Shown: positions 1 to 40,965 of the stretch, in pieces
How positions within the stretch are numbered: position 1 is the first letter of the stretch
Layout: each line of letters begins with the position of its first letter
Assembly (NCBI GenBank): GCA_024691125.1
Contig: JAILNV010000033.1
Coordinates: forward strand, 1 to 40,965
Reading direction: 5' to 3'
DNA length: 40,965 nucleotides
Source of the DNA: Lachnospiraceae bacterium
GTDB taxonomy: Bacteria; Bacillota; Clostridia; Lachnospirales; Lachnospiraceae
The notes under the pieces: generated by a model
Database searches by the model: none
Seen by the model: the letters and a program-made list of their open reading frames with translations, nothing else
What the model was told of the DNA's origin: nothing
Made by a program: the position numbers and the translations under genes

Positions 1-1
1 T

Positions 2-391
2 GAACTCCTTAAGTTCATGGAAGACAATTGGGACAGAGCCAATATGTCTGAATTCGGAACAACCAGAAAGAGTAATGGAGATATTGAATATGTTGTGCTT
101 CCGGCAACCGAGAATTGGGACATCATCATTTATCCCAAGGCAGCCGGAGGACTGTTTAACAAAGAGAATAAGATCGTTTTATGTGCTGCCAGATCTTTGC
201 ATGTTATAGATCCTGATAAAGTGGATTACAGCAAATACTTCAAAAGACACAAAGGTATGTTTGATAAGATCCAGGATTCCAAGGAGGCCATCGACCTTAA
301 CAAGGAAATGCAGGGACCTTGCGAAGATGCTCTTCTTGATTACACGAAATGCCTGACAGGGCTGCTTAAATCGGCAGGCTATACCAAGTAG
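2..391 (+). CDS. Hypothetical protein, 5' end outside the window
   Basis: The frame is open from the first bases of the window (the codons before the Met at 17 read ELLKF), so this is probably the C-terminal part of a longer protein and not a gene starting at 17. About 129 residues are visible, ending in a TAG. It is soluble and mixed in charge, with an aromatic-rich stretch (NWDIIIYP) and a lysine-rich middle (DKVDYSKYFKRHKG). There is no signal peptide, membrane segment or metal-binding motif. I do not recognise the family. The Met at 17 has no clear Shine-Dalgarno sequence, which supports the partial reading. Confidence 0.6.
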   Translation, partial: ELLKFMEDNWDRANMSEFGTTRKSNGDIEYVVLPATENWDIIIYPKAAGGLFNKENKIVLCAARSLHVIDPDKVDYSKYFKRHKGMFDKIQDSKEAIDLNKEMQGPCEDALLDYTKCLTGLLKSAGYTK

Positions 392-396
392 GATCA

Positions 397-410
397 GGGG
401 ACCAGGGGAC
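397..410. repeat. REP-like half site GGGGACCAGGGGAC
   Basis: This 14-mer lies just after the stop codon of the preceding gene and is identical to the outer part of the large inverted repeat at 6026-6103. Sequences of this style (GGGGACNGG and relatives) are commonly dispersed in genomes that carry REP-associated tyrosine transposases. Only one arm is present here and no transposase is in the window. Confidence 0.6.
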
Positions 411-432
411 CTCCCAGCCTCATATTTGTGTG

Positions 433-460
433 TTGCAAAGGCCGCCCAATGTGATATAAT
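433..460 (+). promoter_or_regulatory. Sigma-A-type promoter of the subtilase gene
   Basis: TTGCAA (433-438) and a perfect TATAAT (455-460) are separated by 16 nt. Transcription would start near 467, giving a leader of about 30 nt before the ATG at 496, with AGGAGG at about 483-488. Confidence 0.7.
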
Positions 461-495
461 AAAGCATGTACACTATGGTATAGGAGGAGATCCAT

Positions 496-3400
496 ATGAG
501 ATCATTAAAGCGTCGGATAGCAGTTATTCTTACAATAGTACTTACCCTTACATCGGTTCCGTATACGGGATTGCCGGTCAATGCTGCACCCCTGCGCGAA
601 GACGGGGCGGATATTTTATTGACAGGATCGGAATCCCTTACAGATGAGACAATTGTTTCGGAGGGGATCGATCTCGCGCAGCCTGACCGGGTTATCGAAC
701 CTGAAACTTCGGATAATGCCGGCGATATGAGTGATAAAGCAAACACTCCCGAATACGAGGAGGGTTCCGTTATTGTATGTGTCAGTACCGGTAAGGATCA
801 CCCGTCGGTAACCGGTGACGAAATCCCAAATGACAGGGCCACCGTGACAGATTCCCTGCTTGATTCTGCCGAGGATCTTATGGATGTAACGGAGGCGGTG
901 AAGGAATCGGAGGAATCTGCTGATGCGGGCGATAATTCCGGTGATAAAAACGGTGCGGAAGGTGGTATATCAAACGATAAGGCCGCTGAAGATGGAGAAT
1001 ACACACTTAAATATATACACTCCGACAGTTACAGCACACAGCAGATGATAGAAATGCTTGAGGCTGATCCGGATGTATTGTTTGCAGAGCCTGACTATAT
1101 CTACCATGGGACGGAGGATGAGCTTCTTGTAGAAGAAACGATCCGGGATGAAACCCGGGCTGTGAAAGGAATATCTGAAATATCGCACAGGGGTGATGAA
1201 GAAGATATCTCTGAAATATCAGACATGGATAATGAAGATAAAATATCTGAAACACCAAGCGTGGATAATGAAGATAAAAAATCTGAAATACCGGGCGCGG
1301 ATAATGAAGATAAAATGTCTGAAAATAGTGACGCGTATGATGAAGAAGATATAAGAAATATATCCCTTGGGGGAACAGATGAAGAAGTTAAAGAAGAATT
1401 GACCCGAGATATGAGTGAAGGTTTAAAACCCGACCGCACGGGAAGACAGTATGCTTATCTTAACGGACCGGGAGGGATGGACGTTCCTTATTGGAATAAT
1501 GAAAGCCACAGGAATGCGGAAGATACGGTGGTAGCTGTTCTGGATTCAGGCGTTGATTATGAGCATGAAGACCTTAAAGATGTCATGTGGGATGAAGGGC
1601 TTCTCTATCCCGAACTTACGAAGCTTGGTGGAGGAAGGTACGGCTATAATGCCATAAAAGAAGACAGTAAAGGAAAGGCATATAGGTCTAACGATCCAAT
1701 GGATGATCAATCACACGGAACTCATTGCGCCGGTTCTGTGGGAGCTCCATGGAACGGATACGGTGTAAGCGGCACGGCCAACGGCACAAGGATCATGGCC
1801 GTAAAGGCCGGAAATGATAAGGGTGGTTTTGCGTCATCAGATATACTGAAAGCATTCAACTATATTAAGACCGCGAAGGAAGCCGGCGTCAATGTGGTTG
1901 CGGTCAATAATTCGTGGGGAGGACCTGCCTATGCTAATGCATTTAACTTTGCAGTACGGGAGCTGAACCTTGATAATGTCATATGCTGCTTTGCCTCAGG
2001 CAATGAGAGCATAGACATAGACTATACATATAAAACTGTATCCTATATGCGGGAAAATGATGGATTGATCTGCGTAAATTCCAATGACGTCAGAGGCTCT
2101 AAGAGTACCTTTTCCAACTATGGAGTAAGGTCTGCGGATGTAAGCGCACCCGGAACCGCTATAATGTCGACGGTTCCCACGGGGTTGGGGAAACCTGACC
2201 CATTAACCTCTGCTCCCGTAATTGACAGTAACGGACATGAAGTGAAGGATGATTTCGGGGATGATACTACATATTTTTCATATGGATCCATGGGCGGATC
2301 AAACGTAAGCTTTGCACAGGATGACGGGAAGAGAGTACTTAAGATAAACAATATGAGTAATAAAGAATATATCCTTACGCTCTCCGGTAATTCTCTTGGC
2401 AGCAAGCCGGAGTATTTTGCTCTGTCCGCAAGATATGATAAAGACGTAGAGCTGGCTCTGTTTGTATGTGTTCGTACAAGGGACGGTAAGTATAAGGAAT
2501 GCGTTCCGACCAAGTATCTGACGGATTTCTATAGCTTCGATAACGTATACAGACTTCCCGATGATATGGATCTTGACCATCCGGTATTCCAAATATTTGC
2601 TTTTTTCAAGTACGGGACTGTGTCGGCAACAGATGCCCTGTATATAAACGGAATTTCACTTACAAATGAGCGCACAAACTATGGCTATATGAGTGGAACA
2701 TCCATGGCAACACCGGCCGTTACAGGAGAAGTGGCGGTAATTGCATCAAGGTGGCCCAATGATTCTGCAGGGAGGCGTGCAGCCAGAGTAATTGCAAGCA
2801 CGACTCTCCGGGATGCGCTTAGAAACACCAGCCGGACCGGCGGCGTTGCAAACCTCCGCAAGGCTCTTGCCTGTGATTATTCACCTGTTGTAAATAAGGC
2901 ATGGATCGATGAGGAGGGCCTGCTTAACCTTTCGGGCTACTTCTTCGGACCGGAGGAGGGCAGAGTTGCCATTAATTCATCAGGAGCTGACATAGAAGGC
3001 TGTACGGTCAGGGAATGGAAGGGACTTGGCCGCGATGAATGGGATGATGACGGTAAGAACGATGAAGATATAATAAAGCTGGATCCGGGAACAAATGAGG
3101 TCCCTGTAGATGAGATCAAAGTCACTGTCAGCGCAAATAGCGGCAGGTCCGGCTCAAGGTGGCTTACAGTCGGCGGCACAGATAGAGCCTCCTTAAATAA
3201 TACCTTCTACAGCAGGCTGCCCGTTCCTTCACCGGATGACGGGAAGCTTTATGAGGGTTTTGAGCGAATGCTTCCCGGTTCGGGCGCTGCTCTGGACGGA
3301 TCCATATATTACACGGGATATAAGATTGATTCAGAGGATGAAACATATTGCACATGGAAATACACCCTGTCCGCAGATGGGATAACATCCGGGTGGACTG

Positions 3401-6021
3401 AGACCGATCAAAGTTTAAAAATCAGCAATGTGTCAAATATCTGTGCGTACAACGGAATGCTCATCTACATGGATGGAGACACCCCGTCTATCAGGATGTA
3501 TTCTCCGAAGGATAACATGATCTACAATACCGAACTGTCTGTTCCGTCTTTTGCCGGCACCTCGAGAAAAGATGTAAGGTTCGTCAACGCAGGGAATGAA
3601 CTGTATCTTTTGCTGACCCTGCAGACCTATGACGATGATAAGAAGGAATATGTAGACAACAGAACAGAACTCTACCGGCTTGACTTGGCGAAAAAGGAAC
3701 TGCTGCACCTGTATACACTTAAGTCTGTGCAGAACTCATCTGCCATCAGCGCAGTTAAGGATGATAAAGGAAAAGTCACCCTTATCTCTCTTAACAAAAA
3801 AGACGAAAGTCATATAGAAAGAGAAAAGATTACAATTAACGAGGATCTTGTATCGTCCAATGCTGTAACGATAGAGCTTCCCGGTGGAGCCACCTTCGAC
3901 GAACAGGCTCTTGCGGGTGCCAATACCCAATACGGCATAGTTTTTACAGGCCCCTGTGACCATTCGGACAATACGGATAACTTCCTCTATAACCCGGGGG
4001 ATGATTCAATAGTAAAGTTACGTAAGCAGATAGCACCTAACCGTCCGGCCAGAACAATTGTGACTGAATATAAGGGTAGCACTTACTTTTTGGGCATTAA
4101 TATGTATGAGCAGAGCGGCTCGGTCTTTGCGAAAGCCGATAATGATGAATTCAGGAGAGGGTCAGAGCATAAGGAGCCCCTTCATTATTACGGCGACGAC
4201 AAGACCGGAGAGATCAATGACATACAGGGGATCGTTTACCTTGAAGCACCAAATAACGGTAAGGTTCCCATTGGAAAGAGTATAAAGATCACACCTAAAA
4301 TAATGGAAAAAGACGGTAGGCAGATAACTTATATCTGGTTCATTGAAGATGCCATGATCGCGACTGTGGATCAGTCGGGCAGGGTGACAGGTAAGGCAGG
4401 CGGCAGTACTCTTATCGGTGTCATGGGACGGGACAGTGCAGGAAATGTTTACAAAGGCGTGTACAAAGTTACTGTATATTCTCCGACAACCGGTATTAAA
4501 CTCAGCTCTAAGAAGCTTACAGTAAAGGGTGGAAGTAAGTTTGACCTGAGCGCGGTACTGACACCGGTGAATGCATTCAGAGAGGGTGTGGAATGGATTG
4601 TTTCCACTCCGGCCTCATATCCCGGGGTCATTGAAAAAACACATGAATCTTCCACTTCCGAAGTATACTCTGCAACCTTTAAAACACAGGAAGTCGGTGA
4701 GGATGTGCAGGTTAAGGTAACAGCCAGAGCTGTTGACGGAAGCAATAAATCGGCAACCTGCCTTGTTACTATTGCAGGGCCTGCGCCGGAACCCCCGGAA
4801 ATTAAAGTACCCGTCAAGTCAGCGGCCCTCTCGGACACCGGTACCATAAGCCTTGGAGCGGGCATGGAGCATGAAATAAGCCTTGTACGTATAAGCCCTG
4901 CGGAATGCAGCGGATACTCCGTTGAATGGAAGAGCAGCAGCGATGCCGTTACGGTATCAGGCAATAAAGCAGATAATTCCCGGGCTGTGGTAAGAGCCTG
5001 CAGGAAGGGAACGGCTAAGATAACTGCAGTTATTACCAATACAGCTCCGGGCGGTAAGAAAACCCTAACCATCAAGGGCCTGACTGTTAAGGTTGAATCC
5101 TCCCCGTTATCCGGTAATGAGATCAGGATATTCAATAAGAAAGAAGACATAACGGGAAGTGTAAGTGGGAACAGGCTGGAAGTCCGTAAGAGCCTCTCGC
5201 TGAAATCGTCCGTTTATTTGGACAGTGTTCCTGTGAGATCAAACAAAGCAAAGGTTCTGTGGTCAAGCTCGGATCCTTCCGTGGCTACGGTAACCAACGG
5301 AAAGGTGAAGGCATACAAAGAGGGTGAGGTCACATTTACGGCCATCCTGATGCCGGCAGAAGGCCAGGGAACAGAGAGCGTGAAAGCATCCTGCACATTC
5401 TATGTGTATAATCCGATCAGGGAACTTAAGCTGAGCACAAAAACTGTTCAGGGAGTCAGGGAAATACAAAAATATACGGATGTCTCTGTGCTGATAATGG
5501 CCAAGCATACAACGGCACCTAAAAGTAAGGATGATACAGTTCGAGAGAAGAAGACATATGCCTGGACAAGCTCCGATCCGAGTGTGGTGGAAATAGAAAA
5601 GGACGAGGATGACGAAGATTCGGATGAAGTATACGTTAGATGTAAAAAGACCGGTAAGGCAGTCATAACCTGTAAGGCACTTGATGGAAGCAAAAAGAGC
5701 GTTAAGTGTAATGTGACCGTATATGAAAGTGTCAGTGGAATAAAGATAACAGCCGGGAACCTTGGAACGGCAACGGTAGATACCTATAATGCCGAAGAGA
5801 TAACAGTGAGAGGCCTTGGCATAAAGAAGACCTTCACGATATCACCGAATCTTGAGCCGGCAGATGCTTCTTTCAGGGAAGTCACATATGCAAGCTCCAA
5901 CCCTGCGGCCGTTACCGTTAGCAAAAAGGGACAGGTTAAGCGTGTCGGTGAAGGCAGTGCGGATATTTACGTAACTTCGGTTGACGGCGGCTACACGGCA
6001 GTGTGCCATGTGACCAAGTGA
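496..6021 (+). CDS. Secreted subtilisin-like serine protease (S8) with C-terminal bacterial Ig-like repeats
   Basis: An exported endopeptidase of 1841 residues. The N-terminus is a classical signal peptide (basic MRSLKRR, hydrophobic core, VNAAP cleavage region). Residues about 165-205 look like an I9-type inhibitory propeptide (YTLKYIHSD ... ADPDVLFAEPDY). An acidic linker with three 12-residue repeats follows. The catalytic domain has Asp350 (VLDSGVD), His407 (SHGTHCAG), oxyanion Asn503 (ASGNES) and Ser736 (GTSMATP), so the triad is intact. About 130 residues are inserted between the Asn and Ser blocks. Residues 870-1240 look beta-rich, and from about 1245 to the end there are several BIG2-like Ig domains (repeats of WSSSDPSVATV and GKVKAYKEG type). 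No LPXTG or membrane anchor is visible, so retention would rely on non-covalent wall contact. AGGAGG sits 7 nt before the ATG. The gene is monocistronic, with its own promoter and a 3' inverted repeat. Confidence 0.93.
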   Translation: MRSLKRRIAVILTIVLTLTSVPYTGLPVNAAPLREDGADILLTGSESLTDETIVSEGIDLAQPDRVIEPETSDNAGDMSDKANTPEYEEGSVIVCVSTGKDHPSVTGDEIPNDRATVTDSLLDSAEDLMDVTEAVKESEESADAGDNSGDKNGAEGGISNDKAAEDGEYTLKYIHSDSYSTQQMIEMLEADPDVLFAEPDYIYHGTEDELLVEETIRDETRAVKGISEISHRGDEEDISEISDMDNEDKISETPSVDNEDKKSEIPGADNEDKMSENSDAYDEEDIRNISLGGTDEEVKEELTRDMSEGLKPDRTGRQYAYLNGPGGMDVPYWNNESHRNAEDTVVAVLDSGVDYEHEDLKDVMWDEGLLYPELTKLGGGRYGYNAIKEDSKGKAYRSNDPMDDQSHGTHCAGSVGAPWNGYGVSGTANGTRIMAVKAGNDKGGFASSDILKAFNYIKTAKEAGVNVVAVNNSWGGPAYANAFNFAVRELNLDNVICCFASGNESIDIDYTYKTVSYMRENDGLICVNSNDVRGSKSTFSNYGVRSADVSAPGTAIMSTVPTGLGKPDPLTSAPVIDSNGHEVKDDFGDDTTYFSYGSMGGSNVSFAQDDGKRVLKINNMSNKEYILTLSGNSLGSKPEYFALSARYDKDVELALFVCVRTRDGKYKECVPTKYLTDFYSFDNVYRLPDDMDLDHPVFQIFAFFKYGTVSATDALYINGISLTNERTNYGYMSGTSMATPAVTGEVAVIASRWPNDSAGRRAARVIASTTLRDALRNTSRTGGVANLRKALACDYSPVVNKAWIDEEGLLNLSGYFFGPEEGRVAINSSGADIEGCTVREWKGLGRDEWDDDGKNDEDIIKLDPGTNEVPVDEIKVTVSANSGRSGSRWLTVGGTDRASLNNTFYSRLPVPSPDDGKLYEGFERMLPGSGAALDGSIYYTGYKIDSEDETYCTWKYTLSADGITSGWTETDQSLKISNVSNICAYNGMLIYMDGDTPSIRMYSPKDNMIYNTELSVPSFAGTSRKDVRFVNAGNELYLLLTLQTYDDDKKEYVDNRTELYRLDLAKKELLHLYTLKSVQNSSAISAVKDDKGKVTLISLNKKDESHIEREKITINEDLVSSNAVTIELPGGATFDEQALAGANTQYGIVFTGPCDHSDNTDNFLYNPGDDSIVKLRKQIAPNRPARTIVTEYKGSTYFLGINMYEQSGSVFAKADNDEFRRGSEHKEPLHYYGDDKTGEINDIQGIVYLEAPNNGKVPIGKSIKITPKIMEKDGRQITYIWFIEDAMIATVDQSGRVTGKAGGSTLIGVMGRDSAGNVYKGVYKVTVYSPTTGIKLSSKKLTVKGGSKFDLSAVLTPVNAFREGVEWIVSTPASYPGVIEKTHESSTSEVYSATFKTQEVGEDVQVKVTARAVDGSNKSATCLVTIAGPAPEPPEIKVPVKSAALSDTGTISLGAGMEHEISLVRISPAECSGYSVEWKSSSDAVTVSGNKADNSRAVVRACRKGTAKITAVITNTAPGGKKTLTIKGLTVKVESSPLSGNEIRIFNKKEDITGSVSGNRLEVRKSLSLKSSVYLDSVPVRSNKAKVLWSSSDPSVATVTNGKVKAYKEGEVTFTAILMPAEGQGTESVKASCTFYVYNPIRELKLSTKTVQGVREIQKYTDVSVLIMAKHTTAPKSKDDTVREKKTYAWTSSDPSVVEIEKDEDDEDSDEVYVRCKKTGKAVITCKALDGSKKSVKCNVTVYESVSGIKITAGNLGTATVDTYNAEEITVRGLGIKKTFTISPNLEPADASFREVTYASSNPAAVTVSKKGQVKRVGEGSADIYVTSVDGGYTAVCHVTK
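1228..1335 (+). repeat. Three 36-bp tandem repeats inside the subtilase gene
   Basis: Copies start at 1228, 1264 and 1300, each opening with GATAATGAAGATAAAA and encoding DNEDK followed by a variable SE-rich tail. They form an acidic linker between the propeptide and the catalytic domain. The period is a multiple of three, so copy-number change would alter linker length without a frameshift. Confidence 0.85.
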
Positions 6022-6025
6022 TTGC

Positions 6026-6103
6026 GGAGGGGACCAGGGGACGGTTCTCAGGTTCCCTCGATACAAACAAAGGGAACCTGAGAACCGTCCCCTGGTCCCC
6101 TCC
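6026..6103. repeat. Perfect 33-bp inverted repeat, REP/REPIN-like
   Basis: Arms 6026-6058 and 6071-6103 are exactly complementary over 33 bp, with a 12-nt loop (CGATACAAACAA). The outer part contains GGGGACCAGGGGAC, also present at 397-410. It starts 4 nt after the protease stop codon. Transcribed, it would form a very stable hairpin that could protect or terminate the protease mRNA, although a C-rich run follows instead of a U tract. The perfect symmetry points to a mobile palindromic repeat of the REP type. A role as a simple terminator cannot be excluded. Confidence 0.85.
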
Positions 6104-6176
6104 CTCCCCCCCCCTGATTGTGTAAATTTACGAAATTTTCATATAATTGCATGAAATATTTGAAAAATTTACTATA

Positions 6177-6204
6177 TTGACTTATTTATGGTTTAGTTTA
6201 TAAT
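6177..6204 (+). promoter_or_regulatory. Promoter of the glutamine synthetase gene
   Basis: TTGACT (6177-6182) and a perfect TATAAT (6199-6204) with a 16-nt spacer. The predicted start near 6211 lies only about 11 nt before a complete intrinsic terminator, so the two together look like an attenuated leader. Confidence 0.75.
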
Positions 6205-6221
6205 CAGTCTTGTAAGCAAGG

Positions 6222-6256
6222 TCGCTTCGGAAATATTTCCGAGGCGATTTTTCTTT
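6222..6256 (+). terminator. Leader terminator 1 upstream of glutamine synthetase
   Basis: A stem of TCGC plus TTCGGAAA paired to its complement (6222-6247) is followed directly by TTTTTCTTT. It lies between the promoter (-10 at 6199-6204) and the gene start at 6346, so it can only make sense as an attenuator or as a conditional stop for the gene downstream. Confidence 0.8.
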
Positions 6257-6285
6257 ATAAAAATATATATTAAGAAAAAGACAAT

Positions 6286-6320
6286 GGTGTCAGCTCAACA
6301 GAGTTGGCACCTTTTTCTTT
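6286..6320 (+). terminator. Leader terminator 2 upstream of glutamine synthetase
   Basis: GGTGTCAGCTC (6286-6296) pairs over 11 positions, including two G-U pairs, with GAGTTGGCACC (6301-6311), followed by TTTTTCTTT. An A-rich run before the stem makes it nearly symmetrical. It ends about 15 nt before the AGGAGG of the gene. A similar hairpin, GGCGTCAAC / GTTGGCGCC, precedes amt at 8627-8651. Confidence 0.8.
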
Positions 6321-6345
6321 ATAAAACAAAAAAGGAGGAGCTAAA

Positions 6346-8451
6346 ATGAGCAAAGAACAAAGGATACCTGAACTGTACGGGAGTCTTGTATTTAATGACA
6401 AGGTAATGCGTGACAAGCTTCCCAAGGATATTTACAAAGCATTGAGGAAGACGATAGAGAATAATACGCATCTCGAACTGGATGTAGCCAATTCGGTTGC
6501 AGTCGCAATGAAGGAGTGGGCAGTTGAGAACGGGGCAACACATTATACACACTGGTTTCAGCCGATGACAGGTTTCACCGCAGAGAAGCATGATTCCTTC
6601 ATCACACCGGTAGGAAATGGCGAGGTTATCATGGATTTCTCCGGTAAGGAGCTGGTTAAGGGCGAGCCGGATGCTTCAAGCTTCCCTTCGGGAGGACTGA
6701 GGGCAACCTTCGAGGCAAGAGGTTATACGGCGTGGGATCCCACTTCACCTGCATTTATCAAGGACGGAACACTGTATATTCCCACAGCCTTCTGTTCATA
6801 CACAGGTGAAGCGCTGGATAAGAAAACACCGCTGCTTAGATCGATGGATGCCCTGTCAAAGGAAGCTACAAGAGTGCTCAATAAGATAGGACAGACAGAT
6901 GTTACGGGCGTATCCACTACTGTAGGACCCGAGCAGGAATACTTCCTTATCGAGAAGGAAGCATATAAGCAGCGTAAGGATCTGATCTTTACGGGAAGGA
7001 CACTTCTGGGAGCAATGCCTCCCAAGGGACAGGAGATGGAGGATCACTACTTCGGAGCCATTAAGCCGAGAGTAGCCGCATACATGCATGACCTGGATCT
7101 TGAACTGTGGAAGCTGGGAATTCCCGCCAAGACCAAGCACAATGAAGTGGCACCCTGCCAGCATGAGCTTGCTCCGGTATTCGATACGACAAATATAGCG
7201 GTCGATCACAACCAGCTGACGATGGAAATAATGAAAAAAGTGGCTGAGAAGCATGACCTTGTATGTCTGCTCCATGAGAAGCCCTTCGCAGGCATTAATG
7301 GTTCCGGTAAGCATAACAACTGGTCAATGATCACCAATACAGGAGTGAACCTGCTTGATCCGGGCAAGACACCGGCTGACAATACCCAGTTCCTTATCTT
7401 CCTGGCAGCGATAATAGAAGCAGTGGATGAATATGCGGATCTTATGAGAGTATCCGTCGCAAGTCCCGGAAACGATCACAGACTGGGAGCCAACGAAGCA
7501 CCTCCGGCAATCATTTCGATCTTCCTCGGAGAGGAGCTTGAGAAGGTAGTCGAATCTATTAAAAATGACACCTTCTTTGAAAAGAGCGGCACAACCAAGA
7601 TGAACATCGGTACGACGGTGCTGCCTCATTTTACGAAGGATAACACTGACAGGAACAGGACTTCGCCGTTTGCCTTTACAGGCAACAAGTTCGAGTTCAG
7701 GTCGCTTGGATCTTCGTTATCCGTATCAGGGCCGAATGTGATCCTCAATACCGCGGTAGCGGAGGTATTGAGCAGATTCTATGAGAAGCTTAAGGACGTT
7801 CCGGATGATGGGATCGAGTCGGCGGTTCATGAGCTTGTAAAAGAGTCGATAACGGCTCATGAGAGAGTGATATTCAACGGAAACGGATATACAGACGAAT
7901 GGGTTAAGGAAGCCGAAAAGAGAGGGCTTTATAACTTAAGATCCACACCGGATGCACTTCCCGCGTTCATAGCCGAAAAGAACAAGGCACTGTTTGAAAA
8001 GCATCATATTTTCACTGAGAGTGAGCTTGAATCAAGATATGAGATACTGCTTGAGAACTACTCCAAGACGATTCATATCGAGAGCCTTACGCTTAAGGAT
8101 ATGGTTCTTACGGAGTTCATGCCTGCAGTGGGTGAGTATGCGGATCAGCTGACAGCTTCGGTAACCGCGAAGACCTCACTTGATTCACATCTTGGCTGCA
8201 AGGCTGATATGAAGATGATCAGGATCTTAAGCGACGGATACGACAAGCTGTTCGATCTTGTGGGCAAGCTTTCCGAGGATACGGACAAGGCTGAGAGCAT
8301 GGAGGATTCGCTGGCACAGGCTAAGTTCTATCATGATGAGATACTAAAGGATATGGAGCAGGTAAGAAGCCTGGCGGATTCGCTGGAAGTATACCTTCCC
8401 GACGGAGTGCTTCCGTATCCGAAGTATGAGGATATTCTGTTCTACGTGTAA
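6346..8451 (+). CDS. glnN: Glutamine synthetase type III
   Basis: ATP-dependent ligation of ammonia to glutamate, the main entry of ammonium into organic nitrogen. It acts in the cytoplasm. At 701 residues it has the length typical of the GSIII family (about 700) and is far longer than GSI or GSII. Visible family motifs are the glutamate/metal-binding [24 protein letters not shown], the glycine loop [19 protein letters not shown] and the arginine-bearing [24 protein letters not shown] lies 7 nt before the ATG. The promoter at 6177-6204 and two leader terminators suggest expression is controlled by premature termination. The next gene is an ammonium transporter-PII fusion, consistent with co-regulation by nitrogen status. 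Confidence 0.96.
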
Positions 8452-8456
8452 TTCCA

Positions 8457-8605
8457 GGGTCTAAATCCTGTCACCAGCACAAGCTTGCTTGATGGTGGTG
8501 ACTAGGATTTGTGACCCGCCCCAACATGAGCAAGAAGTGATGCGAAGCAGCACAGGATTGCGAATGTTGAGAAGGATTACGAAAGTGCGAAGCACGCAGT
8601 AATCT
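8457..8605 (+). repeat. Three-hairpin structured repeat, copy 1
   Basis: This copy begins 6 nt after the synthetase stop. Hairpin 1 (8457-8517) pairs GGGTC, AAATCCT and GTCACCA with their complements around an AAGCTTGCTTGA apex. Hairpin 2 is 8537-8553, with a GAA loop. Hairpin 3 (8574-8605) pairs GGATTAC with GTAATCT and carries an inner GTGC-GAA-GCAC. A second copy at 29129-29277 keeps the 27 bases at 8513-8539 unchanged and keeps hairpin 3 through compensatory changes. It could be a dispersed repeat or a structured RNA. I do not recognise it. Confidence 0.8.
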
Positions 8606-8622
8606 GGGAATTAATCTAATGG

Positions 8623-8655
8623 CAAAGGCGTCAACTTGATCGGTTGGCGCCTTTG
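8623..8655 (+). promoter_or_regulatory. Leader hairpin upstream of amt
   Basis: CAAAGGCGTCAAC (8623-8635) pairs over 13 positions with GTTGGCGCCTTTG (8643-8655) around a 7-nt loop. It resembles leader terminator 2 of the glutamine synthetase gene (GGYGTCARCTY ... GTTGGCRCC), with a T-A to C-G pair exchange. No long U tract follows, so termination here would be weak. It may be a shared regulatory hairpin. Confidence 0.6.
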
Positions 8656-8712
8656 TCACTATATGAAATATCAAAAGACTACTTTAGATGACATGAAGAG
8701 AGGAGAAAGATT

Positions 8713-10467
8713 ATGGAAGAAATGATGAGTATTTTGGATGGGAAAGTATTTGGCGTCTGGTTCCTTATAGGAGCGGCGCTGGTATTCTGGATGCAGGCAG
8801 GTTTCGCAATGTGTGAAGCCGGTTTCACCAGAGCGAAGAATTCAGGAAATATCATTATGAAGAACCTGATGGACTTCTGTATAGGTACAGTTATGTGGTT
8901 CATCTGCGGTGCGTCGATAATGCTCGGCGAGAACATGCTTGGCGGTTTCTCGGGACGTTTTACCTTTGATGTGTTTACGAACTTTGCAGACTTCGACTAT
9001 TCATCCTTTGTATTTAACCTTGTGTTCTGTGCGACTACGGCAACGATCGTGTCGGGTTCGATGGCTGAGAGGACTAAGTTCTCCGCATACTGTGTGTATT
9101 CGGCAATAATATCGGCTATAATCTACCCTATCGAGGCACACTGGACCTGGGGCGGCGGCTTCCTGGCACAGTGGGGCTTCCACGATTACGCAGGCAGCAA
9201 CTGTATTCATATGGTAGGCGGTATATGTGCTCTGATCGGTGCATGGATGTTAGGTCCCCGTATCGGTAAGTTCACAAAGGATAAAGATGGCAAGATCATT
9301 AAAGTCAATGCCTTTCCCGGTCACAACCTTGTAGTGGCTGCACTCGGTGTTTTCATCCTGTGGTTCGGCTGGTACGGCTTCAACGGTGCTGCCGCAACAG
9401 ATATCCCGACACTTGGTTCGGTGTTCCTTACAACAACGGTGGCTCCGGCAGTGGCAACCGTAACCTGTATGATCTTTACATGGATCAAATACGGCAAACC
9501 TGATGTTTCGATGTGTCTGAACGCATCTCTCGCCGGTCTTGTAGCCATCACGGCACCGTGTGACGTTACCGACTGTGCAGGTGCTGCCATTATAGGTCTT
9601 GTAGGCGGCCTTCTGGTTGTATTCGGTGTATGGTTTACAGATAATGTAGTACACGTTGACGATCCCGTAGGTGCTGTTGCGGTACATATGATGAACGGTA
9701 TCTGGGGTACGATAGCTGTAGGTCTTTTTGCAACATCTTCAGCTCCCGGCTTTGCTGTGGCTGGTATAGAGGAAGGACTCTTCTACGGCGGCGGTGTAAG
9801 TCAGCTCATCAAGCAGCTTGGGGGTATGTTTGTTACCATAGCATGGACTGTAGTTACGATAATAATAGCTTATTCTATAATTAAAAAGACTATTGGTCTG
9901 AGAGTATCCGAAGAAGAAGAGATCCAGGGTCTTGACAGTACGGAGCACGGACTTGATTCGGCTTATTCGGGCTTTGCGATCATGGATATAGCAAACACGA
10001 TGACTATGGAAGTAAACGAGAATACAGACCTTGGTGTCGGCGAGTACGAAAAGGCAACGCCCGCGAAGATCAACGCTGCTGTACCTGTGGTAACACAGCC
10101 GTTCATCGATACCGGCATGAACAAAGTGGTTATCATTGCGAAGCTGTCAAGATACGATGTGCTTAAGAAGATGCTCAACGAAGCCGGCATAACAGGCATG
10201 ACGGTGACTCAGGTCATGGGCTGCGGCGTCCAGAAGGGCGGCGGTGCGAAATACCGTGGAGTTGAGGTTGATGCTACCCTTACCCCGAAGGTTAAGGTTG
10301 AGGTTGTCATAGGTAATGTTCCGATCAAGGATGTTATCGACGCAGCCAAGAAAGCTCTCTATACCGGTCATATCGGCGACGGTAAGATCTTCGTATATCC
10401 TGTAGAGAAGGTCATAAAGATAAGAACAGGAGAGGAAGACTTGGAGGCTCTTAAGGATGTAGAGTAA
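8713..10467 (+). CDS. amt: Ammonium transporter fused to a PII (GlnK-like) regulator
   Basis: A membrane ammonium channel of the Amt/Rh family with a covalently attached PII domain. Residues 1-410 are the channel: hydrophobic segments from residue 15, the family motif HWTWGGGFLAQWGFHDYAGS, and the pore histidines at His166 (IHMVGG) and His325 (VAVHMMNGIWG). A linker of about 60 residues follows, then residues 469-581 form a PII domain (MNKVVIIAKLSRYDVLKKML ... TGHIGDGKIFVYPVEKV). In ordinary PII proteins the T-loop carries YRGAEY with the uridylylated Tyr. Here the loop reads KYRGVEVDATL, so that Tyr is replaced by Val. PII normally plugs Amt, so tethering it implies intramolecular gating by nucleotides or 2-oxoglutarate. 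AGGAG lies 7 nt before the ATG. Confidence 0.95.
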   Translation: MEEMMSILDGKVFGVWFLIGAALVFWMQAGFAMCEAGFTRAKNSGNIIMKNLMDFCIGTVMWFICGASIMLGENMLGGFSGRFTFDVFTNFADFDYSSFVFNLVFCATTATIVSGSMAERTKFSAYCVYSAIISAIIYPIEAHWTWGGGFLAQWGFHDYAGSNCIHMVGGICALIGAWMLGPRIGKFTKDKDGKIIKVNAFPGHNLVVAALGVFILWFGWYGFNGAAATDIPTLGSVFLTTTVAPAVATVTCMIFTWIKYGKPDVSMCLNASLAGLVAITAPCDVTDCAGAAIIGLVGGLLVVFGVWFTDNVVHVDDPVGAVAVHMMNGIWGTIAVGLFATSSAPGFAVAGIEEGLFYGGGVSQLIKQLGGMFVTIAWTVVTIIIAYSIIKKTIGLRVSEEEEIQGLDSTEHGLDSAYSGFAIMDIANTMTMEVNENTDLGVGEYEKATPAKINAAVPVVTQPFIDTGMNKVVIIAKLSRYDVLKKMLNEAGITGMTVTQVMGCGVQKGGGAKYRGVEVDATLTPKVKVEVVIGNVPIKDVIDAAKKALYTGHIGDGKIFVYPVEKVIKIRTGEEDLEALKDVE

Positions 10468-10561
10468 AGCATTCAACAGAGATATTTCGCAGAATGATAT
10501 TTTGTGAAAGAAATTTATGGAATGAATCCTTATAGAAATACGAGTATAACAGGAATATCGT

Positions 10562-10651
10562 CTGATGATAGTTCAGGGTTTGCCCCTCTACTATAAATCC
10601 TTTGTCCGGCGGCGCAGTGCTCCTTTCTGCGCCGCTATACTCAGTGTATAG
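10562..10651 (+). promoter_or_regulatory. Structured leader between amt and purF
   Basis: The 240-nt gap holds three hairpins. The first has ATAGT (10568-10572) pairing ACTAT (10590-10594) with an inner AGGG / CCCCT. The second is a strong 9-bp stem, GCGGCGCAG (10609-10617) with CTGCGCCGC (10627-10635). The third is CTATAC (10635-10640) with GTATAG (10646-10651). None is followed by a U tract. It may be the end of the amt transcript or a purF leader. I could not match it to a known riboswitch. Confidence 0.4.
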
Positions 10652-10711
10652 ACCGTACAGGATAAGTTTGAAACTGAATCTATGAATTGAAATATTCCAG
10701 GGAGAATGAAC

Positions 10712-12082
10712 ATGACAGATAAACCAAGAGAGGAATGCGGGGTATTCGGTATCTTTGACAAGGAGAGGATAAATGTTGCCCGTAAAATATATTACGGGCT
10801 CAATGCTCTTCAGCACAGAGGGCAGGAATCGGCAGGAATCGCTGTATGCGACACCTACGGTGCCAAAGGAAACATTAATACACATAAGGGAATGGGACTC
10901 GTAAGCGAGGTCTTCCATGAAGATGTTTTGAGTGCGCTGACCGGAAATATCGGCATAGGGCATGTCAGATACTCAACGACGGGAGCAAGCAATATCCAGA
11001 ATGCCCAGCCGTTCTATCTCAAGTATCTGAAGGGAACCCTCGCTCTTGTGCATAACGGGAATATAAGAAACGCAGCCCTGATCCGCAGGCATCTTGAACA
11101 GGAAGGATCGACCTTCCAGGGCACCTCCGACTCAGAGGTGATAGCCACAAGAATAGTAAAGGAAAGACTGCGGACTGCCTCCATAGAAGAGGCTGTGATG
11201 AATGTGTCCCGTGAGCTTAAGGGCGGATATGCGATAATAGTCATGAGCCCCAAAAAGCTCGTGGGAATAAGAGACCCGCTGGGACTTAAGCCTATGTGCC
11301 TCGGAAAGCTTGATACCGGATATGTTCTTGCCTCGGAAAGCGCCGCTCTTAATGCAGTCGGAGCCGAATATGTGCGTGATATTGAACCCGGTGAGGTGAT
11401 CACGGTAACCGAATACTCAATAACATCCGATACATCGCTTGTCCGGAAAACGAAGGCCCACTGTATCTTTGAATATATTTATTTTGCAAGGCTCGATTCG
11501 TGTATCGACGGTATAGAGGTATACAACGCAAGGATTAACGGAGGAAGGTCGCTCGCAAGGCATAATCCCGTTGAAGCAGATATAGTAACAGGTGTTCCCG
11601 AATCAGGCATCACCGCTGCCGTAGGCTATTCACTGGAATCCGGCATCCCTTTCAGGCCGGTATTTCACAAGAACAGCTATATAGGAAGAACCTTTATCAA
11701 GCCATCACAGGAAGAGCGGGAGATTGCGGTGGCACAGAAGCTCAGCATCTTAAAAAGTGTGGTTAAGGGAAAGAGGATAATCCTGATAGACGATTCAATA
11801 GTAAGGGGGACAACCATAAGAAAGCTTATCGAAATGCTTAAGAAGGCCGGTGCGGATGAGGTTCATGTGCGGATAAGCTCGCCTCCGTTTCTCTATCCCT
11901 GCTATTATGGAACGGATATCCCGACCGGCAACCAGCTTATCGCCGACTCCTTTTCGAAGGAAGAGATAAGGGACATGATAGGAGCGGATTCGCTTGAGTA
12001 CATGAAGATAGATGATTTCAAAGACATGGTGGGGGATCTGCCTATCTGCCGGGCATGCTTTAACGGAGAATATCCGGACTGA
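10712..12082 (+). CDS. purF: Amidophosphoribosyltransferase
   Basis: First committed step of purine synthesis: glutamine plus PRPP give phosphoribosylamine. It is cytoplasmic. The start at 10712 is preferred over an ATG at 10706 because GGAG then lies 7 nt upstream. From it, the nucleophile Cys is residue 9 (EECGVFGIF), so a short propeptide is removed. The N-terminal Ntn glutaminase domain has HRGQESAG and HNGN. The C-terminal phosphoribosyltransferase domain has the PRPP loop ILIDDSIVRGTTIRKL. Cysteines in HCIFEY, YPCYYG and ICRAC match the 4Fe-4S ligands of the Bacillus-type enzyme. At 456 residues its length is normal. No other pur gene is adjacent, but the upstream glutamine synthetase makes its substrate. 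Confidence 0.96.
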   Translation: MTDKPREECGVFGIFDKERINVARKIYYGLNALQHRGQESAGIAVCDTYGAKGNINTHKGMGLVSEVFHEDVLSALTGNIGIGHVRYSTTGASNIQNAQPFYLKYLKGTLALVHNGNIRNAALIRRHLEQEGSTFQGTSDSEVIATRIVKERLRTASIEEAVMNVSRELKGGYAIIVMSPKKLVGIRDPLGLKPMCLGKLDTGYVLASESAALNAVGAEYVRDIEPGEVITVTEYSITSDTSLVRKTKAHCIFEYIYFARLDSCIDGIEVYNARINGGRSLARHNPVEADIVTGVPESGITAAVGYSLESGIPFRPVFHKNSYIGRTFIKPSQEEREIAVAQKLSILKSVVKGKRIILIDDSIVRGTTIRKLIEMLKKAGADEVHVRISSPPFLYPCYYGTDIPTGNQLIADSFSKEEIRDMIGADSLEYMKIDDFKDMVGDLPICRACFNGEYPD

Positions 12083-12104
12083 CAGGGCTGTATGATCAAC
12101 TGAG

Positions 12105-12146
12105 GTTATGCATGTCTTTGATTCAGGAGTCATAACTATATTTTTT
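12105..12146 (+). terminator. Possible weak terminator of purF
   Basis: GTTATG (12105-12110) can pair with CATAAC (12131-12136), followed a few bases later by TTTTTT (12141-12146). The stem is short and the loop long, so this is tentative. Confidence 0.3.
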
Positions 12147-12161
12147 AATTCTAAAATATGT

Positions 12162-12238
12162 TATAATGATAACTGCCTGGGACGGTACATTTGTGTTCAG
12201 ATGTGACATCGCGACTCCCGGGTAGTTATCTTTTATTT
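12162..12238 (+). promoter_or_regulatory. -10 element and structured leader of the permease/c-di-GMP gene
   Basis: A perfect TATAAT lies at 12162-12167, although its -35 is weak. From 12168 to 12182 the sequence GATAACTGCCTGGGA pairs over 15 positions (two G-U pairs) with 12216-12230, enclosing an inner 7-bp hairpin (ACATTTG / CAGATGT). TTTTATTT and then AAAGGAG and the ATG at 12251 follow. The shape is terminator-like or riboswitch-like. It lacks the conserved sequences of the known c-di-GMP-I class as I remember them. If transcription starts near 12174, only the inner 8-bp part of the stem is in the RNA. Confidence 0.5.
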
Positions 12239-12250
12239 AAAGGAGCATGT

Positions 12251-15200
12251 ATGAGCAGACAGAGCCTTGATGAACACTTATCGCTTAAAGGAGCATTGGC
12301 GTTTTCGATCGGAACCAGCGTCGGATGGGGATCGCTGGTTGTAACCTGTAATACATATCTTGCCAAGGCGGGTCCTCTCGGAAGCGTGCTGGGTCTTATC
12401 TGCGGTGCAGCCGTAATGCTCATAATAAGCCGTAATTATGCTGTTTTAATGCGTACCTTTCCGGAAGCCGGAGGCGCATATGCTTATTCCCGCGATGTTT
12501 TCGGGTTCGACTACGGATTCCTGACCGCGTGGTTCCTTGCAATGACCTATCTTGCCATCCTCTGGGGCAACGCAACGTCACTTCCTCTGTTCGCAAGGAT
12601 CTTCATGGGAGATGTTTTCAAAAAAGGCAGGCTGTATACCCTGTTCGGATATGATGTATATATGGGTGAAGCACTGCTGTCCATATTTTCACTGCTTCTT
12701 ATAGGCTGTCTCATTATACGCCTTAAACGGGCCATTAATCTTGCGATGATCATCATGGCTGCCACCTTCACCTTCGGTATAGCCGCCTGTTTTCTGGCGG
12801 CAGCCTTCGGCAGGAATGTAACATCCGCACCTTTGCTGCTGAATGACACGTCCGCCATATACCAGATACTGGGAATAGCTGTCATATCTCCCTGGGCCTT
12901 TATAGGATTCGAGAATATTTCACATGCGACCGAGGAAATGTCTTTTGACAGGAAGAAGATATCCGGTCTTTTGATCGTCTCCATAATAGTAACAACAGTT
13001 ATATATATAATGGTGACTCTTCTTTCGGTAACGGCATATCCCGAAAGATATGGGAGCTGGGTTGAATATATAAATGACATAGGCAGCCTTTCGGGGCTTG
13101 AAGCACTTCCTCCTTTTTATGCTGCTCATGCCTATCTGGGGGCTGCGGGCGTGGATATTCTTATTCTTGCCCTGCTTTCTCTTGTAATAACCAGTCTGAT
13201 AGGTAATATGTATGCTTTAAGCAGGCTGTTTTATTCAATGGCCAGGGATCATATACTTCCCGTACGGATGGCTGAACTTAATCATAACAATATCCCTGCT
13301 AATGCGATAAAATTCGTTGTACTGTTCTCAATACTCATTCCGTTTACCGGCAGAACCGCCATAGGATGGATACTGGATGTTACGACAATAGGAGCGACTC
13401 TGGTATATGCTGTGGTTTCCGCTGCCGCCATGAAGGTCTGCCACGAAAATGAGGATAAGAAGGGCAGATGTCTGGGTCTTGCCGGTCTTGTCTTTATGAT
13501 CCTCTTCGGAGCCTATTTCATGATCCCCAATTTTGTCTCGGAGACTACGGTCGCCAAGGAATCCTTCCTTCTCTTTATCGCGTGGAGCGTGCTTGGTTTC
13601 GTATCCTTCAGACTGGTGCTTAGGAAGGATAATGAGAGACGGTTCGGATCGTCGGTTGTTGTATGGATAGTCCTTCTGAGTCTTGTTCTGTTCGTATCCT
13701 TCGTATGGATGAGGCAGACAATGCTGTCGTCGGATGCGAAGATAAAGACAGAAGTAAGGGATTATTACGAAACAGGCGAGATGAAGGAGGACGATGAAGA
13801 CAGGGTGGAATTTGTTGAGAACAGGCTTGATGAGCAGGGCAGGGAGACGACCCGCACAATGCTTATTGCCATGGGTATGTTCGGCTTTGTTCTCCTGATT
13901 ATGCTGACCAATCACAGGTATATGAGCAGGAGGTCCATGGAGAGCGAGCTTCGGGCCAACACGGATACAATGACCGGTCTTAAGAACAAGCATGCCTTCA
14001 TCGAAAGGGAGAAGGAGCTTGACGCTCATATAAGGGATGGTCTTGTAAAGGATTTTGCGCTGGTTGTCTGCGACGTTAACGGGCTTAAGCAGATAAACGA
14101 TACCCTGGGGCATAAGGCCGGCGATGAATGGATTATAAACGCCGGTAAAATGATAGGAGAGATATTCCAGCACAGTCCTGTCTTCAGGATAGGCGGAGAC
14201 GAGTTCGCAGCCATTCTGACCGGCCGTGATTATAATATGCGCAGTGAGCTGATGAGACTGCTTCACGATCATTCGGTAGACCACATTGAGAATGGCGGGG
14301 TTGTGGTATCGGGAGGTATTTCAGATTTCATTCACGGAGAGGATGAGGATTTACATACTGTTTTTGTAAGAGCCGATGAACTGATGTATGAAGAGAAGAT
14401 GCTCCTTAAGAACCTCGGTGCTTCTTCCAGAGATGAGGCAGACGCAGCCGAAGACGATGGTGAAAACGAGGATTCTCTGGAGCTGATGAACAGTCTGATG
14501 GAGGAAAAAACGATCATCGACCTTCGGAGAAGCGTTCTCTTAGTCGATGACGAGATGATAAACCGCGAGATCCTCGGAAATTCACTGAGGTCAGGGTATG
14601 ATATACTGTATGCCCTGGACGGAATAGAAGCCCTGGAGCAGATAAGAGAGCATGGGGACAATCTGGCTCTTATCATGATGGATCTTATAATGCCGAGAAT
14701 GAACGGTGTGGAGCTTATAGGCAGGATTAAGGAGGATCCCGCTCTTAAAAATATCCCTTTTATCGTACTTACTACGGATCAGAAGGCAGAGGTCGAATGC
14801 CTGCAGCTGGGAGCTGCTGATTTTATCCCCAAGCCGTATCCTGCAGCGGAGATAATAAGGGCAAGGGTGGATAAGTGCATCGAGCTCTCGGAGGGAAGGA
14901 GTATCATCCATTCGACGGAGAGGGACGGTCTTACCAACCTGTTTAACATTGATTATTTCATAAGATATGTGCACCTCTTCGATCACCATTATCCGGATAC
15001 AGCGATGGACGCCGTCGTGGTGGATGTCAACCGCTTTCATATGATCAATGAACGCTACGGGAAGGATTACGGAGACAAAATACTTAAGAACATAGGTGAA
15101 AATGTAAGAGAGCTGGTCAGACAGCTTAAGGGTGTCGGCTGCCGTCAGGGCGCAGATACGTTCCTTATCTATGTCCCTCACCGGGATGACTATAACGGAG

Positions 15201-16204
15201 TGCTTGAAGTGCTGTCCGAAGGTCTGGGACACATAGATGAGACCGAGGACAATGACAGGAATGTAACCTTAAGGCTCGGTATTTACTATGATGCCGACAA
15301 GACCATTGATATTGAGCGCAGGTTCGACAGGGCCAAGATGGCTGCGGACAATATAAGAGGTAATTACGCCGCTTCGATCGGCGAATACGATTCGGGAATG
15401 CATGAGGATATCCTCTTTAAGGAAAGGCTCCTCGAGGATTTCAAGAATTCACTTGGTGATATGCAGTTCACCACCTTCTTCCAGCCGAAATTCGATATAA
15501 GGCCGGATGTTCCCCTGCTTAAGAGCGCTGAGGCGCTTGTTCGATGGGATCATCCCGAATTCGGAATCATAAGCCCCGGGCTGTTCATCCCGTTGCTTGA
15601 AGAGCATGGTCTTATCTTTGAGCTGGATCATTATGTGTGGGATGAAACGGCTGCCTATATCCGGTACTGCAAGGATACGTTTGGCTTCTCCGTGCCTGTT
15701 TCGGTAAATGTATCGAGAATAGATATGTTAAGGAGCGATCTTAAGGAGGTCTTTGACAGGCTGCTTCACAAATATGATCTTACGCCTGCCGATCTGCTGC
15801 TTGAGATTACCGAGTCGGCTTATACGGGGGATTCGGATCAGGTTATTACAATGGTTAACAGGTTCAGGGATGCAGGCTTTGGTATAGAAATGGATGATTT
15901 CGGAACGGGATATTCATCACTGGGAATGCTTTCGAAGCTCCCCATAGACGCGCTTAAGATGGATATGTCCTTTGTACATAACGCCTTCAGTGAGAACAGG
16001 GATATGAGGATGATCGAGCTTATCATCGATATAGCGGAGCATCTTAAGGTTCCCGTTATAGCGGAGGGTGTGGAGACAGAGGAACAGTATCTTACACTTA
16101 AGGAAATGGGCTGCGATATCATACAGGGATATTATTTCTCCAAGCCTGTTACGAAAGAAGAGTTCAGCAGATTTGTTATAGACAGGAGTAAAGTGAATGA
16201 CTGA
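12251..16204 (+). CDS. Amino-acid permease fused to GGDEF, receiver, degenerate GGDEF and EAL domains
   Basis: One 1317-residue polypeptide. Residues 1-470 are an APC-superfamily permease (about 12 membrane segments; family-like GFENISHATEE). One or two further membrane helices bracket a charged segment near 490-545. A GGDEF domain follows, with intact RIGGDEF at 648-652 and no RxxD inhibitory site just before it. A receiver domain has LLVDDE and phospho-acceptor Asp811 (MMDLIMP). A second GGDEF-like domain has GADTF (967-971) in place of GGDEF and is probably inactive. The EAL domain has E1094-A-L, EITES, DDFGTGYSS at 1215 and AEGVETEEQ, all looking competent. It may therefore both make and hydrolyse c-di-GMP under control of substrate binding and of a kinase. 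AAAGGAG lies 5 nt before the chosen ATG. An upstream in-frame ATG at 12191 falls inside the leader stem. Confidence 0.93.
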   Translation: MSRQSLDEHLSLKGALAFSIGTSVGWGSLVVTCNTYLAKAGPLGSVLGLICGAAVMLIISRNYAVLMRTFPEAGGAYAYSRDVFGFDYGFLTAWFLAMTYLAILWGNATSLPLFARIFMGDVFKKGRLYTLFGYDVYMGEALLSIFSLLLIGCLIIRLKRAINLAMIIMAATFTFGIAACFLAAAFGRNVTSAPLLLNDTSAIYQILGIAVISPWAFIGFENISHATEEMSFDRKKISGLLIVSIIVTTVIYIMVTLLSVTAYPERYGSWVEYINDIGSLSGLEALPPFYAAHAYLGAAGVDILILALLSLVITSLIGNMYALSRLFYSMARDHILPVRMAELNHNNIPANAIKFVVLFSILIPFTGRTAIGWILDVTTIGATLVYAVVSAAAMKVCHENEDKKGRCLGLAGLVFMILFGAYFMIPNFVSETTVAKESFLLFIAWSVLGFVSFRLVLRKDNERRFGSSVVVWIVLLSLVLFVSFVWMRQTMLSSDAKIKTEVRDYYETGEMKEDDEDRVEFVENRLDEQGRETTRTMLIAMGMFGFVLLIMLTNHRYMSRRSMESELRANTDTMTGLKNKHAFIEREKELDAHIRDGLVKDFALVVCDVNGLKQINDTLGHKAGDEWIINAGKMIGEIFQHSPVFRIGGDEFAAILTGRDYNMRSELMRLLHDHSVDHIENGGVVVSGGISDFIHGEDEDLHTVFVRADELMYEEKMLLKNLGASSRDEADAAEDDGENEDSLELMNSLMEEKTIIDLRRSVLLVDDEMINREILGNSLRSGYDILYALDGIEALEQIREHGDNLALIMMDLIMPRMNGVELIGRIKEDPALKNIPFIVLTTDQKAEVECLQLGAADFIPKPYPAAEIIRARVDKCIELSEGRSIIHSTERDGLTNLFNIDYFIRYVHLFDHHYPDTAMDAVVVDVNRFHMINERYGKDYGDKILKNIGENVRELVRQLKGVGCRQGADTFLIYVPHRDDYNGVLEVLSEGLGHIDETEDNDRNVTLRLGIYYDADKTIDIERRFDRAKMAADNIRGNYAASIGEYDSGMHEDILFKERLLEDFKNSLGDMQFTTFFQPKFDIRPDVPLLKSAEALVRWDHPEFGIISPGLFIPLLEEHGLIFELDHYVWDETAAYIRYCKDTFGFSVPVSVNVSRIDMLRSDLKEVFDRLLHKYDLTPADLLLEITESAYTGDSDQVITMVNRFRDAGFGIEMDDFGTGYSSLGMLSKLPIDALKMDMSFVHNAFSENRDMRMIELIIDIAEHLKVPVIAEGVETEEQYLTLKEMGCDIIQGYYFSKPVTKEEFSRFVIDRSKVND

Positions 16205-17603
16205 TATTCTGGATAAAATAGACAGCGTTATGTACTATCCCATACTTATTATTGTAATGGCGCTGGCGGGTATTTATTTTACAGTGCTGACAAAGGGGGT
16301 TCAGATACGTCTGTTTGCCGAATCTGTACGTCTGCTTAAAGAACCTGCTGAGGATAAGAAGAATATTTCATCCTTGCAGGCAATGCTGGTTTCCACAGCA
16401 TCCCGCGTAGGCACCGGGAATATAGTAGGGGTATCAACAGCCATATGCCTCGGAGGCCCGGGAGCCTGTTTCTGGATGTGGATCATGTGTATAATCGGCG
16501 CATCATCTGCCTTCATTGAAAGTACGCTCGCTCAGGTTTACAAAAAAAAGAACTATTACGGAGGGTCATACGGAGGCCCCGCATATTATATTGAGCGGGC
16601 ACTTCATGCACCGTTTCTTTCCAGGCTTTTCTGTATCTTTCTCATTGCCACCTATGCAGTGGGATTTAATCTCCTGTGTTCCTATAATCTTCAGTCAACC
16701 TTTGAAGTATATTCGTTCTATAATCCGGATATAACTCCTGTTATTATAGGCTGCATACTTGCAGCTTTTACAGGATACTGCCTGCTTGGAGGCGGACGAC
16801 GCATAGTGCGTCTTACAGGTCTTATAGTTCCTTTTATGGGAATTTCATATGTTATTATTTCCCTTATAGTAATTCTTTTTAATATAAAATCGGTACCGGC
16901 CATGTTCGTCATGATCTTTACCGATGCATTTGATTTTAAGTCCATTTTGGGCGGTGTTGCAGGATCTTGTATGGTTTATGGTATCAAGCGTGGCCTTTAT
17001 TCCAATGAAGCCGGAGTGGGTTCGGCTCCCAATGCTTCCGCAACTGCCAGGGTATCGCATCCTGCCAAGCAGGGACTGGTACAGACTCTGTCAGTATATA
17101 TCGACACGCTGCTGTTATGTACGGCCACGGCTCTTATGTGTCTTTCAAGCGGGGTAGAACGAAGCGAAGCCGTATCGGGAGCACCTTATGTACAGAACGC
17201 CATATCAACCGTATTCGGAAAGGCAGGTCCTGTATTCATTACTCTGGCAATGATCCTGTTTGCGTTTACCACATTACTCGGAAACCTCTATTATGTAGAG
17301 AATGCCCTGGTTTATCTGAATCATAAAAAAATCCCATCCAAACAGTTTATACGGTATTTCTATATAGGCTGTTCGATGGTTGTGCTGATAGGAGCGGTCA
17401 TCCCCATGAATGCGGCCTGGGCGCTTGCAGATATAACCATGGGTGGCATGACGCTTATCAATCTGCCGTCATGTATGATCCTGGGCAAGGTAGCCATCGA
17501 TACACTTAAGGATTATGAACGTCAGAGAAAGGAAGGTAAATCCCCTGTATTTTACGCCAAAAATATCGGTCTGGCTGAGGATGAACTGGATTTCTGGAAG
17601 TGA
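16197..17603 (+). CDS. Sodium:alanine-type symporter (AGCS family)
   Basis: Integral membrane transporter for small neutral amino acids coupled to sodium. At 468 residues it has the usual AGCS length. About 11 hydrophobic segments are visible, with the family motifs STASRVGTGNIVGVSTAI, GGPGACFWMW, YGGSYGGPAYYIE and GLYSNEAGVGSAPNASA. Its ATG overlaps the last 8 nt of the permease/c-di-GMP gene, with AGGAG 8 nt upstream inside that gene, so the two are almost certainly translated from one mRNA. The pairing suggests that amino-acid uptake and the c-di-GMP signal are linked. The substrate cannot be fixed from sequence; alanine or glycine is the default for the family. Confidence 0.92.
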   Translation: MTDILDKIDSVMYYPILIIVMALAGIYFTVLTKGVQIRLFAESVRLLKEPAEDKKNISSLQAMLVSTASRVGTGNIVGVSTAICLGGPGACFWMWIMCIIGASSAFIESTLAQVYKKKNYYGGSYGGPAYYIERALHAPFLSRLFCIFLIATYAVGFNLLCSYNLQSTFEVYSFYNPDITPVIIGCILAAFTGYCLLGGGRRIVRLTGLIVPFMGISYVIISLIVILFNIKSVPAMFVMIFTDAFDFKSILGGVAGSCMVYGIKRGLYSNEAGVGSAPNASATARVSHPAKQGLVQTLSVYIDTLLLCTATALMCLSSGVERSEAVSGAPYVQNAISTVFGKAGPVFITLAMILFAFTTLLGNLYYVENALVYLNHKKIPSKQFIRYFYIGCSMVVLIGAVIPMNAAWALADITMGGMTLINLPSCMILGKVAIDTLKDYERQRKEGKSPVFYAKNIGLAEDELDFWK

Positions 17604-17646
17604 TCCCGGCCATGATATAAAGATGTTTCGACGGTTCATAAAGGAT

Positions 17647-17663
17647 AGTGGGGACGGCACTTA
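17647..17663. repeat. REP-like half site between ribosome site region and start codon
   Basis: AGTGGGGACGGCACTTA is of the GGGGACGG style seen in the 6026-6103 repeat, and lies 15 nt before the next start codon. An AAGGAT that could have served as a Shine-Dalgarno is now about 30 nt from the ATG. Confidence 0.45.
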
Positions 17664-17678
17664 TATTTCGATCAGCAA

Positions 17679-18914
17679 ATGAAAATACATAAGATAGAAT
17701 GGTTTGACGAATTTGAATGTATCGGAGGGGAATGTCCGCAGACATGCTGCAAGGGTTGGCTTATTCCGCTTGATGAAGAAGATCTGCTTAGGTACAGGAA
17801 AGAAAGAGGCAGGCTTACACTGAGCCTTTTTACCGCAACGGCAGGATTTACAAGGAATAGGATCAACCTGTGCTCGGGAAAATGCCGGTTCCATACGAGA
17901 GATGGTCTGTGCCGGCTTCAGCTTAAAAAGGGACATGACTTCATTCCCTGGGCATGCAGGAGCTTTCCGCGGTTCTATCGTAATTACGGGGAGTTCGAAG
18001 AGAGATACCTTGACCTTTCCTGCATAGCTGCAGCACGGATTTTTGTCCGGAATATGGGAAGTATGAGAATTATTTCGGAAGCTGCAACCGCCCCTGAGAC
18101 TAAACCCTGTACCACCAATGATGATATGGCGTATCTTAATACGTTGCTTAAAATGCGTGAAGATATTATAAGAACGGTATTAGCTGTGTATTCAGAAGAC
18201 GTTACAGAGAATAACAGTGTTCTGACGACAGTTTTTTCATATGTCTGTCATATTCAGGATCTATATGCCGGGGGCTGTGAGGAAATCCAAATACCTGCTT
18301 TTCATGACTATTGCAGCCAGTGGGATAAACCTGCATGCAAACCACAGACTGATACCTCTTCATCCGGTAAAAGCTCTGTTTTCCCGCTCAGGGTTAATAT
18401 GATGAGCTGCCTGACGGAAACGATCAAATATTATTTTGGTCAGAAAAAGACAGGCACCGCATTATATGGTTTGCTTTCGGATGCTCAGGATATCCTCGCG
18501 GATTACAGAAGAAAAGATGTGGATATTGCTGTTAAGATAAACGAAATCTTAGCCTCAGGTACACCGCTGTCCATGCTGCCGGGCGCATATCTGTCCTATT
18601 ATATGTATCAATACTTCCTGGATGCATATGAAACTTACAGCTTACGCAGGATAACCGCGCTTGGGATCATCCATACCAATATGATCCTCTTTCTTATACT
18701 TGTCCTGTCCGAGAAAAGGACAGCTAAATCAAACAAAACAGCGGCATCGGAAAAAGCCATGGAAGTGACAGGAGAGAGCATGACGGAGGGAAGGAAGACA
18801 GCAGATATTTCCATGGAAGATATCGCGTACATTATTGCACTGTATAACCGTAAGGCATATTTTAACGAAACCATACAGAACAACCTGTATAAAATATTTG
18901 AAGAAATGACATAA
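17679..18914 (+). CDS. FliB-like, Cys-rich putative lysine N-methylase family protein
   Basis: A 411-residue cytoplasmic protein. The N-terminal 125 residues carry the characteristic cysteine pattern ECPQTCCKGW, CSGKCRFH, GLCRLQ and WACRSFPR, as in the FliB flagellin lysine N-methylase family and related CxxCxxCC iron/zinc-binding proteins. The C-terminal part is helical and less conserved, with a Ser/Lys/Glu-rich insertion around 345-375. FliB methylates flagellin lysines, but no flagellar gene is near, so the substrate is unknown. The ATG has no good Shine-Dalgarno, and a REP-like half site lies between it and the nearest purine-rich tract. It follows the symporter by 75 nt and may be co-transcribed. 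Confidence 0.6.
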   Translation: MKIHKIEWFDEFECIGGECPQTCCKGWLIPLDEEDLLRYRKERGRLTLSLFTATAGFTRNRINLCSGKCRFHTRDGLCRLQLKKGHDFIPWACRSFPRFYRNYGEFEERYLDLSCIAAARIFVRNMGSMRIISEAATAPETKPCTTNDDMAYLNTLLKMREDIIRTVLAVYSEDVTENNSVLTTVFSYVCHIQDLYAGGCEEIQIPAFHDYCSQWDKPACKPQTDTSSSGKSSVFPLRVNMMSCLTETIKYYFGQKKTGTALYGLLSDAQDILADYRRKDVDIAVKINEILASGTPLSMLPGAYLSYYMYQYFLDAYETYSLRRITALGIIHTNMILFLILVLSEKRTAKSNKTAASEKAMEVTGESMTEGRKTADISMEDIAYIIALYNRKAYFNETIQNNLYKIFEEMT

Positions 18915-18930
18915 ACGTATATCAGGATGT

Positions 18931-18960
18931 TGTTAAGGAGATATCAGGTACGTTATACTA
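18931..18960 (+). promoter_or_regulatory. Promoter of the cation efflux gene
   Basis: TTGTTA (18931-18936) and TATACT (18955-18960) with an 18-nt spacer. The predicted start near 18967 makes the ATG at 18967 unlikely as a translation start and favours the TTG at 19003. Confidence 0.55.
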
Positions 18961-19002
18961 TGACTCATGGTCAAAATTATATTCTTCGTGGAGGACATTA
19001 CA

Positions 19003-20151
19003 TTGTTAATTAAAGCAAGGCAGACAGAAGATGCTGCCAATGATTCAAGGGAAAAAATCATAATAAGAACAAGCATCATAGGTATCGCGGCGAATGTGCT
19101 TCTTGCAGGATTCAAGGCTGTGATAGGTCTTATGAGCCATTCGATAGCAATAGTTATGGATGCTGTAAACAATATTTCCGACGCCGGAAGTTCACTTATA
19201 ACCATAATAGGTACGAAGCTCGCGGGACGCGAACCGGATAAAAAGCACCCATTCGGATACGGACGGATAGAGTATCTGAGCGCAATGGTCATATCTGTTA
19301 TCGTGCTGTATGCCGGATTAACATCATTTACCGAATCTGTTAAGAAGATAATCAGTCCCGATACTCCGGACTACTCACCTGTTTCACTGATCATTGTTGC
19401 AACCGGTGTAGCCGTCAAGATCATCCTTGGACGTTACGTTAAGAGTACGGGAGAGAAGGTTAATTCCTCCTCGCTTATCAATTCCGGAGAGGATGCGGTG
19501 CTTGATTCGATAATCTCGGCATCCACCCTGATCGCCGCAATTCTTTTCCTGATGTCAGGTCTGTCAATTGAAGCATGGCTGGGTGCAATAATATCACTTG
19601 TCATCATAAAATCCGGCTTTGATATGCTGAGGGATACGGTTTCTCAGATCCTCGGAGAGCGCAACGATCCCGAGATAGCCAAAAGTATTAAAGAAACGGT
19701 CATCGCTTTTCCGGATGTCCAGGGAGCGTATGACCTCGTACTTAACAATTACGGTCCCGATTCCTGGAATGGTTCTATCCATATTGAGGTCCCGGATACA
19801 TATTCGGCAGATATGCTCGATCAGCTCATCAGAAGCATACAGGAAACGGTATATCAGAAGCATCAGGTCATACTGACTGCGATAGGTGTATATTCCGTCA
19901 ACACAAAGGATAATGACATTATAGAGGCAAAGAAGCGGGTACATGATATAGTTTTTTCACACGAGCATATACTTCAGATGCATGGATTCTACATGGATAA
20001 GGACAGGAAAACGATGCGTCTCGACATTGTTATAAGCTTCGATGCCAGGGACCGGAGGAAGGTATTTGAAGATGTTGTGGCAGATGTTCAGAAGGAATTC
20101 CCCGATTATCAGTTAAGCATATCGATGGACACCGACTTTTCGGAAGGATGA
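19003..20151 (+). CDS. Cation diffusion facilitator family transporter
   Basis: Membrane exporter of divalent metals (zinc, manganese, iron or cobalt) by proton exchange. About six membrane helices span residues 20-200, followed by a cytoplasmic metallochaperone-like domain. Family motifs include SIAIVMDAVNNISDAGSS with its metal-site aspartates, the KKHPFGYGRIEYLSA loop and NSGEDAVLDS in helix five. The C-terminal 180 residues are longer than in minimal CDF proteins and include two ferredoxin-like stretches. I choose TTG at 19003 because GGAGG lies 8 nt before it; the ATG at 18967 coincides with the predicted transcript start. From this start it has 382 residues. The MscS-type gene follows after 22 nt, so the two probably form an operon. 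Confidence 0.85.
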   Translation: MLIKARQTEDAANDSREKIIIRTSIIGIAANVLLAGFKAVIGLMSHSIAIVMDAVNNISDAGSSLITIIGTKLAGREPDKKHPFGYGRIEYLSAMVISVIVLYAGLTSFTESVKKIISPDTPDYSPVSLIIVATGVAVKIILGRYVKSTGEKVNSSSLINSGEDAVLDSIISASTLIAAILFLMSGLSIEAWLGAIISLVIIKSGFDMLRDTVSQILGERNDPEIAKSIKETVIAFPDVQGAYDLVLNNYGPDSWNGSIHIEVPDTYSADMLDQLIRSIQETVYQKHQVILTAIGVYSVNTKDNDIIEAKKRVHDIVFSHEHILQMHGFYMDKDRKTMRLDIVISFDARDRRKVFEDVVADVQKEFPDYQLSISMDTDFSEG

Positions 20152-20173
20152 TTTTTTGCGTGAGGTAATCCTA

Positions 20174-23100
20174 ATGAAGGATGATAATGGATCAAATAAA
20201 AACCGGAGTATATATCACAGGCGGGCTATGCTCATGCTTACCATCATAGGCGTGGGTATAGTTCTGTTCTTTATAATACTTCAATACATACTCAGAATAG
20301 AAGCAATTCGGGAACAGGATGAGAATAACGACCGTTTTTTTGCGTCGACAATAAACAATCTTATCAGCAACAATGATGAAGTGAATGCTCTTGCCGACTA
20401 TTATGACAAGAACAATATCATTATGCTTAACGATCTTGTTAAGGCGTACTCCAATGATAATTACAGGAAATTAGAGGCTATGCCGTCTGTTGCCAGAAGT
20501 GAGCTTCTGGCTAATTCCACAGCCACCATGGAAGACTGCGAGGTATTATTGGTCGTTAACAGGCAGGGAGATATAATCGTATCCTCATACCCTGATGAAA
20601 ACGGAGAAAATATACTGACAGATGATGTGATCGCCATATCGGAAAAAGAGTTCCTGGATCTGTGTGACGGCAGAGATTCCCGTATTCCCATAAGTAATCC
20701 GTATTTCAACGAAGGGGATGTTACCGGAGATTTCCTTTATATGTATTGTAAGATGATACCCGGATCATATGGTCCCGACGGAAATAAATACATTATGCTG
20801 GGCTTTTCTTCCGATATAATAGACAAGGCGGCATACAGAATGTTTGATCTGTCTGCATGGCTTAACGTAACGACTATCGGGAACAACGGGTTTGCGCTGG
20901 TCGTTGATTCTGAGGAGAACAGATTGCAATATGGGAAAATAAATGATATTGACGTCACGGATGCTACTCCCGAATCACTGGGAATTGATGACGAAATATT
21001 GAAAAATGGATTTAAAGGAAAGAAAAAAATAAACGGTATCGACTGTTATGTTTCCTCCAAAGCATTTTCAACCGAACTTTACGGAAAGGATGATTATATC
21101 ATAGCCTGTATTCCGATCTCAGACCTCTATGTAGGGAACTTTCCCGTTATCTTATGGAACCTCAGTCTTCTATTTATCTTCCTTGTGCTTCTTACCGCAT
21201 ATGCATCCTTCGTGCGTTCCGAGATGCTGCGTTCCAATGAGGATCAGCTGAGGATTCGCCTGTTTAAATACAAAGGTACGCCTGTCTACTTCAGCAGGAC
21301 ACTCGGTAAGAAGATCATACCGATAGTAATAGTGTCTGCGCTGCTTGTATTCTTATCCGCCATGTATATCCAGTCGCTCATGAAGCTGTCAGGTGCCTTC
21401 TCCGAATCAGTTTCGATAGAAGAGGAGATCTCGGCGGACATAGTGGAGAGCATAAACCTTAAGAACGATTTCCTGGATTACTATGATATGCAGAGCGTCA
21501 GCAGAGCCAAGCTGATAGCATTTATAGTAGCTCTGCAGGGTGATGAGTATTTCGATTTCTCCAAGGAAAGCGCGAGTGTAATGGCACTCGGTAATTCGGA
21601 TGGTTCGGGAAACAGGGATGTTATCAGGGATGACTACAACAATGCTGTAAATGTCATCAATAATTCCAAAGCGCTTGATAAGCTTAAGGAAGCCAATGAG
21701 GTAGAGAACATATATCTTATTTCAGATGCCGGATATACCATAGCGACTTCATCTGATTATTGGAGCTTCTCACTGAGCAGCAAAGAAGATGCTCAGTCAT
21801 ATGAGTTCTGGGACATTATTAACGGAAGACGGGATACCATAGTCCAGCGCCCAATGATAAGTGATGAAGGGCGTATGTCGCAGTTTATCGGCTGTACACT
21901 AAATTATTACACACGTCTTGATGATAACGGGAACACTGAATATGTTAAATATACGGACTATTTACAACAGCTTAACGAGAATTATACCGGTAATGAGATA
22001 ACAAGACACAGAGGACTTCTGCAGATAGAACTGGATCCCAATGAAGAAGCCAATATGGTTGAAAGTGCTACTCCCGTATATATCCTGTCCAATACGAAAA
22101 TATCCGATGACGGATTTCTTATAGGCTTTGAACCCGATACAGATATAGCCTTATATCCGGGGTCTGATTTGAATTTAGATTCGGATAAAGAAACCTATAG
22201 GGTATTCTATTCTGGAATAGAATCGATGGTCGGAAAGAGCGCAGATGACCTGGGCATTTCCGACAATGCTTTCACAGGTTATTATAATGGCTTCCAGAAT
22301 GTAAACGGAAGAAGATATCTTCAGAGCTTCAGACAGGTGGACAGATATTTTATAGCTACTGCCATTCCGACCGACAAGCTATATTACAGCAGCTTTATGA
22401 CCGCTGTATTCTGTGCTGTGTTTGGTCTGGTCCTCATGCTTATTCTGTCACTGTTTACGCTGCTGGTACATGATATGGATGCTGAAGAGCTGTATAGGGA
22501 GGAACATGATCCCCTTGCGGTATTCGGACATTGGGATACATCAAAAGAATGGCAGAAGAGCACGAATACACAGAAGTTTGAACTGCTCATAAAGAAGGCT
22601 CTGTTATTCGGGGGAGCTGTATTCCTTGCGGCTATTGCCTATGAAGCATACCGGTTTGGTTCCAATTCGGCCATCCTGTATATCCTTAACGGAGGCTGGG
22701 ATACGGGAATAAACATTTTCTCTCTGTCGGCCGTATTTCTGACGGTGATCATATCCGGGCTGGTCATTAAGGCCTTCGAGCATATCATATATCTGATAGC
22801 CGAAGCCTTCGGTAGCAGGGTAGAGACAATGATGCACCTGTTTGCTTCTCTCATAAAGGCTGCTGCGATCGTTTTTGTTTTATTTTACTGTCTGTATCTT
22901 CTGGGTATACAGGCGACCAGACTTCTTGCATCCGCCGGTATCCTGTCGATCGTTGTAGGTCTTGGTGCCCAGAGCCTTGTGAGCGATCTTCTTGCAGGTA
23001 TTTTTATTGTAATGGAGGGTTCGCTTCATGTAGGTGATTATATTCTGGTGGATGGCATCAGGGGTAAGGTAATTGAAATAGGCCTGCGTACCACGAGATA

Positions 23101-23512
23101 CGAGGATGACAATCAGAATATCCGTATCATCTGTAACAATGCTCTTAAGGAATTCGCCAATATGTCCATGAAGTATTCTATCGTCTTCTATAATATCCCG
23201 GTTCCGTATAAGGAAGATTATCCCCGGATCAGAAGCATTCTTAACAAAGAATTCCTCCAGCTGTATGAGGATAACAGGTTTCTTAAGGGCATACCCGTAT
23301 GCCAGGGTATTCAGAACTTCGCGGACAGTTCGGTAGATCTGAGGATTAAGTTCATGTGTGATGAAGCGGAAAGATATGATGTCCAGTGGTTCATGTATGA
23401 CAACATAATGCGAATATTCATGGCTAACAATATAACCGTACCGTTCAATCAGATGGATGTACACTATGAAGTGATCAGGGCGGTAAATGAGGAGGAAGCA
23501 ATTAGAAACTAA
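20174..23512 (+). CDS. MscS-type mechanosensitive channel with two extracytoplasmic sensor-like domains
   Basis: A membrane protein of 1112 residues. A first membrane helix (about 20-40) is followed by a roughly 290-residue external region, a second helix (YVGNFPVILWNLSLLFIFLV), a cytoplasmic segment, another helix and a second large external region of about 350 residues ending near RYFIATAIPTDKLY. Both external regions resemble Cache-type ligand-binding folds. Several helices lead to the MscS core: pore helix from residue 919 (ASAGILSIVVGLGAQSLVSD), then the beta domain FIVMEGSLHVGDYILVDG and a C-terminal vestibule. Typical MscS has about 290 residues, so this is an unusually large, apparently ligand-sensing version. 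GAGG lies 8 nt before ATG 20174; an in-frame TTG at 20156 is an alternative start. Confidence 0.9.
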   Translation: MKDDNGSNKNRSIYHRRAMLMLTIIGVGIVLFFIILQYILRIEAIREQDENNDRFFASTINNLISNNDEVNALADYYDKNNIIMLNDLVKAYSNDNYRKLEAMPSVARSELLANSTATMEDCEVLLVVNRQGDIIVSSYPDENGENILTDDVIAISEKEFLDLCDGRDSRIPISNPYFNEGDVTGDFLYMYCKMIPGSYGPDGNKYIMLGFSSDIIDKAAYRMFDLSAWLNVTTIGNNGFALVVDSEENRLQYGKINDIDVTDATPESLGIDDEILKNGFKGKKKINGIDCYVSSKAFSTELYGKDDYIIACIPISDLYVGNFPVILWNLSLLFIFLVLLTAYASFVRSEMLRSNEDQLRIRLFKYKGTPVYFSRTLGKKIIPIVIVSALLVFLSAMYIQSLMKLSGAFSESVSIEEEISADIVESINLKNDFLDYYDMQSVSRAKLIAFIVALQGDEYFDFSKESASVMALGNSDGSGNRDVIRDDYNNAVNVINNSKALDKLKEANEVENIYLISDAGYTIATSSDYWSFSLSSKEDAQSYEFWDIINGRRDTIVQRPMISDEGRMSQFIGCTLNYYTRLDDNGNTEYVKYTDYLQQLNENYTGNEITRHRGLLQIELDPNEEANMVESATPVYILSNTKISDDGFLIGFEPDTDIALYPGSDLNLDSDKETYRVFYSGIESMVGKSADDLGISDNAFTGYYNGFQNVNGRRYLQSFRQVDRYFIATAIPTDKLYYSSFMTAVFCAVFGLVLMLILSLFTLLVHDMDAEELYREEHDPLAVFGHWDTSKEWQKSTNTQKFELLIKKALLFGGAVFLAAIAYEAYRFGSNSAILYILNGGWDTGINIFSLSAVFLTVIISGLVIKAFEHIIYLIAEAFGSRVETMMHLFASLIKAAAIVFVLFYCLYLLGIQATRLLASAGILSIVVGLGAQSLVSDLLAGIFIVMEGSLHVGDYILVDGIRGKVIEIGLRTTRYEDDNQNIRIICNNALKEFANMSMKYSIVFYNIPVPYKEDYPRIRSILNKEFLQLYEDNRFLKGIPVCQGIQNFADSSVDLRIKFMCDEAERYDVQWFMYDNIMRIFMANNITVPFNQMDVHYEVIRAVNEEEAIRN

Positions 23513-23566
23513 TCATATATATAATATTAGTTCAAAAGTAAGATACCTTTTTTTATAATATGTGTG

Positions 23567-23579
23567 CTGTTCTGAATAG
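23567..23579. repeat. Single end of the TAACTATTCAGAACAG repeat family
   Basis: CTGTTCTGAATAG matches the right-hand terminal repeat of the MITE-like elements at 26038-26142 and 29836-30086. No left end is visible nearby, so it looks like a remnant. A short hairpin (CATA..AGAT / ATCT..TATG) follows. Confidence 0.5.
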
Positions 23580-23677
23580 CCATATAGATTGACATCTGTA
23601 TGGTCAGATATAAACATCAAAAAACATGCGTTTATAGATGAGTTACACATCAGAAAGAGAAATATGGGAAATGGAAT

Positions 23678-24403
23678 ATGACAACAGGAAAACTGACAGG
23701 AGTGGGTGTGGGTCCCGGTGATCCGGAGCATATCACACTAAAGGCGCTTAAGGCTATAAGAATGGCGGATGTTCTTATGCTCCCCGCAAAGAGCAGGGAA
23801 GAATGCCGTGCTTATATGATAGCCAAAGAAGCGTGTGGGATTTTCAACCGGGAATACAATGCGAACATAAATATAGAAGATAAGGAATGCATGTTTGAAC
23901 CATTTCCGATGAGTATGGATAAACAGGCATTGCATGACTTTCATACTAATGCTGCTGATAAGATTAGTTTATTGGTGGAAAGGGGGAAGCATGTTGTATT
24001 TCTTGCAATAGGTGATCCCTGCATATATTCCACATTCCATTATATTGCTTCCATTATAAAAGATAAGGGTTATCTAACCGAATGGATCAACGGGATATCT
24101 TCATTCTGCGCTTCTGCCGCAAGATTGGGAATAAGTCTTGCGCAGAATAACGAGCCCATACATATAATACCCGGGAAATATGATCTTAACGATCTTAAAG
24201 CACTTAAGGGAACGAAGGTGATAATGAAGCCTTCCCGTACCGATCCGGACTTCAGGGCTTATATAGAAGAAACCGGATCACAGGACGGCTGCAGTGTATA
24301 CTGGGTCTCCGAATGTGGTCTTCCCGGTGAACGGATAGCATATGAGGCTTCCGGGATACCTGAGGACATGGGATATATGTCAGTAGTGATCATTCGGGAT
24401 TGA
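23678..24403 (+). CDS. cobI: Precorrin-2/cobalt-factor II C20-methyltransferase
   Basis: SAM-dependent methylation of C20 in the corrin ring during cobalamin synthesis; cytoplasmic. At 241 residues it is typical for CobI/CbiL. It has the tetrapyrrole methylase fold signatures GVGVGPGDPEHITLKA at the N-terminus, FLAIGDPCIYSTF, the ISSFCASAARLG segment and a C-terminal VSECGLPGERI. Whether it uses precorrin-2 or the cobalt complex cannot be told from sequence; anaerobes use the CbiL type. No other cobalamin gene is adjacent, which is unusual because these genes usually cluster. The Shine-Dalgarno is weak (GGAA close to the ATG). A clear terminator follows at 24567. Confidence 0.88.
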   Translation: MTTGKLTGVGVGPGDPEHITLKALKAIRMADVLMLPAKSREECRAYMIAKEACGIFNREYNANINIEDKECMFEPFPMSMDKQALHDFHTNAADKISLLVERGKHVVFLAIGDPCIYSTFHYIASIIKDKGYLTEWINGISSFCASAARLGISLAQNNEPIHIIPGKYDLNDLKALKGTKVIMKPSRTDPDFRAYIEETGSQDGCSVYWVSECGLPGERIAYEASGIPEDMGYMSVVIIRD

Positions 24404-24412
24404 ATAGAATAG

Positions 24413-24524
24413 CGAATTTCATCAGAAATTCGGCATTCGTACTGGACCAGGCTCTGCTGAAAGCAGAGACGTGTCATGCGGAACGCATGATTTCTGAATG
24501 CATTTCATTGCTTGCATTCAGAAA
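24413..24524. repeat. Cluster of five consecutive hairpins after cobI
   Basis: Perfect stems follow one another: CGAATTTC / GAAATTCG (24413-24432), CTGG / CCAG (24442-24450), CTCTGC / GCAGAG (24452-24468), TCATGCG / CGCATGA with a GAA loop (24474-24490), and TTTCTGAATGCA / TGCATTCAGAAA (24491-24524). It is not coding on either strand as far as I can see. It is either another dispersed palindromic element or an RNA at the 3' end of cobI. Confidence 0.65.
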
Positions 24525-24566
24525 GTCATAGTTAACAAAATATAATAGTCAGTTATCGGTAATCAG

Positions 24567-24605
24567 GGACGTTATAGGCTTGACCTATAACGTCCAATAT
24601 TTTTC
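24567..24605 (+). terminator. Intrinsic terminator after cobI
   Basis: GGACGTTATAGG (24567-24578), loop CTTGA, exact complement CCTATAACGTCC (24584-24595), then AATATTTTTCC. This closes the cobI transcript before the metY promoter. Confidence 0.85.
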
Positions 24606-24611
24606 CTGTAT

Positions 24612-24640
24612 TAGACAGCCGGTTCCTTCCGTCGTATAGT
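24612..24640 (+). promoter_or_regulatory. Promoter of metY
   Basis: TAGACA (24612-24617) and TATAGT (24635-24640) with a 17-nt spacer. The predicted start is near 24647. A CAATAT half site of the candidate LysR operator type lies about 50 nt upstream of it (24595-24600). Confidence 0.6.
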
Positions 24641-24708
24641 GTAGACATCAAGAACAGCAAACACAAAACAGTTTACAGACTGTTCTTAGTGAAAATAAAA
24701 ACACTATA
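24635..24708 (+). promoter_or_regulatory. Nested inverted repeats in the metY leader
   Basis: TATAGTGT (24635-24642) is complementary to ACACTATA (24701-24708), and inside it AAGAACAG (24650-24657) is complementary to CTGTTCTT (24680-24687). The inner pair would form a hairpin at the very 5' end of the transcript. AGAACAG / CTGTTCT also recalls the tips of the MITE-like repeats. I see no S-box or T-box signature. Confidence 0.45.
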
Positions 24709-24756
24709 AACCATTTCATCCGGACAGAGGATGGATACAAAAAGGAGGAAGGAAAG

Positions 24757-26040
24757 ATGAGTGATTACAGATTTGAGACATTACAGTTACATGTAGGACA
24801 GGAGGAAGCCGATCCGGTTACAGATTCAAGGGCGGTTCCCATTTATCAGACAACATCTTATGTATTCCACAACAGTAAACATGCAGCAGACCGCTTCGGA
24901 CTGGCAGATGCGGGTAACGTATACGGAAGGATCACGAATTCAACACAGGAGGTACTTGAGAAGAGACTGGCAGCGCTTGAAGGAGGATCAGCGGCACTTG
25001 CAGTAGCATCCGGAGCGGCTGCGATCTCATATACGATCCAGGCCCTGGCTGCCAACGGTGGACATATAGTGGCACAGCACAGTATTTACGGCGGAAGCTA
25101 CAATCTGCTGGCACACACACTTCCTCAGTACGGAATAGAGACTACCTTCGTAAACATACATGATCTTGCAGAGGTTGAGGGAGCCATTAAGGAAAACACC
25201 AGAGGAATATTCATAGAGACTCTCGGTAATCCGAACAGCGATATCCCGGATATTGATGCAATCTCCGAGATAGCTCATAAGCACGGTATACCTCTTGTAA
25301 TAGACAATACCTTCGGTACACCGTATCTCATTAAGCCCATTGAACACGGAGCTGACATAGTGGTTCATTCCGCAACCAAGTTCATCGGAGGACACGGAAC
25401 CACTCTTGGCGGAGTGATCGTTGATTCGGGTAAGTTCAACTGGAAGGAAGGTGGAAAGTTCCCGCAGCTTAGCGAGCCTAACCCGAGTTACCACGGACTG
25501 GCCTTCTATGATGCACTCGGCCCGGTTACCTTCGTTACATATATAAGAGTCATTCTCTTAAGAGATACAGGAGCAGCGATCTCACCGTTTAATGCATTCC
25601 TTCTTCTGCAGGGAGTAGAGACACTTTCACTCCGTCTCGAAAGACATATTGAAAACACTCTTAAGGTTATTGATTATCTTAAGAGCAATCCGAAGGTTGT
25701 TAAAGTTAACCATCCTTCACTTGCAGACCATCCGCAGCATGCACTTTATGAGAAATTCTTCAAGAACGGCGGAGGTTCGATCTTTACCTTCGATATAAAG
25801 GGCGGGAGAGAAGAAGCATGGAAGTTCATAGACAATCTTAAGATATTCTCACTGCTTGCTAACGTGGCTGACGTTAAGAGCCTTGTAATACATCCGGCTT
25901 CGACCACACATTCACAGCTGTCTGCTGAAGAGCTTGCGGAGTCCGGAATATCCGAGAGCACGATACGTCTGTCGATAGGTACCGAGCATATCGATGATAT
26001 AATCGCAGATCTTGAGAACGGATTTAATGCAATATGGTAA
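24757..26040 (+). CDS. metY: O-acetylhomoserine sulfhydrylase / aminocarboxypropyltransferase
   Basis: A PLP enzyme of the Cys/Met metabolism family that makes homocysteine directly from O-acetylhomoserine and sulfide; cytoplasmic. At 427 residues it has the length of MetY, longer than cystathionine synthases (about 380-400). PLP-binding Lys208 lies in [12 protein letters not shown]. Other family features are ETLQLHVGQ at the N-terminus, [20 protein letters not shown] and [12 protein letters not shown] near the C-terminus (here [13 protein letters not shown]). AAGGAGGAAGG lies just before the ATG. It is followed by a LysR regulator and cysK, a coherent sulfide-assimilation block. The stop codon is part of the terminal repeat of a MITE-like element. 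Confidence 0.94.
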
Positions 26041-26142
26041 CTATTCAGAACAGCACATAAATTTTAAAATATGATGTGTCATGCTTGCATGTAAACAGCA
26101 TATTTTATAAATTTATGTATTTGAGCCTGTTCTGAACAGTTA
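26038..26142. mobile_element. MITE-like hairpin element, 105 bp
   Basis: Ends TAACTATTCAGAACAG (26038-26053) and CTGTTCTGAACAGTTA (26127-26142) are inverted repeats with one mismatch in 16. Internal arms CATAAATTT..AAAATATG and CATATTTTATAAATTTATG also pair, so the element folds into one long hairpin. The first three bases are the metY stop codon. The same ends bound the element at 29836-30086. It has no coding capacity. Confidence 0.75.
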
Positions 26143-26166
26143 CGCAATATGATGATTAATGAGCTG

Positions 26167-26195
26167 TTGACCTATCGGATTAGTAGGTGTATATT
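26167..26195 (+). promoter_or_regulatory. Promoter of the LysR-family gene
   Basis: TTGACC (26167-26172) and TATATT (26190-26195) with a 17-nt spacer. CCTA and TAGG flank the spacer symmetrically (26171-26187), a possible operator. TATATTG over the -10 matches half of the palindrome in front of cysK and could mediate autoregulation. Confidence 0.65.
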
Positions 26196-26234
26196 GTTTG
26201 AGAAACCTGCAGCACAAGGATCAGAGGAGACAGC

Positions 26235-27161
26235 ATGACACTTAACCAGTTAAAATACGCTATAGCAATTTCAAAGGAAAATTCACTAAACGATGCAGCC
26301 AAGAAGCTGTTCATATCGCAGCCCAGTCTTACGGGAGCGATGCATGCACTTGAAGACGAAATAGGCTTCGATATATTTATAAGATCCAAGAACGGAATCT
26401 CGCTGACCGTTAAAGGAGCTGAATTCTTAGGTTACGCGAGATCCGTTGTGGAGCAGTACGACATACTGGATGCGAAATATATCTCAAAGACCAATGTCAA
26501 GAGGCAGTTTTCCGTATCAATGCAGCACTATTCGTTCGCCGTAAAGGCGTTTATCGAACTGGTCAATCAATACGGATATGATGAATATGAATTCGAGGCA
26601 CATGAGACCAAGACACATGAGATCATCTCTAACGTAAGAAACCAGAAGAGTGAGCTCGGAGTATTGTATCTTAATGATTTTAACAAAAAGGTACTGGGTA
26701 AGGTGTTTTCGGAAGCCGGACTGGAGTTCACGCCACTGTTTGACTGCTCGATATATGCATATATAAGCAAGGATAATCCTCTTGCGATAGAGAAGCTTAA
26801 GACAGGAGAATCGGTTACACTTGAGGAGCTCGACGAATATCCATGCCTCGTATTTGACCAGGGGGAATATAATTCGGCTTACTATGCCGAAGAGGTTCTC
26901 AGCTCCAGACAGTATAAGCAGATAATCAGAGCCAATGACAGGGCAACGATGCTTAATCTTGCCAAGGGAGTTAACGGTTATACGCTGTGTTCGGGTATCC
27001 TGTGCGAGGAGTTAAACGGCGATGATTTCTGTGCGCTCAAGGTGGATACGGATGAGAAGATGACCATAGGCTATATTGCAAGAAAATCATCCATAATCAG
27101 CGAGATCGGGCAGAAATATCTGGAAGAGATCATTAAATATAAGGATAAGGTTCTTGGATAG
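26235..27161 (+). CDS. LysR-family transcriptional regulator, probably of sulfur assimilation
   Basis: A 308-residue DNA-binding regulator. Residues 1-60 are the winged helix-turn-helix (LNQLKYAIAISKENSLNDAAKKL, then ISQPSLTGAMHALEDEIG and IFIRSKNGISLT), a canonical LysR N-terminus. Residues from about 90 form the periplasmic-binding-like effector domain (LGVLYLNDFN, YPCLVFDQGEYN). It sits between metY and cysK on the same strand, each with its own promoter. This suggests it senses a sulfur metabolite such as O-acetylserine or an acetylhomoserine-like compound, but the effector cannot be read from sequence. GGAGA lies about 7 nt before the ATG. Confidence 0.88.
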   Translation: MTLNQLKYAIAISKENSLNDAAKKLFISQPSLTGAMHALEDEIGFDIFIRSKNGISLTVKGAEFLGYARSVVEQYDILDAKYISKTNVKRQFSVSMQHYSFAVKAFIELVNQYGYDEYEFEAHETKTHEIISNVRNQKSELGVLYLNDFNKKVLGKVFSEAGLEFTPLFDCSIYAYISKDNPLAIEKLKTGESVTLEELDEYPCLVFDQGEYNSAYYAEEVLSSRQYKQIIRANDRATMLNLAKGVNGYTLCSGILCEELNGDDFCALKVDTDEKMTIGYIARKSSIISEIGQKYLEEIIKYKDKVLG

Positions 27162-27213
27162 ATCGCTGCAGTAGATGTTGACATTACAGCAGTTATAGAC
27201 ACAGCCTATTGTA

Positions 27214-27228
27214 CAATATAGTATATTG
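27214..27228. promoter_or_regulatory. Candidate LysR operator, CAATATAGTATATTG
   Basis: A perfect 15-bp palindrome (7-bp arms, one central base). Its centre is about 47 nt upstream of the predicted cysK start, which is where LysR activators usually bind. The adjacent gene encodes a LysR protein. Confidence 0.55.
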
Positions 27229-27232
27229 AGAT

Positions 27233-27261
27233 TGGACAGGATCGCACACGGGTATTACAAT
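27233..27261 (+). promoter_or_regulatory. Promoter of cysK
   Basis: TGGACA (27233-27238) and TACAAT (27256-27261), each one base from consensus, with a 17-nt spacer. The predicted start is near 27268, with a leader of about 120 nt. A CTGTTCTGAAT fragment of the MITE end lies at 27283-27293. Confidence 0.6.
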
Positions 27262-27386
27262 CACAGATGAAAGTACTGATGACTGTTCTGAATCATACGG
27301 TTATTGAAGCTGTCCTTTTTGGAATGGTGTTCTTGTTTAGAATAGTCAGATGAATAAAAATCAAACGAAAATATAGGAGGAAGATC

Positions 27387-28319
27387 ATGGCAAACATTTA
27401 TAAGGGAACATTGGGACTTGTTGGAAACACGCCTCTTGTTGAGGTTACAAATATCGAGAAGGATCTGGGACTGGAAGCAACGGTACTTGTAAAGCTTGAG
27501 TATTTCAATCCCGCAGGAAGCGTAAAGGATCGTATCGCCAAGGCAATGATCGAGGATGCGGAAGAGAAGGGACTGCTTAAGGAAGGTTCGGTTATCATCG
27601 AGCCCACAAGCGGAAACACAGGTATCGGACTTGCAGCCATAGCAGCAGCCAAGGGGTACCGTATCATCCTTACAATGCCTGAGACCATGAGCGTTGAGAG
27701 AAGAAGTATTCTTAAGAATTACGGTGCCGAGATCGTGCTTACCGAAGGCTCAAAGGGTATGAAGGGAGCCATTGCCAAGGCAGAAGAGCTGGCTAAGGAA
27801 ATTGAAGGCGGCTATATACCCGGACAGTTCGTTAACCCGGCCAATCCCGCTATTCATAAGGCAACAACAGGTCCGGAGATCTGGAAGGATACAGACGGTA
27901 AGGTAGACATCTTTATCGCAGGCGTTGGTACAGGCGGTACAGTAACGGGAACAGGCGAATATCTTAAGGAGCAGAATCCCGATGTTAAGGTTGTTGCTCT
28001 TGAGCCGGAGGATTCACCGGTGCTTTCAGAGGGAAGGGCAGGTGCTCATAAGATCCAGGGTATCGGAGCAGGCTTTGTACCGGATGTACTTAACACCAAG
28101 GTATATGACGAAGTATTTAAGGCAGCAAGCGATGATGCATTCAAGGCTGCAAAGCTGCTTTCAAGGAAGGAAGGTATTTCGGTAGGTATCTCATCGGGTG
28201 CAGCTCTGCATGCAGCTATCGAATACGCCAAGAAGCCTGAAAACAAAGGAAAGACCATAGTAGCTCTTCTTCCCGACAGCGGCGACAGATACTATTCAAC
28301 AGCTCTGTTTACGGAATAA
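27387..28319 (+). CDS. cysK: Cysteine synthase (O-acetylserine sulfhydrylase)
   Basis: Converts O-acetylserine and sulfide to cysteine; a cytoplasmic PLP enzyme. At 310 residues it has the usual CysK length. PLP Lys47 is in NPAGSVKDR, the substrate loop is EPTSGNTGIGLA, the phosphate-binding loop is GVGTGGTVTGTG, and KIQGIGAGFVP and ISSGAALHAA follow near the C-terminus. AGGAGGAAG lies 6 nt before the ATG. It is downstream of metY and the LysR gene and ends in a strong terminator. High Lys content and AAG/GGA codon use suggest a well-expressed housekeeping enzyme. Confidence 0.96.
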   Translation: MANIYKGTLGLVGNTPLVEVTNIEKDLGLEATVLVKLEYFNPAGSVKDRIAKAMIEDAEEKGLLKEGSVIIEPTSGNTGIGLAAIAAAKGYRIILTMPETMSVERRSILKNYGAEIVLTEGSKGMKGAIAKAEELAKEIEGGYIPGQFVNPANPAIHKATTGPEIWKDTDGKVDIFIAGVGTGGTVTGTGEYLKEQNPDVKVVALEPEDSPVLSEGRAGAHKIQGIGAGFVPDVLNTKVYDEVFKAASDDAFKAAKLLSRKEGISVGISSGAALHAAIEYAKKPENKGKTIVALLPDSGDRYYSTALFTE

Positions 28320-28330
28320 TTATGAAGAAA

Positions 28331-28378
28331 CCCTGTAATCCAAGATACTAAAGGATCAATGATTACAGGGTTTTTTTT
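28331..28378 (+). terminator. Intrinsic terminator after cysK
   Basis: CCCTGTAATC (28331-28340) pairs exactly with GATTACAGGG (28361-28370), followed by eight T residues. It may also serve the oppositely oriented KtrA-like gene, as GGGTTTC follows on the other strand. Confidence 0.9.
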
Positions 28379-28449
28379 ATGATTTTCTATTACTGACATT
28401 TCGGTTAGGAATAATCAAATTAGGGACAGTAGGATTCCGACACTTATCA

Positions 28450-29097
28450 CTACTGAATTTTGGAAATATCCTCCTTCTCGGTAACTATAAGGAGCATATC
28501 ATCTTTAGCAAACCGGATCCCGGGCTTAACCAGATGCCAGGACTGTCCTTTCTTCCTGACCGCAACAATATTAAGATTTACCTTATCTCTAAGCTGTTCC
28601 ATCTCAGCAGTATTCCTGCCGACCCATTCCTCTTTCGGCATCATCTCTATCATATACATATTATCATCAAGCTTGTAGAAATCCCTACACATTGATGACA
28701 TCAGGATACGTGCCGAGCGCTCGCCGCCTTCACCCTCGGGGTCTATTATCTTATCTGCACCGACCTTCCGTAAGATCTTTGCCATACGGTCGGATGATGC
28801 CTTGGATACAACTATCGGAACTCCCTGTTCTTTGGCAACCGATACCGACATTATTGAAGGAGCCAGATTACGTCCCATGGCGGTTACCACTATATCCATA
28901 TTCTTAAGGCCGAGTGCCATTACTTCATCTTCATTGGCAAGGTTCGCACATACTGCGGATGTGCATTTTCCAGAAAAATCTTCGATCAGTTCTTCATTAC
29001 AGTCTACCACCAGAACATCGGCACCCATCCTGTACAGATTTTCCGAAAGACTGCGCCCGTATTTTCCAAGGCCCAGTACGGCTATTGAATTCTTCAT
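28450..29097 (-). CDS. ktrA: KtrA/TrkA-type potassium channel gating protein (RCK)
   Basis: A cytoplasmic regulator of a Ktr/Trk potassium uptake channel that binds ATP/ADP or NAD(H). Residues 1-120 form a Rossmann RCK_N domain (AVLGLGKYGRSLSENL, VVDCNEELIEDF, VVTAMGRNLAPS), followed by a linker and an RCK_C domain to residue 215 (WVGRNTAEMEQLRDK ... GIRFAKDDMLLIVTEKED). The length matches KtrA (about 220). The membrane partner KtrB is not in the window. AGGAGG lies 8 nt before the ATG. The upstream region contains the second copy of the three-hairpin repeat, whose outer strand supplies a TTGACA in this direction. Confidence 0.88.
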   Translation of the reverse strand: MKNSIAVLGLGKYGRSLSENLYRMGADVLVVDCNEELIEDFSGKCTSAVCANLANEDEVMALGLKNMDIVVTAMGRNLAPSIMSVSVAKEQGVPIVVSKASSDRMAKILRKVGADKIIDPEGEGGERSARILMSSMCRDFYKLDDNMYMIEMMPKEEWVGRNTAEMEQLRDKVNLNIVAVRKKGQSWHLVKPGIRFAKDDMLLIVTEKEDISKIQ

Positions 29098-29128
29098 AAT
29101 CCCATCCTCCTAGTATAATATGATTAAA

Positions 29129-29277
29129 GGGTCAAAAGCCTGTCAACACCACAAGCTTGCTTGATGGTGGGGACAAGGATTTATGACCCGCCCCAACATG
29201 AGCAAGAAGTGGGGCTTAGCACCACGGAATTGCGAATTGTGGGTAGGATTGTGGGAGTGCGAAGCACGGAACAATCC
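29129..29277 (+). repeat. Three-hairpin structured repeat, copy 2
   Basis: Same design as 8457-8605. Outer GGGTC (29129-29133) pairs with GACCC (29185-29189), the apex AAGCTTGCTTGA is identical, hairpin 2 is 29209-29225, and hairpin 3 (29246-29277) pairs GGATTGT with ACAATCC and keeps the inner GTGC-GAA-GCAC. Here both neighbouring genes are on the opposite strand, so the element is not fixed in orientation relative to transcription. A further hairpin, GAACCATT / AATGGTTC, lies at about 29362-29394. Confidence 0.8.
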
Positions 29278-29401
29278 GTTAATCATAAAAAAGTATAGTT
29301 TTTACCCCTAAATCATAATATGTATTGCCCCCTCAAAAACAGTCGGCGGCCAATCGTCAGAACCATTCTGAATTATGCTTAGCATAATGGTTCCTTCTCA
29401 G

Positions 29402-29800
29402 TTATGCATTTGGTACAGTTGCAGACTCTTTATCATCCCTGTTTACGATAGCTGTGGCCGCTGCGCATATCCCAAGCCATACAACCGTTATAAGGCCTGC
29501 CATTGAGACTCCGACAGTTGCGATCTCGTGAAACATTTCCACTGCATCCTCAGCATTCGACATAGCTGTCAGGAACGGGAACCACGGAACTATTTCCCCA
29601 TGCCATACATGCTCAAAAGCAAGCAGCGCAGAACCTCCGTACAGCATGTTGCTGAGCCATTTAAGCCTGCGGCTTAAGGGTATCGTAACCTTTCCCGTTT
29701 TACCGGTCAGACTACCGCCGTTTAATTCCTTCTTCTCTTCTGCCTTCGTTACCGCGGTAACTATCACAGATTCCACCAATGGTGCCGTAAAACAAGCCAT
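29402..29800 (-). CDS. Small membrane protein of unknown function
   Basis: A 132-residue protein. I prefer the second Met (MACFTAPLVESVI) because AAGGAGG lies 7 nt before it; the first Met is only 1 nt from the Shine-Dalgarno. A first hydrophobic stretch sits at the N-terminus. After a basic, polar linker (KAEEKKELNGG, RRLKWL), a second hydrophobic stretch follows (MLYGGSALLAFEHVWHGEIVPWFPFLTAM), then a third (ATVGVSMAGLITVVWLGICAAATAI). His and Glu in EHVWHGE and MFHEIATVG could be functional. I do not recognise a named family. It lies between the KtrA-like gene and a MITE-like element that reaches to within 36 nt of the start. Confidence 0.7.
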   Translation of the reverse strand: MACFTAPLVESVIVTAVTKAEEKKELNGGSLTGKTGKVTIPLSRRLKWLSNMLYGGSALLAFEHVWHGEIVPWFPFLTAMSNAEDAVEMFHEIATVGVSMAGLITVVWLGICAAATAIVNRDDKESATVPNA

Positions 29801-29835
29801 GATCATTCCTCCTTAGTAATATATTACGTTTTAAG

Positions 29836-30086
29836 TAACTATTCAGAACAGATAATGTCATAAGGAATCCACCGCTTTGCGGGTCTACGCTCCGCTCCGG
29901 TCGTTGCAGAACACTCATCCCCCGGATGAGTTGCAACCCCTTATGACGAATCCTCAAAATACTTCGTATTTTTCGCTCTCTTGCATTCATCCAGCATATA
30001 TACTAAATTCGAAAACACCTCATTAAGTATATATGCATGGCTCACACTAAGCTCGAAAAAACCTCGCTAAGTGTTCTGAATAGTTA
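29836..30086. mobile_element. MITE-like element, 251 bp, with perfect 15-bp terminal inverted repeats
   Basis: TAACTATTCAGAACA (29836-29850) and TGTTCTGAATAGTTA (30072-30086) are exact inverted repeats. The interior is a chain of hairpins: GTCATAAGG / CCTTATGAC enclosing CCGC / GCGG and CACTCATCC / GGATGAGT, then AAAATAC / GTATTTT, then GCATATATACT / AGTATATATGC. No ORF is present. Its ends match those at 26038-26142. It lies directly upstream of the small membrane protein gene and may supply its promoter region. Confidence 0.75.
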
Positions 30087-30116
30087 AATACATTTTAATG
30101 TTTCGCGGTATGAAAA

Positions 30117-30911
30117 TCAACCTTTACATAACAAAGTATGTCGTATCATCTCATAAATCTCCGATGGGCTGTCCACCAGTACACGGGCTCCGTTTTCAAT
30201 TAGAAACTCTCTGCTCCGAAACCCCCATGTTACACTGATGCAGTCCATCTGCGCATTTGCTGCAGTCTGCAGATCCACCTGTGAATCACCGACATATACA
30301 GCCTCCTCTGACATTATGCCAAGACGGTCAAGCGCCATATCAACCATATCCCTGTCAGGCTTAAGCTTAGCACCGTCTACTGCTCCCAGATAATAATCAA
30401 AACAGTCTTTAAAGACGGAACCACACAGCTCCTTGACAGCCTCATCCGCCTTATTCGATATAACGGCTGTTTTTATTCCGCTTTCCCTAAGCTTTTTTAG
30501 CAATTCCGTAATACCCTCATAAGGTCCCGTCTTAATATTGCAGTGATTCCTGTAGTAATCGCGAAAGCACCGGTACATCTCCTGTAACTGAGCTTCTGCC
30601 TCTGCAGCAAACATTTCAGCGTTCATTTCACTTACTTCGGTTTCGGCAGTGCACATATCATTAGATACCGGATTTCTTACGCGTCCGTCCTTAAACGTTT
30701 TCGATGTCCTGATGATATCCATTGGTACTGCCCGTTTTATCATCATATACATCCCGTTTCCGACAAATGTTTTCATTTCTTCAACAGTATGCACCGGATA
30801 TCCGAACTTTTCCATCACATAATTAAGACTGTCTGTGAGATCTTCTATCGTATCAAGGATGGTTCCATCCATATCGAATATTACTGCTCTGTATTTATGG
30901 CTTCCCATCAT
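30117..30911 (-). CDS. HAD-superfamily phosphatase, phosphoglycolate phosphatase-like
   Basis: A cytoplasmic phosphatase of the HAD family, 264 residues. Motif I is IFDMDGTILDT with nucleophile Asp13 and acid Asp15, motif II is TAVISNKADE, motif III Lys is in KPDRDM, and motif IV is YVGDSQVDLQTAANA. The four-helix cap starts with TDSLNYVMEKFGYP, as in Gph/PGPase proteins. The cap carries an insertion of about 35-40 residues (around 62-100, Met/Glu/Ala-rich) that makes it longer than the usual 215-225 residues. The substrate is not predictable; phosphoglycolate or a nucleotide or sugar phosphate is likely. It is downstream of the hybrid kinase gene by about 130 nt on the same strand. Confidence 0.85.
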   Translation of the reverse strand: MMGSHKYRAVIFDMDGTILDTIEDLTDSLNYVMEKFGYPVHTVEEMKTFVGNGMYMMIKRAVPMDIIRTSKTFKDGRVRNPVSNDMCTAETEVSEMNAEMFAAEAEAQLQEMYRCFRDYYRNHCNIKTGPYEGITELLKKLRESGIKTAVISNKADEAVKELCGSVFKDCFDYYLGAVDGAKLKPDRDMVDMALDRLGIMSEEAVYVGDSQVDLQTAANAQMDCISVTWGFRSREFLIENGARVLVDSPSEIYEMIRHTLLCKG

Positions 30912-31043
30912 TTCCGTCTTTTTCGTACCTCCTGATCTTCTGCAGCTTTTCAGATTCTAATAAAACCCGCTATTTCTTTTTATTGAATAGTTCCAATTAC
31001 TCCTGTTTTTTCTGTTTTTTCTGTCTTTACTATTCTTGGCTCT

Positions 31044-33974
31044 TTATGTATTCCTCTCCTTCAGCAGCTCAAGCACCATGTCATAGTCAAGTGCATATGC
31101 AGCCTTTTCAAGCTTCCCGAACAGCTCCTTCTCTTCTTCCGGTATACTGTATCCCTTCATTTCATCAAACACATCGTCAAGCCTGCCACTGTCCATATCC
31201 TGTGCAGCCATCTCCATTTCTTCATATGCGGCTTCCATAACGGTCTTATCCGCCACGATCAGGGCTTTAACTTCGTTCGTCTCTGTGGCATTATCATCAT
31301 TCCTGCCAAGAACAGTAAGAAGCGGCTCCTTAAAGCTTAAGTATTTCTCAATGAACGCTTCATGATGCTCACTGATGTAAGCAAGATCCTCTCTCTTCCC
31401 TGCATTTTCAAGCTCCTGAGCCTCTTCGCCCAGGCTCGTCGCACCTATAATACGGGCTGAGCTCTTTAATGCATGAACCTTGGTAGTATAATTCTTATAA
31501 TCCACATCCCGGTACAGTTCTTCAATTTCTTTCCTCAAATCCTCCATTGAATCACAGAATATCTCAAGGATCGAATCATACTGTTCCGCACCATCGCAGT
31601 TCTTAATGCCTTCTGCGACATCTATTCCCGCATCTTCAAGGATTCTGAAACGTTTCGGAAAATCTATCTGTTCATCGCTCTTTATATTTCCAAAGCTGCC
31701 GCTCTGCTCACTTTGCTTATTACTATCCTCGTAATTTTTCCTGCACACAGCTTTATCACTGTCATTATTACCTGTACCGTCCGCATCCTTTCTAAGGATG
31801 ACCTTCTCCTCCGGAAGATATTTAAGGAGCATCTCCTCCAGCTCGTCAGTATTAACAGGCTTAGTCAGATAATCCCCGAAGCCGGCTTTAATATACTCCT
31901 CCCTTGCCCCCGATATGGCATTTGCGGTAAGGCAAATATAAGGTGTATCCCAGTTCGGATTATCGGGATCGGCCTTTAATTCCTGCAGTGTTTCAATACC
32001 ATCCTTTTCCGGCATCATATGATCAAGGAAAATCATGTCATAATGCTTCCTTAGCGCAAGAGCGATTCCCTCATTACCGCTCGATGCAGTATCTATCCTT
32101 ATCTTTGTCTGCTTAAGAAGACTTACAAATACCGTAATATTAAGACTGTTATCATCCACAACCAGGATTTCCGCATCCGGTGCTACGAACTTCTCCTTGT
32201 ATGCATCCATCTTTTTGATCGAGGTTTTCCAAGCTTCCTCGTAATCACCCAAAGGCTCCCATTTGACAACCTCCTGCTTTATGGAGAACCCAAAGACAGA
32301 TCCTTTCCCATATACACTTTCCACCTCAAGGCTGCTCCCCATCATTTCAAGAAGCCTCTTGGTAATACTCATGCCAAGTCCTGTTCCCTCAATACTGCGG
32401 TTTCTGCTCTCCTCAATACGCTCAAACCTAGAGAACAGCTTCTGCATATCCTCCGCCTTGATCCCTATTCCCGTATCCTTAATCGACACAACAAGGTAGA
32501 TCGCATCCGGATCTTCCTCTATAGTATCAAAAGTCAGGCTGAAGGTCACGCTTCCCTTTTCAGTATATTTTGCCGCATTTGTAAGAATATTCGTGATTAT
32601 CTGCTTGATCCTTATTTCATCTCCGCGCAGTACTCTCGGAGTATCCTTGTCAAAATCGAGCTTCAGGGTAAGTCCTTTATCGTCAAGTCTGGTTTTTATC
32701 ATATTGACAAGATCGTTTATAACCGATGACAGATCATAATTGACAGGGATTATCTCAAGCTTGTTTTCTTCGATCTTTGAAAAATCAAGTATATCATTCA
32801 CGATACCAAGCAGAGTATTTCCGGCATTCTTTATATTTTGCGCATACATGCGTATTTCAGGTTCTCCGCACTCACGCATTACCATCTCATTCATACCGAG
32901 AATAGCATTAATGGGCGTTCGTATCTCATGCGACATATTTGACAGGAAAGAAGTCTTGGCCGCGCTTGCCGCTATCGCTCTTTCTGATATGGTCTGAAGG
33001 CGTTCTCTTCTGTCCGCCATACGCTTAACTATTATCGCCAGAGTAACCCCCGCAACCATAAGATATATAAATACAAGTATAAGCGTAAGAGGGATTTCTC
33101 TGTTTACCTCTGCTTTGTATTGAATGACTGCAATTATATAACTATCGATATTCTGAACTGCGCAATATGCGTCCCTGTTGCCAATCACTGCCGGAAAATG
33201 AACTATGCCTGATTGCGGACCGTAATCTGTCGCAAGTCCTATATCCGACATTGATTTTCCGATATAATCCGTATCTGTTGCTCCCAGAATAACTTTGCTT
33301 TTCTCATCGGCGACCAGGATATTCACCCCATCGTAAGCGGGTATATTGGCAACTACCTGGGATATCTCATTACTCTGCCTTTCCTCGATAAGACGCTTGG
33401 GTTCTATACCTGCCTGGATCATCCTTGTACCACTGTCATTCCAGCATATCGCGTACATCATCGGTTTGCTCTCGGCTGTATTGGGTGTAACATCCTGACA
33501 CATTGCCAGCTGCTTATCCTTAAGCATAGGCTTAAAAAATCCCATCTGATCACCCGAATCAAATGTATACCCGTAATATTCCGGCACTGTACCGCTGTAA
33601 ATCTCCCCATCGGCCGTAAACAGATGTATCTCATCGATCGACATAAGCTTTGCGATACGCTTTAATTCATCAATCTCATATTCTGTTTCCGGATTATTGT
33701 CGATTATGTAGGCGACCGCCTTGGCCTTAGATATATAGCTTTCCTTAAGGGAATCGGTAAGAGACTGCTCCTTACGCTCATTTCCATGGATCACATTTTT
33801 CACCCGGTCAATCAATAGATCCGATGTCTGAAACGACTGATCTCTCTTGATATTGTTAAGGCTCAAATAGACTATAAGCAGCATCATCAGGATTACTATC
33901 CCGACAACAACCCATAGTCTCCAAAATCCGATCTTTTTATTTTTATCGGGTCCTTTATCAGTCTCTTTCTTCAT
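31044..33974 (-). CDS. Hybrid sensor histidine kinase with receiver and Hpt domains
   Basis: A 976-residue membrane kinase. A cytoplasmic basic N-terminus and a membrane helix (residues 16-40) lead to a roughly 255-residue extracytoplasmic sensor of probable Cache type. A second helix (294-318) follows, then the HisKA domain with phospho-acceptor His349 (NMSHEIRTP) and the HATPase with N box ITNILTNAAKY and G boxes DTGIGI and GTGLGM. The receiver (602-722) has Asp651 (FLDHMMP) and the Hpt domain has His834 (VHALKSSARIIGA). All phosphorelay residues are present, so it can run the His-Asp-His steps internally and needs only a terminal response regulator. The nearest receiver elsewhere in the window is in the permease/c-di-GMP fusion. 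The Shine-Dalgarno is weak. Confidence 0.93.
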   Translation of the reverse strand: MKKETDKGPDKNKKIGFWRLWVVVGIVILMMLLIVYLSLNNIKRDQSFQTSDLLIDRVKNVIHGNERKEQSLTDSLKESYISKAKAVAYIIDNNPETEYEIDELKRIAKLMSIDEIHLFTADGEIYSGTVPEYYGYTFDSGDQMGFFKPMLKDKQLAMCQDVTPNTAESKPMMYAICWNDSGTRMIQAGIEPKRLIEERQSNEISQVVANIPAYDGVNILVADEKSKVILGATDTDYIGKSMSDIGLATDYGPQSGIVHFPAVIGNRDAYCAVQNIDSYIIAVIQYKAEVNREIPLTLILVFIYLMVAGVTLAIIVKRMADRRERLQTISERAIAASAAKTSFLSNMSHEIRTPINAILGMNEMVMRECGEPEIRMYAQNIKNAGNTLLGIVNDILDFSKIEENKLEIIPVNYDLSSVINDLVNMIKTRLDDKGLTLKLDFDKDTPRVLRGDEIRIKQIITNILTNAAKYTEKGSVTFSLTFDTIEEDPDAIYLVVSIKDTGIGIKAEDMQKLFSRFERIEESRNRSIEGTGLGMSITKRLLEMMGSSLEVESVYGKGSVFGFSIKQEVVKWEPLGDYEEAWKTSIKKMDAYKEKFVAPDAEILVVDDNSLNITVFVSLLKQTKIRIDTASSGNEGIALALRKHYDMIFLDHMMPEKDGIETLQELKADPDNPNWDTPYICLTANAISGAREEYIKAGFGDYLTKPVNTDELEEMLLKYLPEEKVILRKDADGTGNNDSDKAVCRKNYEDSNKQSEQSGSFGNIKSDEQIDFPKRFRILEDAGIDVAEGIKNCDGAEQYDSILEIFCDSMEDLRKEIEELYRDVDYKNYTTKVHALKSSARIIGATSLGEEAQELENAGKREDLAYISEHHEAFIEKYLSFKEPLLTVLGRNDDNATETNEVKALIVADKTVMEAAYEEMEMAAQDMDSGRLDDVFDEMKGYSIPEEEKELFGKLEKAAYALDYDMVLELLKERNT

Positions 33975-34165
33975 ATATCATGCCCTGTTCATCCTGTAAA
34001 ACCAAAGAAAGCCATTGCATCTTCATCACATATTTTTATAATAAAAAGATAAAGGAATGTGCAGCAATGACTTAAATATATTTACTATATTATAATACTC
34101 AATATCATATTGCTTTTCAAGCATATACGGCCATCCTTTATATAATATAAGGAAGGCATCTTCTG

Positions 34166-34181
34166 TAACTATTCAGAATAG
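34166..34181. repeat. Single MITE-type end, TAACTATTCAGAATAG
   Basis: One base different from the left end of the elements at 26038 and 29836. No matching right end is visible in this intergenic region, so it is probably a decayed or partial copy. Confidence 0.55.
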
Positions 34182-34336
34182 GTGTTCACCTGACGTATAT
34201 AATCTGATATAATTATCAAAGTGCCAATAACCCGTCTACACAATGATATTACGAATTGGAAGCAAGCCAAACGAAAACGTTTCAGGTGAAGGGTTGCAGG
34301 GAATCAGCCGCTTAACCACTGATCAAAAACATAGAT

Positions 34337-34365
34337 TTGACCCCAGAATCATGGCATTGTATTAT
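34337..34365 (+). promoter_or_regulatory. Promoter of nadE
   Basis: TTGACC (34337-34342) and TATTAT (34360-34365) with a 17-nt spacer. The predicted start is near 34372, about 80 nt before the ATG. Confidence 0.5.
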
Positions 34366-34452
34366 ATATGTCGTGTAAAAGCCGCCATTGTTTCAGATTT
34401 AAGACGGTTCCGGCACAGTATAATCAGTCGATCATAGTAAAGGAGAATAATC

Positions 34453-35193
34453 ATGTACAGTTTTAATGCAGAGAAAATAATGAACGAATGTATCGAATGG
34501 ATAAGAGACTGGTTTGACAAGAACGGACCCGAATCACCGGCTGTACTCGGGATTTCAGGTGGTAAAGATTCAACTGTAACGGCCGCACTGCTGGTCGCTG
34601 CCCTCGGAAAGGAGCGCGTGATAGGCGTTCTTATGCCTAATGGAATTCAGGCAGACATAGCCGATTCCAGAGAGGTTGTTGAGCATCTCGGAATAAGGAA
34701 CTATACGATTGATATATCAGGCGCAGTTTCTTCTTTATTGGATGAAATGGAAAGCAAAAACATAGGCGTGACCGACCAGTCAAGGATCAACCTGCCTCCA
34801 AGGATCCGAATGTCCACCGTATATGCCGTTTCCCAGTGCCACAACGGACGCGTTGCAAACACCTGTAATCTTTCGGAAGACTGGGTGGGATACAGCACAA
34901 GATACGGTGATGCTGCCGGAGATTTCAGCCCCCTTTCCCACCTGACCGTAACCGAAGTAAAACAGATCGGAAGGCTGCTCGACATCCCCCTCCATCTTGT
35001 TGACAAGGTTCCGTCCGATGGTCTTTGCGGCAAAACCGATGAGGATAATCTGGGGTTCACCTATGCGGTTCTTGATAAGTATATAAGAGAAGGCATTATC
35101 GATGATCCGGCAACCAAAGAACTGATTGACAGGAAACATGCTCAGAATCTCTTCAAGCTTCAGCTTATGCCCGGCTTCGAACCTGATATTTAA
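34453..35193 (+). CDS. nadE: Ammonia-dependent NAD synthetase
   Basis: Final step of NAD synthesis: nicotinic acid adenine dinucleotide, ATP and ammonia give NAD. It is cytoplasmic. At 246 residues it matches the short ammonia-dependent form without an N-terminal glutaminase. The ATP pyrophosphatase P-loop is VLGISGGKDSTVTAALL (about residues 31-47). Conserved R-motifs and NTCNLSEDWVGYSTRYGDAAGDFSPL follow, then VPSDGLCGKTDEDNLGFTY and the C-terminal RKHAQNLFK. AAAGGAGAA lies 6 nt before the ATG. It is the only plus-strand gene in the last 12 kb and stands alone, converging with the DtxR-type regulator at a shared terminator. Confidence 0.94.
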   Translation: MYSFNAEKIMNECIEWIRDWFDKNGPESPAVLGISGGKDSTVTAALLVAALGKERVIGVLMPNGIQADIADSREVVEHLGIRNYTIDISGAVSSLLDEMESKNIGVTDQSRINLPPRIRMSTVYAVSQCHNGRVANTCNLSEDWVGYSTRYGDAAGDFSPLSHLTVTEVKQIGRLLDIPLHLVDKVPSDGLCGKTDEDNLGFTYAVLDKYIREGIIDDPATKELIDRKHAQNLFKLQLMPGFEPDI

Positions 35194-35202
35194 AGTATAC
35201 GA

Positions 35203-35240
35203 AAAGTCCGGTTTCTGTTAGTCAACCGGACTTTGTTATA
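35203..35240. terminator. Terminator between convergent nadE and the DtxR-type gene
   Basis: AAAGTCCGGTT (35203-35213) is the exact complement of AACCGGACTTT (35224-35234). The A and T ends make it usable in both directions, fitting the convergent genes on either side. Confidence 0.75.
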
Positions 35241-35283
35241 CTTCCGCATGTAATATGCCATCAGAGTCTCGGTGAAAATACTA

Positions 35284-35682
35284 TCACAAGAATCTGGCGT
35301 CGAGTTTTTTAAGGTATGCCGTTATTTTATTAAAACTGTCCTCCGATATAATATGCTCCATCTGACAGGCCTCTTCTTCGGCTACCTTGTCATCTACACC
35401 GGCCATAACAAGCCATTCCTTAAAAAAAGAGTGCTTGTTATATGTTTTACCGGCAATATCTTTTCCTTTTTCGGTCAAAAGGATACTGCCATCATCTCTT
35501 TCAATATACCCTTCTTCCTCAAGTTTCTTTAATGCTATACTGGCGCTGGGTTTAGAGAAACCAAGCTGTACCGCAACATCGGTTGACCTGCATGTCCCGT
35601 TTTTGTTTATCTGTATAAGGATTGCCTCCAGGTAATCCTCTTTTGATTTTCCGATTGATACGTTCTCCGTTTTACCCGTCAT
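35284..35682 (-). CDS. DtxR/MntR-family metal-dependent transcriptional repressor
   Basis: A 132-residue iron- or manganese-responsive DNA-binding protein. Residues 12-75 are the winged helix (KSKEDYLEAILIQIN, STDVAVQLGFSKPSASIALKKLEEEGYIERD). Residues 80-120 are the dimer and metal-binding region (FFKEWLVMAGVDDKVAEEEACQMEH), with Cys, Glu and His in CQMEH matching the ligand region of the family. There is no SH3-like third domain, so it is of the short MntR type. An inverted repeat TTAGTC-AA-GACTAA sits at its predicted transcription start, which suggests autoregulation. No metal transporter lies beside it, but a CDF exporter is at 19.0 kb. Confidence 0.87.
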   Translation of the reverse strand: MTGKTENVSIGKSKEDYLEAILIQINKNGTCRSTDVAVQLGFSKPSASIALKKLEEEGYIERDDGSILLTEKGKDIAGKTYNKHSFFKEWLVMAGVDDKVAEEEACQMEHIISEDSFNKITAYLKKLDARFL

Positions 35683-35788
35683 CTTATTATTCCCGGCTAT
35701 GTAGCCTTAAATTATCGTGTCTGAAGATATGTCTGACTTTTCTTCCGCTGCAAACGATAAGCCGTTTTCAAATGCATGTTTTCAGATG

Positions 35789-35836
35789 TTAGTCAAGACT
35801 AATAAACAGTATATACCTTTGATCAATAATTAACAA
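35789..35836 (-). promoter_or_regulatory. Promoter and candidate operator of the DtxR-type gene
   Basis: Read on the minus strand, TTGTTA (35836-35831) and TATACT (35813-35808) are spaced by 17 nt. The palindrome TTAGTC-nn-GACTAA (35789-35802) covers the expected start point, a position where a repressor would block initiation. DtxR-family boxes often have a TTAG...CTAA outline. Confidence 0.6.
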
Positions 35837-35904
35837 TACCTTTAAGATTTTTCTTTATCTGTTTTACGGGTAATTCATTCTCTTTAAATCATCCATAAAA
35901 GTCG

Positions 35905-37407
35905 TCATTCCCACAAACCGCCCCAGACTTCATCGCACAATTTGTCACAATATACAAGTGAAAAATCCGAATCATGTTTCAGTATTTCATTTTCAGCTGC
36001 CAAATCATCAGTATATTCACTTAAGGGATATATTGTTATTCCTCCTTTTTTCTTTATCAGATGACAGACAAGCGCTTCTACTCCATAATCCATGATCTTA
36101 ACACTCCCTGTATCATCCAATCCTATATCCACCCTTGCCATTCCCCCTATAACTCTGTTCGAGACCCCATGTCCCGTTCCGGATGTCCAGTTTACATAAT
36201 TTCCCAAGGAATAATAAACCAGCATTTTGTTTCCGCTTTCCTCATCCTCCAACCATTCTATCGGTTCAATAACATGCGGATGGGTTCCTATGACAAGGTC
36301 AACCCCGTTCTCAAGAAACAGGCGGGACCATTCTTTCTGTTCAGAGCTTTCAAGGAGACTGTACTCAGTTCCCCAGTGTGGACAAACTACCGTAAAATCA
36401 GCCAGCTCCTCAGCCCGTTCTATATCACGCTCAATTTTTTCCTTATCATTAAGAAGGTCAACTGACCACTTCATACCGGCGGGGGGATTTATTCCATTGG
36501 TTCCATATGTATAGTTAAGGAAGGCTATCTTGATTCCGTTTACTTCCGAAATATAGATTTTTTCACTGTCAGCTTCTGAATCATGTATTCCAAGAACTTC
36601 TATCTCAGGATGTTCCTTTCCCCAGTATCCCATACAGTTTATGAGTCCCTTCTTGCCGCGATCCAGCGCATGATTCGTTGCATGACAAACAATATCGAAA
36701 CCCGCATCTGCCAATGCATCTCCTATTTCATACGGAGCATTAAATGATGGATACCCCGTAATCCCCAACTGTTCTCCGCCAATAATAACCTCCTGATTAA
36801 CTATTGCAATATCAGCCAAAGTCAATTCATCCCTTGTATGCTCAAACAAAGGAGAATAGTCATACACTCCCTTTTCTTTCTCAAAGCACGTATTAACTGC
36901 ATCATGAAGCAAAATATCACCAACCATAACAAGCTTTACTCCGGTTCGGTCGCCTTTGTCATCTCCATCATCTCTGACATTTTTATTATCTTTGGCATCT
37001 TCATAATCCTTATCATCTTTATCATCCTTGTCAGCTCTATTATCCTTGTCATCTCTATCATCCTTGTCATCTCTATCATCCTTGTTGTCTCTATCCTCTA
37101 TCTTGTTTTCTAACCTTTGGGCATTTATATTTCCGTTGCTCCTGTGCTGCTCACTACCTGTTTCATTCCCTGCTCTGTTGATATTCTCAACTGTTTCCTT
37201 TACAGCCCGGGGTTCATTTTTTGATAGTTCTGTTCCATTTCCTCCGGCCTCTTCAACTTGCCTTTCTTCATTTAATTCATCAGCTAAGTTATTTCTACCT
37301 TCACACGCCGTCAGCATAAGACATATCATCAAGGAAAAGATCAGATACATTTTCATATGCTTTAATTCGTTTTTGATTGTCTTTATGAGTATATAAATAT
37401 CAGCCAT
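35905..37407 (-). CDS. CapA-like lipoprotein (poly-gamma-glutamate capsule synthesis family)
   Basis: A 500-residue surface lipoprotein. The signal peptide ends in a lipobox, LTAC, with Cys35. The better start may be Met18 (37356), which gives a standard lipoprotein signal MKMYLIFSLMICLMLTAC; neither start has a strong ribosome site. Residues 40-155 are a low-complexity linker, with 104-152 almost all Asp, Lys, Arg and Asn. Residues 156 onward form the CapA/PGA_cap metallophosphatase-like domain: KLVMVGDILLHD, VNQEV, CHATNHALDRGKKG, CPHWGTEYS and GTHPHVIEPIEW. The family is linked to polyglutamate capsule synthesis or export, but no capB/capC gene is near, so the polymer is unknown. Confidence 0.88.
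   Translation of the reverse strand: MADIYILIKTIKNELKHMKMYLIFSLMICLMLTACEGRNNLADELNEERQVEEAGGNGTELSKNEPRAVKETVENINRAGNETGSEQHRSNGNINAQRLENKIEDRDNKDDRDDKDDRDDKDNRADKDDKDDKDYEDAKDNKNVRDDGDDKGDRTGVKLVMVGDILLHDAVNTCFEKEKGVYDYSPLFEHTRDELTLADIAIVNQEVIIGGEQLGITGYPSFNAPYEIGDALADAGFDIVCHATNHALDRGKKGLINCMGYWGKEHPEIEVLGIHDSEADSEKIYISEVNGIKIAFLNYTYGTNGINPPAGMKWSVDLLNDKEKIERDIERAEELADFTVVCPHWGTEYSLLESSEQKEWSRLFLENGVDLVIGTHPHVIEPIEWLEDEESGNKMLVYYSLGNYVNWTSGTGHGVSNRVIGGMARVDIGLDDTGSVKIMDYGVEALVCHLIKKKGGITIYPLSEYTDDLAAENEILKHDSDFSLVYCDKLCDEVWGGLWE
37035..37094 (-). repeat. 18-bp tandem repeat in the CapA-like gene
   Basis: CTCTAT recurs at 37035, 37053, 37071 and 37089 on the plus strand, each time followed by an ATCCTTGT-type tail. 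A degenerate continuation reaches down to about 36950. It encodes the hexapeptide series DDKDDR. The period is a multiple of three, so repeat gain or loss changes only linker length. Confidence 0.8.
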
Positions 37408-39215
37408 ATCTTATTTTCTCGAAAGAATTATAATCCAAATAATTCAGATCTTCATTTTATTCATATGGTTATTTTACTACCTTGACCATAACTTTATCAA
37501 CTAATTTCATGTTTCTCCAAGACAGGAAAACCTAAATATATATCACGTGTTTCTATTTATTACGAAACATTCTTAAATGCAGCAGCTTTTTTCAACAGGA
37601 TTTTGATTTTCCGTCCTCTCCTCCCTGTTTCATGGTGTACTGCACAGCTTTTGGATCTCGTTCTTGGTCAATAATGTTTTCCAAGTATAAATACGCCTCT
37701 TTTTATCTGGTCAATATCCAAATCCTTAAATATATTCATTTCGGATGATTTCTACAAGCCACAATATCATCTGCAAAAACAATTAAAAGTTCTTTCTACA
37801 TACAGTAAAATATTAATTTATGTATTCATCAATACCAAAAGTATTATACAAAACAATTTCCAGATATACTTCTATAAAGGAATGACTTAAAACAATTTAC
37901 TGTTCAAGTCATTTTCTGTTTTAAATTCGTCAGTGTTCTTCAAAATATGAAATTTAATCAGTTTTTGCTCAGGTTCCAATTCACATTCATTTAGTCTGCA
38001 TTCAGTAGCATGATATTATACTGACTTGAATTTCTGTGTTTTTACTCATCCATACAATCAGGAAGCCCTTATTTATCCCAAGTATTTCGACCATTTTTTG
38101 TATAACAAATATTGCCAATATTCAAACAATCTATTTATTGATCATAAAGGAACAATCATAACAAAAATCCATTACTATACATCCCCATAATTGACCATCA
38201 TACATATTCAGAACTCAAATACATCTGCTCAATCAAAAGGAACTATCAATATTTTGTATCCCGATCGATTAATTTAAATTATCATAGAATCGACCTTTCA
38301 TTTATCAAGCACATTAATACCGGTAGTCCAGGTAAACATGGAACTCAATTTTTCCACAGATGCATCAACCATAATTCTCTAATTATCTCAAACTATTTCT
38401 TTCAGTTATCGACTGCATAGTGATTTCGTTCAGCCTATGCAAATTTTCAATAGAACCAGATCTTTATGCTCTATAGATCGGATGTTTTTTAAGTCAGATT
38501 TCCGAAACTACATTCGACTCTATATCGCATTTTACTACTCATCATCCAAACTTCAACATCAATTTCTTTTCTGTTTTTGTCCAATTGACTTTTTAATGGT
38601 TTTATATATTAACCCGGTAATATTCAATTCTTTATAAAGAACAAATAAATATAAGCCAAAAGTTGACCCGGTATAGATAATCAAAAAAAGATAAAAATTC
38701 TCTTAAGAATTCCTCTTCTCTTTTCATTGCAAATTTCAAGTCAATATTAATTGTTAAGATTTCACATCTCAACCTATACTTCCAAAACAAACATTTATAG
38801 AATCATTACTTTTATATGTATTTCGATGTACATGTCAGTACATACAAAATAACTCCTCAATAACCAACATAATACAATTTCCAAAATCAATCTCCATATT
38901 ATTTGAATATAAATTCCAGTCATATAATTATTAATATATAGTCAATTTATTATAATTATTCCGATCAAAACAAACAAAAAAAGTACTCAGCTTTCGTCAA
39001 TAAATTCAAATCATTTATACTTATTGCCATAACATTTTTATATTATTTCACACGAAATTACTCTTAAGTTATTTGCTGCTCCGGCTCGTATTTTGATCCA
39101 AAAAATTTTCTTTTCTGGTTTTTTCAGAATGCTTTTTCATTATATATTGTTTGAGATATTTTCATATTTGTTCTATGCAGATCCCGGAATCAACAGATGA
39201 ATTTTACATATTAAA

Positions 39216-39251
39216 ATTATTTCTATTACATTTTTCAGTAATAGAAATAAT
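39216..39251. repeat. 14-bp perfect AT-rich hairpin
   Basis: ATTATTTCTATTAC (39216-39229) and GTAATAGAAATAAT (39238-39251) are exactly complementary, with an 8-nt loop. TGAAAAATT follows, with no clear U tract on the plus strand. Confidence 0.7.
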
Positions 39252-40160
39252 GAAAAATTCAACAATACTTTTTTACTGATCCAGGGAATAAATAACAAAG
39301 AATTTTAAGAACAATAATTCGGAATTCGAATATCTTTTCGATATGTTTTTGATTAAAATATAAATGGAATTAATTTTAGAATCTGAACTGATATTCTATT
39401 TGATGATATTTATATATCCCTTCTAAACATTATGTTCTATGACAGGTATTTTAGATGTGTTTAGATTATCAAAACAAAATTACGTTCGAAAGATATATGT
39501 AATTTATAATCAGAGGAATTTCAATTTAGCCGAAAGGATTATATTCAGTATTGTGTTGTCATGTGCAACAAATGTGTATTATCAGGTATTAATATTTCCT
39601 GATTTATGATTTCGATAAAATTTTCGATATACAAAAACCCACTATATGTTCGAAAAAAAATACGACCACAAAACCAGCAATTATAATAGTAGTAATACCG
39701 ATCATATATGTCGAATGTTTATTCACACTTGAACATATTTTCAAAGATAAATCCTGATTTCAAAATACAAAGAATTTATATTCTACAAACAAATTTTCTA
39801 ATACTTTTCTTTTATCCGAAATTAATGTTGACAACTGTTAGATCGTTACAAATCCCTTCTTTATAAATATATTTTTATCATTGGATTTAATTCTTTTCTT
39901 ATCTCAATCCTATTTTAATTCTATATCGACAATGTCGGTCAGCAACATTGCCCTACGGAACCGAATTTAAATTTCACTTCATTAACCAAATTGATTTCTT
40001 CTATTTAAACACAGCTCTTATCTCTTCTTATATAATACTGGAATTCCTGTCATCTTCAAAGCAGAATTTCAAATACTATTCAGTCGAACCTGAAGTATAT
40101 AATGTATTATGTTCAGTCAGGTAATACAAACTATAATAAGTCAACTCTATATAATACAAA

Positions 40161-40213
40161 GTTTATATGTTTGATATCCCATATTACAAAAAAGAGTTTA
40201 TATGTTTGATATC
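40161..40213. repeat. 18-bp direct repeat
   Basis: GTTTATATGTTTGATATC occurs at 40161-40178 and again at 40196-40213, each preceded by a similar ATAC/TTACAAA stretch. It looks like a local duplication of about 35 bp. Confidence 0.8.
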
Positions 40214-40965
40214 TTTTCTTAATAGGTACTTCAACCCATCTCTTAATATATACTTTATATCATTTTTTCAAAATGTCAAGCAGAAACTTTTTTAAGAAGG
40301 ATCTTCTATTCTTTCACTATATCCGCATCTGATTACCAATATTACCAAAGTCATTACTAACGTCTCTGGTAAGGCTTTCAGGACAAACAATTTCATACGA
40401 TAAAGTTGACCATATATAAAGTATTAATTTTGTGCATTTAAATTTAATATCAAATTTAAAACTCTTATAAGTCTAATAATTTCTTTGCATTTTGACTTTT
40501 GAATATAATCCAAAAATCCTATTATCAAAACTGTCTTTCATAGAATATCGTTCCTAATCAATTTATTAACCTGTATACGGCTCCGGATAAATTCATATAT
40601 TTCATACTATTTTCAAATCTTTGCAGCTAACCCATGGAAATGTCTACTGATTTAAATTGACCAGTTAATCAGAGATATACTTATTTCACATTTGGACAAA
40701 AAACATAACTACTTATATTGGCTAACACTTCTCATAAAAAGACATCATATAAATCAACTAAAAATTCTACTGATTTCGATTCCTTTACCGCAGTCTATAT
40801 TGAATTAAAAAACAAATTTGTGATCATTATGAATTTGATCAATTTAATATAGACAGTATCGATTTTGACCCTATATATCTTTCTTTTAAGATTAATTATG
40901 CTGACTCAAAACTTCTAATAATTTTAACAATAGTCTATAGCAACAATCAGCTAATATAATTGACC

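Follow-up and report, generated by a model that had tools for sequence, protein, structure and literature searches.

Can an entire amino-acid permease serve as the input of a c-di-GMP signalling protein? One gene raises this question in a 40,965-nucleotide stretch of Lachnospiraceae bacterium DNA (contig JAILNV010000033.1; "the window" hereafter), where translation of positions 12251–16204 of the forward strand runs through 1317 codons without interruption. The original prediction had read this frame as a single polypeptide comprising permease, GGDEF, receiver, degenerate GGDEF and EAL domains, and both the open frame and Pfam (AA_permease_2 at residues 10–443, E 2.1e-25; GGDEF at 569–716, in two stretches; Response_reg at 762–870; EAL at 1063–1299) bear this out. 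The motifs lie where it placed them (GGDEF at 648–652, Asp811, GADTF at 967–971, EAL at 1094), as does the 8-nt overlap with the next gene, whose frame begins at 16197 while the window gene's stop codon occupies 16202–16204. Missing from that account was a predicted TM13–hairpin–TM14 element between permease and GGDEF, seen in an AlphaFold model. The features are as follows.

12251..16204, + strand: whole ORF, 1317 aa, APC-TM13/14-GGDEF-REC-degenerate GGDEF-EAL
12278..13579, + strand: APC-type amino acid permease domain, residues 10–443 (PF13520/PF00324 above cut-off; AlphaFold model)
13655..13720, + strand: predicted TM13, about residues 469–490, containing Trp486 (model helix 469–508)
13721..13852, + strand: acidic helical hairpin, residues 491–534, predicted extracytoplasmic (model and charges)
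13853..13924, + strand: predicted TM14, about residues 535–558, within a single model helix (515–569) reaching the GGDEF domain
13955..14398, + strand: GGDEF domain 1, residues 569–716 (intact motif at 14192–14206; usual RxxD position empty)
14534..14860, + strand: receiver domain, residues 762–870 (Asp811 at 14681–14683)
14921..15406, + strand: degenerate GGDEF domain 2, residues 891–1052 (GADTF at 15149–15163)
15437..16147, + strand: EAL domain, residues 1063–1299 (intact motifs; EAL at residue 1094)
16197..17603, + strand: AgcS-type sodium:alanine symporter, overlapping the window ORF by 8 nt

The initiating ATG at 12251 is preceded by AAAGGAG, and an in-frame TTG upstream of it, at 12191, is a possible alternative start. 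A hairpin in the 5' leader gave no match in Rfam, and no second copy of it was found in the genome except for a 30-nt match.

Genes of both kinds do occur separately in relatives, which would fit two genes having been merged by a frameshift or an assembly join. The same architecture, however, recurs in independent genomes: 26 of the 109 ORFs examined carry it (the window's and 25 of the 108 others), so the window frame is not an assembly join. One copy, from Lachnospiraceae bacterium AC2029, sits on a contig of 3,859,732 bases, and in another a contig end cuts the ORF inside EAL. When the window ORF is compared with three relatives (L056, the AC2029 copy L057, and L059), third codon positions differ more than first and second ones throughout the seven segments analysed, including both inter-domain stretches, albeit by a narrow margin in the short GGDEF–REC linker. 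On this evidence we reject a join, which we regard as practically excluded.

The membrane part is an APC permease by family and by predicted fold. It scores 90 bits against PF13520 (cut-off 27) and 81.7 against PF00324 (cut-off 24.6), AA_permease models alone matching it in Pfam, with no SLC5 domain. The predicted model has a LeuT-type fold (pLDDT 88.7), with LAT1, AdiC and GkApcT heading its list of PDB matches and a TM-score of 0.82 against AdiC (5j4i) by target length. We picked twelve substrate-site positions from contacts given in passages of two papers and mapped them by one HMMER alignment. Six of these, in the TM1/TM6/TM7 amino-acid site (G25, W26, G27, W215, E221 and Y252), are invariant in all 25 modules compared, while the other six vary; this compares with 24 invariant columns among 436 in the core (p 1.1e-5). 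Trp215 and Tyr252 are present in 107/107 rows, three plain permeases included, and since plain permeases keep the substrate-site residues equally, their conservation is no proof of sensing. The TM5 lysine, described in passages on GkApcT and BasC as important for transport, is Lys in none of the 107 rows and Gly in 86 (plain permeases included, in a region where the alignment is weak). AdiC likewise has no positive residue at this place, according to PMC6472337, and the lysine thus does not define the APC family. Its absence makes a receptor without transport possible.

The signalling half appears equipped for both synthesis and hydrolysis of c-di-GMP. An intact GGDEF motif with a DxNxLKxxND-type pattern is found in 26/26 fused proteins. 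The RxxD inhibitory site, which diguanylate cyclase activity does not require, occurs in none of them and in none of 49 proteins with GGDEF alone or PAS-GGDEF. All 26 retain the phosphoacceptor Asp and conserved Lys of the receiver, a degenerate second GGDEF and the EAL motif (EALVRW), and the other catalytic motifs are present, with small variants, in the 25 complete copies.

Other outputs are attached to the same module elsewhere. The 109 ORFs (called with queries cut from P0001, L054 and L055, with Pfam run on some proteins) comprise 45 APC-GGDEF, 26 APC-GGDEF-REC-GGDEF-EAL, 20 APC-HK-REC, 2 APC-HK-REC-REC, 4 APC-PAS-GGDEF, 2 APC-PAS-HK-REC-REC, 1 APC-EAL and 9 scored APC only, among which HD domains are found in L072 and L116 (Pfam) and L117 (by eye). 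The relatives are the best 80 of 578, so that these frequencies lean towards the window's kin. Depending on the bacterium, then, the permease with TM13/TM14 carries GGDEF, GGDEF-REC-GGDEF-EAL, a hybrid kinase, PAS-GGDEF, PAS-kinase, HD-GYP or a degenerate GGDEF-EAL. Placing the eight output labels on a tree built from 107 permease modules takes at least 14 changes (outgroup: plain permeases L024, L026 and L031; the short, interrupted ORFs L077 and L098 left out; truncated L118 kept without a label), this tree and the phosphodiesterase tree below being quick-method trees with long branches. The presence of several outputs on one permease module, together with the conserved substrate site, strengthens a reading of the transporter fold as sensor. 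Searches with a linker model, in which part of the candidates were scored, covered 398 genomes from the phylum and 295 from the order; at least 4 matched in each set, and the window genome is counted in both. Four permease–Fe-ADH fusions (L034, L046, L048 and L049) were set aside as a distant APC group. Many of the relatives' genome records name ruminant-gut sources.

Neighbouring genes relate the single chain to separate genes. At 8 of 44 named APC-GGDEF loci vs 0 of 23 named fused loci, a stand-alone REC-GGDEF-EAL gene is found no more than 100 nt away on the same strand (Fisher two-sided p 0.044, a post hoc and modest difference); at 3 of those 8 a hybrid kinase gene stands on the opposite side, and kinase genes lie within 100 nt in L065, L079, L091 and L097. 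No adjoining phosphodiesterase gene was seen at the remaining 36 of the 44 (some contigs end nearby), and 27 of 45 APC-GGDEF loci have no signalling neighbour within 3 kb, counting ORFs of at least 150 aa on contigs many of which end sooner. In a tree with all seven paralogue loci, the phosphodiesterase parts of the fused proteins group in a single clade (100*), placed among free-standing genes of the same type; a window-genome paralogue (L002; REC-GGDEF, its ORF without EAL) groups inside the same wider family. Given the adjacent REC-GGDEF-EAL and hybrid kinase genes of relatives, the window protein looks like the fused form of a multi-gene circuit, and the adjoining hybrid kinases strengthen the case for a phosphorylation input. 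The window genome itself encodes, on contig C213, a hybrid kinase that shares 56% identity with the L079 kinase (residues 448–1140), with a different N-terminal half (weak Cache) and its gene among unrelated genes.

The ORF after the window gene is indeed an AgcS transporter (TIGR00835, 428.7 bits), but the suggestion that it adds a second transporter to the same mRNA fares poorly. When the genes flanking the window ORF were used to search 85 loci (E<=1e-20), AgcS turned up beside L056 alone (the closest among the matches listed), and there upstream, which led us to reject a conserved symporter partner; GS-III, AmtB-PII and PurF were not found as partners in these loci at this threshold. In the same-genus genome G193 the gene is followed by a glutamine synthetase and in L056 by an asparagine synthase, and the four L057 neighbours examined are of other kinds, a neighbour sample too small to use.

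What, then, does the permease do? It could be a working transporter that the GGDEF/REC/EAL part merely regulates, in keeping with its family and retained substrate site. We consider this unlikely: in other proteins the same module carries histidine kinases or HD domains, the GGDEF and EAL motifs kept in all 26 fused copies would be needless in a regulatory appendage, and the GkApcT/BasC lysine is missing, though it is missing from three plain permeases too. Alternatively, the permease might transport while the signalling part senses something cytoplasmic, without cross-talk. CbrA offers a precedent, its SLC5 domain being reported, in PMC9100948, as non-essential for signal perception, so that sensing need not fall to a transporter domain. 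Against such independence, TM14 and GGDEF are joined in the predicted model by one continuous helix (515–569), the APC-GGDEF, fused and HK-REC proteins run against Pfam gave no additional sensor domain in the stretch linking permease to output, and Trp486 of TM13 is retained across output types (25/25 and 65/66 rows; 103/104 signalling-type rows, the three gaps being plain permeases); this arrangement, too, seems improbable.

The sensor might instead be the predicted extracytoplasmic hairpin, with the permease as passenger, given that two TM helices around such a hairpin resemble the layout of ordinary receptors. Yet the hairpin is the least conserved of the five regions compared (mean entropy 2.67 vs 1.79 for the permease) and, in 9 of the 22 relatives of kinase type, spans just 17–25 residues, making this reading very unlikely.

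We rather favour, with somewhat better than even confidence, an APC-fold receptor that sets the diguanylate cyclase, with the attached phosphodiesterase under the control of phosphorylation and the protein perhaps also transporting. This reading builds on the architecture, family, conserved sites, output changes and relation to separate genes observed here. In it, an amino acid or another small ligand of similar type would fill the substrate site of a membrane receptor built on the APC (SLC7-like) fold, and the conformational change would be relayed through TM13, the hairpin and the unbroken TM14 helix, reaching a presumably dimeric GGDEF domain and altering c-di-GMP synthesis in one direction or the other. 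The REC-degenerate GGDEF-EAL half would act as a phosphodiesterase whose activity depends on Asp811 phosphorylation, probably from a separate hybrid kinase, so that one chain would unite cyclase and phosphodiesterase arms that are encoded side by side in some relatives. The original prediction is partly borne out: a transporter-fold sensor controlling c-di-GMP, gated further by phosphorylation, is the best reading of the outputs, substrate site and adjacent kinases, and with the TM5 lysine missing the protein may sense without transporting.

More broadly, the APC fold with TM13–hairpin–TM14 may constitute an undescribed receptor class, an interchangeable sensor for GGDEF, GGDEF-EAL, HD-GYP and hybrid kinases, with the window protein as a single-chain set-point device (ligand to cyclase, phosphorylation to phosphodiesterase); we judge this proposal evenly balanced. 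No published description of such a protein was found in the literature searched on the subject. If true, many proteins otherwise named just permease or diguanylate cyclase would be receptors for amino-acid-like ligands, linking nutrient sensing to c-di-GMP in bacteria whose genome records often give the ruminant gut as source. A transporter fold with several enzyme outputs would also make it possible to test directly how the conformations of a transporter are turned into signals, a question open for CbrA and Ssy1. In the GGDEF-only members, single chains of about 740 aa with one reaction each, ligand coupling would be measurable.

Among known systems, the C-terminal degenerate GGDEF-EAL half resembles DibA and DosP, GGDEF-EAL proteins with other inputs, and the window protein scores far under their NCBIfam equivalog cut-offs (260 vs 980 and 249 vs 857 bits). 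AdiC, BasC, GkApcT and LAT1 have the fold and substrate-site positions in common with the window permease but their solved structures are of transporters that lack fused signalling domains, and GkApcT and BasC possess the TM5 lysine that the window family lacks. Ssy1 of yeast is an APC-type amino-acid receptor, though eukaryotic and signalling via partner proteins (Ptr3 and Ssy5) rather than a fused enzyme. The 5TMR/S-component receptors, as presented in PMC11109136, also join a transporter-fold membrane domain to interchangeable PAS, GGDEF, EAL and kinase outputs, but that domain is a small fold of another type, not an APC permease. The nearest known kind is the SLC5/STAC transceptors (CbrA, CrbS, RpuS), which likewise place a whole secondary transporter at the N-terminus, joined to a kinase or, according to PMC5715377, to GGDEF. 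Transporter family and linker differ: SLC5 with a soluble STAC linker in those proteins, APC/AA_permease with TM13–hairpin–TM14 in the window family, where Pfam (a library possibly without a STAC model) matched nothing between permease and output and the predicted element is unlike a soluble four-helix bundle. The GGDEF-REC-GGDEF-EAL and HD-GYP outputs further distinguish the window family from SLC5/STAC.

The APC-type permease, the GGDEF domains, the receiver and the EAL domain of the window protein are encoded by 1317 codons that translate without interruption from 12251 to 16204 (+), and the positions given for the protein's motifs in the original prediction (GGDEF, Asp811, GADTF, EAL) are all exact. 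The predicted 8-nt overlap with the following AgcS gene is likewise borne out.

Pfam domains of the window protein and features around its gene
Residues 10-443: AA_permease_2
Residues 569-716 and a second stretch: GGDEF
Residues 762-870: Response_reg
Residues 1063-1299: EAL
8449-8613 (+): Clostridiales-1 RNA
8713-10467 (+): AmtB ammonium transporter fused to PII regulator
12168-12230: stable hairpin (z -4.69) in the gene's 5' leader, immediately after TATAAT (12162-12167)
16197-17603: AgcS gene
17679-18914 (+): flagellin lysine-N-methylase FliB homologue, downstream of AgcS
29121-29285 (+): Clostridiales-1 RNA
29317-29401 (-): GA-cis RNA, adjoining the preceding RNA

The leader hairpin had no match in an Rfam search, and no similar hairpin was obvious upstream of the gene in the relatives L056, L057 and L154. 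The AmtB–PII fusion is common in the family, as about half of 100 family genomes, by our own count, hold a single match spanning both parts.

That all these domains form one polypeptide was also checked against independent genomes: the full architecture recurs in Lachnospiraceae AC2029 (locus L057) on a 3.86-Mb contig, and differences between the window gene and its relatives L056, L057 and L059 are highest at third codon positions in 7/7 segments. A search of 299 family genomes with residues 1-556 (E<=1e-20) matched 47 of them; by architecture, 26 matched proteins from 21/299 genomes are permease–signalling fusions, the remaining matches being plain permeases, permease–Fe-ADH proteins, or unscanned. 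A scan of 84,980 named genomes gave at least 578 relatives. Judged by record titles, most of the best 80 of these come from MAGs assigned to Lachnospiraceae, other Clostridia, Erysipelotrichaceae and Coriobacteria-type bacteria, with a ruminant-gut source in many cases; the 80 also include two from Treponema, one from Desulfovibrio and one from a Chloroflexi MAG (binning as recorded).

Several family members fuse an amino-acid permease to an iron-containing alcohol dehydrogenase (L034:262-2958, L046:1305-4073, L048:1725-4691, L049:1510-4374). Additional stretches without Pfam matches occur at the N-terminus of L133:5468-11134 (~500 residues) and the C-terminus of L053:2936-8305 (~800 residues), while many fused relatives continue ~145 aa beyond EAL, a stretch that the window protein lacks and whose copy at L058:4723-5184 has no Pfam match.

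Together, the window, 28 family-search and best 80 (of at least 578) named ORFs make 109 that were classed by output: 45 APC-GGDEF, 26 APC-GGDEF-REC-GGDEF-EAL ("fused" hereafter), 22 APC-HK-REC or APC-HK-REC-REC, four APC-PAS-GGDEF, two APC-PAS-HK-REC-REC, one APC-EAL (with a degenerate GGDEF there too by eye) and nine scored as APC only. Among these nine, L072 and L116 carry HD domains by Pfam and L117 a similar one by eye; L024, L026 and L031 are plain permeases; and the ORFs of L077, L098 and L118 are short or interrupted. The eight output labels (plain permeases included), placed on a tree of 107 permease modules, require at least 14 changes versus a mean of 53.3 when shuffled; thus, outputs track kinship, yet have been repeatedly exchanged or lost.

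Active-site motifs are uniform across the 26 fused proteins, i.e., the first GGDEF is intact, the second degenerate, and the receiver Asp and Lys and EALVRW are present in every one, with the other EAL motifs kept, apart from slight variation, in 25/25 complete copies. An inhibitory RxxD site was found at the usual distance in 0/26 fused proteins and in 0/49 single-GGDEF proteins (45 APC-GGDEF, 4 APC-PAS-GGDEF).

Of the 44 named APC-GGDEF loci, eight (L073, L079, L081, L085, L091, L093, L097, L101) carry a separate same-strand REC-GGDEF-EAL gene no more than 100 nt away, versus 0/23 named fused loci (Fisher two-sided p 0.044, a post hoc comparison in which some loci have incomplete flanks). 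A signalling neighbour of some kind is found within 3 kb in 18/45 APC-GGDEF loci. A tree was built from the REC-GGDEF-EAL parts of the 26 fused proteins, the 11 separate genes found nearby and seven window-genome paralogues; in it, the fused parts form a single clade (100*), nested in a wider family (99*) that includes the 11 separate genes and the paralogue L002, with the other six paralogues outside. L002 (G000:C39:10648-11613, -) is a separate REC-GGDEF protein, a 362-aa open frame without EAL. The simplest account is a single fusion followed, we infer, by losses of the N-terminal part or its exchange.

Hybrid kinase genes recur near these relatives: within 100 nt in L065, L079, L091 and L097, adjoining the fused gene in L095, and following the phosphodiesterase gene in L073. 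At L088:3535-13697, three permease-sensor genes stand in a row (APC-kinase, fused GGDEF-REC-GGDEF-EAL, APC-GGDEF). Compared with the L079 kinase, the window genome's best hit is a hybrid kinase on contig C213 with a weak Cache match (56% identity over residues 448-1140; 839.1 bits, next match 406.7); its surrounding genes are unrelated. It is a candidate phosphodonor of the window protein.

Residues 1-745 were modelled with AlphaFold from 66 sequences (mean pLDDT 88.7); the model had LAT1, AdiC, GkApcT and BasC among its Foldseek matches, and the sequence profile matched CAT1, CAT4 and GkApcT. Twelve positions at or adjacent to the substrate site, gate and coupling positions of GkApcT/BasC, as given in PMC5803215 and PMC6472337, were mapped by alignment. 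Across 25 modules (20 kinase type, three fused, one GGDEF, one PAS-GGDEF), 6/12 are invariant versus 24/436 core columns (hypergeometric p 1.1e-5); in the 66-row set, 7/12 versus 43/436. Trp26 and Trp215 occupy the places of GkApcT Thr43 and Phe231, the GkApcT proton residue Glu115 aligns with Thr, and the TM5 lysine is found in 0/107 rows. The substrate site is thus kept, though it is not peculiar to fusions, since Trp215 and Tyr252 occur in 107/107 rows and Glu221 in 104/107, three plain permeases included.

In the model, TM13 lies within helix 469-508 and TM14 within helix 515-569, which extends to the GGDEF. The acidic hairpin between them is weakly conserved and short in 9/22 kinase-type relatives. 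TM13, by contrast, keeps its Trp486 in 103/104 signalling-type rows. Both observations favour the permease rather than the hairpin as the putative sensor, with TM13/TM14 as coupler. Most likely, the permease site would receive the ligand, TM13/TM14 would relay the signal, the GGDEF would be the first output, and REC-EAL would form a second, kinase-controlled arm.

Transporter–signalling fusions as a kind are already known. Precedents for the proposed mechanism include Ssy1, an APC-type amino-acid receptor proposed to signal from an inward-facing, occluded state (PMC12958826), CbrA, with its STAC domain packed beneath the transporter (PMC13022988), and the 5TMR receptors, whose outputs vary (PMC11109136); GGDEF outputs are reported among STAC proteins with an SLC5 domain (PMC5715377). 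A counter-precedent to a transporter domain as sensor is that the CbrA SLC5 domain is reportedly dispensable for signal perception (PMC9100948). Among the titles and abstract starts listed in searches of the open-licence PMC literature, none described fusions of an APC permease to GGDEF, EAL, HD-GYP or kinase domains.
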